NCBI GenBank assembly: GCA_950295325.1 | Contig: OX485809.1 | Coordinates: 17,004,144-17,068,143 of the forward strand | Reading direction: 5' to 3' | DNA from: Polytrichum commune | Taxonomy: Eukaryota > Streptophyta > Polytrichopsida > Polytrichales > Polytrichaceae | DNA length: 64,000 nucleotides | Part shown: positions 1-64,000 of the stretch, one piece after another | Layout of the letters: the number at the start of each line of letters is the position of its first letter | Position numbering within the stretch: position 1 is the stretch's first letter | The notes under the pieces: model-generated | Database searches by the model: none | Told to the model about the DNA's origin: nothing | What the model saw: only the letters and a program-made list of their open reading frames with translations | Made by a program: the position numbers and the translations under genes

Positions 1-110
1 ATTTGGCTATTGTCTAGTACTGAGGTAAAACTTTTTAGGGTACATATTACTGAGTGGTATCAATTGGTTAAAATCTGGCCCAGAGCAAGATAGAGAGAGA
101 GAGAGAGAGG
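1..110. repeat. Left direct repeat (pseudo-LTR copy)
   Basis: This stretch matches 5779-5888 almost base for base. The one clear difference is A at 90 against G at 5868. It ends in a short GA run (91-109), then diverges into unrelated sequence. On the coding strand of the element it lies downstream of the reverse transcriptase stop. The window begins inside it. Confidence 0.85.
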
Positions 111-294
111 CCCACCACCTGTTATAAGTCCCCTGGTATGTTTAAATAAAATCCAGAGATGAGCTGCATGTGTGTATTTATAATAGACATAGCATGCAGC
201 CACTCTCGGTCTGCATACCAGCCCTCTAATATTTTCTCTACTCTACTCTCAAGTCACAGCAGATTCTACGGATTTTTCCTAGAATGCTAATTAC

Positions 295-2473
295 TTATCT
301 CTCTCCAATTGACAGAAATAGTAGTGCCTTAGATAGGGGAGTACCTTGTAATAGCTGGATAAGGTTTGTTACCTTAAACCTTACTGCCGGGAAGGCTGTG
401 GTTGAAAGGGTCGAGATTACCAGTTGTAAAAGTTTTTGTCTCCGGAAGCCGTTGCTAGAAAGAGTGTTAATCAATTTCTGTATTTCATGTCTTGCCAGTA
501 TAATGTTATTAGACAGATACAATATAGGAATTGTCTGTGATATTATAACATTGTATGCTTGTTTTACCGGTCTACATGAACTAAATTTAATGTATTGCGT
601 ATATGTGAATGGAAGGTCACATCTCTTATCAAACTTTTGGAGGGAGAATTCTCCTAAGTTTTCATTGGATATAGTTACAAGCACATTCATGAAGTGTGCT
701 TTGGTACCATGACTAGGGTTTGTGTTAGAGAAATTAGACACTTCCGTCTTAATTTCCAAAATATGTAGAGGGTAAATCCAAAATGGGTTATCCGCTATCC
801 AGGAAAATTTGTGCGTCTCCAATATTGAGCCAACAAAGATCGTCAAAATAATGGAATGCACAAGCAAATTTAGCCATAAGATCCATTCGTCCAAGTTTTG
901 CTAGTCTTTGGATAAATTTAATCTCATACGACATTAGGTAGAGATTGCACCATAGTGGAGAACAAGATAATCCCATTGGGATCCCTAATGCTTGCTTCCA
1001 TACACGGTTACCTAGTCTAATGTAGCAATTAGTGGTAAGCCATTTGTGCAATTCCAAAAATTTAGTGATTGACATGTAGTTCCAGTTCCCGTAGTTAGGG
1101 CATGAGGACGCCCATACTACTTTGGATGTTATGCCTTGTGTATTAGCTTTGAACCAAATATTCATTTCACTTCTAGGGTGCTTTCTTTTGAAATTTTTAA
1201 CCCCAAGTGATGTAATGAACTCCATGGCTTCAAACAAAGTGTCATTACCATTGACTGGAATAGTTTCAAAGCATCTAGTAATATCCACAACATATATGTT
1301 GTGAATATTATTTGGTAAGTTGATACAAAAGTCATTTATTGAGTCAATTACCCAATAAATGGAAGTATCCACTTGGAGGAAATTTTTGTACCCTTGTATG
1401 GTAGTTTTAGCCCACTCCTTAACTTCTTCTAGGAGGGCCATAGTAGCAATGGTAATCAATGTAGCCAAATTGACAAAGATGGAACCAAAGGCATTGGTAA
1501 TCCACCTATACTTCTTTTTATGGAATTTATATATGGCCATAATGTAAGGTAGTTCCTTACCATTTATGGGTAAGTCCATCATAAGATCTTGCATTGTTAC
1601 AAGGAGAGGAGTGGTTACCTCTTCTAGTGACAACCATTCACCATTATCTAAGCAAGGTATGAAATCAAGGCTATTGAGTCTATTCAATGCTTGAATTCTT
1701 ATGTGACTAACACATATGAAGCAAGCATTGTTAGATGCCTTATCTAATCCGGATATGTAGACGTGTTTAAGGATCCAACTTAACTCGTCATTAACAACAT
1801 TTTCTGAAAAAAGATAAGGTTGCGAGTACCTGAATCCAAACTTGTTTAGCTTGCATGCTTCAAGTAGAATGATCCGGCACCTCCTCCGAACTTCCTTGCA
1901 AGCGTGCTCCATATCTACCATATTAGTTATGTTGAGAACTTGGCATACTTGTATGAATGTGTCACATACTACTTGTATTGCCTCATGTATCACTGTGGGT
2001 CTCAAAGGTATGTGATTCAAACCCATTTTTAGGGCATGTCTCAATCCCTTGTGTTGGATAATGGAAATATCCATAGTCCTTACATGACCACTCATTGTTT
2101 CCTTTTCTTGGTCATTATTAGTTGCTTCCGTGTCAATGAACTTCCTTAACCTGTTAGAGGAATGACATATGCATTTGACCTCTTTTTCCATGAGTTCAGA
2201 AATGTCAAAATCTTTGAACACCATGCCTGGTTTATAGCAAAACGTAGACATGTTAGGGTGATAACACCATGCAAACATAATATTCAAGAGAGCAGGTACA
2301 AAATGTGGGATGGAAAGGAACATGAAAATTTCTGAAAAGAATTTTTTCATGTGTATCCATTCCAAGGCCCTGCTACAATAAAAGACATGTACAATGCCAG
2401 TTTGATCTGTTTTCTTTTTTTCTAGTGATAATCTTCCGACCAAGAGTGTTGTATGTGAGTTGTCTCTGATCAT
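295..2473 (-). pseudogene. Reverse transcriptase (Penelope-like), frameshifted
   Basis: The first reading frame (2473 to 788) gives 561 residues. RT motifs are visible: a fingers segment YKFHKKKYRWITNAFGS near residues 315-331, motif A VVDITRCFETIP (395-406), motif B GIPMGLSCSPLWCNLY (497-512) and motif C FHYFDDLC (540-547), which holds the two catalytic aspartates. The frame breaks at about 790-800. The sequence continues in a second frame (894 to 295) with segments such as CRPVKQAYNVIISQTIPILYLS that typically follow the palm in Penelope-type RTs. No GIY-YIG nuclease follows. The IPMG...SP...LY motif B and the Y-x-D-D box separate it from LTR-retroelement and LINE RTs. It would synthesise element cDNA. 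A single frameshift probably inactivates this copy. Confidence 0.68.
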
Positions 2474-2710
2474 CTGTTAAGTCAACCAGTATGTTTTAGC
2501 AAAAATACCGGTTACTTTAGTTCTATTTGATGAACGTGTAGTATCCAGCTTTAGAAATTCACTAATCTAAAACCAGATGAATACCAGCTGTAGACAAACC
2601 CAAAACTGAACTTGTGAGTGCCTACTCAACCAAAAAAGGAAGCCAGAGTGGATCTGTCTTATGCATCATCATCCCACAGAAGGACCCTGCGCTTCAGTGG
2701 GGAAGCCATA

Positions 2711-3340
2711 GTATTGGTGATGCCAGGTGTGTCGCTCCCGTACCCGTTGTAACGTCGTTCAACGTCACGTCCCTTGCGCCCCGCGCAAAGCTCCTAACTC
2801 CCCACCTGCAAACCACTTTGCACCGTGAGTCCCGATTCGCCATGACTAGTCCCGGACTAGCCTCGACTCATCCCGACATGTCCCGGCTCGTTGTGACTAG
2901 CCCCGACTAGTCCCAACGAGTCCCGATCCTAAGTACTTGCGGGCTAGTTTCCTAACACTCCTTGGGGCTATTAATAGTCATCCCTCGGTACCCCGGACCA
3001 CTGTTACGGCCCCGGGAGTTGGGCATTTCCCACATGCCCCGCATGTGCTCCGAGTCTCTTCAAAGACTCACCCCTTAGCCTCGCGGCCAAGACCTTCGTG
3101 CCTCGCGCACGGGTCACCCCACCTTCGCGACTAAGTCCTCCCGCCTTAGTCCCGAAACCCAACCGGGTTCAACCCTACTCAAGAGGTGTGGCTCAAGGCC
3201 ACACCCAAAACCTCTTAAGTGTTTAGCCCGCTCTAACGGGGCCTTACACCCGTTGGTGCCAGCAGGTGAGCTACCAGTTAAGCTGACTGCTTCGCTGGCT
3301 TCTTGAGTGGTAACCGGGCTACCCCAGAGGCTCATAAGCC
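2711..3340. other. GC-rich block between ORF1 and RT, possible insertion
   Basis: Base composition switches sharply from AT-rich flanks to GC-rich here. Positions 2838-2926 contain a degenerate short repeat built on units like GACTAGTCCCG. The 3' tail of ORF1 reads through part of the block as low-complexity protein. An LTR-like piece (3002-3248, beginning TGTTACGGCCCC and ending GGGGCCTTACA) lies inside but lacks matching flanking duplications. I cannot name the block. It may be a separate LTR-derived or satellite insertion. Confidence 0.35.
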
Positions 3341-4832
3341 GTCCCGGGGGTGGAGTCAGTTGACTAGGGTTTCGTCCACTTCGTCCGCCTCCTCGACCTC
3401 GGTACCCACGGCCGCCACGAGCAGAGCCGCCTCGACTCCCTGGAGCTCCCCGACCCCTTCCTCCTACAAAGGCCCTGTCTGTAGGTGATGAATTCAGATT
3501 GAATTTCTGCCTCTTGTATGGAGATGGTGCCTTGCTTGGAGATCCGGGATGTGCAAGAGAAAACTTAGGTCCTTTAAGTAGTCTTTCTATTTTGCCTGCT
3601 ATCGGAGTGTCTGTGATGTCCATGAGCAACCTCTGATTGGGGTTTTCAGAAAGTTGTATGGCTGCATTTATCATGTATTCTCTTGTTATGTGGAACACAA
3701 TTGCAGCCTTGACTGCAACTCTTGCTGATTCTCTCATCCATATCATGAATGCAGCAAATCTAGCTACTGCAGTAGGATAGTTTGGGAAAAACACTTTCAA
3801 CTTGTTAATCATGGTCCAAACTGCATGATCAAACCATATAATGGATCCCTTGCATCCACTTATGGCTCTAGGGTTACAAAGGCATCGCATGTAGGGTCTT
3901 TGCACATTCCACATTTCGGATAGGTGCGACTCCTTGCGATTATGCCCGGTGGATAGATCTTGTTTTGTATGAAGTTTGACCTCTAGGGTGGTGCACTTAG
4001 CATGATCAAACATGGTAAGTGGAAATGCATGTGTAAGGTCCATTGGTGTCCTCAATACTCCAATGTTATTCAATGCTTGCTTCTTGTAGCTATCCACCTC
4101 TTGGTCTGTAAAACCTGTCCATGCTTGCCACATAGGGATAGAAATAGGAGCAAGGAGGTTTGTGTTACCAATAGCCCACATTCTATGTTGATATTCTGCC
4201 ACCAGAAGCTCCACACTTCGCGGTGGTTTGATAGGTACCACTGGGCCTTTGCTAGTGACCATAGTGCTCTTTTGCTTTTCAAGTTGGGTTGATAAAATGC
4301 CATCACAGTATTCTTCCAATGCATTCTTGTCAGCATCAGAGATTCGGAGTTTGGCCAGCAGTGGGTGTGTGTTGCTGCCGCCTTTGCTGTCTTCTGGGCC
4401 TGTGATCGAACGTACAACATCCGTGTTGAGTTCGTCTTCGTTGGCCAGCTTCAGTACAACCTCCACCCTCTGTGCAAGTTTGGCAGACCGAACAACATCC
4501 ATCTCATCGTTTGTTAGTAACTCCTGCAGTCTGGACTGAGCAGTCCTTAGTCTGCTGAAAGTTTTCGTCTTGTCACTGGTCGCAGTAACGAAGAGCGATG
4601 TCCATGCTGCCAGATCCAGGGTATCCAGGAGTAATGGTCCGTGTATACCTTCTTCATCTGTCTCATTGATGACAGCAGTATCTGATTCCTGTATGAAGGC
4701 GTGTAGTTCTGGTACGTCGATCGCTGCCATGGTGGTTTGAACCGCCGGTATAGGGGCAGGTAGCGGAGGTCCGTAACCTAATGTGCTCATTTCTGCACTC
4801 CATGCTTGACTTTTTTGATCCAACTGTTTCAC
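3114..4832 (-). CDS. ORF1 of the Penelope-like element, RGG-tailed, unknown family
   Basis: This is a 572-residue open frame starting MKQLDQKSQAWSAEMSTLGY. A later start at the second methionine is possible. I do not recognise a named domain. The N-terminal third is acidic and helical in appearance. The middle contains a Trp/Cys-containing globular segment (around residues 220-400: MWQAWTGF, RCLCNPRAISGCKG, FAAFMIWMRESARVA). It is followed by a basic linker and an RGG/GRG-rich tract near residues 456-488, as in nucleic-acid-binding proteins. The last 80 or so residues come from the GC-rich block and are probably not original. Its position upstream of the RT on the same strand suggests a Gag-like RNA-binding role. 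That role is inferred only from context and the RGG tract. Confidence 0.5.
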   Translation of the reverse strand: MKQLDQKSQAWSAEMSTLGYGPPLPAPIPAVQTTMAAIDVPELHAFIQESDTAVINETDEEGIHGPLLLDTLDLAAWTSLFVTATSDKTKTFSRLRTAQSRLQELLTNDEMDVVRSAKLAQRVEVVLKLANEDELNTDVVRSITGPEDSKGGSNTHPLLAKLRISDADKNALEEYCDGILSTQLEKQKSTMVTSKGPVVPIKPPRSVELLVAEYQHRMWAIGNTNLLAPISIPMWQAWTGFTDQEVDSYKKQALNNIGVLRTPMDLTHAFPLTMFDHAKCTTLEVKLHTKQDLSTGHNRKESHLSEMWNVQRPYMRCLCNPRAISGCKGSIIWFDHAVWTMINKLKVFFPNYPTAVARFAAFMIWMRESARVAVKAAIVFHITREYMINAAIQLSENPNQRLLMDITDTPIAGKIERLLKGPKFSLAHPGSPSKAPSPYKRQKFNLNSSPTDRAFVGGRGRGAPGSRGGSARGGRGYRGRGGGRSGRNPSQLTPPPGRLMSLWGSPVTTQEASEAVSLTGSSPAGTNGCKAPLERAKHLRGFGCGLEPHLLSRVEPGWVSGLRREDLVAKVG

Positions 4833-5778
4833 ATTTGTTCACAAGCAATGTAAGTGTAATAGCTATCATAGATATATATAAGAATGAATGGTAGCAGTTT
4901 CCACACTGCTAATGGATAGTCTAGAGAGAGCTGGGCATTTCTTGAGTGAAGCTATGCTTACTTCCAAGCATGTTTCTTTCTACAACATCCTCTTGTCAAG
5001 AGGCCATTCCATTCTTTCATATATCTATGTATCTATCCAAACCCGGGAGGGTGGGTGGGATCTTCCCTCCATATAAGTACATTGCACAGTTTAACTTTCA
5101 CACTTTGGAGCATTTTGACAAAACTTGCAATATGTGTAACTTTGGACCATTCACATATCTAAGGTTATCAAGTGTAAATCCTTTCCAAACCAACTTGCAA
5201 CCTAAGTCCATCATGTGCTAAATCAAGTTTAACATGACGTCCTAATATCCTCTTGAAGTCAATAACAAGGTATCAATGTAAAACATGCTTTCTAACTTGT
5301 AGAATGCTTTACTTCCACTATACACACACTATTTCGTAACAAGATGGTATACAAAACCTAATATGGCCGTCAAGTTTGTGAAGGGTCTGCCTCACCTGTG
5401 CCCATGCAACCAACCAACAAACAATTGAGGATTAGTTACGTACACGAGGTGAATAACAGCAGAACCCAATTGTTATCTATGTCACACAAATACATGAAGC
5501 ATAACCATATATTTTGTATCCAAAAATACTCACTATCTTCAATGAGTATTCTACCTGTTCCTTGGCCATTTGAGAATCCACAGCTTGTAGTAAGGCACAT
5601 TCACTTCCAACAAGCCCCCTCCTTGTTTACCCTAACCTCAAAAATTACCTAAGGTAAACTGCTTCCGCGGCTTACTCTTGGAAAGGAAGTACTCAAGTGG
5701 GCTTCCTCTTAATATATGGTTAGGTAAACAATTAGGACCGTAGATTTTCATTCTCAGATCTACGGTCGTTTTACCTTC
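4833..5778. other. 5' untranslated region of the Penelope-like element
   Basis: These 950 bp upstream of ORF1 on the minus strand hold no convincing ORF. A 10-bp inverted repeat (GACCGTAGAT at 5736-5745, ATCTACGGTC at 5758-5767, 12-base loop) lies just outside the right-hand direct repeat. Confidence 0.4.
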
Positions 5779-5867
5779 ATTTGGCTATTGTCTAGTACTG
5801 AGGTAAAACTTTTTAGGGTACATATTACTGAGTGGTATCAATTGGTTAAAATCTGGCCCAGAGCAAG

Positions 5868-5888
<21 letters not shown>
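5779..5888. repeat. Right direct repeat (pseudo-LTR copy)
   Basis: Matches 1-110 with one visible substitution and the same orientation. It is followed by a much longer GA run (5871-5919) than in the left copy. In the minus-strand element it lies upstream of ORF1. Confidence 0.85.

Positions 5889-5919
<31 letters not shown>
5871..5919. repeat. GA/CT dinucleotide microsatellite
   Basis: About 24 uninterrupted GA units start inside the right direct repeat. The left copy has only about 9 units, so the run has changed in length since the two repeats separated. Confidence 0.95.
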
Positions 5920-5924
<5 letters not shown>

Positions 5925-8344
5925 GGACTGATGATGGTTGGGGTGTCAGCTCTTGAACTTCCCTTTGTTGTGGGTGGAGGATTGGATTGGGTTGGCATCG
6001 TACTGTTGCATGCGAAAAGGGATGGCAATAAGTCAAGCGATGTGTGTTTGTCCGTATGAAGTGAAGTAGGTGTGGAGTTTCACTACGAGGATTGTGGGTA
6101 TTGCCACACACTTGTGTTTGACATAATGGTCTTTTGTGTCAAAGTAGCATGTTGGTTTGCCACTTTTACACCAAAGGACCAATGAGTCAGTTGCAAGTGT
6201 GTGTTTGAACCCACCATCGTAGGTATAGAAAGATTTGCCCACTCATGCATATATGTGGTCGCTTTGTGACTTTCTTGTTATTTTGCGTCATGATCACGGC
6301 AGATCTGCAAAGCCCAGGATAGTGATGATGACTAAAAAGCCTAAGACATAATTCTAGAAAAATTTCCAAGTTGTTCTATCTATCTATCTATCTATCTAGA
6401 TCTGGTAAAGGCTAAAGAGCCTAGAGTTTTTTTTCAAAAAATTAAAAATTCATATATGACCTACAAAAATTTGTAAAGTATATAAAGAAATGAGCCTTTT
6501 AGGGAAGTTAAATAACTTTAATATATTCCCCAAAAACCATAGTTGTGAAACTTATAAAGAATGTACGAACTTCGTTTGGAAAAATAATAAATTCATATGC
6601 AACCTAAAGATTTTTCCAAAGTTATTTTAAGAACTGAGTTTTTTAGACAAGTTAAATTGTTTGAAATAATTCTCAAAAATCCATAGGTTTGAAAACCTAT
6701 AATGAGTCTACACAATTATTTTAAAAAACAAAATTTCTATGCAGCCTGCAAAAATATGCAAAGTATACACTAACTTTGTGTAGTAGCTATGCAATAGCTA
6801 CATACAACTAGTATGTGAAGTCATTATGTGTAGCAAATATATGCAATAATTAGGTGAATAGCTCCTTTACCCAATAACTATGTTAGGTAGTAGTTATGTG
6901 TAGATGTGATGTGAGTGGAGTTGATGGGCTAAGGAGTTAATTTGGGATCTTCGAAGTGCATGCTTAAACCCCCTTGCCATCCACTTATCCTGAGCTAGAT
7001 ACTCATAAATGCCATGTTGGACCCTAACTACCAATAGATTTAACTACACTAAATAGGATATTTAGTCACTATGGTAACTTTTTGGATGACACTTCTTATG
7101 AATAAATGACCAAATATTGTCATGGATGATGGATGAGTTCATCCATGGGCCAAAACCCTACCTTATCAACAACTTCTGATGAAATATTGTCATGGACAAT
7201 TGCAATTTGGATGAGAAATCACTTTGTAAGTGATATTAATTGCAACATTGTATATCAATAATCCGCCCCCCCAAATATATATATATAATAAGGAATGACG
7301 AATAATATTGGGTTAACATTTCGTGTTGGTGACACTATAACACAGTTTATAATGAGTATTGAGCAAGACAATTCGAAATGGTGACACTAAGTATTATATT
7401 TAGTGTACTTTACTATGAATGCATTTTTAAATACTAAATAACTTACAATGAAATTCACATGATAAAATCAAAATGAAAAACAATGGAAGCTCGTCTCGCT
7501 ACACAGGTTGTCGGAATATCTTTAATGTAATCAAAATTATTATTTAAAAAAAAACGGGCCTCATGGCACAAGATGTCATAATATCTGTAGTATAATATAC
7601 CTACCACATAAACAATGTGAAATGATCATGGTCATTGCAACATGACCCAAATGACAACTATTTGATTGAAGAAGTCAAATCTGATTACTATATTGAATGT
7701 AGTCAAATTAACCATTTCTAATAAAATAAAAATGAAGTCATAATTGATGTCGCATTGGCCGTACTATCCTAGTATCTAGAGTTTGGACCACACTTAGTCC
7801 TTTGTGCAAATATACCTTCTCATCGTGACACACAAGAAGAGAAGAGCACAGTTGTCACACAATCAACTTTCTTCATGACTCTTCATTTAGGAATGATCCA
7901 TTCAAAGACATTGGAATGCATACTTGGTAAGCTTTTGTGAGAACTTATTTGTTAGTATGCATTGCCTTTTAAAGGCCCCAACTCAAGTGGCCCAATGCAT
8001 GTGGATTTTTGTGGAGAAACAATGTAGTTTTCAACTCCTTGAATTGGCCCGTGGAGAAAGTGCACGAGTGGTTTCGCTTATGGATTATGGTAGGATTGAA
8101 TGGCAAACAACCTTGAAAGACCTTAAAGGCTCTGGACATGGCCTATCACAATGTCTTTAATGAAGTTCATTATGTGTTTTGTTTTTTTGGGAACATAGGA
8201 GGCGCTTGACCACCTGGCTAGTTTTCCGTCAAGTAGAGAGACGATTTCATGGCCGGGAATCGAACTGCCAACCACTCCGTTCGGTTTGGGTACCTTTCCA
8301 CTGTCATCTGGTAGTTTAGGGTCATCTAAGACCAATGAAGTTGA
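5920..8344. other. AT-rich intergenic DNA, no gene seen
   Basis: No ORF with recognisable motifs or length. It contains a CTAT tetranucleotide run at about 6376-6398, a TA-rich run near 7275-7290, two copies of AAATATTGTCATGGA about 70 bp apart near 7112 and 7183, and a short match (ACTAAATAGGATATTTAGT near 7040) to sequence inside the TIR elements at 53.6 and 60.8 kb. Confidence 0.6.
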
Positions 8345-8732
8345 CTATGTGTGGTGTGTTAAAGGCCTTCTCACCAATAAGGTTGAGGCATCTATAACTC
8401 ATAAAATAAGAGCCATCTATATAAGAGGGTTAATAGCAAGAAGTTGTTTATCTTGTAAAGAGAAGCAAATTTCTCAAAAAAAAATTCAGGATTATGAAAA
8501 TTGTTGCAAATATTGAAGCAATACAATATAAAGTAGCACATAGTCGATCTATAGGTTAACTCATAACTTCTCATCTAAATACTAATGCTTGGCCATGATA
8601 GTTGTTAAGACTTTTGTGAGGGTAATCACTCACAAACCAACACCACATAAACCTTAACTCCGTTCGCCTAAACAATATAGATCTCATCCATGTCGACATT
8701 ACATGACCGTAGTGAGCAGTTAAATGGACTTA
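8345..8732. repeat. Dispersed repeat, copy 1 (left part, split by Harbinger insertion)
   Basis: From about 8375 (GGTTGAGGCATCTA...) to the TTA at 8730-8732 this aligns by eye with 28665-29040. Shared blocks include AACTCCGTT, ATCTAAAT and AGTTAAATGGAC. The continuation of the repeat lies beyond the Harbinger element at 17807 (TTAGTTGACTATGGATTCC), matching copy 2 (ATTGTCAACTATGGATGCC). The family itself is unknown to me. Confidence 0.7.
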
Positions 8733-11095
8733 GGGCCCGATCGCACCCAGTGGTGCCAGGCCGGGACGGCGCTGTAAAGGTGTCCGCCCAGAAGCTGCAG
8801 TCCGGGTACGGTGCTGTTCCGGGGCGTCAGGCGGGTCCAAGACCTAGGACCGCACCAGGCGGGTATGCACCCGTCTATGTTGAAAATTCATCCACCTACA
8901 TCCATCGCTACAGACGAGGCGGTGGCTTCCCGCCTCCCATGGCCTCCAGCCTTACGCCTCACGCTCACCTGTGGTTCCTGACCTCGCACGCTGCGGCGTT
9001 TCAGCTCCACCCTCGCTCCCACGTCCGTGCAGTGTGCGATGGAGAATGCGCCTGTGAGTGCAATTGATAGCGAACTGCGGGAGGTGCAGTTTGGGTGAGT
9101 GGGTTTAAGGGTTCTTCTTTTCACCCAGTGTTTTGGTCGCGGAATTTTGTGTTTGGGTTGGTACATGGGCGAGTGTGGGTGCGAGCATTGTGATTGCTGG
9201 TTGTGGGGCATTCTCTTTGTGTCCGCCAGCTTCCGTCCTGGTTCTGAGCCCTTGTGTGAGTTCCTGGGTTCCATGCTTCGTGGAGGCAAGGGCCGGAGAA
9301 CATGCGTTTGCACGCATCCCTGCAGCTCGGCTAGAAATGTGTGTAGGGTTTGTGGGTTCCGGTTCCAGGCCGAGGGCGCCATCTTATCGCATTAGAGGCG
9401 CGTGGCAGCAAGTGTCTGCATTCTGTCTGAGGTCTCTAATGCCGCAGTATGCTCTCCTCTCCAGTACTTGCAGTGCAAGCTATGCTCCCCTTCTCTCAAG
9501 TTTCAGGTTGCAGACAGCTCCTGCCCAGCAGCATGTGCCGACCATGCTCGCAGCTCTGCCAACGGTTTGTGGCTCGGCCTCTCTGCCTGGTGCCTGAAGA
9601 CAACGTTCCTACTTTGCGACAACTGGGTTGAATTGAGGTGGCGCAAGCGTTGGCTCCTGCATTCGCCGCCCACATTGCCACAACTGGGTTGAATTGAGGT
9701 GGCCTGATGGGCAGCCTCCTGCATTGACGCTCCCACGCCTGTCCGCCACCGCATGGCTCCGACGCTGAGTCCATTGCTCGCGAACCCGCCACTGTCTTCC
9801 TGTTCTGCTACATTTAGCGTCTGCCAGTTGTGGCCGATAGTGCAATTGCGTCTCTGCGGCGTGCAATACCCGCATGCTTCCTGTAATCAACTTTTCAGGA
9901 TTTATATACAAATGTTTGGAATTGCATCCTGGTCTGGAATTTCCTTGTTTCCGATGTGTGCATTTGGGGCTCAATTTCGGTCGCTTCTCCTTGCATTTCA
10001 CTTTGGCTGTGCGGTATGCTGTCACCCCCTCCAAGTGTGCCAACACGTTCTGCCCGCAATTCATGTATTGAGATCCTGTATTGTTTGTGCCCTGCATGCT
10101 GGGTGTGCGTGATTGGAGAGCTTGGGGTGTCCCGTGAGAGAGTGCCCACCATGCGTTGTCTACGGATGGGGATGTCGCGTCTGCTGTGTGTAGTCTAATG
10201 AGCTCTCTAGGCATTTCCTGGGTACTGGCCACTTGAATTCAATTATCCCGCACAGTCTTCGTGTGTCAGTCGCGGCTGTTCGGTGGGCACGGGCAACTCT
10301 CAATGGGCTCTCTCTCCTGGAGCTGCGTCGTGCTCGCACTCCCGGCATTGCCACTTTTGTCATCACAATGCTCCCTTTGCATCATGTTACCCCCTCCCCC
10401 ACCTCCTCGCGGATCGTCCGGGTCCAAGCGGAATGACACTCACAGCATTTCAATGTCCCCTCTCCGATAGCAGAACAACATTTCTCTGGGATTTTATGTA
10501 TTGCTCCACATTGCCTTCCCGTCTGTGCATCCTTCTTTTGGCTTGGCAGTTCGTGTTGAATTTCGCTTGGGCCACACATAGCATGGGAGCCTGTGCCGCC
10601 CGTGTGTAGACAGCAAACTCCACAAACTTTTTTCTCGTACCTGGCAAACTGCATTCTTGAATATCGCTTGCTTTCTTCATCTTTCTGTCTGCGGAGAATG
10701 GGAGGCTTCTCCGGTGCCCAAACGGGGCTCTGTGTGGGTCAGCAGCTACCAGTGTCTGTTCTCCGTATCCATGTGCATCTGCACGTCTACATGCATACTT
10801 CCACATTGGTTTTCTGCATGAACAAGCTCCAGTCTGTGCTACAATGACCTCCACATGTATGTTTGTAGGGTGGAGGATTATTGGGAAGGATACAAGCTTT
10901 TTTGCTACGCCTTCTACTCCCACTCCTTCCAACATGAGTCGGTTTTTTGGCAGTGCAAACTAGGTGCGTTGTTTGTTTGAATTTGTTGGAACTGCATGAA
11001 TGTTTGTGGGATTATGCCATCGTGGGCTCACAACAGCGTTTCTTATGGCCGGATTCTTGCCTCCTCCTCATATTTGATGTTACGCAGGACGGCTT
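8733..11095. other. Left non-coding arm of the Harbinger element
   Basis: GC-rich, with many overlapping short ORFs on both strands that show no conserved motifs, so I read it as non-coding. It contains a 24-bp direct duplication (9619-9642 and 9680-9703, core ACAACTGGGTTGAATTGAGG), 61 bp apart. Its composition resembles the right arm (15.7-17.8 kb). Confidence 0.55.
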
Positions 11096-12434
11096 GTGTG
11101 GCAACGTCATGCACACTTGCCTCCACCCTCTCACCATGCTATCCGCACCACTTGCATGCAACTACTACCACTTGTGGAGATGTATTGCAAGTGGGAGCTA
11201 GAAGAGGATTGCACCAATCTCCGAGCTCTCATGCTCCGTTTTGACTCCGAATCCGAATTGGAGTCGCACGATCTAGGTCGCTCTCTTTTGTCCATGATTT
11301 GGGACGAAGAAATTGGCCACGAGAGTTTGCCACTTCGTGCCCCCCTTCCACCCATGCCTAGCCCTTTTGACCTCGTACGGGTGAGGCTGGCGGCAGCTGA
11401 CTTGGCAATTAGAAATCTTCATGCCCAGGTGCACCTCCTTCCACCACCCCCCCCCCCCTCCCCCCATCTTTAATTTTTGGCTTGGACACATGCTATGGTG
11501 TTGGGAAATGCATTAACCATGTCCACTCAACCCTATGTTAACATTCATGTGGACACTAACCAGGTCCAGCATCATTGTGGCGTGCATTGTGAGTGCACAC
11601 ATAGACTACCATCATCTTCCTTCTTGCTATTGGACTTTGGGCATAGCCCTCATTGGTTTACATACGGTACTGCATTCACACATTTCACATGGCACACCAT
11701 TCACAAGCCTCTCCAAGTATGTAGTGCATACAAATTCAAATTAAAAAGTCAACACTGTGGCAACAATTAAATTGTTGTGCATGTCAATGCTAGTGTTTTT
11801 TCATGTCAACATTGTTGCCTATTCTGAAATCGTCTCTTTCTTTGTCCAAGGTTCCAAGACCACAAGAGGAGGCGCCCTCTCACTCTGGCTCCGAGTCGGA
11901 AACTCCATCTCCTAGCCTGCTGTCTCCTCGGCCTCGAGCTCGCGAAGTGCCGGCCTCATTTGGAACACCACCAGTTCCGAAACCTCCAAACCGATCCCTC
12001 AGCGGTGTGCTTTCCACCCCTCCACCAGTGTTGCCTTCCAGAGGACGTGCCACCAATCCCCTACATCAAGCGCCAAGGCCAACTTCAGTGCCCACAATGG
12101 AAATTGCTTCCGGTATTCGCATTCTTCTGGCTAGCATTGACATATGCATGGCGATGGTCGCCATGTACATTACATCATATGGACTCTGGCTCATTGACGG
12201 GACGAACAGACACTCTATTCACGCCGGCCCCCCCTGGGGCAGGTGTTCATATCTATCTATCTACATTACATCAACAGAAACTACTGATGCCAATTTTGCA
12301 AAAAGAAAAAAATTAAAGAGAATACATGAGGATGGAGCACATGATTCACCATGCATTGCGTTGGACCGGCGTGTACCCGAAGAGGATGACATAGAACCCC
12401 CGCATCCTAGGCAGATTATGGACCTCTTCACTTG
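11096..12434 (+). pseudogene. 5' part of the Harbinger transposase gene, disrupted
   Basis: An open frame from 11096 (with WELEEDCTNLRALMLRFDSE and DLVRVRLAAADLAIRNLHAQ) ends near a plausible splice donor (CAG|GTGCAC at about 11429). A second frame from about 11803 to 12434 holds a proline/serine-rich stretch and a basic stretch (AKRKKLKRIHEDG). It would begin after an acceptor around TTTGTCCAAG|GTTCC (about 11850). If correct, these are 5' exons joined by a roughly 420-bp intron. An 84-bp LINE fragment plus its 12-bp duplication adds exactly 32 codons in frame. The exon then runs directly into the solo LTR at 12435. Beyond the LTR the same reading frame resumes in the catalytic part. Exon limits are inferred. 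Confidence 0.5.
12178..12261 (+). mobile_element. 5'-truncated LINE 3' end (84 bp) with 12-bp target duplication
   Basis: A 78-bp stretch is identical to the last 78 bp of the giant LINE (51122-51199), including the GTGTTCATATCTATC tail, with one extra TATC unit here. It is flanked by perfect 12-bp duplications TACATTACATCA (12166-12177 and 12262-12273). This is the signature of target-primed reverse transcription that stopped early. It sits in the Harbinger transposase exon without shifting its frame. Confidence 0.9.
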
Positions 12435-13371
12435 TGTCGCAACCCTTGCTAGTTTTCCTTCACTTAGCTTGACCGCCTTTCCCACCTAGCAAGTGCCACG
12501 AGCGCTAACCTGCACATCCCACGCACATGCATGGTTAGCTCCCAAAACCGCGGACCTTCAAGCTCATGGCTAGGTCACCAAACCCTCCTACACATGCATT
12601 CGGGACTCTCCCCATAATAGGTAGCCAATGGCTAAGGTGGACTTCCATCCATGGAAGTCCACTCTTGAGTTGATCATCGTGTTGCCAAAACAACACTACA
12701 ACTACCCGGAGCACATTGCCAAGTATGCTCCGGGGGGGTCGGTCGGCTAAGCCGCCTCACCCATATAAGCCTCTAGGACTTTGGGCGGGGCCCCTACCCC
12801 ACCATCAAGTATCCTTTTGTCTCTCTACAAGGGTTGGGGCCAAGTGGACATTTTCCCTTAGCCGCTGGGGCTAGAACCTCCCAGCAGCTTCAGACCACCA
12901 TAACTTCTACATATGATGTCTGATGCTCTCAAGCGACCACTCTATCGTCATCTACTCTTTGCGTAGATGCCGATGGACTCCTCACCTGCCCCATTCGGGC
13001 AAGTATTGAGGAAGTTATGGCTCCTCAAACCTTGGCAGTCCCGGGCACCACTCCCAGGTCACTGCTGTCCCAGGGTGCTGTCCCGGGACAGCGCCCCACT
13101 CAAATGGCCATATCTCCTAGCTAGCACCTCCGATTGAGGTGTTCCTTAGCATTCTAGAATTCCACCGCCATAAGCTACTTGTAACTTATGGCCTTACCCT
13201 CATGACTCTTAGTCCTCGTGGGTGAGAGGCGTTCTCAACGCCCGGGGCCCTCACCCATACTAAGAGTACTTGGGCCCTCTCACCAATGGCGCCACAAGTC
13301 CCGGGTGTCACTCCGGGGTCCCCCTTGTGCCCATGGTGTTGCGGGCACTCCTCATGGAGAGGTGCGCGACA
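12435..13371 (+). mobile_element. Solo LTR, copy 1 (937 bp)
   Basis: Begins TGTCGCAACCC and ends GTGCGCGACA, so the ends form the inverted pair TGTCGC/GCGACA. Perfect 5-bp target duplications ACTTG flank it (12430-12434 and 13372-13376), so it is a solo LTR left by recombination between the LTRs of one insertion. It is homologous along its length to 20937-21909. Shared blocks include a TATA-like CACCCATATAAGCC near 12768, CCCATTCGGGCAAGTATTG, and a perfect 16-bp palindrome GCTGTCCCGGGACAGC at 13077-13092. No internal retroelement region remains. The parent superfamily is unknown; a 5-bp duplication fits Ty3/gypsy or Ty1/copia. The orientation assumes that the TATA-like box marks the sense strand. 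Confidence 0.9.
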
Positions 13372-14577
13372 ACTTGGCACATCGGAGTTGAAAATGCTAG
13401 GTGGTATGTCAAGCCTAGATCAACCTGCTGGTTTGAGGAGTACCTTTTTAACATTTACACGCCCGACATGTTCTACGATATACTGCGGATGAGGAGGAGG
13501 ACATTTGACAGGTTTGTGGAGGACCTACGGCCTTTCATCCAAGGCCAGCATACACATTGGCGTCAACCCATCGGAGTGGAGAAGAAACTAGTGGTCACTT
13601 TGTTCAAGCTCATGCATGGTGTTCCAATACCATTGGTTGCGGATAGAGTAGCTCTAGGGAAATCCACCGTCAGTGAGATATTGCGGCTAGTCTGTACGGC
13701 TATAAGCACCAAGTTTGGACATCTAATTTCATGGCCTGTTGGAAGGAGGCTCGCACGAATCGCATCAGCCTTCCAGGCTAAGCAGTGGTTTCCTAATTGC
13801 ATTGGCGCGATTGACGGATCTCATATCTACATAGCATCACCGACAAACACCATAGTGGCGGCAGATCACCGAAACCGCAACAAGTCATTCTCCATTCTGC
13901 TACAAGGAGTTGTGGATAGCAAGTGCTATTTCACATCCGTCAATACCGGCCCTCCAGGATCCCTTCATGACAGTGCGCACTTCAAGAGCTCGGAGCTCTA
14001 CTGCAAGGTGGATGAGGGTATAATGGGTGGCTTCCACGATGACCCGACAACCTGGGCATCGGGCCTCCCATTCCCTCCCTACATTGTTGCGGATCGCGGA
14101 TACCCACTTTTGAGCTGGTGCATCACACCATTCAAAAAGAGTCCTATGGGAGCACCTCTATCCATGGAGGAGGTGTGGTTCAACCGCAAGCATTCCTCAA
14201 CGACGATGAGTGTTGAAAGGGCATCCGGCATATTGAAGTCAAGATTCAAAGAGATTGGCACTAAATCATCATTGAAGCTTGTTTTCCTACCTACAGTTGT
14301 GCATTGTTGTTGTGTCCTACATAACATATTGCTCGCAAGCAAGGACAGGACACTAGACCAAATTCTTATAGACTGCAATCTCCCGCCCATGGATGACAGC
14401 AACGACTCGCAACGAGGGGAGGAGGAGGTCTTCCAGCCTCCAAGGCCAATGGGCGCTGTGAGCGAAGACCGAGCATTGCTAGAGGGCCAAATGGCCAGGG
14501 AGGATATCTTGGACTACCTAGTGCGCGTTCAAAACGTCAATCACATTGAGAGTCATCCGGGAAGAAGACACATTTGA
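13372..14577 (+). CDS. PIF/Harbinger transposase, catalytic part (DDE_Tnp_4 type)
   Basis: The open frame runs from 13270 to 14577 (435 codons), but its first 34 codons lie in the solo LTR, so the genuine part starts at about 13372. Recognisable features are ARWYVKPRSTCWFEEYL, a helix-turn-helix-like segment (ADRVALGKSTVSEILRL, residues 124-140) and the DDE triad: D182 in IGAIDGSH (codon at 13813), D275 in IVADRGYP, and E316 in SVERASGILKSRF. These match HARBI1-like plant transposases. The enzyme would cut and paste the element at TTA sites together with the Myb-like partner encoded at 14537-15697. The N-terminus is cut off by the LTR. The LTR plus one duplicated pentamer precisely interrupts codons that otherwise read on in frame, so this copy is broken although the catalytic part is uninterrupted. 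Confidence 0.88.
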   Translation, partial: TWHIGVENARWYVKPRSTCWFEEYLFNIYTPDMFYDILRMRRRTFDRFVEDLRPFIQGQHTHWRQPIGVEKKLVVTLFKLMHGVPIPLVADRVALGKSTVSEILRLVCTAISTKFGHLISWPVGRRLARIASAFQAKQWFPNCIGAIDGSHIYIASPTNTIVAADHRNRNKSFSILLQGVVDSKCYFTSVNTGPPGSLHDSAHFKSSELYCKVDEGIMGGFHDDPTTWASGLPFPPYIVADRGYPLLSWCITPFKKSPMGAPLSMEEVWFNRKHSSTTMSVERASGILKSRFKEIGTKSSLKLVFLPTVVHCCCVLHNILLASKDRTLDQILIDCNLPPMDDSNDSQRGEEEVFQPPRPMGAVSEDRALLEGQMAREDILDYLVRVQNVNHIESHPGRRHI

Positions 14578-15697
14578 GTAGGGTATAGCCATCAAGGAGA
14601 AGGTGTGAAGAACATAACCTTGTGAGGGTGTCCATAGAAGACGCCAACACTAGCAATGCGCTTGTCATGTTCCCCAAGTTTTTTGTTCTCTCAACTTCCA
14701 ACTCATAAATTTTTTGATCCAAGTTTGCAGCCACCATCTCTTTCTTTGAAATTCTTGTCTCTCTCGCTGTGTCAAATGCAAGGGCATCCGTCCTCCATGT
14801 CCGTTTGTCTATGTCCTGAGCCTCAACGTGTGCAAGGTACTCGTGGTTGAAGTCCTTGACGAAATCCACAAGGTTGTCAGTGCCTATGGATTTCCGCTTC
14901 CGACCTGTGGATCCGGGCACGTTGTTTCCGGGCGATGTCGCCGTAGGTGTGTCGGATGTGGATGTCGTGCTCGCCATTGGACTCCCCTCCCCCACAAAAG
15001 CTTGGTCACGCGAAGCTGGAGTGGAGGCACGAGAATGCCGGGCCACGGGCGACGCCACCCTGTCAGAATCGACCACTTCTGTCGCACGACCAAAAATCTG
15101 TCTCCTCCCAACGAAGCCCTCCATTTCCGTGTACATTGCCTCGCTAAATTCCAAAGACATCTTCCTTGTTCTACACAACTCCTTCTTCTCCTCTCTAGAC
15201 AATCCCCACCAATTTCCGGAGCCAGTGCTTTCTATGTAATCCTTAAGTTTTTTGTAGTCCTTAATGAGACCATCCCACTTGTTGGTGATCTGATCGGTAT
15301 CCCTCTCCCTAAAACCCACCACACTCATGCAACCAGCCAACACCAATCTCCATGCCGTGGTTCCGTACACGAATTTCGCAAGAGACGGTTGATTACAATT
15401 GTGACGCCCATCCCATTCAAGTTGTTTTTGGCCTATTAGGACAAGCATCTCCGCCTCCGTCCAATTAGGCCCTCGAACCTTGTGGGGGAGTGGTGCATTC
15501 GATTGAGAGGACAGAGGCGATGACCTTGCAGAGCTCGCTCTACCCCTGCCACGTGCAGCCCCTCTTCCTGACGGAGCGACAAATGAAACCGGAACCTCGT
15601 CCTGCAAAAATTCGGAAGGCAGCTCACAATCTGCAGCTGTGGGCCCCCTCATCGGTTGACGCTGAGAGCTCTCGCCCAGATTAACAATTTCCTCCAT
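14537..15697 (-). CDS. Harbinger accessory Myb/SANT-like DNA-binding protein
   Basis: 386 codons, intact. Residues 70-170 form a trihelix/SANT-like domain with regularly spaced tryptophans: GPNWTEAEMLVLIGQKQLEW, then TTAWRLVLAGC, ITNKWDGLIKDYKKLKDYI and GNWWGLS. A Ser/Thr/Pro-rich linker with a KRKS basic patch follows. A C-terminal helical region (LDQKIYELEVERTKNLGNM) could be a coiled coil. Active PIF/Harbinger elements encode such a protein, which imports the transposase into the nucleus and binds element ends. Here it is convergent with, and overlaps by about 40 bp, the transposase ORF. The start ATG at 15697 gives a plausible N-terminus, and no upstream in-frame extension is needed. Unlike its neighbour it shows no break. 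Confidence 0.82.
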   Translation of the reverse strand: MEEIVNLGESSQRQPMRGPTAADCELPSEFLQDEVPVSFVAPSGRGAARGRGRASSARSSPLSSQSNAPLPHKVRGPNWTEAEMLVLIGQKQLEWDGRHNCNQPSLAKFVYGTTAWRLVLAGCMSVVGFRERDTDQITNKWDGLIKDYKKLKDYIESTGSGNWWGLSREEKKELCRTRKMSLEFSEAMYTEMEGFVGRRQIFGRATEVVDSDRVASPVARHSRASTPASRDQAFVGEGSPMASTTSTSDTPTATSPGNNVPGSTGRKRKSIGTDNLVDFVKDFNHEYLAHVEAQDIDKRTWRTDALAFDTARETRISKKEMVAANLDQKIYELEVERTKNLGNMTSALLVLASSMDTLTRLCSSHLLLDGYTLLKCVFFPDDSQCD

Positions 15698-17806
15698 TGT
15701 TCAAACACCAAACCACCCCACGGCAACGACAAGGGGAGACACAATATCTCTGCAAAAATAGTCACAAAGATGCACACAATGATTGTGCGGTTGTTGCGAA
15801 GGTCAAGGCCTGCCCCTTGGACGGCCCCAGCCCCACCACCACAAACCTGTTGAGTCCAAAAGACCCCCAAGAATGGCAGAGATTGCAGGGCAGGAGGGAA
15901 CTCACAACCCTGCAGGGTCAAAACCACAGGAGATACAGTCGGCGAGTGAGCAGGCACAGGGAAAAACACTCCTTGGAAGCGGCACATACCCACAGAACAT
16001 CGAGGCCCTGAGAACATATTCAAATCCCACAGAAACGCCAAACAAATGGCCGCCACAAGTGGGACGATCCAAATCGGAGTGACAATGCGGCAGTGGCTCC
16101 AGAAGTGGCAACAGAAGGGAAACCAAAGATTGGTGAGAACCGGCGAAACATCTACTGCACTGATGACCACAGATGGAGCAAGCGGAATGAAGAGACCACA
16201 TCACCCTCCCATATATACATGCAGCATTGTCGCAAGGGATGTGTTCGTTGCTCAAAAACGTCAGAGGGCCCCCAAACTCAAAACAAACAATTGCGAAAGG
16301 GAAGGGGACATTGGTGCGCAAATCAACCAGTATATATTGAAACCTGGCTGAATTGCCGCAGACCACGAAGAAGTGGACAACCGACCACCGCATCCACTCT
16401 AACAATGCGGCCAATTTCACCAAGGCAGCTATGTCGCGGCCCCCGGAATTAAATGACAAATGGGGAATGTGAGTGAGCATACTTGCAAACACCTGACGAG
16501 CCGCGAAAAGGAATCCCGCAGCTCCGTTGCACAGGAAGCCCACAGATTGCCAACGTCCCCCCCCCCCCCCGTGTGCGGGAAGAGGCTGCTCACGGGATAG
16601 CTGTGCAGGTGGCGCGAATCTGCCCCAGAACACTGCACAATTCAACGTGAATGGAACCCAAGGTTGGGGTCAGGCAGGAAAGCCATCCCTCCGCTGGAAA
16701 ACGACAGGCAGCTGGGAAGACAACCAGCAACCGCATGAACTGATCCCTGTGCACACATACCCCCAGGAAAAACTCCACAACGAGTCCAGGGCACTGGACT
16801 GCCACGCCCACTGAAAACAGCTGCGACAGTAGCAACTTGCGAGCTCCAAGCCCTAAACCAGCGCACATTGCCGACGACGAAAGAAAATGAATTGCACAGG
16901 AGGAATCGCCGCAACTGCGTGGGCGAAAATAAGCACACACAGCACAGCAGCGAGCACAAACAAGACGTTATGCCGGAGACCATATGCCGCCACATGACCC
17001 CAATCCCGACGGCCGGCCAAAAATTGACAAAGACAGTCGCACCACAATGCCCGAAGCAATCCCAATATTTCACATCGCAACATAAACGCAGGAGACACAG
17101 CTGTGGCGCCTGATTGGCCATGCTTGGCGTCCCCGGGGGAACAGCCAGCCGAACTCCAAACCCCAGTATTCAATATGCGCACAGTAGTCGGAGCGCGGCT
17201 CCGGGGTGGTGCACGCTAAGGCCAAAAAAAAAGCTCCACAAACACGAGACGGGATTGCCAAACCGCAAGGACAGACAACGCGATAGTGGCAGACGTTGGA
17301 AACATTCAAACGCTGCAACAGACGCCCCTTTACCTGGACGCCCTCGGCATCACTCTTCAATATTTCCATTCGTCTCCGCATGCAGCGTGCGTGGAGGTCC
17401 GTGCGCAGAAAAATCGTCACCTGTGGCCACCCTCTCCGCTATCGAAATCGCCGAAGCGCCACGATGTTCACCTCGTCCACACGATCCCCGCTGCACACAC
17501 TGCTTCCCGAACCCCAAACCACGCTCGCACTGTGAGGCTTGTGCAGGAGAGGATGACTTTCATCCCGAAGTCAAGTTTTCATTCACTTCATCCGAGGCCG
17601 GCATCAGAACGTTGGAATTTCCCGCCGGTAAGGTAGTGCTTGTTTGAGCGCCTTTGGGACCCTTTCTGGCAGGAACTAGGAGGGGACAACTTCTGACAGC
17701 CCGTCAACCGCCCCGTTTTGAGCCCATCCTGTTCGGTGCCAGTTAGTGGCTTCCCAGCGGTTACAACACCATATCCGGCATGTACCCCCCGGGTGTGGCC
17801 CCCCTC
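15698..17806. other. Right non-coding arm of the Harbinger element
   Basis: GC-rich and CpG-containing, with a C13 run near 16557-16570. Overlapping ORFs occur on both strands but none has recognisable motifs. It would contain the promoter and leader of the Myb-like gene (minus strand) and the right terminal sequence. The element ends at 17806, immediately before TTA. Confidence 0.55.
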
Positions 17807-20800
17807 TTAGTTGACTATGGATTCCTCAATCTTAGAAGTAATTGAGTACTTACTTGGATGACTAAGCCCAAAATATCACTATCTCACGATTCCACCTTGG
17901 GTCACGTTTTTTGGGTGTTTCCCCTTGGTTGGTTGAACTTGTTTCCTTCTTGCAATTGATTTTGTTCTCAATTTGTACTCCAAAGAAACGAAAAGAAAAG
18001 AAAAGAAATGGAAAAAGAGAAATAGAAAAAAATGTAAACGGCTTACATGGTCGGAGATTATACCCACAATGGACTACATGATCACAGAGTCATATGCATA
18101 ATATTCGGTTGCAATTGTTTACATAGAAAGTGACCCAAGAAATGAAGAGAGAGCAATGCCGCAATAAACATTGTGATGTGAAATGAAGTTTTTGGTTGGA
18201 AGTTTTTGTGGCCATGGCAAGTATAGGCCCTTAATATGTACAATAGTGGGAGGGAAAATTTGTGTACCAAACATAATAAGTTAGAGAAGGTTTTAATAAA
18301 TGTTAATATGTGGATTTTGGATAGCATTATGGTAGTATGGGGTTGTGCAATACGAGGTTGAAGCATACAAGTTTTTGATGTAGACATACTAGAAGTTTTA
18401 TGAGGTGGTAAAATGTATATTCAAGGTGTATCGGAGCTCAAATTATTTGTATAGTTATTGGAGTTTGCGTGTTCTCATCATTGTAGTTATTTATGATCAA
18501 AATGCATTTCATGCAGCCTCTTGGTTATGTAATCTAGAATATTGCAAGTTGTCACCCAATTTAAGCAGGCATAAGGTTTAAAGCTTTGAGTGGCTTTCCT
18601 AAGCCAAATGAGAAGAGAGAAAAGAACATTTAACTCTTTCACATTGATTTAGCCATATGGTTTTATAGTTCTTACCCGTATGGATTAATGTGCAACTTTG
18701 AGATTTGAATAGAGGTTCATTGATTATATCAAGTTTAATTGTTTTGGTGCAATTGCCCGTTGCCAGAGGGGGGGGTTTAAGGGTGTGTGCACACATAGTT
18801 GACTTAAAACATGAGATGAGTGTGTTGTCCCTAGACTATTCCCCTTTATATACAAAGATTTAAGCCACATATTAATACACATACAAATTTATAGGTAAGG
18901 AGTAGTCTCAAGTATTTACACAAGTTGGAAAATGATAAATAATAAAATATTCAACATATTTATGTCCATAATCATGGTGCTTGTAATGTAAACATCCATA
19001 GCTCCTATTGCATTAGAAATAATCTAATACATTCACAAATGAATAAATTGGTACCCTATAGCTAGGTACAGTTTGTACCCCTACCCTTTAATGATGCTCC
19101 TTTGTGCACCCACATGGATAAGAAAATGAGAATGTGATAGAGGAGTTTTAAAGTAAACTTTTCATTAGGAAGTTTTAGCATCAACCATAAAGCCTGTGCT
19201 ACATTTACAATATACCTATACACATTGTTGCCTATTGAGATTTCATGTAGACTCCCTTTCTAACTTCACTAAAATGTGTAGAGTGAACAGTGTTTAATAG
19301 TCACTTGATCATTTAATGTGAGGTACTATGTAGCTGATCCCACGTGTTTTCCACTTCCATGTTCACAAAATTGTGTGGACATTTAATTTTTAGAATTTGC
19401 ATATCATTCTTGTTGGGTTGATGCCATTGATAGTGAAGTTGAAAGTGAAGCACACTTTGTGTTGGAGTGTCCCCTCTACAATTCCAATAAAAATAGGTTT
19501 CTTTCCATATTTCAAAACGTAGTACACCATAAACTTTGTAACATCAACCTCTATAATGTGACTCCTTCTAGAATATCCCAGAACTCTAGAAAACGGATGT
19601 TCTTAATTCACATCTCACTCCTTATTATCACATATCTCCCATTGTATCACGGGTTTTGACATTAATGCAAACTACCATAAAACTCTACTCACACCCTCGC
19701 ATTGTGCCATGTGTCAAGAAATTCCTCTTGCACATTTTCCGTTGTCATGCTCCTCACATTCTTCATGTTTTAATTTGAGGTTATGGTTTGCTCACGGGGG
19801 CGCACCTACACTTGATTTGTGTATACACATGCAAGAAACCCCTATTTAATTGGGGGGGGTATTTACCTTTTTTCGTTGAGTATTTTCCACCTTGTAAGTA
19901 GCTAAATTTCTACATGATGATATTTTCTAACACCCTATCACTATAGGTAAATTTTAGAATCCCATAATTATAATCATCCCATTTTATTTATAAGTAGTGG
20001 AAATTTCCACGGGGAGGTCACTTCATTGTCAAGTTGACACCACGTGCGGACAAAGTTTGCTACCCCTATATTACATGCCATATATAATTTTAAAATTTAT
20101 GATATTTTTTCTACATATACATAACCATTGATAGTATCTTTTGTATACTTTTTTGAAATTTTTAGTCATCTTTATTTTTTTTAGTAATTGTTTTAGTTCA
20201 ATTCTGTGTCATTCTAGTTAGAAATGGTATGTTTTATGAAAAAAACAAATCATCAAATTTAGTTACCACTTTTGACTATGTCATAGGTACTGTGTATATC
20301 TACTCATGAAAAAAATTTGATAAAATTTTGACCCATTTTGGTGCTACAACTTACCAAAAGAAATTTTTTTTGGTCGCACGTGGTGTTCAACTTGACAATG
20401 GAGTGATCTACCCGTGGAAATTTCGTGTGAACAAACTTCACATAGATTATGTATACAATACACTATGCATACATTACGCTACACATATATTACTCTCCAC
20501 ATTACACACATACAACCATCATACTACAAACTTTAGCATAATGCATATGATTCTTGAACCCCCTATGAAACCCTAAATAAGCTAGCCAATCCTTTCATTG
20601 TTGAATGACGACACTTTTTATCCAAAGGCGAGCATTTCAACAAATTCATCCACATGTCCACATACATTTTGCTTATTTATCATCCAATGCCACTAATGGC
20701 ATATGATATATGTTGAACCTATAAATATAAAATATAAAATCAATTCTATCTATGCTATTTTACATCTAAATTTTAAAAATACTATAACTTAAACCACACC

Positions 20801-20936
20801 GTACCTTATATATAATTCCCAAATTCACATTTAGAGGACGCTATTGTATATCTAAGAAAAATGTAAAAATTATTTGTCTTCATTAGAATCCACCTTACAT
20901 TTTCTCGCACGCGGTTTTCTACATTTTTGCCAGTGC
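17807..20936. other. AT-rich DNA, mostly without genes
   Basis: The first 40 bp or so complete the dispersed repeat split by Harbinger. The rest shows no convincing gene. A short stretch at 19433-19527 translates on the plus strand as EAHFVLECPLYNSNKNRF, which resembles the C-terminal zinc-knuckle region of LINE ORF2 proteins. It could be a LINE remnant. Confidence 0.5.
19430..19530 (+). pseudogene. Possible LINE ORF2 C-terminal remnant
   Basis: The reading SEAHFVLECPLYNSNKNRFLS resembles the H-x3-4-C zinc-knuckle tail (HFLLECPLY...R) that ends many LINE and RNase H-type ORF2 proteins. No reverse transcriptase can be seen upstream. Short similarity only. Confidence 0.3.
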
Positions 20937-21909
20937 TGTAGCAACCCTTGCTAGCCCCCTTAGCGATCTTGCCAATTTTCATCTCTAGCAAAGGTTACGA
21001 GTGCTAACCCTTCGCATACCGCCATGCTAATGGTTAGCTCCTCCTACCCCGGACCATATAGTTCATAGGAGGGAACCAGCCCTCCTACTTTGCTTTCGGG
21101 ACTCACCCCTTAATCGGTAACCCGTTTCTTCGATGTGGACTTCCACCCATGGAAGTCCAATCCTATGTTGATCATCGCATTGCCGGAGCAACACTACAAC
21201 AACCCGAACCATACTAGGCAACTATGGCCTCACAATGGGCCAAAGCCCATGGAGGCCGTGCCGTTCGGTCTCGGGTGGGTGAGGCCACACCACCTCACCC
21301 ATATAAGCCTCTAGGATTCTACGCGGGGCCCCTACCCCACCGTCAACCAACCTCTTGTCTCTCCACCAAGAGTTGGGGCCAAGTAGACATTTTCCCTTAG
21401 CCGCTGGGCCTAGAAGCCCCCAGCAGCTTCAGACCATCATAACTTCCTTGTATGATGTCTGATACTAACACAAAACCACTCCATCTTCATCTACGCTTCA
21501 CGTAAATGCCGATGGACTCCTCACTTGCCCCATTCGGGCAAGTATTGAGGAAGTTATGCCTGTTTGAACCTTGGCAGTCCCGGGAATCACTTCCAGGCAC
21601 CGCTGTACCAGGGCGCTGTCCCGGGACAGCGCCCCACTCAAATGGCCATAACTCCTAGCTCACACCTCCGATTGAGGTGTTCTTGAGCGTTCTAGAATCA
21701 CCACGCCATAAGCTACGCATAGCTCATGGCCTTACCCTCATGCCTCCTAGTCTCCGTGGGTGGGAGGCGTTCCCAACGCCCGGGGCCCTCACCCACACTA
21801 GGATCACTTGGGCCCTCTCACCAACGGCGCCACAAGTCCCGGGTGTCACTCCGGGGTCCCCCTTGTGCCCATGGTGTTTCGGGCACTCCTCATGGAGAGG
21901 TGCGCGACA
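20937..21909 (+). mobile_element. Solo LTR, copy 2 (973 bp)
   Basis: Begins TGTAGCAACCCTTGC and ends GTGCGCGACA, with its own perfect 5-bp target duplication AGTGC (20932-20936 and 21910-21914). It is thus an independent solo LTR of the same family as 12435-13371. The shared TATA-like CACCCATATAAGCC lies near 21297. The palindrome seen in copy 1 is longer here: a perfect 22-bp palindrome at 21612-21633 with core CTGTCCCGGGACAG. A long C run follows the right duplication. Confidence 0.9.
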
Positions 21910-24864
21910 AGTGCCCCCCCCCCCCCCCCCTAGGGTTTGCTTAAACACAATAAGTTAGTGGACCATAGAAATTGATCTTGTATAAGTCTATTGAGTTTGA
22001 GCTCTCTCCCTCTCTGTATCATTATGCAATTCATGAATTGGCTTGTAAAACGTTTGATGGCAATGATCACCCTAGCGGTGTGATGTAACTTGCAATGTGG
22101 TTGGTGGTGATGGTAAGATTGGCTTTGAGATTTGCTCTCCATGATTTGGTAGTTGCAAAGATGAAGGTTAGGGTTAGGATTGGAATCTTAAGTTGCTACA
22201 AACCCCAAATCTACACGTGCAATTTTTATTGTGGCTAAAAATTATGGTATGAAGTTTGTTAGTGCAACATTGGCAAAAGACTGTAGTTCTGATGACCACC
22301 ATAGTTGTAGTTGTCACCCTATTCATTTATCAATCTCTAGATTTTGCACTAGTCACAAGCTCTTATATTTGAACATAATTTTGGAATTTTTTGTATTATG
22401 ATTATGACAAGGATGCTTGAAATTTGAAAGCACAAGTAAATTTGTGTCTACTATGTGCACACTTCATCCCTTGGTGACGACCAATGTAGGTTTTTGACAT
22501 TCTTGACATTGATGAAATATAGAAACGATAAACTACATACGCGTTTCTTTCTCACCTTCGTTTTCAAATCATTTATTGTTGTTGGGCTAGAGTATATCTC
22601 CAACTTTTCCATGTCACAATTTCATGGCTTTGTCTCTTGAGTCTAATCATGCACTAGCGGCAAGTCTTTATGTTTGAGCTTAGGTCATGAATTTTTGTAT
22701 TCTAGATTTGCTTCTAGAGGACTGACAACTTGTGTTTTGGATATGACATTTGAAATTTCAAACCACAAGTGATTTTGTATCTACTATGTGCACTCATCTT
22801 AATATAGCAAGTTAGTTTCTAGGGTTTAAGGTTTTTGATTTTTGCAATGGATAGATTTATGTGTTTTGAGGGAGGAGGAGCAATGTTGAAGTATTTGTCC
22901 AAGGCAAAGATAGATTGTTATGTGCTCAACATCCATGTTGCGTTGGGTAAGGATTAGGGAGGATAAGAACGTGGATGGTGATATTGGTGATGAAGAAGAC
23001 ATCTTCTTTAGGATACTTTTGCTTCTAGATTTCAGGAAGATAAGGTGATCATCAAGCACCCAAATGATGGATGGCATCCATGTCAAGCACTCCACCTCTT
23101 TCTCTTCAAATTTTCAAGCACAACAAAGACAATATATGTTAGTAAAGATTGTTTCCTTCCCTAATTTTTTTTAATTTTTTTTAATTTTTTTTTAATTTTT
23201 TTTTTTTGGTATAAGCAATAGTGCAAAGGATAACTTTCATTGCTGAGATAACCTTGCCACCATCCGTGGTAACAACCACATCATCATTTATGGCTTCAAT
23301 TTCCACTGCCATCTCTAGAATTATGTGTGCACCATGTTTACCCGCAAGTTCTAGCTGCACTTTCACCATAGCCCGAGCATTCACATACCCTGCCCTGCCC
23401 CTCCCCGCTTGATTACACTTGCATGAAACTCCTTGAAATGGAAGTAAAGGAACTTGGCCTTGAGCTCCTTTCCATTCTCTAGAAGCACCACCACCGCACC
23501 ATTTCATTTTGCAACTTCTAGATCAAACATCTCCTAAAAACTTTGAGCTTTACTTATGCGTGAAATTTGGGAGATTATCCGTGTCTCATGTATGAAATCA
23601 TCAATTTTGACATTACAATGTTGCACTTTGTGTTATTCCATAATGTCACACACCACACTACTCTTCTTGTATCATGCATCCATGTGAACACTACAAAACA
23701 TCGTAATATATCGCATCCATGTTTACACTACAAAACTTCGTAATATCACGTATCCATGTTTACTATAGACCTTCGTAGTATCGCACATCCATGTTAACAC
23801 TACATAACTTTGTAATATCACATGCACTTTGGTTGCCATAGGCATGATGTTATTGAGTTTAGAATGTACTAGGTAGTCTCAAGTCTTTGTTCTGATCGAA
23901 TCATCAAGTTGATATTAGCCTCTATCTTACTGAGGCCATTGTACACCATTACTCTAGAGAATTAGCATTTCGACAAGTCCATCTTAGTGTACTTCTAGTC
24001 CCATAGACCTTTTGGCTTCCTAGACTTTAAAATCAACTACATTTCATTCATTTCAATTATAAAATTTTGACTTATCTTTGGAAACATGTACATGAGAAAC
24101 TACAAGATGCATTCATACAAAGACGTTTGTTGAGGGAGGAGTCACTTGATGCCTTGTTTGCCTAGGATGAGTATCCAATTACCAACTTCCAAGCTACGAT
24201 TGGAGGATTTAATTTACTTAAAGAACATATCCTACACTGATATGTGCAATGAGGTTGTCCCTGACTATTTTATTGACATTCCACACTATTTTAAGTATTT
24301 ATTACCCCAGTAACAAAATGCAACAATTGTGGTCGCTATACAACAATTGGTGATCAAAGAAGTTATTAGTTTTTGTAATTTGAATTCGACCCAAGGCAAT
24401 TCACATGGGTAAAGAGGCAACCTATGTGGAAAGGCAACTCAAGTGGACATTTCAGATCCTCCACTCTAACTCCATAAACACTGCTCACTTTAATTGTCAG
24501 TGTTGTTTGACTTGAAATCAGATACATTCTGATCAAGCTAATAAACATTATAGGCACACATGCCTTTAAAGGGTGCACTAATACTATACACCAGGTATAA
24601 AAGTGTGTGCACAGATAGACTTTTTCTTTCCTTTGCACACTTCAGGGAAGTTAACAATCGGCTTCAGCATTCAAGAGTCCGGAAAATCGTCAAAACCTTG
24701 CCAAAACTCTACAAAGGGCACAACCAATCGAAATCCAATGTAAAGCTCATGACCAAAGTTCATCTACGGAATGATCTACTTGTGGAAATTTTTACAAGCC
24801 TGCAAAACAGGGTCACATTCTATGATAGAACTACATGAAGCTACCACCTCCTACTTCAATCATC
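21910..24864. other. AT-rich intergenic DNA with one possible gene fragment
   Basis: I see no intact gene. It contains a C run after 21914 and T-rich tracts (TTTTTTTTAA units) at 23163-23209. A recurrent phrase like ATCCATGTTNACACTACAAAACNTCGTAATATC appears about four times at 23680-23830 as a degenerate tandem repeat of about 55-60 bp. Confidence 0.5.
23215..23400 (-). pseudogene. Possible FAD-dependent amine oxidase fragment (sarcosine-oxidase-like)
   Basis: On the minus strand, roughly 60 codons read LAGKHGAHIILEMAVEIEAI, then DDVVVTTDGGKVISAMKVIL. The pattern resembles the FAD-binding segment of DAO/sarcosine-oxidase-type flavoproteins, where a substrate-domain strand is followed by VxTxxGxxxAxxVVL. 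It stops just where an A-rich tract begins on that strand (23209-23163), so this may be a retroposed or truncated piece. Assignment is tentative. Confidence 0.28.
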
Positions 24865-26490
24865 TCACAATATCGGTGACATTGCAAAACCTTCATACCC
24901 CTTCTGTGCAACCTCGCTGCACTTTTGCTTGTAGTTTGCAAACCCACCGACGTAGCCCATGAAGCCCCGAGGTTTGTTGAGAACATTGGCTCCCATATAC
25001 CATGAATTGGCTAAGGGGAATAGAGTCTTGTTTGCCGTCGATGCTACAAATTCAGCCCACTCATCCTCGGCCTTCACCATGGCATCAATTTCCGCAATGC
25101 CTTGTTCACGAAGGTATGTGATGCAATCAGTAATCCAGTTTACATCATGTTGGATCGTCACTACCATGTTGGTGAACACTCCAGGCCCTAACGGCCCCGT
25201 GATGACAAAGAGGTTGGGAAACCCGGAAATCGCCATGCCAATGTAGGAGCGGGGGCCTTGCTCGGCCCACTTGTGCTTCAACGACACCCCGCCCTTGCCT
25301 TGGATGTCGATCCGGGTGAGTGCCCCGGTGATGGCGTCGAAGCCGGTCGCAAAAACGATCGCGTCTACTTCGTGTTCCTTCTCGGTTGTGCGTACGCCAG
25401 TCTCGGTGATTTCGACAAGGGGCGTCTTGCGGAGGTCCACCAAATGGACGTGGGGGAGGTTGAATGTCTCGTAGTACTTTGTGTCAAGGCATATGCGCTT
25501 GGTGCCGTAGGGAAAAGTGCGCGGAGACAAACTCTCAGCCACCTCAGGGTCTCGGACGATTGCCTGGATCTTTTGTCGGAGGAACTCAGCGGCCGTTTCA
25601 TTCGCGGCTTTGTTAGTGATGATATCGTTGTATCTGTTGCTAATCGCGAAAATGCACCCCTCCTCGTAGGCCGCTTGGAAGGCCGCGTTGCGCTCCTCCT
25701 CGGTGACCTCAAGCGCCGATTTGGAGGGTGGCTCCATCGGCACACCGACCCTGGACTTGTGTTGCAACTCACGGAACTCTCGGTAGTTCGCCTTCATGTC
25801 CGCCACCTCCTTTTCTGTCAATGGCCGGTTGCCGGCTGGTATGGTGAAGCACGGCGTGCGTTGGAAGACTGTCATCTCGGCGGCCCGTTGGGCTAAAATT
25901 GGGATGGATTGGACGCCCGAGGAGCCTGTGCCAATCACCGCAAGCCGCTTACCTGCAAAATCGACGTCTTCACGAGGCCATTGCGCAGTGTGGTATGTGG
26001 AGCCTCGGAATTTCTCGATGCCCGTGACCTCGGGCATCTTGGGCGCCGAGAGGGCGCCCGTCGCCATAATTAAGAATTGGGTTTCGACCACTTCGCCGGT
26101 ATCAGTCGTCACCTGCCAGAGCTTGTTCACTTCGTCGTAGACGGCGCTCACGACTCGTGTGCTGAATGTGATGTCCTTACGCAGATCAAACCGGTCCGCG
26201 ACATGGTTCACGTAGCGCAGAATTTCGGGTTGCGTCGCGTATTTTTCTGTCCAATTCCACTCTTGTTCGAGCTCGGGAGAGAAGCAATACGAGTACATCA
26301 TGCTGTTGATGTCGCAGCGTAAACCGGGGTACCGGTTCCAGTACCAAGTGCCACCGACACCATCTCCTGCCTCGTAGACGCGGGTGCTCAAACCAAGGTT
26401 TCGGAGCTTGTAGAGTTGGTAGAGTCCACTAATGCCGGCGCCCACAATGACCGCATCCACCTTTGCCGTATTCGATGTCATTTTTTCCAC
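24865..26490 (-). CDS. Type I Baeyer-Villiger monooxygenase (flavin-dependent)
   Basis: An intact, intronless 541-codon gene of normal family length. Type I Baeyer-Villiger monooxygenases use FAD and NADPH to insert an oxygen atom next to a ketone carbonyl, giving an ester or lactone. Visible features: FAD-binding GAGISG (17-22), GVGGTWYWNRYPG (44-56), the fingerprint FRGSTYHTAQWP (161-172, pattern FxGxxxHTxxWP), NADPH-binding GTGSSG (187-192), GTKRICLD with the conserved arginine, and FATGFD in the C-terminal half. No signal peptide is evident, so it is probably cytosolic. The start MEKMTSNTAK allows a second in-frame ATG three codons later. The gene is visibly more GC-rich than its AT-rich flanks. 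Such enzymes are mainly bacterial and fungal but have been described in Physcomitrella and a red alga. The natural substrate cannot be read from sequence. Confidence 0.93.
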   Translation of the reverse strand: MEKMTSNTAKVDAVIVGAGISGLYQLYKLRNLGLSTRVYEAGDGVGGTWYWNRYPGLRCDINSMMYSYCFSPELEQEWNWTEKYATQPEILRYVNHVADRFDLRKDITFSTRVVSAVYDEVNKLWQVTTDTGEVVETQFLIMATGALSAPKMPEVTGIEKFRGSTYHTAQWPREDVDFAGKRLAVIGTGSSGVQSIPILAQRAAEMTVFQRTPCFTIPAGNRPLTEKEVADMKANYREFRELQHKSRVGVPMEPPSKSALEVTEEERNAAFQAAYEEGCIFAISNRYNDIITNKAANETAAEFLRQKIQAIVRDPEVAESLSPRTFPYGTKRICLDTKYYETFNLPHVHLVDLRKTPLVEITETGVRTTEKEHEVDAIVFATGFDAITGALTRIDIQGKGGVSLKHKWAEQGPRSYIGMAISGFPNLFVITGPLGPGVFTNMVVTIQHDVNWITDCITYLREQGIAEIDAMVKAEDEWAEFVASTANKTLFPLANSWYMGANVLNKPRGFMGYVGGFANYKQKCSEVAQKGYEGFAMSPIL

Positions 26491-28639
26491 AGCTTATGTT
26501 ATGTAGACTTATCGTAACTTCGAGCCAATTTTGATCGCCAATCTAATCCTCGTTCAGTGAGGTAATTGCAGAGGTACGCCTCAAGATGGGTTGCAAAGCA
26601 TGTCCAGTAAGATTCATATGAACCTCCAGATTCTGTTGATTATGAGAGCTTCACATGGCTTTCTAGAACACCTGGGAGGATAAGAAACAACAGCAAACTA
26701 AGCCAAGTTCTCAGGATTGCTCAAAAACAGAAGATTCTCTCATAGTCAGCAATCAACAATCAGGGCAACTACAGCATCCTTGGCTTTAGGAGTGACTGTT
26801 GATTCACAAGAATAAAGTTTCCCAAGAGTGAAGGTTCCACCCATTTGGAAATAAATGAAAATAAATGAATCTTTGTCTGTGGCCATGGCCAGAAGCAATT
26901 CTGGTTGAGGACTTCAACACAAATTCACATCTATTCGAGCCATTCTCTCCAGATCAACCTTCTTGCCCACATGCCTCACAGGAAAGCATTTCAAAAGTTC
27001 CTCGTCCCTCATCTAGCCGAAGACTCTATGCAATTGAGAGGAAGACTCTATGCAAATTTTGAAAACAGCTATCTCACCTGCTCTTGCAAGCTTTCAGATC
27101 GATTTGATCAGTTGATGACACATCCTCTCACTTCGCAGAAATTCCAAGTAACCAGCACAAAATGGCTACATATTCCAAGTAACTTCGCTAGCAATTTCGT
27201 ATCAGAAACCAAAAGGAAGCTATTCAGGCCTCGCACATGAAGGCGTACGCCTTCACTTTCGCCTCTCACGAGACACCACTGATGAACCTGGCGAAAGCCT
27301 CAGCGAAGCGTTTCATGTCCACAGGATTTCTGTGTTAGATGAGAAAATCTGCCTTATACTGGAAGCGATGTGCTGTAGGACCGGACGATTCGTGATTTGC
27401 CAGAACTCATGCTGCAGCCCACAACTGCCAGCGAGAGGTGGGTGTTAAAATGGTCGTGATTATGTCCACCATTATGACTGCGATCCACACAAAGAGACGG
27501 AAGAGGATCTGACGAGATGTTTGAACACAAAGGTGGGACCATAGGAAGATGGGGTCATTTGGAATTGTTTTCTTTTCTTCGTCATTAAGAAGCCCAGGAA
27601 ATCAACACAGGAAAAACGAGGCCAGGTTTTTATATTGCAGGATATTACTTTATTGGCTCTGTCAGTAGGACAGAGACTATGCATCAACTTCTTCGTTTCA
27701 AGAGGAAATTTCCTAACCACTTTGCGTTCACACTTGAACGTTACTTGTTCTTGTTATTTTTGGTCCACTTTATTTAATGTGGATTATCTCTCTCTTTCTC
27801 TTTCTCTAGAGAGAGAGAGAAAGTTGAATGCATTGGAAGAAATCTAGTTAACTATAGTTATTTCGGCAATTCTTGATTATTCATTTTAAAAATTTCGGGT
27901 GATAAATGAGTAGCTTCAATCCTTGACCCGCATTTGAGAAGAAGGTGCACAAAATCCAAGGAAGGTTTTGTATAGTGAATAGCCATGGATTGGCATGAGC
28001 AAAGTGGACATCTACAATTGTAGTCTTTCATAGTAAAGAACAGAGCCTCACGGTTCTACCGTTTTCTTGTTTATATGCACCCCATAATCTGAGACCACCA
28101 TGTGCAACACCTTGATAGCAACGAATACAAATTTACACATCGAATGGAACTAGTCACGGCAACGTGGGTAGGTTACCGAGTTGTCTCCTGTTGCAGGTTG
28201 TTTTGGTGGGGTGGGGGTGGTCCTTGGCTTCGTGGGTTGTCCCTGGGGGGGTTGGGTTTTGTTACTCTTTATGTGGCGGTGTTTCGGGCGCGTTTTCTTG
28301 GTTTTAATGTTTTGGTGTTGGCTTTTTGGCCTTATGTCTCAAAAACAAAAAAATAACAAACAAAAAAAACAAGTACATAGTAAGCAAAGTGGGCCATAGC
28401 GGTACTACATTGTTTATGACATTTAATGTCCCATGCGTAATAGTGTCGCTTACCCTATTTTGAGTCGTATGCTAGGTTACACCGACAATTAACAAGATAG
28501 ATAGATAGAAACTCCGGTCCCAATTTAAGGGGCCGGCGTGAATGAAGTCGACAATTAACAACTTCATCATTAGTGTCACCTCATGGCACTTGGCATTTGA
28601 GTGCACTCATTTGATATCTTGGCATGGGTATGTTCAATA
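26491..28639. other. Upstream region of the monooxygenase and intergenic DNA
   Basis: No gene is recognised. It would contain the monooxygenase promoter (just right of 26490), but I see no unambiguous TATA box. Other features are a perfect 16-bp palindrome GAAGGCGTACGCCTTC at 27239-27254, a CT/GA hairpin at about 27785-27822, and a G/T-rich stretch at 28195-28330 that is unlike its surroundings. Confidence 0.5.
27638..27738 (+). repeat. Dispersed repeat shared with 62383-62477
   Basis: The two stretches share TTGGCTCTGTC, ACTATGCAT, GTTTCAAGAG and AAATTTCCTAACCACTTTG in order and at the same spacing, with scattered substitutions. The family is unknown. In the second copy it directly precedes the mitochondrial insertion. 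Confidence 0.7.
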
Positions 28640-29075
28640 ATCTTATGAGGTGCATGCCAATGTTAAGGTTGAGGCATCTACAATCAATAAAATAAGAGGT
28701 TCTTCATCTATTTAGGAGTAATAGAAAGAATTCTTGCAAAGAGAAACAAGTTCTAAGGAGAAAGTCAATTTTAAAAATTAAAAATTAAAATCTTGAATAT
28801 GGAAATTGCTACAAAATTTGAAGCAGTGAAGTTAGGGTAACACTTAGTCAATTTCTAGATTAACACATAACCGCTCATCTAAATTCTAATGCTTTGCTAG
28901 CTATGACAATTGTCAAAACTCTAAGATGAGGCTAATCAATCACAAGCCGCCGTGACATAAACTTTAACTCCGTTTGCCTAAAAAACAACAGATCTTTTCC
29001 ATGTTGGGATTACATTACCCTAGTGAACAGTTAAATGGACATTGTCAACTATGGATGCCTTGATCTTACACAATG
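28640..29075 (+). repeat. Dispersed repeat, copy 2 (uninterrupted)
   Basis: Homologous to 8345-8732 plus 17807-17845. It runs through the point where Harbinger interrupts copy 1 (...AGTTAAATGGACATTGTCAA here), so it acts as an empty-site reference. It is AT-rich and has no coding capacity that I can see. Confidence 0.7.
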
Positions 29076-30798
29076 ATCTCAGTTAGAAAAACCAAAAATA
29101 ATGAATGGAGACTATTGGTGCACTAGTCTAGGGGTAGAATGATTCTTGTGTGGACTCAAAATGACTAATTGTAGAAGTGGTGACCCAAAAAGGACGCAGT
29201 GATTGGCCAAATGGATGTAGTTTCACACCCCTTGCGATCAATGTTGGGTGCCATTGAGTTAACCACTGTGTATTGATGCTCAAATTAGGGAGACTCGATT
29301 GTACAAGTAGGGGGTTTGACTTACTTGCCTCTTTGGAGAAAATGCAACTAATTATTTATATGAAAAAAAATTATGAAACAACTTGCACTCCTCAACATTA
29401 TCTCTACTCCATCTCTTTCAAGAGACTCATTCTGGCCAAATCAGCGTATTTTCACCGTTTTTTGTATATCTACCTTATGACTTGACTAAACTGTACACAA
29501 ATGACATATTCACACACATAATTGAGCGATATCTTCCAACCAAGGTATTAGAGTGTAACCAATAAAACACAATAATTGTCTTGAACAAGTTTAATTTAGT
29601 TTGCACAATAGAATATTATAATGCATACTTGTGATAAGATAGAAAGAAAAGAATATGAATATGTTAATGGTTTTTCCTTCTTGGAAATTTTTGACCATAG
29701 TCATTTCTTCCATATGGAGTTTCATTGTCATCTTTGTCCTTTTGGTTATTTCCATGTTAGTGGTGGCCAACAACACAACCATCTTTATCAATTGCTTTAT
29801 GAATGCATTATGGAGTTTCTTATTGGAAAAAGAAAATTGTTTTTGTCCAAACATTTGGCTGGTGGTAAACAACAAGAGATGCATTTGCCACCAAAAAATA
29901 GTATAATATGGGCCCCACAATAAATAGAGGTTAATATCATAAACACTTTGTTATAAACATTGAGATTGTAAGCTTGACACACTTATTTTGGGCGGACGTT
30001 AAACACCCCCGCACGAACTTTTGACGGTGTCAGATCCGGGCTAGGGCAGCCCTCCACAAAAAAAATTGAACCCAACCGAAATTGTTGCCCGCCCCGCCTA
30101 ACTTTGAAAAAAACATTGCCCTTGCATTCTTGAAGGCCGCTTGACTACAAATCCCATATTGAGTGCACTTCACCTTCAAGGTCTAAAATCCAATATTTAT
30201 ATGTACACTTCTAATTAGTAAATAAGCAATTGATTAGGATTTCATTCAGGATGTGAAACCATCAATGAAGCATGTAATTAACTTGGAGGTCAAAAACATT
30301 ACAAAATCCTCATTAACATTGAGGTTATAATTTTTGTAACTTAAAATTTAAAATTATATTTTTCAATTATTTATGTCTGTATATTTTAGAATATTTTAGG
30401 TAATGCCGTCTACTTTCACAAGTATTCCTACGCTTTCAAACTAATTAAGTGTGATTGAATGTAATAAAGTCCAATTAATCCTAATTAATCCTAATTAAGA
30501 CCAAATAAATCAGAAAGTATGGTTACCAAATTAAGTAAGCGTAATTACTTATAACATGTAATTCCAGTAAGTACATTTCATAATTAATTGAGTAGCTTGT
30601 AAGGGTGTTTTCATTGTTTCATTTTGATTTCTATCAAGTGTGAATGATTCAAATAAAAAATAACATATATTGATATCTCTCTTTATAACATTATTCAAAT
30701 CCATAATAGTGTTATGTGGGACTGACATTATTATGTGGAATATTCCCATGTTCTGATTGAATGTGTGGAATATTCTACAAAATACTCTCTCTCTTCTT

Positions 30799-30830
<32 letters not shown>

Positions 30831-31179
30831 TAGGTTTCAACTCTGCCTTCATGTTCAGTATCTTATTATTCCAACAAAACACCCGTTCCCTCCATAAGAC
30901 TTACTGCACAAATCTCTCCACCACATTCTCCACAAGATCCCCCAACAATCCATCACCCTACATTCCAAAACAAGTCAGTAGTAACTCATTTGTTTCAGCA
31001 ATGATTTTCTTAATATTGATACTCTTCTTTAAAAATACTACCATTGCCACCCTTTGAGACAAAACAATTCCCATTATCTCCCTCCTGTTAGAACCTTTGA
31101 AAGTGGAATCCCAATCCTAATTTTTGATTAAAAATCATAGTACACATGATTCTCAAACTAGAGGTTGTGGACTTGTAAG
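29076..31179. other. AT-rich intergenic DNA, no gene seen
   Basis: Short ORFs on both strands (for example 29.6-29.98 kb) have no recognisable motifs. A (TA)13 microsatellite is at 30799-30825. The stretch around 29990-30120 is locally C-rich (CCCCCGCACG, GCCCGCCCCGCC) within AT-rich DNA. Confidence 0.55.
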
Positions 31180-32880
31180 CAATTGTTATAAGATTTTGGG
31201 ATAGGGGCAAAATTATGGGACCTCCCTCCAAATAGATACGTATTGGTAGTCAAACCTTGATGATAGACCTATATGAAAAATATAGAGGAGGGAATTTCAT
31301 CAATGTTGATGAGAAAAAAATCGTGATTTGAGACCATACCCCTATTGGGAGGAGACATTCACAGAAACACAAGAGATACTGAATGTTGAATTTTTAAAAA
31401 ATGAATTTGGAAGTCATATGACATTGCTATGAAATTCCAAGAGTGGGGGTTTGGTTTGGCGTGAGCTTCCTCCACCCTCCTCATCCTTCTAAGGAGATTT
31501 CACATGCATAGAGACGAGAGAATTTTATCAATATTAAAGAAGAAGAAGAAGAAGAAACTAAAGAAAAACTAAAAAATGGAGGTCATATGGACTTGTTATC
31601 AAATTTGGGATTGGGGCTTTGTTTTTTGAGCTCTGAACAAGGGATTACAACACAATACCCCCTTAGAAGGAGACAATCATAGAAACTTGCTCAAATTATC
31701 TCCTCTATGTGGCTTTGAAAGCAAAACCTAAACAGGGGGGGTATTGTGGCATACCCCCTACCCCCATAACAATTACCTTTGCATAGGCTTCCTACATAAA
31801 CTTTATAACAAATGCATATCAACTTGGTTCTCAAATACTCCATATTCATGAAATTTTCAATCTATCCTTTCAATATATTTTTTTTCTCTACATGGGTTTG
31901 CAATCAAATCCTCAAGGGGGGTAATGTGCCATACCCTCCTTAGAACACGCACCTCCACCTAAGCTCCCCACATAAACTTGATAACAAATGCATATCAACT
32001 TGATTTTCAAAACTTATTTTTTCTCAATCATAATGATTTTTCTCCTCTACATGGCTTGGGAATAAGTTCCTAGAGGGGGGTTTTGTGCCGTACCCCTAGA
32101 ACGTGCACCTCTACCCAAGCTCCCCCAAAGAAATTTCATAACAAAAAGATATCAACTTGGTATTCAAAAACTCATGGTTTTCTTCAATATTGATGAAATC
32201 CTCCTCTACATGGTTTTTGAATCAAATGCCCTGCGGGGGGGGGGAGTATTATGTTGTACCCCCGTAGAACACAAACCTACATGTAGGCTCCCCGCATTAA
32301 ATATCAAATAAAATAAGATATTCAATATTGATGAAATTTTCTCCTCCACATGGTTTTGGAATCAAATCATGTATGTTGTACCCCCCTACAACACACATCT
32401 TCACATGGGCTCCCAACATACATTTCGTAACAAATGCATATCCACTCAATTTTTGAAGCTTGTTTTTGTCAGTATCAATGAAATTTATCTCCTCTACATG
32501 GCTTTGAAACAAAGTCCTCAAGGGGGTATTGTGTTGTACCCTCTAGAATACACACCTTCACCTAGGCTTCCCGCATAAAGTTCATAACAAATGGACATCA
32601 ACTTGGTTTTGAAGACCTTCTTTTGTTCAATATGGATGAAATCATCTTCTTTATGTGGCTTTGAAATCAAGTCCTTAAGGAGGTAATTGGCCGTACTCCA
32701 CTAAAACACCCTCCTTCACTTAAGCTCCCTGCTTGAATGTTTTACCAAATGCATATCAACTTACTTTCCAAAAGTTTTTTTCTTCAATATTGATGCAATT
32801 CTCTCCTCCACACGAAGCCTTCTCCTAGGGAAGGGGGGGGGGGGGGGTGGGGGGAGATTGTGCATTTCCCCCCTTTGATG
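31180..32880 (+). repeat. Diverged tandem repeat array, about 155-bp units
   Basis: A recurring unit can be followed by the phrase CATATCAACTTGGTTTTCAAAA near 31815, 31990, 32148, 32305 (decayed), 32438, 32592 and 32753. Steps are about 133-175 bp. Each unit also carries TCCTCTACATGGCTTTGAAATCAA, then a G-run (GGGGGG) with TAATGTGCCGTACCCCC, CACCTCCACCTAAGCTCCCCGCATAAA, and CAATATTGATGAAATT. Weaker units extend left to about 31180. The units have diverged considerably, so the array is old. Part of it is a G-run expanded to about 18 (near 32839-32860). Confidence 0.8.
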
Positions 32881-33634
32881 GAGCTCCTAAAACTAATAAT
32901 CCGCCTTGAAAGAAGTCCTTCTAGCTAGAGCATACTAGAAATATGGGAGCACCTGACATAACATTATTCATATGAATGACCCGTTTCGCTCCCCAAATAA
33001 ATTTTTATCCTCATTGTACAAACATCAAGGTGAAATGTTTAGAGTGAAAGTTAGTTTTCAACTCAACCAAGGTACTAGCTCCCGATCACGAAGACCAACA
33101 CGCTATCAAAGGTAGAGGGTGCTTAATCCAACATGTGAAGTCTCTCTCTCTATATATATTAGCCTTTGGGCTAAACATAGGTATGAAGAAAGAAAGGGCA
33201 ATTTAGCCTCATCTGAATATTTGATGAATATACAAAGTCAAAATCTCTATCTTCCTTAAGCCAATCCACATGACCCATGTATGATGACCTAGCGTATGAT
33301 GAGGACCACCACCTTCATTGCCTAGTACCAACACAACATAGTTGGCTACTAAACCCAAACTAGATCAAAGCCACATGGCCACCTTCATGATCCCACCTTG
33401 TTCACTTGCAAAAGCGTCACCTTGTATCCCGGGAACCGACCCCCTTTATGTCTAGAATTCTCCCCCTTTATTCCTATAACTAACCCCCTTTATGCCTAGA
33501 ACCAACCCCTTGTGTTCTTTGTGGGCCTACCTCCTTGGCTTTGCAATTAGAATGGCTAGACCCCCCCCCCTATGTGTGCTACTTTAAATGTCATAATATA
33601 GATATGGTGACAAATGAAATCATAATGGCAATTA

Positions 33635-34130
33635 GGGCCACTTCACACACGAGACTGAGAGCCCATGACCATTACACTTCAAGCACTCTCATTGGTGGAA
33701 CAGGCAGAGCTGGTCCAAGTTCGCTTCACACTATCCTTGGACCAACAGAGTATGTGAATGCAAGATGGATGTAAAGTCTACATGAAACCCTACAAGGCAT
33801 CGAATGGATCTTGTTTCGTGGTCACTTGGACTAATTTCAAAAACCACCTCTTGAAGGCGGGCCTAACACAAAACTGGGAGACCATGGCACTCCAAACGCT
33901 CACAACCATTGATTTATTATGTTTTATCATGTATGAGGACCTGCATGAATAAAAATTCATTGAAATAGCATTTGGTGGAGGGCCCGGTCACATATGACTT
34001 CACACTCCACTTGAGGATATGTGACCACACTAGATGATGTTGGAGATGTGTTGGGACGACCTTTGGACACTTTCTTTTGGGCTCTCACAATTTCATGGTC
34101 ACGGCTCATGGCTCGAGTGTGAAGTGGCGC
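33635..34130. mobile_element. Small TIR transposon (MITE-like), 496 bp, TTA target duplication
   Basis: Terminal inverted repeats GGGCCACTTCACAC (left) and GCGCCACTTCACAC (right, reverse complement) extend with mismatches over about 40 bp (GAGAGCCCATGACCAT against ATGAGCCGTGACCAT). It is flanked by TTA at 33632-33634 and 34131-34133. There is no coding capacity. The TTA duplication and GGGCC termini suggest a PIF/Harbinger-mobilised MITE. The same terminus GGGCCACTTCACACTATGG recurs at 62125. Confidence 0.8.
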
Positions 34131-35600
34131 TTAGTGGGCATGACACTTTGAGACTTCTACGCATCTATTGTAGGCCCTTCACAAATAGTGCACGTGACAC
34201 TAAATACCATAAACGGTGTTGGACCTCTTGTTTTTTCCTACCCTTTGGGTTGTCCCCTATACTTAAGCTCATGTCACTCCAATGAATTCATGCAAATTGG
34301 GAGACATAAGGTGATTGCATCTATAGTGGACAATTTGAGTATTTTGGGAGATGAAGGTGTAGTGTTTAGGGAGATTTTTGGGCAGAACTGGTCCAAATCC
34401 TAGTGTTTCCAAGTCCAACCGGTTACATGTTGTGATCTTTAGGGTTTTCTTTATTAATTTGAGGCATAATATATAGATTCTTCTAAGCTAATCGGTAATG
34501 ATCATGAAGTCTTGAATTTCAACTAGTGATTTCTCAAACTCAACCAATTCATTTGTAACTAGTAGTCAATCCTCCCCATTCATTGTGAAGGTGATTATAA
34601 TAAAATCAAATATACATGAGCACACAAACAAATGGAATTGCCATGAACATGAACGTTGAGCTTGCTATATTTGGAATCCATGTTAATTTCTTATGATTAT
34701 TTTGAATGCAAACTCATAGTCATACAAAGAAGGAAAATCAACAAGAGTTATTGAGAAATATTACAAAACAACTATCACATGGTAGTTTAGGGTCATCTCC
34801 GTTGATGCCGTGCATCTAGGCCACACGCCACGGACCTTGGCCCAACTCAGGGATGGGAGTGAGACAACCTAAAATATAAAGGTGGAATGATTAGCACAAG
34901 TTTTAAAACTTGAGAAATATGGCACATCATATTGAGGTCACATTTTATGGCAGATTTGAGGGAAATTGGGCGTGGGAAGTTAAAGGTTAAGAGCTCGTTA
35001 GCTCATTGTGTATCGAAGCATGTTTTGAAAGTTGGGTAAAACCATTGGGACCTCCACTTTTCACTCTAGAATTTTGAAAGAATTTTAGAATCTAAAATAG
35101 GGTATGCTCACAAGACCCATTGTCATAAATCTTGAATTGACCTATGCAAGGCTAGTTTTGGCCACCCATCCTAGTAGGACAAGCTACAAAACCAGTTTTT
35201 AAGAGACCAACACCACTCTACATTGACTCTCAAAATTGAATTAGTGAGTCACTACATCAATTTTCACACACGATGCCAAGCAAATAAAAACAAGAGCATA
35301 TGAAATTTCACTTATGTGATTTAATAGTCATAATCTAGTACACCATTTCCAAAGTCTCATGTTTATTGCAATACGACACATGGAGAAACAATGATATGAA
35401 GAGAACTATATACACATTGACTTAATTTTGTAACCTACATCTACCCATGGATCAATATTTTTTCCACCCTCCTTTAGAAGCTAAAACAACTTAAATACAA
35501 TTGAGCATGTTGTAATACAATTTTTGACACTACTCACGAATGATGGATTAGAAAGAAGCTGGCACACGCTCCGAGGGAAACATTCCTTTGGCTAGTGTTG
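34131..35600. other. AT-rich intergenic DNA, no gene seen
   Basis: Only short ORFs without motifs. The left end of the Tc1/mariner element should lie near the right edge of this stretch, but I could not identify its inverted repeat. Confidence 0.5.
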
Positions 35601-35619
35601 GATACTCTTTTAATTTTCA

Positions 35620-36184
35620 ATTCACAAGTGCCCACACATGCTTTATTGGATTCAAATCAGGTGATTGAGGAGGCCAAGTACATCAAAGTTTTGCATTGAC
35701 AACCACTGTTTGACTAATTTTCAATATGTTTAGGGTCATTATCGTATTGAAATGTGACACAAGAAGGGTTAAAACAATGCCATTCAATTGTCTTCATGAC
35801 CCCATTTTGAAGATTGCTTAGATACAAAGCTTGCGTCATCTTCCCCTCTATCTTACACATGTAACCCTCCCACTAGAAGTCATACAACCCCACACAAAAT
35901 TTGCACCACCTCCATGTTTAATTGTTTAATTCACATGATGAACTTGTAATTGAGATTCTACATCCCTCATCCAACACCAAATGCCATCATCAGACTGAAA
36001 TCAATTGATCTTAGGCTCATCACTAAAAATTATCCTATACTAATCATGGATAGTCCAATCTTGATGACATTGAGGAATTCCAACTTGCAACGCACATTCT
36101 TGGTTGTGAGCGATGACTTCTTCTCCTTCTTAATCACTCAAGACATGCTTCATGAAGTGAACGCCTTACTATGTTGGTGCTCAC
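35620..36184 (-). pseudogene. Tc1/mariner transposase pseudogene, catalytic half
   Basis: Reading minus-strand frames piecewise gives IIFSDEPKIN (first catalytic Asp), WGCMTSSG, FQYDNDPKHIEN (second Asp) and TWPPQSPDLNPIKHVWALV, the classic Tc1 C-terminal block. The expected glutamate of NPIE is replaced by lysine (NPIK), which would destroy the third catalytic residue. Several stops and frameshifts separate these blocks. The N-terminal half of the same gene is at 51200-51530, because the giant LINE has inserted between VVVSTN and IVRRSLHEACLE. Confidence 0.85.
36174..36184. repeat. 5' target-site duplication of the giant LINE
   Basis: TTGGTGCTCAC here is repeated exactly at 51200-51210. On the minus strand it encodes part of the interrupted Tc1/mariner transposase (VSTN). 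Confidence 0.9.
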
Positions 36185-36780
36185 CCAAATAGCATAATAT
36201 GAATTGAGGGGAGGAACGAGGGGCGGATGAGGAGCTCCGCATAGTGCGGTAAGGGGAAGGCAGATGGATCTGGGAGGAAGCCGCAGAGAGTTGGACATGA
36301 AACTCTCTACCTCATGAGCAAAGATCGTTGCACTTGACAAGGAGCATGGAGAGGCTAGTAGATGCGCTGGGGCGTCGTTGAAACAAGCAATGGTAAGATG
36401 GATATACAAGCATGCTTTAGTTTGGAAGCTCTTGTAGATCTAGATCTAAAAACTTATGTTGAACTTCTGCATTGTTATGTGTAGATGTATCAGGGAAATA
36501 TTTAGCTGAGTGTTGGCAAAAGGCGTGTGTTGCGCCAAATGAAAGAGTAGGTTGGGCTACTCCTTCACACCATTGCTTGTCCAAAACTAGAATGCCATGC
36601 TCCTAACTCAAGTGCAGAGATCCAAGCTCCTAGGCTACTCCTCACCAGATCCAACTCGCCCCCAGATCACACATGCAAGACACAACAAAAGATTCAAACA
36701 CCAACAATACAGGCTTGCACACTCTTACACCACCTTTGCAATCGATTTTTACTTCATAAGCTTGACACATTACCATACAA
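36185..36780 (+). other. 5' leader of the giant LINE
   Basis: About 600 bp without a convincing ORF. Unlike the rest of the element its first 230 bp are G-rich on the sense strand (GAGGGGAGGAACGAGGGGCG). An internal LINE promoter would be expected here, but I cannot point to an element. Confidence 0.4.
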
Positions 36781-38943
36781 ATGTGTAATAGCCCTACTTA
36801 CACTAACAAAGTGTCTACACTAACCATGCTCAACATAGAAATGTCTCCTTGTATGACAACTACGCAATTCCTAGACGCACAGGATGCCAACGCCAAAAAA
36901 CGCCAGATGACGCCCACCAACCTGCAACACCCATCAAAATTTCAGAAGACGCCGCATCAACAAATGCCACAAAGAGTCAAAGCTCACCACCAAAAAGACC
37001 AACCCAGAACCCAAACACGGCAAGGAGAGGTAAGACCCATCAACTCTTTAGAAACATGCAAACTGCATTACACACACCAAGATATGCAGAGTACCGGCCT
37101 CAAGACCAAGGTGGGACACACAAACACCAGCAGGAACACTGCCGCAAATGTACCAGCAACCACACCAAAACGCCACCAAGTTCAACCGATCAGCAAAAGA
37201 TGTCCAGTAACAAGCAGATCGAAGGCCCCCAGCAAAAACACCAACCCATCAAAGATACAATATGCAACCCAATACAACCCATCAAGACTAGGGAAACAAT
37301 CAACCCATTTGACGCCACCCCAACATCGAAAAAAACCACTGGAAAAGGTACGCTCAAAACCCAACCATGCAGAACCTGCCCCACAGGAATTCCAGGAAAC
37401 GAAGCAAAACAATTCAGCCAATCAAGGCGAACAACAGAAACCGACCCAAGAAAAACAACTACTCGACAACCACAGCTACAACGACCTTGCAAAGGTAAGA
37501 AATCTAACCACCTGCAGACATGTAAAGATCGGAAACCTGCTGAAAATGAGACAACCACCCACCGAACAGAACTACAACGGCTCCAACAAGGTAAGAAAAA
37601 AAACTCACCTACACACATATGAAGACGAAAGACCACCAGCTGCCGAACAAAACCCTGTGCAGATTACAACCAAATACGACTCCAAGACAACAGACAACAA
37701 CAACACCAACCCACCGACACCAACATGCCCCACATCGAAGCCTTACCACACCGAATCAGCGCCGAAACCAGACAACACCAACCCTGCACCGGCAAGCTGC
37801 AACATCAAACCCACATCGGGCAGAATCAACACCGACCCTGCACCGAGGAAAGACAGCATCAACTCTACAACGAAGGTAATCAACATCGAACCTGCAACAT
37901 TGAGGCCTAGCAAAAAAATACTCACCATGAGCAAAGCCGAAACCCAGCAACACAACAGATTCAACCAAGAAGAGGAATCAGCAAGAAGCAACGGAGCAAC
38001 CACACCACAGACATCAAAAAGGTATCACAGGAAAAACATCGAAGTTGAGAACACCATAAATACCGATGACAGACAAGGTATGGCAGTAATAACCGCCAAA
38101 AGATCAAGAATTACAACGAAAAGGGAAAGACAGAGAAGCACGATCCAGCACCACCGAAAACCTAACAGGAAAAACAAGATGTCATCACAGGCATCACTAC
38201 TGTCCAACACACACGACAAAAAACATCGACCAAAGACAGCCCCAATCGGCCAGTATAAAAGAGAGACACAGACACGTTCTCTCAACCACAACAACTTACC
38301 ACTACATTTCTTCTCCGACCCCCTCTCGAACTTGCTCAGACCGGACCTCTCGAAATCCGGCTCAAGATGTTACTCACTCTATAATCCTAGAAACAACCAG
38401 ATAGCATACGACTTGATAGAGACACCCCTTAGAGTAGACAGAAAGAAGCCCCTAGAGCGTAGGAAAAAACTTAGTACCAGATCACCACAGACAATAAGTG
38501 AGGGCCCTGTTGACCACACGGAGACGACCTCGGAACGGAGCCATAGCGAGAAAACGAAGCAGCGAGGAGCAGCTGTCACCGGTGCGACCTCGGAACGGAG
38601 CCACAGCGAGGAAACGAAGCAGCGAGGAGCAGCTGCCACCGGAGCGACCGCGGAACGGAGCCACAGCGAGGAGCAGTGGCTACCGGCGCGCGAGAAGAAT
38701 CGACCCAGGGGAGATCGCCCAGTAGCAGTGAAGTCGCACACCGAATACACTACACCGAACCAGAAAAGTGCAGAGCTGCGACAGCAGCTGATCGTCGCAA
38801 CAGGCCGTCAGAGAACGGAAACAACCCAGGTTTTTTTCACAAAGTCTCACCAATTAGTAGCCTTTGTTATACTATCTCCAACTCACATAAACGTCCCAGT
38901 ATTAGACCTAGGAATTTTTACTACACCAATGTACACTACATAG
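36781..38943 (+). CDS. Long low-complexity ORF in the LINE 5' region, unknown function
   Basis: An open frame of 720 codons rich in Thr, Lys, Gln, Pro and Asn. It is remarkable for its length but has no recognisable domain. Its openness may partly reflect the G-poor sense strand, which disfavours TAG and TGA codons. Residues of about 580-640 repeat ATSERSHSEETKQRGAA, encoded by a 60-bp tandem repeat. A second frame from 38676 overlaps its end and runs on into ORF1. It could be an additional retrotransposon protein upstream of ORF1, or non-coding. Confidence 0.3.
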   Translation: MCNSPTYTNKVSTLTMLNIEMSPCMTTTQFLDAQDANAKKRQMTPTNLQHPSKFQKTPHQQMPQRVKAHHQKDQPRTQTRQGEVRPINSLETCKLHYTHQDMQSTGLKTKVGHTNTSRNTAANVPATTPKRHQVQPISKRCPVTSRSKAPSKNTNPSKIQYATQYNPSRLGKQSTHLTPPQHRKKPLEKVRSKPNHAEPAPQEFQETKQNNSANQGEQQKPTQEKQLLDNHSYNDLAKVRNLTTCRHVKIGNLLKMRQPPTEQNYNGSNKVRKKTHLHTYEDERPPAAEQNPVQITTKYDSKTTDNNNTNPPTPTCPTSKPYHTESAPKPDNTNPAPASCNIKPTSGRINTDPAPRKDSINSTTKVINIEPATLRPSKKILTMSKAETQQHNRFNQEEESARSNGATTPQTSKRYHRKNIEVENTINTDDRQGMAVITAKRSRITTKRERQRSTIQHHRKPNRKNKMSSQASLLSNTHDKKHRPKTAPIGQYKRETQTRSLNHNNLPLHFFSDPLSNLLRPDLSKSGSRCYSLYNPRNNQIAYDLIETPLRVDRKKPLERRKKLSTRSPQTISEGPVDHTETTSERSHSEKTKQRGAAVTGATSERSHSEETKQRGAAATGATAERSHSEEQWLPAREKNRPRGDRPVAVKSHTEYTTPNQKSAELRQQLIVATGRQRTETTQVFFTKSHQLVAFVILSPTHINVPVLDLGIFTTPMYTT
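38525..38688 (+). repeat. 60-bp tandem repeat, 2.7 copies
   Basis: Units start at 38525, 38585 and 38645 with GACC(T/G)CGGAACGGAGCCA. The first two are full length and differ at a few positions. The third lacks an internal segment (about 44 bp remains). The unit length is a multiple of three, so all frames pass through it. Confidence 0.9.
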
Positions 38944-39266
38944 GTATGCTTATTTTGAAAGCACACACCCATGGCCACCGAATAGAAGTGAGTGAGGACT
39001 GGTCCCAATCATGCATGCCAACCTTTAGGAAAGAAAGTAATTATGAAGACATACAAACGAATTACTATGTTACCCTCTCTTACACCCATTACTCCTATAT
39101 GCATAAAAATTGGAACAAAACAACTCATATCTCCTTCTCAAAAGTCATGCTTCACCCGGCCCCACAAATTAAATTGTGGGGAGAAGAAGACCTAGAGATT
39201 ACAAGGAGCAACTCTATTAAACAAAATACCTTCAAAATATTAACACAAAGTCTTTGTATTTTCAGA

Positions 39267-40886
39267 ATGTCTCATCGGGCCACAAACTCAAGCTCCTCAC
39301 AAAGATATAAAGAAAAACTACTAGCCTTAGAAAACGACCCGGATGTAGAAATGTTTGTTATGCAAAAACGATCCTCTTCTACCACTCAAGTTACCACAAA
39401 GAAAGCCAAGGGCAAATCAAATTCCGGTTTAAAACGCCCTCCCTTTTGGCTAGGATTCCAAGCATTAAATCGGACGAATAGAGGGAAAGGACTCCCTATG
39501 GATAGCCCTATCCCGGTAGCCACTCTCGTGAAAAATGGAATGAGAGAAAAAGAGGCTAGAGAATGCCAATCCGTAATGGCCTCCTTCCCCTTTGTCATTC
39601 AAGAGGAATGGCCAAACTCACGGGAAGACGGTAAGATTGGCCAACATTTTAACCTCACTCAAATACCCTCGGATGTAGAGGTTGATAGATTCGGATTCTC
39701 ATTTGACTATCATATTGCTATTTACTTTGAAATGGGGGAAATGGAGTGGGAAAAAGACATGATTATGCCATTGGTAGAAAATAGACTCAAAGAGATGAAT
39801 ATAGAGCTTGGTGAGATAATAGGAGAGCCCATAGCTCTAATGTGTTACCACAAGTCCACAAAGTGGAGCGGGGTAATTAAACTCCATTTGAAAACCCCCG
39901 AGATTGACGGGGTGGGGCTCCTCCAAGGTCTCCGCCCCTTCATTCTTAAACTAGATGAGGGAAAATTCAAGAGGGGTAAAATATGCAAGACCTACGACTC
40001 CCTAGCCTTAAACAACCTCTTATCAGTGAAAATCACTAGCGAAGGGCTAGCCTCAAAAGAGTGGTTTGAAATGTTCGAAAAAATCGTCGAGGAGAGTTTT
40101 TTAAGGGGCACGGAGTATGAGATCACAAATATCCAAAAAAAGAAAGAAAACCTATTCGCGTGGGTAGTGGCATCCTCACCGGAGCAAGCCCAACGGATGA
40201 AGGAAAATCAACTCACCTACAACAACGAGATCTTGGACGGGAAGCTCGCTGATAGGACACTAGCATCCAAGGATGACATTGCAAGGAAGAATGCGCTCAT
40301 CCTCATCGCCAAAAACCTAAACAAAGCGAAAAGCATTGAAGAGATTGAAAAAAGCATCGAGGAGCACATGGGGGCGAAAAATGCGGTCAACTTCTTTTTC
40401 AAGCGAGACGAAAAAAACGGTAAGCATCTAGGCTCTTGTAACATCCAATGCCTAAATGCTATGGTTTACAAAAAATTTGGCAAAAAAGCGGTAAAACTCC
40501 TCGGTAAATACGTGGAATTTACCCCTCACCCTAGGAGCCTTGATGGAGCCAATGCTCCTAGCACACTTGAACTCACTAGGCTAGGGTTTAGTGATGTAAA
40601 CAATGCCCTTGCAAGTACTATCGAGACACTCAAGAACATTCCCGCCAAAGGAAACCTACACAAAGACCTAATGAAAGAAATAGTAGGTATAAGAGAGGAA
40701 ATTACCACTATGAAAGAAGAATTACGGAGCGAGCAACAACAAGTCGCGGAAAAAGCCGTGGAGAAATCAACATCTACCCTTTACACACAAATGACACTCC
40801 TTAAACGACAACTCGCCACAACCATGCAAGCATTGGAAATGGCTAGCTCCTCGGCCATTGAAGGAAATATGGATACAACAAACTAG
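39267..40886 (+). CDS. LINE ORF1 protein
   Basis: The ATG at 39267 (MSHRATNSSSSQRYKEKLLA) gives 539 codons and is the most sensible start. The frame is also open upstream to 38676, but that part is low complexity. The N-terminus is basic (TTKKAKGKSNSGLKRPP). The centre looks globular, with two possible RRM-like strands (KNALILIAKNLNKAKSIEEI and GSCNIQCLNAMVYKKFGKKA). The C-terminus is a heptad-rich helix (KEIVGIREEITTMKEELRSE and onward to about residue 530) that could trimerise as ORF1 proteins do. It would bind element RNA and form the RNP with ORF2p. Unlike ORF2 it is undamaged. The protein is less G-poor than the flanks, which suggests past selection for coding. The domain assignment is inferred. 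Confidence 0.6.
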   Translation: MSHRATNSSSSQRYKEKLLALENDPDVEMFVMQKRSSSTTQVTTKKAKGKSNSGLKRPPFWLGFQALNRTNRGKGLPMDSPIPVATLVKNGMREKEARECQSVMASFPFVIQEEWPNSREDGKIGQHFNLTQIPSDVEVDRFGFSFDYHIAIYFEMGEMEWEKDMIMPLVENRLKEMNIELGEIIGEPIALMCYHKSTKWSGVIKLHLKTPEIDGVGLLQGLRPFILKLDEGKFKRGKICKTYDSLALNNLLSVKITSEGLASKEWFEMFEKIVEESFLRGTEYEITNIQKKKENLFAWVVASSPEQAQRMKENQLTYNNEILDGKLADRTLASKDDIARKNALILIAKNLNKAKSIEEIEKSIEEHMGAKNAVNFFFKRDEKNGKHLGSCNIQCLNAMVYKKFGKKAVKLLGKYVEFTPHPRSLDGANAPSTLELTRLGFSDVNNALASTIETLKNIPAKGNLHKDLMKEIVGIREEITTMKEELRSEQQQVAEKAVEKSTSTLYTQMTLLKRQLATTMQALEMASSSAIEGNMDTTN

Positions 40887-43306
40887 CTTGGCCAACCAAT
40901 GCTACGGGAATAAAATATCCACACTTAATAGTATCTATAGATACCCTAACATATATTGAAAACTACAAAAGAAAAATAAATACACTAACCCAAATAAAAA
41001 GTGTTAAACAACACTACAACACTACAACACACAAACACAAAACAAAAACAAAATTCAAATAAAAAGTGTCAAAAAACACTACAAAGCAAATACACAACCC
41101 CTAAACAAAAACATGATTCAAATAAAACGGGCTCGGCCTATCGGCCTCGCCCAACACAAAGGAAAAAAACAAAAACAAAACAATCCACCCACCCAAACAT
41201 CTCAAAACCAACAAAAAACCATATACACTCATACACAAACAACATATAAAGCTCTCAAAAAACCCAAATACATAGCAAACGCCAAAACCAATAAAACCTC
41301 TACACTAAAAACCCATCGTAACAACCAAACCACCAATAGACCAATATACCTACAAACCAAATACAAATATTTTTACTCACACAAAGACAAAAAAATAAAA
41401 AACAACCCAATCCAACTACATACCAAACCAACTTGGCCACACCAAATAGTAACAATAGACAACCCACATCTACTAAAAATCATAAACAATATAACACATT
41501 CCAAACCCAAGATAACAAAAAATACACATATCAAAAAGAGAAATAAAGAAATACACCACATAAGTAATACCCAAAAACCAGACAGAAACATCACCACACT
41601 AAAACACACTCGACCTAACAACCATACCAATATAAAAATAAAAAAGAGAAATAAATCAAAAACATCCCAAACACTCAACACATCGAACGAACCCAACAAC
41701 AACTTAAATAAAAGAAACACACAACGAATATATAACACAAATACACAACCCAAACACACAACAATAATTAAAACTCCCACTACGGACACCCCTCATAACA
41801 ATGGAAAAACTCAACAAACCAAAAAAACCAATAGACTAATACACCTACATACTAAGTACAAACCTTACCAAACACACAAGCACAAAGTGACAAAAAAGAA
41901 CCCAATCAAACCACACAACAAACTAGTAGGACCAAACTCCAAAAAAATAAAAACCTCACACATAGTAATGTCCACAAAAAATATAAACTACTCTAAAAAA
42001 CCCAACACGAAAATAACATTACAAACCAAAATAAATTACGACAAAATACAAAACAAAAATAAAATACAACACCTAAATAAATACAATATCACACATAAAC
42101 AAGCTCGGCCTACCGGCCTCGCCATAAAGAAAGAGAAAGAAAAAAAGAAAAAATCCATAACTAACCAACCCCTTAAAACAAAAAACAAACCCTACAACAC
42201 ATCAACAAAAAGTCATAAAAATAACACAAACGCACAACACAAACTCAGAAAAACCAATAAAAAAAACCCCAACATACAACATACCCCAAACCCCACAAAA
42301 CTCTCACTATTAAGAGTCCGCATTACAAAAATAAAAACACTACGCAAACCAACAAAACAACGCACATACAAAATAAGCATAAACACCGCCTCTCATTCAA
42401 ACACAAAGTACCAATAAAGAACCTAACCCAAGTGCACCTCCTCCTGGTAGGCGGAAATACCAAAACTAACCTAAGACACATACCAGACACACTAGCGACT
42501 CACCCGCGTAACAAAAAATCTCACCCTATACCATACACAACCAAACTCCACCTAACAACACAACCCCTACCCATAAAACAAAACACACACCCAAAAAGCC
42601 ATAAAAACCCACACCTCTCCCTATACTTATCTAAAAAACAAAACTACCCACCACCACACACAATGCACGTACCCACCACCAAGTCCAACCCCTCACTAGG
42701 GAAATATAACAACAAAATAACACAAACACCTACCCAGGTATGGATAACAACACCCCCACACAAAAAGACCACATTACAAAACCCACCCGGAAGACACGCC
42801 TCTACCCCACACCCATACACACAAACTCTAAACTTAAACAACAATAATAATATTAATAACAACAATAATAAAACCATTAAACTACACCCACAAAGAAATC
42901 CACAAACATAGCAAAAAACATAGCATGCACATGTACATACCTATCCAGAAAAACAACAAAGACAAACACCCTAAGAAAATACACAAAACCGTTCAAAAAA
43001 TTAATAACAACTCTAACCACATTCACAAATACAACAAAAACACATCATACGGGCCCTTAAACCATATAAATAAAACCCATACCAACAATAAAACCCATAC
43101 AAAACACCAAACACTCACCACCATAACAAAACCTAAACAGCCTCAGACTACTTGTCTAGGCCAAAAAAGACATACCACTACTCCACCTCACAAAAGAAAT
43201 AGATTTGCGCACTCTAAACCAACACACAAAAACACTAGACTCTCAAGAAACATAAAAAAAACCCAATAATAACACATCAATTGGAACCCAACTACACACA
43301 AACAAA
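40887..43306 (+). repeat. Diverged internal tandem repeats between ORF1 and ORF2
   Basis: Very A/C-rich. A long frame (41113-42417, 434 codons, Lys/Asn/Thr-rich) is probably a by-product of composition. Two segments encode related text, TNRPIYLQTKYKYFYSHK (about 41335) and TNRLIHLHTKYKPYQTHK (about 41827), about 492 bp apart. The phrase GCTCGGCCTAYCGGCCTCGCC appears at about 41129 and 42103, 974 bp apart (twice that step). So the spacer seems built of old tandem duplications. Confidence 0.5.
42432..42911 (+). pseudogene. Degenerate duplicate of the ORF2 N-terminal (2A) region
   Basis: The text LLLVGGNTKTNLRHIP aligns with LLLLNGDIETNPGPMP of ORF2 at 43622. Further blocks also align: YTTKLHLTTQPLPIKQ with CTIKLQPEYQHLAKQ, NPHLSLYLSKKQNYPPPHT with HPHLSRYIQEKQQHPPQHI, and LQNPPGRHASTPHPYTQ with the corresponding LLQNP...RKPHPYTE. 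The essential 2A residues D, E, P, G and P are lost. This is a tandem copy about 1.2 kb upstream that has decayed. It ends in an AAT/AAC microsatellite-like tract (42838-42872). Confidence 0.75.
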
Positions 43307-43618
43307 TTGCACGCCAAAAACAACACCAAAAAGATTTACCACCAACACCAAACAGACACCAATAAAATAAAAAACCCAAGGCCTACCAACCATACCCAAA
43401 AAGAATATGCAACTACACCACCCCATAAAAATAGAAATATACACACAACATCTAAAAAACGTACAAAACACAATAAAACCCAACACCAAAACCACATAAC
43501 TCATAAATCCCCAAAAACCCCCCCAAAACCCCCCCCAAAAACCAACAAACAAAAATACCTTACTAACAAAAACAACACCACCAACATACCAAACCACTCA
43601 AACAACCGCGCCACGGAA

Positions 43619-43663
43619 CTCTTACTACTCCTCAACGGAGACATCGAAACTAACCCGGGGCCA
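43619..43663 (+). other. 2A-like ribosome-skipping motif (D-I-E-T-N-P-G-P)
   Basis: The frame reads LLLLLNGDIETNPGP, matching the D-(V/I)-E-x-N-P-G-P consensus with the usual hydrophobic run before it. 2A sequences cause the ribosome to skip the Gly-Pro bond, releasing the upstream peptide. They occur at the ORF2 N-terminus of some non-LTR retrotransposons (trypanosome L1Tc/ingi and several animal LINEs). Here it would separate a basic N-terminal leader of up to 118 residues from the endonuclease part. Confidence 0.9.
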
Positions 43664-43962
43664 ATGCCAAACATACTTAAAACACACCCACCATCACACA
43701 AAAATAGGAACAAAACATATTTCATACCTTGCACAATAAAACTACAACCAGAATACCAACACTTAGCAAAACAATTTGCTGCATGCCTGAAAACAACACA
43801 CCCAAATTATACTACCACATCCATAGATCATCCACACCTCTCAAGATACATACAAGAAAAACAACAACACCCACCTCAACACATACTATACGCACTCATC
43901 ACCACAATAAGCCCACTACTAACAACATGTGACCACCAACTAATACACACACCCAACCCCGA

Positions 43963-45333
43963 TTGGACAACAACACTCCTCGAAAAAATGGCACTTCTTC
44001 AAAACCCCCAGAGAGACATATCCGGAAACCACACCCATACACAGAATTTATAAACAACAACCAAAACCTAATTAAACCCCCCAACACCATTCACAAACAA
44101 TTATATGACCTCATGAAACAAAACAACCACCCCCCAGACCTCCAACTACTAAAAAACAAATTCCCATTCCTACCCGAAAATTTACTAATAGAGGCTCTTA
44201 AATACAACGAACCCATGACGGAATATTCGCACCCACCCCCAATACCCAATATACCACCTCCACAAAACCAAGAAATACAAACAACTAACCATAACACACA
44301 CATCATCACATGGAACGCCTCATTTTTAAACACAGCACTGCCAAACTTATACAACCTAATTGAAAACACCACCACAAGCCCAGCAATCATCACAATACAA
44401 GAAACCAAACTAACTGCAACAAAATCAACAAAACATATACAAAACTTATTCCCAGAATACAAATTAATTTTTAATAACACACATGCTCTAACAAGATGCA
44501 TACAACAAAGAATGCCATACACCCCGGCAAGGGGAGGACTCCTCACTCTAATAAACAACAAATATGCATACCCAGGAAATATCACCAAAATACCCACCCC
44601 AGCGGTGATATCACCATACTTACAAATCATACAAATACAAAATACACCACTACAGTCATGGCTAATCTTACACATGTATATGCCTTCTCACCTAGAAGAC
44701 ACCCAATATATCGCAACAATCCAACAACAAATAACGCAACAAATCATAGCACACCCAAACCACACCTACATACTATGCGGTGATTTTAATAGAGACATAG
44801 CTCTCATAGGAAGACAAAATGAAAACAACATAACACCCCCACAAACAGAAGATGAAGAATGATGTACATTCACAGACAACCTAAATCTAACTTACATTCC
44901 AATAGATAGCACATTCACCAGACAGGGCGGACAAAACTACACCCAAACAAGCTTAATTGATGGATTTTATATCCACACACCCAACAATGCTCTATACACC
45001 TCAACCATAAATCACGATTCCAACCTAAACTCAGATCATTCACCAGTCACACTACAAATACCACCCAACACACTCCTAGCCCGCCCCACACAACAAATAA
45101 TAAACAAACCCCCAAGGATCTTAAACCCCATCCCACAAGAGAACATGGAAAAACTCAAAATAGTATTCTTCGAAGAAAACTCCCTCCAAATAAATGAACT
45201 CACTACAATACTAATGAATGAACACTTAACAGACACTCAATGGCAAACATCTTGCACCAAACTAGACAACCTAATACAACAACTATCAGAAAAAACCCAA
45301 GAAACTTGCAGCCCCCCCCCCTGCCCCCACTAA
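43963..45333 (+). pseudogene. Apurinic/apyrimidinic-type endonuclease domain of ORF2
   Basis: Conserved blocks: IITWNASFLN (catalytic Asn), IITIQETKL (metal-binding Glu), ILCGDFNRDI (Asp and Asn) and, after an in-frame TGA at 44860-44862, LIDGFYIHT and NLNSDHSPVTL (catalytic Asp-His). This is the fold that nicks target DNA in most LINEs. The stop replaces what is likely a tryptophan (EE*CTFTDNL). The frame ends in a C run near 45320 where a frameshift leads on to the RT. Confidence 0.9.
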
Positions 45334-47511
45334 CACACCGCACAACTCAACAGGGAGGATTTTTGCCAAGAAAACTACAAAAACAATGGAAAAAACATCT
45401 GTCTACATACCACCTCATAAGAAAAACAATCCACATCACAAAAACCATACCATTATGGCAAAACCATCCAATAATGGAAGAACTAAAAAAACACAAGTAT
45501 ATCACTATCCCCCCACCACCTCATCCAGATATAAACCCACAAGAATGGATCAAAACATTAGCAGAACTAGCCAAAACCGCGAACAGACACGCACGAAAAA
45601 TTACAAATAAATACACCCAAGAATGTATCAAAAAAGCCATCGCAAAATATAGACAATTATACGATAAAAGCCAAAAAAAAACAAATAATAAAGTTTTTAA
45701 GAACCAAGACACACCACCATTAGATTGCATTAGAAACAGAAACAACAACATACTAACTAACCCAAAAGACATACCAAATGAAATCCATATACAACAATCA
45801 ATTAGTAACAACCCAGCAGTGCCCACATGTTACCATCAACCAGAACACACAAATCATTGTACATGTGCAGTTAAACAATATCCCTGGCACGACCTTGATG
45901 GATTTGTGATAAATACAAGAGGAGACCCACAAATACCACTATATAAGTACTTCAACCAAGAAACATATGACTTATGTCTAAAACACCTATCCAATAACAA
46001 AACACCAGGCCCAGACAAAATCCCAAACTCAATTCTAAAAAACATGCCGGACAGTTTTCACACAATACTAAGCCTATTTTTCACACATTGCTATAAACAA
46101 AAAAAATCCCAACATCATGGAAAACAAGTCTAACCATACTTCTATACAAAAAATGAGACCCATCACTATTAACAAACCACAGACCTATAGCTCTTGCGAA
46201 TACAATCTACAAATTATTTACCAGCACGCTAACACTAATACTATCAGCATATGGTGAAAAATATCAAATATTACACGACAGTCAATAAGGTTTCAGAGCA
46301 GAAAGAAGCACATCTAGACAATTACAACTACTCATAGCAGCCTTAGAGGATGTCAGATTCACAAACCAAAATATATACCTCCTATATATAGATTTCAAAA
46401 ATGCATTTGGCTCTCTCGACCACGCCAGACTTTTAGCTATAATGAAAGACCTGGGATACCCAGTAGATGCAGTAACACTAATTGGAAATATCTACGCACA
46501 CTCCACCACCATATTTACCGGCGAACACTTCGGCAGAACAAAACCAATACCCATCCAAAGAGGCACCATCCAAGGTGACACCCTAAGCCCATACATATTC
46601 CTAATATTCCTTGAACCATTACTCAGATGGCTACAAAGAGGCAACAATGGGTATACATTTGGTACATCCAAATTAACCATTAGCTCTGCAGCATACGCAG
46701 ACGACCTCGCTGCAGTAACAAACAATCTCCAATCACTACAAACGCAACTAAACAAACTAGATAAATTTTGTACATGGGCTGGAATGGATTTAGTTGTACA
46801 AAAATGTGCCATCACGGGTTGCCCTAACAAATCAAAACTAAGCCCTGCAAAATTCAAAACCCAAATACAAACCATAACATATCCTACAGAAACCAACCAA
46901 TTCCCGTTCTACATCAAAACGAACCATATGTATACCTAGGAATTCAACTAGTACCCTCACTAAAATGGAAATTGCAAACACACATCACCACAAACAAAAT
47001 AAACCACCAATGCAAACAACTAGCCAACTGCCCTGCCACAATTAAACAAAAAATCAGTATGATAGACACCGTCATTAGAGCAGGCATAGCATACAGTTTC
47101 TATGCGGTTCCATATTCACTCCCGACTATAAAAAAACTAGACAAAAAAATTATAGGAATCCAAAAGACAATATGCGGACTACCTAAATGCACAGCAAATA
47201 TAATAACCCAACTACCCCACGAACTCTTTGGCCTAGAGGCCTTCTCACTAAAAAATGCATACTTAAGATGCATAGGTGAACAGCTAAGAAACGCACTTAA
47301 CGACCAAGGAAGACTAGGTACAATATACAAAGGACTGATACACCACATATTAGCAAAATACGGAGGTGCAGAAGAAATCCCAAGAATAACACAACATGAT
47401 TGTACCAAATCACCGACTATACGCACCCTATTTCTCTTAAAAACTGCCGGAGGAATCCATCTTAAAAGCACAAATGAACACTTCCTACTACATATGACGG
47501 AATTAGAATAA
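45240..47511 (+). pseudogene. Reverse transcriptase domain of ORF2
   Basis: Blocks in order: NNKTPGPDKIPNSILKNMP (RT 1), NHRPIALANTIYKLF (RT 2a), GFRAERSTSRQLQLL, motif A LLYIDFKNAFGSLDH, motif B IQRGTIQGDTLSPYIFLIFL, motif C AYADDLAAV (catalytic Asp pair), then GMDLVVQKCAITG and VYLGIQLVPSLKWK. These are typical LINE RT signatures. Frames change near 46100 and 46911, and stops interrupt at about 46153, 46287 and 47509. The thumb-like region (46972-47511) resumes in frame after the last stop. Confidence 0.93.
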
Positions 47512-47643
47512 GAATGGCGTCCACAAGCTACAAACGAACTCCCACACCTCAACCCCGACTTATCACTCAAACTACTACATAAATTATTAATCCACAACAT
47601 ATACAGAATACAACATATCACCCTCCCAAACGGAACAACCCTT

Positions 47644-50166
47644 ATGGCACCAGACGACTTCAAAACTTACCACAAAATACCATCCAAATTAGAAAAAAAA
47701 GCACTCCAAATAGCCGAACAATTGTTTTGTCACCCAACATGCACACCAAACTGCTCAAACCCCTGTACAAGACACCCACCCGCTCGCACGCTTAAAGCAA
47801 AATACGTCTCAAACAACCAACACCTAGTACCAAGAGCACCAAATAATCCACCCCAACCCACAACTCCGCAGCAACAGCTTCACCCAAACCCACCCCCCAA
47901 CGTAAAAAACAACCCTATAAGATTCAACATTAATATAATACTAAACCACAAAACAAATATCACAAAAGACAAATACAAAATAACAAAAAAATACAACACG
48001 TACTTATGCCAATGGACCCTCCAAGATAATATTATATACAACAAATGGATGACACAAAGAGAACTCTTTCCATTCAACCACCCAACAGTCATCACGCATA
48101 ACACTACACTTCTTACAGAATATTATACAAAACTACAACACACACATTATAAAAAAATTCTGAATACACACTTTACCCCTGAACAAAACAGAGACACAAG
48201 ATTCATCCCCCCACCTACAACTATGTCACTCACACAAATATTCATAAATGAATGCAACCCAGAAAAAGACATCTTAACCAATACAGATACTATACAAATA
48301 CACAATGAGCAAACCCACATATATGAGGACACAGGGAAACATATTATCACCATACCCACAACCAGATTAAAATGGCTTTGGCAACAATACAATAAAGCAA
48401 AATACAGCTCACATGGGCTAATACCACAAACACAAACATTTGAAAAAGAAATAGTATGGCTCTACCAGAGATACAAAAGTAAAATTCCCAAAAATGGATC
48501 AATAAAAACAACACTTCACACCTTACCCACAAACATAATAGACTCTCTCATAACCACCTTCAATATCTCACAGTCATACTTCTCCTCACCAGTATCGTGC
48601 TCAACGCAAATTTCAAAATTTTACTCCCTTTTCGCGAGAGACAAAGTCTTCGGAGCACTAGGAACCGCATTCCAATATAAATGGGAAGGTATAGGCTACG
48701 CCCACCCACACAATGAAGAAACAGCCCAACAAGCAATCCATTGGGCAAGATTAGCTGCCAAAAATGATCCAAACACCATCACTATAGTAGTATTACCAAA
48801 CATAAACTGGTATCAAGACCCATCCCCGTATACCGGACCATTCCCAGACACACACGTCATTTGCCACTTCGCTACAGACACAATCACATACGAAGAACCA
48901 ACAATCCCACAAGAGAGACAAAAACCGAAAACAGAGCCACTAGCAATACAAATTCTATGTATACACCATCAAAACCATAATATTAGCACAACTCATCAAA
49001 TGAACCCACTCAGAACAATACTTGAAACCCTACAAATCCCACAATACTACCTTCGCAACGCCCCACCCACCCCACTCAACACACCAGTCAACAAAAGCAA
49101 AAAATGGAATAAGCTCATATACCCTCCCGCAACCTACCAAACCACAATTAACACACCACCACTTCCAAACTTCACAACAAACACCACACTTAAATTCCAA
49201 CCACAACATTGCTATTATACTGACGGCTCCTTCATACCTCCCACCCAAAAAGCTAACAGACATTGGAAAAAAGAAAAAGCAGGATATGGAATATACAACG
49301 CAACCAAGACAGACATGCAAATATCGAAAAGACTACCAGGGCTACAAACATGCTTTCGAGCAGAACTAATGGCCATCCATAAAACACTCAAACTAATATC
49401 CAAAAAATACCCAAACGAACCGGCACACATATTTACAGATTGCCTCAACTGCTTGTATAACCTAAACACACACATTAAGCACCCTACCATGCACAATAAC
49501 CACGCAGATAAAACAATACTAACAAACATGGTAGAAATATTAAAAAACCGCACCCAACCCACTATATTTCACAAAGTCAAAGCACATATCAATATAACAG
49601 GAAATGAACAAGCAGACAAACTTGCAAAAATAGGAGCCAAAAAAATATACTCCATCGCCTCAAAATCATACGAACATGCACATACTACACCATTTTATTT
49701 CCAAAAAGACATATGGCCAGGTCCTATAAAACGACCAGATGAGGGTCGTGTGAGATGCCTACAAACATACCTAAAAAAACATGACCAAGAAAATAACATT
49801 GCAGTCATGACAAACCAATTCCCCAATATTAGCAAATGGACCATGAATCCAGACATTGATAATGAACTATCCAATGCTTTCTGGCACAACACCATGATCA
49901 CAGATGCACAAAAAACTAATATATTAAAATTCCGCACCGGCCAATACATGGGTAATGCAAGAAAACAATTATTTTTCGGAAGAGAGAGATTCCCCTCAAT
50001 AACATGCCCTATTTGTAACTCTGAAGATGCGGACACATGGCTCCACGTACTACTGAAATGTAACCAACATCATATCCATGCCATAAGAGTGAAAAGACAC
50101 AACAAAGCAGTATGGGAATTGAGGAAACTAATCATGTCATCAAATCCAGATGCTATACCCTCATGA
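47644..50166 (+). pseudogene. ORF2 linker, RNase H domain and zinc knuckle
   Basis: An open frame of 840 codons. The first 500 or so residues are a linker with no domain I recognise, including a cysteine cluster CHPTCTPNCSNPC. RNase H follows: YYTDGSF (catalytic Asp), CFRAELMAI (Glu), IFTDCLNCL (Asp), HKVKAHINITGNEQADKLA (His and Asp). All four catalytic positions are present. A zinc knuckle CPICNSEDADTWLHVLLKC lies near the end, as in many LINEs with RNase H. The frame then slips at about 50150 into the restriction-like endonuclease frame. Confidence 0.9.
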
Positions 50167-50666
50167 ACGCAGGAACATTTAACAATAACCCCCAAGAAAA
50201 TACAGTACCCCCATGGCTATTAGCATGCTCATGTATACAACAAAGATGTCACTGTAATGCAAGATTTAAACCAGACATTCTATGTGTAAAAGGCCACCCA
50301 TACAATAACAACCCACCATCAAACCCATCAGACAACCTTACAATACAATTCATTGAATTTACCTATTGTAACGACAGATTCCCACAAGAAACAATTTCTA
50401 ATAAAATCCAGAAATATCAACCTCTAATAAACAACATTGCAGAGTTAGGCTGGAAAGTCGACCCACTCATAGTTATAACAGCAGGAGCTAGAGGCACAAC
50501 CCACACCCCCTCAATGAAACTCTTTGAAACGAATTTCAAAATCTCAGAAACCACCATTAAGCACACATTCAAGGAAATCAACACCATTGGCATACAATAC
50601 GCTGGATCAATTATTCTACATAAAAGAAAAATAGAAAACAACCAACCCCTACCTCCCGACCAATAA
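50112..50666 (+). pseudogene. C-terminal restriction-like (PD-(D/E)xK-type) endonuclease domain
   Basis: The text NARFKPDILCVKG, then QFIEFTYCNDRFPQET and NKIQKYQPLI, matches the layout of the restriction-like endonuclease of R2/R4-type LINEs: (K/R)PD, then a strand ending in an acidic residue (IEFT), then a lysine helix (K..KY..L). WLLACSCIQQRCHCN before it is a cysteine cluster that may bind zinc. The domain sits after RNase H at the very C-terminus, in the place where Dualen elements carry their second endonuclease. Frame continuity from the preceding ORF requires one frameshift. The fold is inferred from motif order only. Confidence 0.68.
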
Positions 50667-51199
50667 AACAACACAAACGAACAAGTACAGAAAGGAATAT
50701 ATATAAATAATATAAATATAAATAATTAAAAAAAACATATACATATATTAAAAAAATACTTTATGTATAACACAGATCTAGCTCAAAGTGTCCACTTGTC
50801 TCAGGAGAAGGGATAGGGCCGGCTGGTTCTCAACAAACTTTCCTGCCTATGATAAGAATCACTAGCAGCACCAAGTCATGTTTACCATTAGAACGCTCAA
50901 ACGGACACGAAGGGAATCGAACCCGGACCGCTCAAACGGTAGTACAAACATTCCAACCAACCTTGGAACCATGACTTGGTGCCCTAAAACAAAAGACAAA
51001 CACCCATATATACCCCATAGATGAATCAACCCTACTAAGGTTACTGTTACCTATCCTCAGTTACTAAAGTGTCTATTCCCGAAAGGGGAGAGTAGTCGCG
51101 ACACAATGGTCCTTTGTCCTGTGGACTCTGGCTCATTGACGGGACGAACAGACACTCTATTCACGCCGGCCCCCCCTGGGGCAGGTGTTCATATCTATC
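50667..51199 (+). other. 3' UTR of the giant LINE
   Basis: Contains a 13-bp inverted repeat with a tRNA-like core (50868-50982). The final 78 bp were copied, truncated, into the Harbinger element at 12178. The end is CATATCTATC, and extra TATC units can be added as in the 12.2-kb copy. Confidence 0.75.
50868..50982 (-). other. tRNA-like hairpin in the LINE 3' UTR
   Basis: A perfect 13-bp inverted repeat (GCACCAAGTCATG at 50868-50880, CATGACTTGGTGC at 50970-50982) encloses minus-strand sequence. That sequence has a tRNA T-arm CCGGGTTCGATTCCCTT (box B-like, 50926-50910), a D-arm/box A-like TGGTTCCAAGGTTGG and a 4-bp variable-arm-like ACCG...CGGT hairpin. It is not a convincing functional tRNA, since acceptor and anticodon arms do not fold cleanly. 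It lies antisense to the LINE. Confidence 0.45.
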
Positions 51200-51210
51200 T
51201 TGGTGCTCAC
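51200..51210. repeat. 3' target-site duplication of the giant LINE
   Basis: TTGGTGCTCAC, identical to 36174-36184. Confidence 0.9.
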
Positions 51211-51530
51211 TACCACATTCAAGTGCTCCTTTAAAGCATTGCTCACGTACACAACATTATCTAGTCCGTCAACTGTGATGGCTTCTACACACACTCGTTA
51301 TTGAGCATGAATGATGCTTCTTGGGCGACCTTCTCTTGAAGGTTCCACACGAGGAATGCACTCTCTACGAATTCTAGAGCATGTAGATTGAGAAATACCC
51401 AATAAAATTGACACTTCATGTGTGCTACACCCATGCTACAACAATGTTGTAGCATTCAACCTCTTCTCCTCTTGTAATGCTCTCGTGGGCAAAGAAAGTC
51501 TTGATAATATTAAGAGATAATGTCCTAAGA
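51200..51530 (-). pseudogene. Tc1/mariner transposase pseudogene, DNA-binding half
   Basis: Minus-strand reading gives EEKRLNATTLL, stop, HGCSTHEVSILLGISQST, then a second helix-turn-helix region GRPRSIIHAQ, stop, CVEAITVDGLDNVVYVSNAL and KEHLNVVVSTN. This is the paired HTH domain of Tc1-like transposases. It ends exactly at the LINE insertion point and continues at 36184. At least two stops interrupt it. Confidence 0.85.
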
Positions 51531-53182
51531 GACCACAGTACAAACCAAAAGTGAGAGTAAGAATCCTAGGCGGCGCTATGAATTATTTCTTGCAATTGAA
51601 GGCTCGGGGGGGACACTTCACTATACTTTGTGTGAACACGTGCGTTAAAGGGGTATTTAAATGAGGCTATCACATAATTGGAATATTCGAGGTATATTCT
51701 CAAATATTATAGAATGTTTTAGATATATTCTTGATATATTCTCTAATTATTCCTTACTTGAATTTTAAGCATCCTATATTACATCTAAATTTTTCTAAAT
51801 TTTATTGCTCATGAATAAAATACACCCTATATTTTAACACACCATGTTTACTAATTTTCCTAAGTGTCCTCCCCGAGATTGAAGGTGAGTGATGAAAACA
51901 ATTCCAAAATTGAATCAACGGACTTAAGTTCATTCAAAATGCAATTTCTCTCTCGTTGCTGCAATATTCAAGCTGAAACCTGGAAGATGATATCTAGCTT
52001 GGTTGCGCATTTGACCCAATTTACAGTTTGGCCAAAAAATCAATACTCTTCCCAATATGGCTTCCCAAATTTTATTGTATTGCTAATTCACTCAATTTTG
52101 GGAGTCAATGCATGTGTAGAATAACGAAGAAAACTTGGTTGTATGTGTAAGAAAACTTGAGTGACTTTATGTTAATTCTCATAAACTCAAGGTAAGGGAC
52201 TAAACCCCATTTCATCTCCTATACTGTAATGAAACAATACATATTGATGGATGATTGAATATTCTAACCACATAAGCCAATGTGTAAGTAAAGGATGATG
52301 GGAGCAAAACAACTCCCAATTGAAGATGGATGGACTGGAGCTAGACAACTTCATATTGACAACATGTGCAGTGGAATTAGACAACTCCATATTGACAACA
52401 TGTGCACTGGAGTTAGAGAGCTCCGCATTTAGTGCATTGGAATTAGACCATTCTAGATTGAGAACATTTGCATGAGATTTAGACAACTTTGGATGAGATG
52501 CACTGGAGTTAGACCACTCCAAAGTTGAAAAGAAGATGAATGCTATACATTGGAGTTGGACAACTCTCAATGAATAAGTAAATCAACTTGGAATTAGATA
52601 GTTCCAACTGGAAGAATGTGATTGAGTTAAAATTTGGCATAAGGTTCTAGAAGAACCAAAGATAGAATATTCATAGTAGAACTAAAGATATAGCTATGAA
52701 TAAAAAACTCTTACTATATTTTGGAAATAAAAAATAAAAGTAATACCTTTGGCATATGAGGAAGCTCGGGGGAGGAGAGAGGATCTTTTTGTCTCTCTCC
52801 CGTGGTTGGGTGGTTGAGCTTAGACCAAGATCTACTTGGTCTATGATTGTAAACGTTATAAAGAAAGTAAACTGAATTCTTCAACTCATCATTTTGATTG
52901 ATAGTTGTTATTGTGAAAGTTGGTGCCAAACATGTGGGAGGTTTGTTACACTTTACTATACAAATAACTCTAATATCCATCAAACTTGTGAAATGTCATT
53001 TTGAGATGCCAATGAGCATGCCTATTTGATGATCAATTTAGTTTTGTAATTTGTCTGCGAGTCCAAGTATATTATAATTTTGCAACTCAATTTGTGTAAC
53101 AAATAATCTTTTTGATGTAGTGTTTTTTACCCTAAGTTACTAAGAGCCTAATCCCACTTGACTTTAACTTGCACTAGCCTTA
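51531..53182. other. AT-rich DNA with a hairpin array
   Basis: The right end of the Tc1/mariner element should lie near 51.6-51.8 kb, but I could not identify its inverted repeat. Apart from the hairpin array at 52300-52605 nothing recognisable is present. Confidence 0.5.
52300..52605. repeat. Array of nine short hairpins (GGAGTTAGAC-NACTCC units)
   Basis: Units at 52300-52317, 52337-52352, 52373-52388, 52409-52424, 52439-52454, 52474-52490 (weak), 52505-52520, 52552-52567 and 52590-52605 each read roughly GGARTTAGACNACTCC, with a 5-7-bp stem. Spacing is 30-47 bp, and spacers such as ATATTGACAACATGTGC are partly conserved. On the minus strand the array is open for about 125 codons (52570-52187) with a 12-13-residue repeat (AELSNSSAHVVNM, MELSNSTAHVVNM), so it could be a fragment of a repeat-protein gene or a minisatellite. 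Confidence 0.7.
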
Positions 53183-54316
53183 GGGGCGGTTTACACTATG
53201 GACCATGAAGTCGTCCCACGTAAGAGGCCTATTTTGCGTGGGACGACTTCATGGGACGACTTCCATGGTCCAAGTTACTAAAATATTAGTTTTCATGGTT
53301 CATGGGCCCTTCACTAGGTGTAAACCGAATGTGGACCATGAAGAATGACCATGCACCAAAAAGTGGAGGTGCTGATTTTTTTAATACATGCCCAAAAAGG
53401 GCAATTTTGAAAAAAAATTAAGTTTGATCATTCCTTGTCTTCTCTTGGGCTTCACTTGTCTTCACTTCTTGTTAAATGTGTCGAAGATGTGGCTTGCAAA
53501 TCTTCTCACAACAATTTTTTTTAAATAAAATAAAATGAGCAATTTAATTTGTACATGCTCAATGTAATTTACATGTGACATGTACCTTGTGTTGTCTCTA
53601 CACTAAATAGGATATTTAGTGTTTGATTATGTTTAATGTTGTTATCACCCTACCTTGCTCAACACTAATTTTCAATTCTTTGATAATTAATGTTAGAAGA
53701 TTTCCCATTGCACTTCTTTTGACTACCCTGATCTACAATCACTAAACCACTACAGATTTTTCTTTTTTGTTTTGCAATTGCATTTTGTCAGAGTATTGGG
53801 GTGTGTAATATACCGTTGGAAAGGTATTTTCAAGACCTTTCCAACGGTATATTACAAGCCCCAAAATTCCAAACATTACATTTGGTAGACCAAAAAAACA
53901 AATCTGCACTTGAATTCTTGAGTTCTAGATGTCCCGCGTTGTTTGGTGAAACACGTGTGAGCCGGTTTAAGGGGTAGGGCAAGGTAGTGCTGGTATGTCT
54001 CATGGGCTATGGTATAATTAAGGTGCTTGAAAGGTAGATTCATTAAAAATTTATTGAAATGGTATTTCTTTGACATGGGCCCTTGCCTTTTCCTACTAGA
54101 CCACCTCTCTTGCCTCTCTCAACGCAAAACCCGTTGGACCATGTCAGTGCATTTATTAGGCCTTAAAAATTATATTTTGGGGACCTCGACCTCCATGGTC
54201 CCTCTGCCATTTTTTCCTTAGTGTAAACCGAAGTTGTCTCGGGAGAACTTCAACAGCCAATCAGTTGCCTTGCAGAGCCCTGGTCCAACTTCATGGTCCA
54301 TAGTGTAAACCGCCCC
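53183..54316. mobile_element. TIR element family A, copy 1 (1134 bp)
   Basis: Ends GGGGCGGTTTACACTATGG and, inverted, the same sequence; similarity continues over about 30 bp (ACCATGAAGT). TTA duplications at 53180-53182 and 54317-54319. No transposase is encoded. The TTA duplication suggests PIF/Harbinger mobilisation. Near the left end a 17-bp perfect hairpin (53204-53220 with 53237-53253) repeats CATGAAGTCGTCCCACG. A 21-bp perfect hairpin lies at 53805-53855. Confidence 0.88.
53805..53855. repeat. Perfect 21-bp hairpin inside TIR element A copy 1
   Basis: Left arm 53805-53825 (starts GTAATATACCGTTGG), 9-base loop ATTTTCAAG, right arm 53835-53855 (exact reverse complement). The same structure, with two mismatches in the right arm, is at 60987-61037 in copy 2. 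Its size is in the range of small-RNA precursors. Confidence 0.9.
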
Positions 54317-54319
54317 TTA

Positions 54320-57000
54320 ACTAAGGTAGAGGCTCATATTTCTGAGCGGGTTGTAATTCCGACCCCTACGAACAGTGTCAGCTGACCAGAAGGTGACTTG
54401 GGGGGAGCGCAAAAGCGACCACAGAGGTGCTTTTAGGCGTCATGGTCGGTTATAGGTCCTTCCTTAGTTGGGGTGGGGGGTCTCTGTGGATGAAAAATGC
54501 AGGGTCGTTGAGCGGAAACCAGATCCTAGGCGGTTGAGGTTAATTCCTTGCGGCTCATAAATTGAACATATTGGGGGGTGATTTTTGAATAAAGATGATC
54601 ATTTTTGGGAACCACAACGTGGGCTTAGAGTGACGGTTTGCTCTTAATTAAAAGCCATGGGGAACAATTGTGCCTATAAGTTTGGTTGGTTGTGTGAGCA
54701 AAGGAGGCAGTTTTGGGGGGTTAGGAAGGAGCGGACTAAGGTTATTAGAGGAGGAGTTCTAGATGCATCAGGAGTGGAGCAAATGGAGAGGATGGAGGGG
54801 TTTGAGAGTAGCCAAGATTTTGTGCAAGAAACACATGTAGTTAGTTTTTGCTCTCACTTAAATAACCCAAAACACCAAGGTACAAACTCTCAAGGAAGGC
54901 TTAACTAGTGTCTATTACAGGCATTTGTCACTTCATAGTTCATTAATTAGACCAAAGAGTTTGCTATATTCACTCTAGAACATGACTGGTATGTCTTTCA
55001 CTCTCTTTCTCTCTCTTGATTTCCTCTCACTGTGTCTCATTCAGTAGGGTATGTGTGTCAGTCTCAGTAGTAACCATCTCGTCATGAGATTTTGTATAAC
55101 AATAGTCTTTCGAGAACAATAGTCTCTGAGTAACACAATTGTCTTTGATAACCATTGGCCAATGCATCTTCAATTCAAGGCAATTCCTTTATTACTTGGT
55201 GAATGTTAATTCCAATACAAAACAATTGTTTATTCCTTATCTCCAGATTTAATCATTACTCACAACTTATGCAATTAACCATTATCCGTCAAGCTATAGT
55301 CTTGGTCGCCCTGCACAACCTGCAACAACAACAACCAGGGTAACATACAAGACAATAGTTGATAGGATTAAATCGCATTCCATACTCAAAGATTTCTCCT
55401 CGTGACTAATTATCGATTATAAATTTGATTAAGATGAGATTAACTTATGCCTAGATAACATTTATGAACCAAAGTTAACTCAATCCCTCTTACAATCCAA
55501 TTGAAATTAGGTTAACTTATGCCTAAATCTTCTTGATAACCCAAAGTTTAACCTATCCGACTTAATCTTGACAACCCTCACAACTTTCTCTAATCAACCG
55601 ATCAGAAATGATTTCTCATCACCTCGGTTGATTGAGTTTCTCTCTTACTCACAATCTCCATTATTTTCAATTACAACACTAACAACCTAAAGGTAGGATT
55701 TCACTATAATCTCTTTATGGCTGAACTATAATCATTTTATCATAACGCCTCTCACGGGCCTCAACCCTAATAATTAATTTGATTCACACAATGGTCTGAC
55801 TCTTGACCTCTCGACTTCCTCTTAGCCTATAGTTGATCTTAACGATAGCCAATAGTTACACAATGATCAGGCTAACGCTCGGCCAACGCTTGGCTCTCTG
55901 TCCCTCTCCCTCTCTCTTTCTCCTCAATTGCTCTCGACTAACTCTCTCACATGAAGATTATGGTTTTGCTTCACTCTCTCCCATCATCCTTAACCATTCT
56001 CGGCTAAGATTTCCACTTCTCTCAAACTCTGTTCAGATCATGCACATAGTTCTACTTTTCTTCTCGCCCTCGAGGTTCTGAACTCTCAATGTTTATCCCT
56101 CAGAGCAGACAACTTCACACTCAGACACTCGCTCGTCTACATCACAACCTGTGCACTCGTGATTTACCAATTCAGGGAGTTTCAACTGTATTCCCAGATT
56201 CTACATACGGTCAATAGTTTTCCTTCCAATTTCCTCCCTTCTCTCAGATTCTCATCTATTATGCACGTCCTCACATTCTGTTTTTCTCTCCAGGAAAGAT
56301 TACTTCAACAATGATCGCACACTTCCTATCTCACATTGCTCGCTCAAACAGACAATAGTTACACAATTCTCTTCTTCACTCATTCGCAATTTCCGCTCGT
56401 ATAATTCTCTCTCTGGTTCCTCATAAACTTATTCCTTTTCTCTTACTCTCTAATTCTCAATCAATCAATATTGCATTCGCAGAAGATGGTTATCCAGTTC
56501 CTCATACATTCACAACAAGCAAACCATTTGACAAGGCTTCGGTCATTCAGTGTCAACAGCAATCTCAAACCTAACAAACATAAACAGGGGCTGGTAATTC
56601 GGCAATCACTGCCTTGACTACTCAGTCTTCCAGAAAATAGTTTAACTATTAGCCTTGCACCATCAATGTCGAGGGAGACAAGACTATTGTTTGTACAATT
56701 CGCTCAAAAACCATCTAAGAAATGTTTGCTCTGTCCTTCTACGCCTCCCCTCTTACAGGGCGAGGGAGACGATAGTTTTTCTAACTACCTGCTAGGGCCT
56801 CCTATGGCCGTAAGACTATAGTTATAACTACCTACTGAGCCTATAGTTCAACTATTTTCATTCACCTGGATGAGTTTCATCCCAGCTTCTACCCTAAGCC
56901 TATAGTTGAACAATTCGGCCAAAATTTTTGGCTTACAACACAGTTTGATGCACAAGAGTTATGTTATGGCTAGAGTCCAGAGGATAGTCTAGGCTTTGAG
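54320..57000. other. Region upstream of the pogo transposase, ATAGTT motif cluster
   Basis: No coding gene is recognised. From about 55090 to 56905 the words AATAGTT or TATAGTT (and close variants) recur at least a dozen times, for example near 55350, 55832, 55850, 56213, 56351, 56637, 56773, 56815, 56843 and 56887, several as GACAATAGTTACACAA or CTATAGTT(C/G)AACAATT. TC-rich tracts surround them. The role is unknown. Confidence 0.45.
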
Positions 57001-58977
57001 GACTACATGGCAAGAACTCAGCATGGAGCAAGAGCTAGATATAGAAATTCTCAACCAACCTTGCATTTCAATTCCAATGGCCATGAGGGTCTGCATAGAG
57101 GTCACAACAATGCAGTCGGAGAGAGTGGAGGAGATAGGAGGTATAACCTGAGAAATGGTACATCCACTTGGACACCAGGCATACAAGGCACTTCTAGGAT
57201 CAGGGAAGAAGGGGAGAACATCAATATGGGGACCCACGAAGGAGGGGATGGTGTGCCACAAAGTCAGCAGGAGGAACAAGGCATTCAATCAAGGGCTCCA
57301 ATCAAGAAGACATGAAATTGGACAAGTGCACAACTTCAACAAGCATTGGATGCAATCACAGATGAAGGCATGAAGATACGGACAGCATCTCGCAAGTTTG
57401 GTATTCCCCCAACCTCTCTTAGAGATCATTTGTTTGGCACAGTTTTGGGAAGGAAGAGAGGGCCAAAAACTGTCCTAAATGAAAGTGAGGAAAAAAAATT
57501 GGTAGACTATTGTTTTAAGATGCAGGAATTGGGCCACCCTTTAACTCCACTGCAACTGAAGTTGAAGGTGGCACAAGCTACTCAGACTAGGGATACCCCC
57601 TGGAGTGACATTGGAGTCCCAGAAAAGTCATGGCTGAAGTCTTTTAGACAAAGGCATCCTAAACTAGTTGCTAGGAAGAGCCAACCCTTAGAACCTGGTA
57701 GGGCTAGGGGTTTCTGCCCAAATACTGTGGCAACTCTATACTGCAATCTAAAATACTTGTACAATACCTTCAAGTACCCTGCTGGACACATCTGGAACTG
57801 TGATGAATCTGGTGTACAAGCTGGGAGGAGTGGAGGGGCCACAGTGCTTGCAAAATTGGGCTCCAAATCGGTACACACCATTGAGCCAGATCAGAAGGAA
57901 CACCTATCAGTTCTATCATGCATCAATGCTGAAGGGGGCAAAATTCCTAACTTCTACATCTTGAAGGGTACATATTTCTTGAAGGACTATGTTGGCAAGT
58001 GTGAGCCAGATGCAATGATGGCTATGCAGCCCAATGCATGGATGACGAAATGGCTATTCCAATCATGGATTTCACATTTCATAGGGACTTTGACCAAAAC
58101 AGTGGGAATTAGTGCAGAAAACAGATATTTACTTATGCTGGATGGCCATAATTCACATGTAACTCTAGAAGTCGTGACATTGGCCATGAATTCAGGGTTA
58201 GACATCATTTCACTACCATCCCATACTTCCCATGCCTTACAACCTCTGGATGTCTTATGTTTCAAGCCATTTAAGACTGCCTTCAGACAAATTAGAGACT
58301 CTTGGACCCTGCTCAACAAAGGCAAGAGGGTGGAAAAAACAGATCTATGTGAGTGGACATCCCAAGCACTTGAAAAATCACTCACAGCAAAGAACATAAA
58401 GTCTGGTTTCAAAAAAACTGGGATATGGCCATTTAATGAACATGCAATTCTAGGAAGCATGCAGCCAAGCAAAGGATTCGAAGAGGGGCAAAAGGGCTAT
58501 GTCCCCTCTGTGATTGATGAATCAGAGGGAGAGGAATCTGGAGGAGGCGAGGAATGTGTGCGTGGCGAGGAATCTGGGGGTGGCGGGAATTCTATTGGGG
58601 GGTTGGTTTTAGGTGACCAGGGCGACCACGAACAAGATGAAGACCATGACAATGACGATGACGATCAGGGCAGGTATAGAGCCTCTGCAGGGGGCTGCAG
58701 AGGGGTGCAGCACATTGGAACCAGAATCGAGGAACCTGCAACCATAGGAGCAGCCAATGTCAGTCGGCATTTCTATGTTGACGTCCAAAATCCAGAAGAG
58801 AGCAACTATGACAGAGCTGAGCAGCACATTGCAATAGATCCGGGATTCTTAGCAGAGGTTCAGACATCAAACGATAATAACGTACTGCAGTTCTTGTCAT
58901 TGCCTGAGCTAATTCCTGCCAAAAAAACGAAAGAGACATGCAGCCTCTGCTGGACTTCACACAGAGCATCATTCTAA
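57001..58977 (+). pseudogene. pogo-type (Tigger/jerky-like) transposase, nearly intact
   Basis: The frame opens at 57001. It is interrupted once by TGA at 57313-57315 and then runs to 58977. Domains: a psq-type HTH (NWTSAQLQQALDAITDEGMK...IPPTSLRDHLF) straight after the stop, a CENP-B-like HTH (SWLKSFRQRHPKLVARKSQP), and a DDE domain with D153 (WNCDESG), D266 (LLMLDGHNSH) and D302 (ALQPLDV), counted from the ATG at 57346. That spacing is DD35D, as in pogo-like transposases. An acidic tail follows (DEDHDNDDDD). The TGA could come from a CGA codon by deamination, or mark an unrecognised intron. At an A7 run (about 58920) the frame slips, and conserved-looking tail sequence (MQPLLDFTQSIILTSKDYS) continues to 59110. 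The terminal repeats of the element were not found. Confidence 0.85.
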
Positions 58978-59110
58978 CATCCAAAGATTACAGCAAGGGT
59001 CTAGAGGAGATTTTGGCTCAAAAAGAAGCAACTGCGGCTGCTGCACTGAAAAGGAAGGAGGAGAAGGAGGCCACAAAGGAGCAGCACAAGGCACAGAAAG
59101 AACAGCAGTA
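58915..59110 (+). pseudogene. C-terminal extension of the pogo transposase, frameshifted
   Basis: The frame after the A7 run reads MQPLLDFTQSIILTSKDYS and continues into an Ala/Lys/Glu-rich coiled-coil-like tail (ATAAAALKRKEEKEATKEQH) ending at TAA 59109-59111. A similar leucine-rich tail is common at the ends of plant pogo-like transposases. I infer a one-base indel in the homopolymer. Confidence 0.6.
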
Positions 59111-59111
59111 A

Positions 59112-60364
59112 AAGGAGAAAGAGGATCGAGCGAAAGCAAGGGTTGAAAACAAAAATAAAAAGCTCGAAGCTCAAGCCAGAAGGGGCGTACCTGCAACGCG
59201 CGCCCGAAGGGGTCGAAGAAACTCGGCTGATGTAGGCGCCGCAGTCCACTCAACCCGCAGCTGGCAGGGGGTCGCTGGGCTCGGAAGATCTCGGTGTAGT
59301 CGCCGCAGGGGCTGGGGGCGTCGAGGGTTGGGCAACAGCTGCTGCAGGTGCTGCGGAGACTGTGTGGACACAAGGCTGGCGATAAGGGGAGGCTGGCTAC
59401 TACGCCGCACCAGATCAGCAAATTTTGGCGCCGCGCAGCGAACTCCGCCCCCCCCCCCCCCACCCCCCGCGACCTGCACCGATTCGGGCACCTCTGCTGC
59501 ATCCACCCATCACACCTCCGAGTTTCTCAAACACACATGCAGGCGCAATGGATCCGTGGACCATGCAGCGCCTCCACCAGCGCCACTATACCCCAGGTGT
59601 TCCTCACCCTTTCAATCCACCGCATCCTCGCATAATGGAAGTGGCAGCAGCGAGCAACACAACCTTGAAGTAATCCTTCAAGCACAAAAGAAGACAAAAA
59701 CAGAAAGAAGGTGACAGCAAGAAGGTGACAAAGGCAAATGGTGGCAAGAAGAGAAGGTGAGAAGAGAAGGCGAGCGGAGAAAGAGTCGTTGGGATGGAGT
59801 CGTTGGTGGGGCGGGCGGGAATGGATGGCGGGGAAAACACCTTGTGGGGGGAGTGGGGGGAGTGGGGGGGAAGTGGGGGGGCCACTGCTGGGTATCCAGC
59901 TCATATATGGACGGAAATGCAATCCTTGCCGCCATCAGCAAGGTCGCTTTAGGGAGGAGAATCTGACACCATCCGCAATTTTTTTTAGCCTTGCAGGTTT
60001 AGGCTTAAGTCACCTACGCTTAGTTTCAGGGTGCCCACTTCTCTAAATAGCACCCACTCTATGTGTATCAGATGGTCACTCTAGTGCCATTGTTTTGAAA
60101 ATTCATAGGTAATTACAGACTTATTGAAATTTTTTTTTTTTTTGGGAAGGCGTTCTTCATACTTTGCGGAGCACTGAAATTTTATAAACATTTTGTCCTG
60201 TCATTCTTACTATCCAAACCCGAAATTCAGTCGGGAATTGGGTCCTCTACCTTAGTTTTGCCCTTGTTTCTAGGGCTTGGCCCGTTCACACAAGCGTAGG
60301 CTAAATCCCGCATTTAGGGTAGCAGTGGGATTTAAGACCACTTTTTTTAATTTAACAATAATAA
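59112..60364. other. GC-rich then AT-rich DNA, no gene recognised
   Basis: GC-rich to about 59900, with C12 near 59449-59461 and G-rich runs (GGGGGGAGTGGGGGG) at 59845-59880. Overlapping ORFs on both strands carry no motifs. After 59950 the DNA is AT-rich. It may include the right end of the pogo element. Confidence 0.45.
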
Positions 60365-60367
60365 TTA

Positions 60368-61508
60368 GGGCCGGTTTCCACTATGGACCATGAAGTCGGA
60401 CCATGAAAGATGGCATTTGTTAATGGTCCGAGTTCATGATCTGACTTCCATGGTCCGAGTTTATAAAAAATTAGTTTTAAGAGCCATGGGCCCCTCACTA
60501 GGTGTAAACCGAATGTGGACCAAGAAGAATGACCATGCACCAAAAAGTTAAGGTGCTGATTTTTTTAATGCATGCTCAAAAAGGGCAATTTTGAAAAAAA
60601 ATTTCAAGTTTGACCATTCTCTTGTCTTCTCTTGGGCTTCACTTGACTTCACTTCTTGTTAAATGTGTCGAAGATGTGGCTTGCAAATCTTTTCATAGCA
60701 ATTTTAACAAAAAAAAAATGAGCGATTTAATTTGTACATGTTCAATGTAATTTACATGTGACATGTACCTTATGTTGTCACTACACTAAATAGGATATTT
60801 AGTGTTTGATTATATTTAATATTGTTACCACCCTACCTTGCTCAACACTAAAGTTCAATTCTTTAATAATTAGTGTTAGAATATTTCCCATTGCAATTCT
60901 TTTGACCAACCTGATATACAGTCACTAAACAACTACATATTTTTCTTTTCCATTTTGCAACTGTACTTTAAAATTTTTGGGGGCGTGTAATATACCGTTG
61001 GAAAGGTATTTTCAAGACCTTTCCAACAGTACATTACAAGCCCACAAATTCCAAACATTGCAGTTGATAGAGCAAAAAAAAAAATCTGCACTTGAATTCT
61101 TGAGTTCTAGATGTCCCACGTTGTTTGGTGAAATACGTGAGAGCTGGTTTAAGGGGAAAAACAAGGTAGTAATGATATGTCTCATGGGCTATGCTATGAT
61201 TAAGGCACATAGAGGGTATAATCATTAAAATTTTATTAAAATGGTCTTTCTCTGCTATGGGCCCTTGCCTTTTCCTATCAGACCACCTCTCTTGCCTCTC
61301 TCACCGCAAAACCCGTTGGACCATGCCAGTGCACTTATTAGGCCTTAACAATTATATTTTGGGGACCTCGACCTTCATGATCCCTCTGACATTTTTTCTT
61401 TAGTGTAAACTGAAGTTGTCTCGGGACAACTTCAACAGCCAATCAGCTGCCTTGCAGTGCCTTACAGAGCCCTGGTCCAACTTCATGGTCCATAGTGTAA
61501 ACCGGCCC
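60368..61508. mobile_element. TIR element family A, copy 2 (1141 bp)
   Basis: Ends GGGCCGGTTTCCACTATGG and, inverted, GGGCCGGTTTACACTATGG. TTA duplications at 60365-60367 and 61509-61511. The interior is clearly homologous to 53183-54316 throughout, including the hairpin (60987-61037). It lacks the 17-bp left hairpin present in copies 1 and 3. Confidence 0.88.
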
Positions 61509-61605
61509 TTATTTCCCTACCTCCCTGGCAAGCACTTTAGGACTTTAGGGTCCCACCTCCCCTCACTTGTTGCCTACCTTCTCTATGTGGCTCACATTTA
61601 TCTAA

Positions 61606-62121
61606 GGGGCGGTTTACACTATGGACCATGAAGTCGTCCCACGTAAGAGGCCTATTTTGCGTGGGACGACTTCATGGGACGACTTCCATGGTCCGAGTTA
61701 CTAAAATATTAGTTTTCATGGTTCATGGGCCCTTCACTAGGTGTAAACCGAATGTGGACCAAGAGGAATGACCACACACCAAAAAGTGAAGGTGCTGATT
61801 TTTTTAATATATGCCCAAAAAATAATTGGGAAAAAAAATATTAAAAATAATAATTCGGCCAATGGCTGATTTTCAGCCTTACGGCTCCCTTGATTTCCGT
61901 TGAGTCGAGCATTTTGCCTCGCCTCAACGGAAAACCCGTTGGACCATGGCACATTATCCAAATGGCAGATTTTAGTAGTTTTTGGGGACCTCAAAGTTAG
62001 TGGTCATTCTCCTTTTTTCAAGGTAGTGTAAAGCCAAATGGGACCAAGAGCACTTTACTCTCCAATCACAGATTTTAGAATTTCATGGTCATGGCTCTTG
62101 GTCCATAGTGTAAACCGCCCC
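61606..62121. mobile_element. TIR element family A, copy 3 (516 bp, shorter derivative)
   Basis: Ends match copy 1 (GGGGCGGTTTACACTATGG both sides). TAA duplications at 61603-61605 and 62122-62124. The left 200 bp or so are nearly identical to copy 1, including the 17-bp hairpin. The interior is shorter and different, as expected for a MITE derived from the longer form. Confidence 0.88.
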
Positions 62122-62124
62122 TAA

Positions 62125-62370
62125 GGGCCACTTCACACTATGGATGTCCAAGTCACAAGCCATGGAATTGAATGGCCAAACTTTGTTGAGAGTCCAAAGA
62201 AAAGGATTGAAAATAGCCAATAAAATAAAGGAATTGGAACATTGGGCGGGCATAGTGTGAAGCCTCCAAAGGCCAAGCCCAAAGTCCAAACCTTTGGCCA
62301 TGAAACTCTCACGGGCTCTCGACTTGGACAGCCATAGTGTGAAGCCTCCAAAGGCCAAGCTGAAAGGCCA
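62125..62370. mobile_element. Partial TIR element next to copy 3
   Basis: Starts GGGCCACTTCACACTATGG directly after the TAA that ends copy 3. That terminus is shared with the MITE at 33635. The inverse motif CATAGTGTGAAG occurs at 62251 and 62334, each followed by CCTCCAAAGGCCAAGC, so the interior is partly duplicated (unit about 83 bp). I could not find a clean right end. Confidence 0.5.
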
Positions 62371-62382
62371 AAGAAAGAAGGA

Positions 62383-62477
62383 GCACCCCACTTCATTGGC
62401 TCTGTCTGTAAGACGAAGACTATGCATGGACTTCTATGTTTCAAGAGCAAATTTCCTAACCACTTTGATCTACCACT
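62383..62477 (+). repeat. Dispersed repeat shared with 27638-27738
   Basis: See the entry at 27638. Its nuclear copy elsewhere shows that DNA left of about 62480 is ordinary nuclear sequence, so the mitochondrial junction lies between here and 62544. Confidence 0.7.
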
Positions 62478-62543
62478 TTGAGCTTTGATTCTCCTTTGGA
62501 CTTTCTCCAAAGCACAAATCGAACTACCATAATCTAGGAGGGT

Positions 62544-62614
62544 GAGCAGTATGAGCTGAAAGGCTCCCATACTGTTCGGAGGGCAGGGGCTTATATTTCT
62601 TTCCTGACCCCTAT
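62544..62614 (+). other. Group II intron 3' end (domains V and VI) of cox2
   Basis: Domain V at 62544-62579: GAGCAGTATGAG, GAAA-type tetraloop region (CTGAAAGG), CTCCCATACTGTTCGG, with the paired GAGC...GTTC ends. Domain VI follows as a stem GCAGGGGCTTATA/TTTCCTGACCCC. The intron ends ...CCCTAT at 62614. Only this 3' tail is present, as the insertion starts inside the intron. Confidence 0.85.
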
Positions 62615-62679
62615 CTATTGTTGTAGAAGCTGTTTCTTTGGATGATTATGTTTCTTGGGTATCAAATAAATTAGACTAA
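62615..62679 (+). pseudogene. cox2: cox2 last exon (cytochrome c oxidase subunit 2 C-terminus)
   Basis: Reading from 62617 gives IVVEAVSLDDYVSWVSNKLD and a TAA stop at 62677-62679, the conserved C-terminus of plant mitochondrial COX2. The exon starts with the last two bases of the preceding proline codon. The split after the first base of a codon matches the intron position I recall as cox2i691. Earlier exons are absent, so this is a gene fragment. Confidence 0.88.
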
Positions 62680-62700
62680 AAAACAAACACAGGACGAATT

Positions 62701-63206
62701 ATGAGTGTCTCTCAAAAGCATCCTTATCATTTAGTAGATCCAAGTCCATGGCCTCTTTTGGGTTCATTGGGAGCTTTGGCAAGCACCATTGGTGGTGTTA
62801 TGTATATGCACTATTTTACGGGAGGTGGAACACTTCTCAGTTTAGGCTTGGGAATGATTTTATATACTATGTTTGTATGGTGGCGCGATGTTATACGTGA
62901 ATCCACTTACGAAGGACATCATACATTTGTGGTCCAATTAGGACTTCGCTATGGTATGATTTTGTTTATTGTGTCTGAAGTCATGTTTTTTTTAGCTTTC
63001 TTTTGGGCTTTTTTTCATTCTTCTTTGGCACCTACGGTAGAGATTGGAGCTATTTGGCCCCCTAAAGGAATTGATGTGTTAAATCCTTGGGGAATTCCTT
63101 TTCTAAATACCCTTATTCTACTTTCATCTGGAGCTGCCGTGACCTGGGCTCATCATGCTATATTAGCTGGATTCAAAAAACAAGCTGTTTACGCTTTAGT
63201 AGCTAC
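62701..63206 (+). CDS. cox3: cox3 exon 1 (cytochrome c oxidase subunit 3), mitochondrial origin
   Basis: Reads [20 protein letters not shown]... through VYALVA, about 168 of the usual 265 residues, intact. Typical COX3 segments: [48 protein letters not shown] and [15 protein letters not shown], plus several membrane helices. After codon 168 and two bases (nucleotide 506) the protein stops matching COX3 and group II intron sequence begins. The frame stays open to a TAG at 63319-63321 only by chance. In mitochondria COX3 is a core subunit of complex IV. A nuclear copy lacking exon 2 within the window and a nuclear promoter is unlikely to be functional. No ACG start or other obvious C-to-U editing site is needed for this exon. 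Confidence 0.92.
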
Positions 63207-64000
63207 CAGGCGACCGTTAGATTACCAAGGAAACTTTCTGATTACTCCCTGTAATCATACCATTGCTGATGCTTGCAATGAGACGGATGCAACTTACCAT
63301 TTAAACAAACTGGGACAATAGCATGTTGCAAAAGGAAAGGACAGAGTTGACCCACTCTAGAGAACTTTTCCGACCGTGTCTTCGAAATATAGCCGAATGG
63401 GTCATTCATGAATGTGAGGTGTGGATGAGACACTAACTCGAGCGTGTTCGATCAGGTTATTGATCAATCGATAATATTACAGCGCTACCTCCTCCATGGC
63501 AGAATGGTAGCCTGCCTGTGGCAGAGCAGGAGGAGGTTCCAACTTCAATATGAAAAAAAACACTGGAAGCACGGCTGCTTTTTTGTTCGAACTAGCACTA
63601 TTAGTTGGAAATCTTATGTGTTTTCATGTAAGTATAAGAGTAACTTGGTAGTACCGGTGAACTAGATAGCCATGATCCATCCGGATATCTGGGACGGAGG
63701 ACTCGTAGTATCCGCCTACTTGAAAGAGAGCTGGCAACAGTAAAGCAATTGACTTAATCTTATTCGTCTAAGGGCAAAGCGAGAAGGAGTCTAAATCACT
63801 GTACAGAAATGATTTTCATTTATGGACTTTACCTGATTGACACGAGAAATCTGACTTTCATGTCTGGATAGAATTAAGCCCAAGGCTTTAACAATGGAAT
63901 AAACGACTACGTGCCCTATGGAGACGTGGTAAAAAATCAGGTTTGTGAGCCGTGTGATAGGTAACTATCTCGCACGGTTCGGAGAGCACTTTACTATGTC
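63207..64000 (+). other. cox3 group II intron (nearly complete; 3' end outside window)
   Basis: It starts at about 63207-63210 (around AGGCGACCG; the exact 5' splice site is ambiguous and the canonical GTGYG is not obvious). Domain V is clear at 63947-63980: GAGCCGTGTGATAGG, TAAC-type loop, CTATCTCGCACGGTTC. No maturase ORF is visible in its roughly 800 bp. The insertion position corresponds to the intron I recall as cox3i506 in moss mitochondria. Domain VI and exon 2 should follow just past 64000. Confidence 0.85.

Follow-up and report, generated by a model that had tools for sequence, protein, structure and literature searches.

A large LINE family of Dualen/RandI-type domain content in the land plant Polytrichum commune, with a candidate second endonuclease and a PCIF1/CAPAM-like domain

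Relation to described LINE groups

Non-LTR retrotransposons of the Dualen/RandI type were reportedly described by Kojima and Fujiwara in 2005. Within the accessible parts of the published descriptions, a domain set composed of an AP-type endonuclease (APE), a reverse transcriptase (RT), RNase H and a restriction-like endonuclease (RLE) is reported for these elements (PMC4640811, PMC3636483; descriptions also in PMC3747384, PMC8226300 and PMC12747079). They were proposed to link RLE-type and APE-type LINEs (PMC4640811), and a table entry lists a non-poly-A 3' repeat for green-algal RandI (PMC3747384). Plant LINEs carry APE and RNase H, and the accessible sections of a land-plant review name only L1 and RTE among them (PMC9033089).

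In this study, a 64-kb stretch of P. commune DNA (the window) was analyzed. Judged from its sequence, one region very probably represents a single full-length but decayed member of a large LINE family with Dualen/RandI domain content (Table 1). Assignment to this type by domain content is supported: as in the Dualen/RandI descriptions available, APE and an RLE or RLE-like block are combined in one element, accompanied by RNase H and a simple-repeat 3' tail. The original prediction of a Dualen/RandI-type element stands regarding APE, RT and RNase H, with moderate support for its RLE part. The host differs in being a land plant. Four matches to the LEAFY domain (PF01698) above the cut-off in its genome fit this assignment, although some charophyte algae also possess LEAFY.

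R2 and other RLE-only LINEs resemble the family in their RLE landmarks and in the RT, whose top PDB matches are three R2 proteins (107-120 bits, compared with 72-76 bits for L1 ORF2p). R2Bm reached 62-71 bits against the family RT in the PDB searches and thus scored below L1 ORF2p, so that the affinity of the RT to R2 proteins is uneven. Moreover, the RLE is the sole endonuclease of the R2 clade and insertion is site-specific, whereas the present family possesses APE and RNase H, and 15 distinct insertion sites were found among 15 junctions read, on which basis site-specific insertion was rejected. Plant L1 and RTE elements, as far as covered by the review sections mentioned, have APE and RNase H in common with the family. 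However, plant L1 elements feature APE as their only endonuclease and a poly-A tail, whereas a TATC tail and an RLE-like C-terminal block, a candidate second endonuclease, distinguish the P. commune family from both plant groups.

Structure and coding state of the element

The 11-bp sequence TTGGTGCTCAC was found twice in the window, exactly at the two outer borders of the element (0.03 occurrences expected), confirming the predicted target-site duplication (TSD). Within the family, such duplications comprise 11-15 bp. Insertion sites of the AWG/T type (the slash marks the junction) are preferred, and a G/T junction was present in 14 of 15 sites. At the 5' end, the sibling copy is alignable from element position 29, and matches to the remaining listed copies begin no earlier than position 44.

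Table 1. Coordinates of the element and its features in the window
Feature	Position	Strand	Basis
Target-site duplication, 5' copy (TTGGTGCTCAC)	36174-36184	+	Exact partner of 51200-51210
Full-length LINE, 15,015 bp	36185-51199	+	TSD-bounded; both ends co-recur in other copies
5' segment, poorly shared among copies	36185-36227	+	Comparison with sibling and other listed copies
ORF1, here split into frames 36781-38943 and 38676-40886	36781-40886	+	Open reading frames; copy comparison
Decayed second copy of 2A and N-terminal module, 37% aa identity	42435-42824	+	tblastn comparison
2A/StopGo motif GDIETNPGP	43637-43663	+	Motif read in sequence
AP-like endonuclease (WNAS, QETK, GDFN, SDH)	44299-45048	+	PF03372 E 4.1e-7; in-frame stop 44860-44862
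Reverse transcriptase (YIDFKNAF, YADD), spans a frame change	46100-47100	+	PF00078 E 3.6e-14
Cys cluster CHPTCTPNCSNPC	47728-47766	+	Motif read in sequence
PCIF1/CAPAM-like domain, NPPF replaced (GYAHPHN at 48694-48714)	about 48406-48801	+	PF12237 E 3.3e-11
RNase H (YTDGS, RAELMAI, FTD, GNEQAD)	49210-49638	+	PF00075 E 3.2e-14
CCHC knuckle and RHN motif, frame 1	50005-50121	+	Motifs; profile comparison
Restriction-like endonuclease candidate (Cys cluster, KPD, IEFT, KIQKY), frame 3	50226-50663	+	Relatives; profile comparison with R2
3' UTR stem CACCAAGTCATG / CATGACTTGGTG, encloses antisense tRNA B-box-like site	50869-50981	+	Seen by eye
Conserved 3' end, predicted fold, TATC tail	51030-51199	+	24 copies aligned
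Target-site duplication, 3' copy (TTGGTGCTCAC)	51200-51210	+	Exact partner of 36174-36184

ORF1 is encoded in one frame in the sibling (1,297 aa) and in copy A (1,310 aa), and comprises 747 aa in copy B, which is about 12.0 kb long, belongs to another subfamily and possesses its own TSD. The separate long ORF previously placed before ORF1 turned out to be part of it. No Pfam match was obtained for ORF1 in copy A or the window copy. ORF2 encodes the 2A motif, AP endonuclease, RT, RNase H, CCHC knuckle and KPD...E...K block; the presence of a 2A peptide motif (definition in the accessible text of PMC12846837) agrees with the earlier reading. In the window, the reading frame of ORF2 shifts five times and is interrupted by two in-frame stops (frame 1, 44860-44862 and 47509-47511), and its frames run 2, 1, 3, 2, 1, 3 in order as deduced from tblastn with intact copy A. 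The window copy is a decayed full-length copy. Open ORF2 frames of 2,625-2,924 aa were observed in at least six relatives, and 3' ends of subfamily B are 98-100% identical among the best 40 of 1,893 candidates by score. As judged by sequence comparison, the family includes members young enough for recent activity.

All motifs quoted in the original prediction were located, namely GDFN (within 44773-44790), SDHSPV (within 45028-45048), YIDFKNAF (46385-46408), YADD (within 46688-46705), YTDGS (within 49213-49233), TDC (within 49429-49449), KPD (within 50262-50276), IEFT (within 50352-50366) and KIQKY (within 50400-50417). Likewise, Pfam matches in the window and in copy A corroborate that one full-length LINE combines an AP-type endonuclease with RT and RNase H. 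Copy A by itself carries Pfam EEP, RVT_1, PCIF1_WW and RNase H, with E-values of 9.9e-8 for its AP-like endonuclease (PF14529) and 3.3e-27 for its RT (PF00078). NCBIfam provided only sub-cut-off matches to group II intron and retron RTs plus one chance match.

The 3' tail consists of (TATC)n and not of poly-A. For the preceding conserved end, 34 base pairs were predicted, and for seven of these both partners differ in one or more of the 24 aligned copies. A PreQ1 match in the Rfam scan of the element was below the gathering score and was taken as chance, and ARAGORN detected no tRNA in the 64-kb window.

Integrity of the element, its conserved blocks and alternative readings

An assembly of the 15 kb from two or more unrelated insertions could account for the scattered reading frames of the window copy. 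However, a single exact TSD is located on the outside, the parts reside in two overlapping ORFs in intact copies, and probes for the 5' and 3' ends co-locate with matching strand in 11 additional copies, a number raised to 13 by copies A and C2:30.9 (5' probe matches and 3' ends). These 13 further paired-end copies span about 12.6-17 kb. Because both ends co-recur in this manner and a TSD bounds the region, it is regarded as one element with the predicted full-length structure; the recurrence of this structure rules out two insertions, and the probability of unrelated insertions is negligible. Regarding the C-terminal block, a Cys-rich nucleic-acid-binding tail was considered, which would make the element a LINE with the AP-type enzyme as single endonuclease. 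Such a tail is consistent with the extra Cys cluster between the RHN and KPD motifs and with the searches of Pfam and PDB profiles, in which the expected RLE match was not obtained. Profile-profile alignment with the R2 RLE (hhalign) reached a probability of only 9.6%, but it was collinear at E 0.0034, with the R2 landmarks H-x4-C, RHNK, KPD and K..KY in the same order, whereas the PCIF1 and RT alignments of the family yielded E 0.88 and 0.35 in the same comparison. Furthermore, one of 200 column shuffles reached the R2 score (a second one was 0.1 lower), the reversed alignment scored 15.2 versus 26.6 for the real one, and in 18 aligned copies no variation occurs in the D of KPD, in EFTY or in K..KY, with K and P of KPD conserved in at least 90%. 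These results argue against a mere tail, which appears unlikely, and the block is interpreted as a candidate RLE with moderate support. The mean dN/dS of the RLE region is 0.12 (27 close pairs). A match to the arenavirus cap-snatching endonuclease family (E 0.092 in one of 18 members) was below cut-off and given no weight, and scanning viral contigs with the RLE alignment revealed no relatives.

Independent acquisition of both endonucleases, in a lineage distinct from Dualen/RandI, would fit the 2A motif, the PCIF1-like domain and the length of 12-17 kb, none of which is mentioned in the portions of the Dualen descriptions compared; it is nevertheless improbable in view of the set of APE, RT, RNase H and RLE reported there (PMC4640811, PMC3636483), which the family shares with its RLE as a candidate.

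The PCIF1/CAPAM-like domain (cap m6Am methyltransferase) was overlooked in the earlier domain inventory. It is located between RT and RNase H in the ORF2 polyprotein, exceeds the Pfam cut-off, and matches PF12237 in 13 of 13 aligned members and, over cut-off, in all 150 scored genome matches (697 candidates). The two best matches of the PDB profile search were PCIF1 chains (E 0.0058 and 0.026, weak alone). No relatives were detected in viral contigs scanned with the PCIF1 alignment. Unlike in PCIF1/CAPAM, the catalytic NPPF is replaced by AHP[H/P][N/T/S], with N and F lost, in 23 of 23 copies read, and the domain is fused into a retrotransposon polyprotein. Since the motif is replaced in all of these copies, the domain probably lacks the cap m6Am methylase role. 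Persisting adenine-N6 methylase activity on RNA or DNA of the element, despite the altered motif, might explain the purifying selection (mean dN/dS 0.16, 10 close pairs) and the invariant A-H-P in 13 aligned copies, but is hard to reconcile with the loss of N and F and with the reduced or abolished activity of PCIF1 upon disruption of NPPF, as stated in the accessible parts of PMC6318281 and PMC10544176, and is accordingly given little credence. In the literature searched, neither a CAPAM-family pseudo-methylase within a reverse-transcriptase polyprotein nor the combination of two endonucleases and a PCIF1-derived domain in one element was found.

Proposed retrotransposition mechanism and its meaning

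In the mechanism proposed for the family, element RNA would serve as the template for target-primed reverse transcription at the target, with the RT binding the folded 3' end of this RNA. The first nick may be placed on the strand complementary to AWG/T, and the T of this site could pair with the TATC tail. The two endonucleases may share the two cuts, or one of them may set the site preference. Furthermore, a leader peptide would be split off from the enzymatic polyprotein by 2A. Rather than methylating, the PCIF1-like domain might bind the element's own RNA at its capped 5' end, thereby marking full-length templates or joining the two RNA ends; this cap binding is proposed tentatively. Somewhat more doubtful still is the complete scenario, in which a LINE would have captured CAPAM/PCIF1, lost its catalysis and come to recognize its own RNA by the cap, with the two cuts at AWG/T divided between two unrelated endonucleases.

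If true, this scenario would describe a cap-reading, two-nuclease retrotransposition machine. That a reverse-transcriptase polyprotein contains a conserved pseudo-methylase from CAPAM, a cap-writing family, suggests that a LINE may be able to read the RNA cap. Moreover, this many-copy plant family with several uninterrupted ORF2 frames provides material for asking which role each endonuclease plays.

Boundaries and copies of the element

The original prediction placed a single LINE between two copies of an exact 11-bp target duplication. This pair was confirmed; it has no third site in the window, where 0.03 matches were expected. The genome searched was a 408-Mb assembly of 64 contigs, 406.07 Mb of which reside in seven contigs. 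Four LEAFY-domain matches exceeded their cut-off in this assembly, making a land plant the probable host. A probe representing the element's 5'-terminal 816 bp yielded 16 matches (15 candidates, window counted), and the last 439 bp yielded 40 scored matches among 1,498 candidates, of which 37 reached the last base of the element within two bases. Both ends were found on the same strand, 12.6–17 kb apart, at 11 places besides the window, and exact duplications of 11–13 bp were present in all ten of these copies with fetched flanks. Target duplications measured 14 bp in copy A (an intact relative with long open frames), 12 bp in copy B (a ~12.0-kb intact relative from subfamily B) and 13 bp in copy C5:9.38; copy C2:30.9 has one that is exact over 10 bp and, judged by eye, extends to 15 bp with a single mismatch. 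In total, 15 of 16 copies examined, window counted, showed a duplication; the piece fetched for the exception, C5:35.1, stops short of the 5' junction. Paired ends and duplications of other copies exclude two unrelated insertions, and the 15-kb stretch is a real, single element. In host DNA beside copy A (L001 846-1370; L002 from ~base 6835), transposase-like reading frames were seen by eye.

Features of the element in window coordinates
Feature	Position	Description
Target duplication	36174-36184; 51200-51210	TTGGTGCTCAC
Element	36185-51199	plus strand
Decayed second 2A and N-terminal module	42435-42824	precedes the intact 2A by ~1.2 kb; 37% amino acid identity
2A motif	43637-43663	GDIETNPGP
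Stops in frame 1	44860-44862; 47509-47511	
PCIF1-like domain	48406-48801	PF12237, by genome search
Stem in 3' UTR	50869-50981	12 bp, CACCAAGTCATG/CATGACTTGGTG
Site enclosed by stem	50913-50923	GGAATCGAACC; minus strand, which we take to resemble a tRNA B-box

At 15 junctions, position +1 was T in 15, -1 was G in 14, -2 was A/T in 14 and -3 was A in 12. The chance of at least 14 of 15 GT is 5e-17 at the local GT frequency of 0.057, uncorrected for a motif chosen after seeing the data; the junction T is shared with the tail and may in part be tail sequence. Eight more 3' flanks of subfamily B (L078-L085) were read and excluded from this count because their 5' junctions are unknown. Over their 3'-terminal 170 bases, 24 copies have a common predicted fold of 34 pairs, seven of which changed on both sides in at least one copy; covariation contributes little to its energy (-1.27 of -28.32 kcal/mol). 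The 3' UTR stem and its enclosed site appeared largely retained across subfamilies by eye.

Candidates for 5' ends were far fewer than for 3' ends (15 versus 1,498 for the element, 2 versus 1,893 for subfamily B), a deficit in keeping with 5' truncation, although sequence also diverges more quickly at 5' ends. By eye, the first ~12–75 bases of full-length copies differ from copy to copy. Two such starts (L021:97-164, L023:96-166) both matched other multi-copy repeats (114 and 850 candidates), and 5' transduction or template switching would fit these matches.

Reading frames and base composition

The window copy is broken, since intact copy A aligns across its frames 2, 1, 3, 2, 1 and 3 in order. 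In copy A, the ORF1 frame (1,310 aa) overlaps the ORF2 frame (2,919 aa), and in copy B a 747-aa frame overlaps one of 2,625 aa. At least six open ORF2 frames of at least 2,625 aa were found among the genome matches listed. Subfamily B may still be active, because its 3' ends are 98–100% identical (best 40 of 1,893 candidates) and the 2,625-aa frame is open in three members (G000:C2:42781479-42793454 and relatives); its 5' probe matched two places in the genome.

The predicted separate long ORF before ORF1 was not upheld: a sibling, another full-length copy, has a single 1,297-aa frame there, so this stretch is the N-terminal part of ORF1 (~56% amino acid identity to the sibling, 89% for the remainder). 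ORF1 of copy A and the window matched nothing in Pfam at E 0.1. ORF2 starts with a low-complexity leader followed by the predicted 2A peptide, which conforms to the definition (D/G/C/N)(V/I)ExNPGP (PMC12846837). The element contains A 0.42, C 0.27, G 0.13 and T 0.18, and third codon positions of copy A ORF2 contain G 0.057 and A 0.475, a pronounced strand asymmetry as if from strand-specific mutation pressure.

Domain order and the restriction-like endonuclease candidate

In copy A ORF2, Pfam matched Exo_endo_phos_2 (9.9e-8), RVT_1 (3.3e-27), PCIF1_WW (2e-12) and RNase H (3.3e-15) in this order, bearing out the combination of AP endonuclease, RT and RNase H. Against PDB, three R2 proteins ranked highest for the RT, the best at 7.8e-34 for a single-sequence query and 2.7e-32 for a profile of four sequences; L1 ORF2p followed (8.1e-20 and 2.8e-20, respectively), and R2Bm scored lower than L1. 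This ranking, though no phylogeny, agrees with a position towards the RLE side of LINEs, where Dualen has been placed (PMC4640811).

The block after RNase H, scored at 150 genome places among 4,847 candidates, contains C-x2-C...H-x4-C, RHN, a second Cys cluster, KPD, IEFTY and K..KY. Of 20 fetched loci, 17 were aligned with copy A, leaving out two near-duplicates (L048, L054) and the broken L060; the window's block was also outside this alignment, in which EFTY, K..KY and the Asp of KPD do not vary. Searches for a restriction-like endonuclease (RLE) by Pfam and PDB profiles gave no match. Comparison with a profile of three aligned R2 endonuclease sequences taken from PDB chains gave E 0.0034 (probability 9.6%), with H-x4-C, RHNK, KPDI and K..KY in register, versus E 0.88 and 0.35 for the PCIF1 and RT alignments. 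The real score was 26.6 and the reversed alignment scored 15.2; among 200 column shuffles, a single one exceeded the real score, at an odd value of 129.4 that may be an artefact but is included here, and the second highest was 26.5. The predicted RLE gained a collinear R2 match and no database-profile match, and the block is probably an RLE. With this candidate block, the element is Dualen/RandI by domain content, as predicted. The plant LINEs named in passages of a land-plant review are L1 and RTE only (PMC9033089).

The PCIF1-like domain

Between RT and RNase H, the window copy matched PF12237 above cut-off, as did all 150 scored genome matches (697 candidates) and all 13 aligned members (11 of the 20 fetched loci plus copy A and the window; the other loci were broken or near-duplicates). 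None of 14 control genomes matched, a result that weighs little because their identities are not shown. PF12237 is reported to represent a CAPAM-like methyltransferase, not a WW domain (PMC7641849). Only two PDB matches at E <0.1 were obtained, both PCIF1 chains (6irx, 0.0058; 6irv, 0.026). In the 6irv alignment, HPHN stands opposite NPPF, which is important for PCIF1 activity (PMC6318281, PMC10544176); all 23 copies read have AHP, then H/P, then N/T/S at this position. Among 58 computable pairs, the 10 with dS 0.02–1 had dN/dS values of 0.09–0.40 (mean 0.16); the RLE candidate averaged 0.12 (27 of 142 pairs) and the RT 0.07 (1 of 3 pairs). The low dN/dS therefore indicates that the domain has a job, probably a different one from the known methylase, and we infer that it may be cap binding.

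Passages on Dualen in the literature, including PMC3747384, yielded no mention of a methylase domain, and the literature listed for PCIF1/CAPAM and transposons no report of such a domain within a LINE. The PCIF1-like domain is an unexpected captured domain, and algal Dualen elements may carry the same domain unrecognised.
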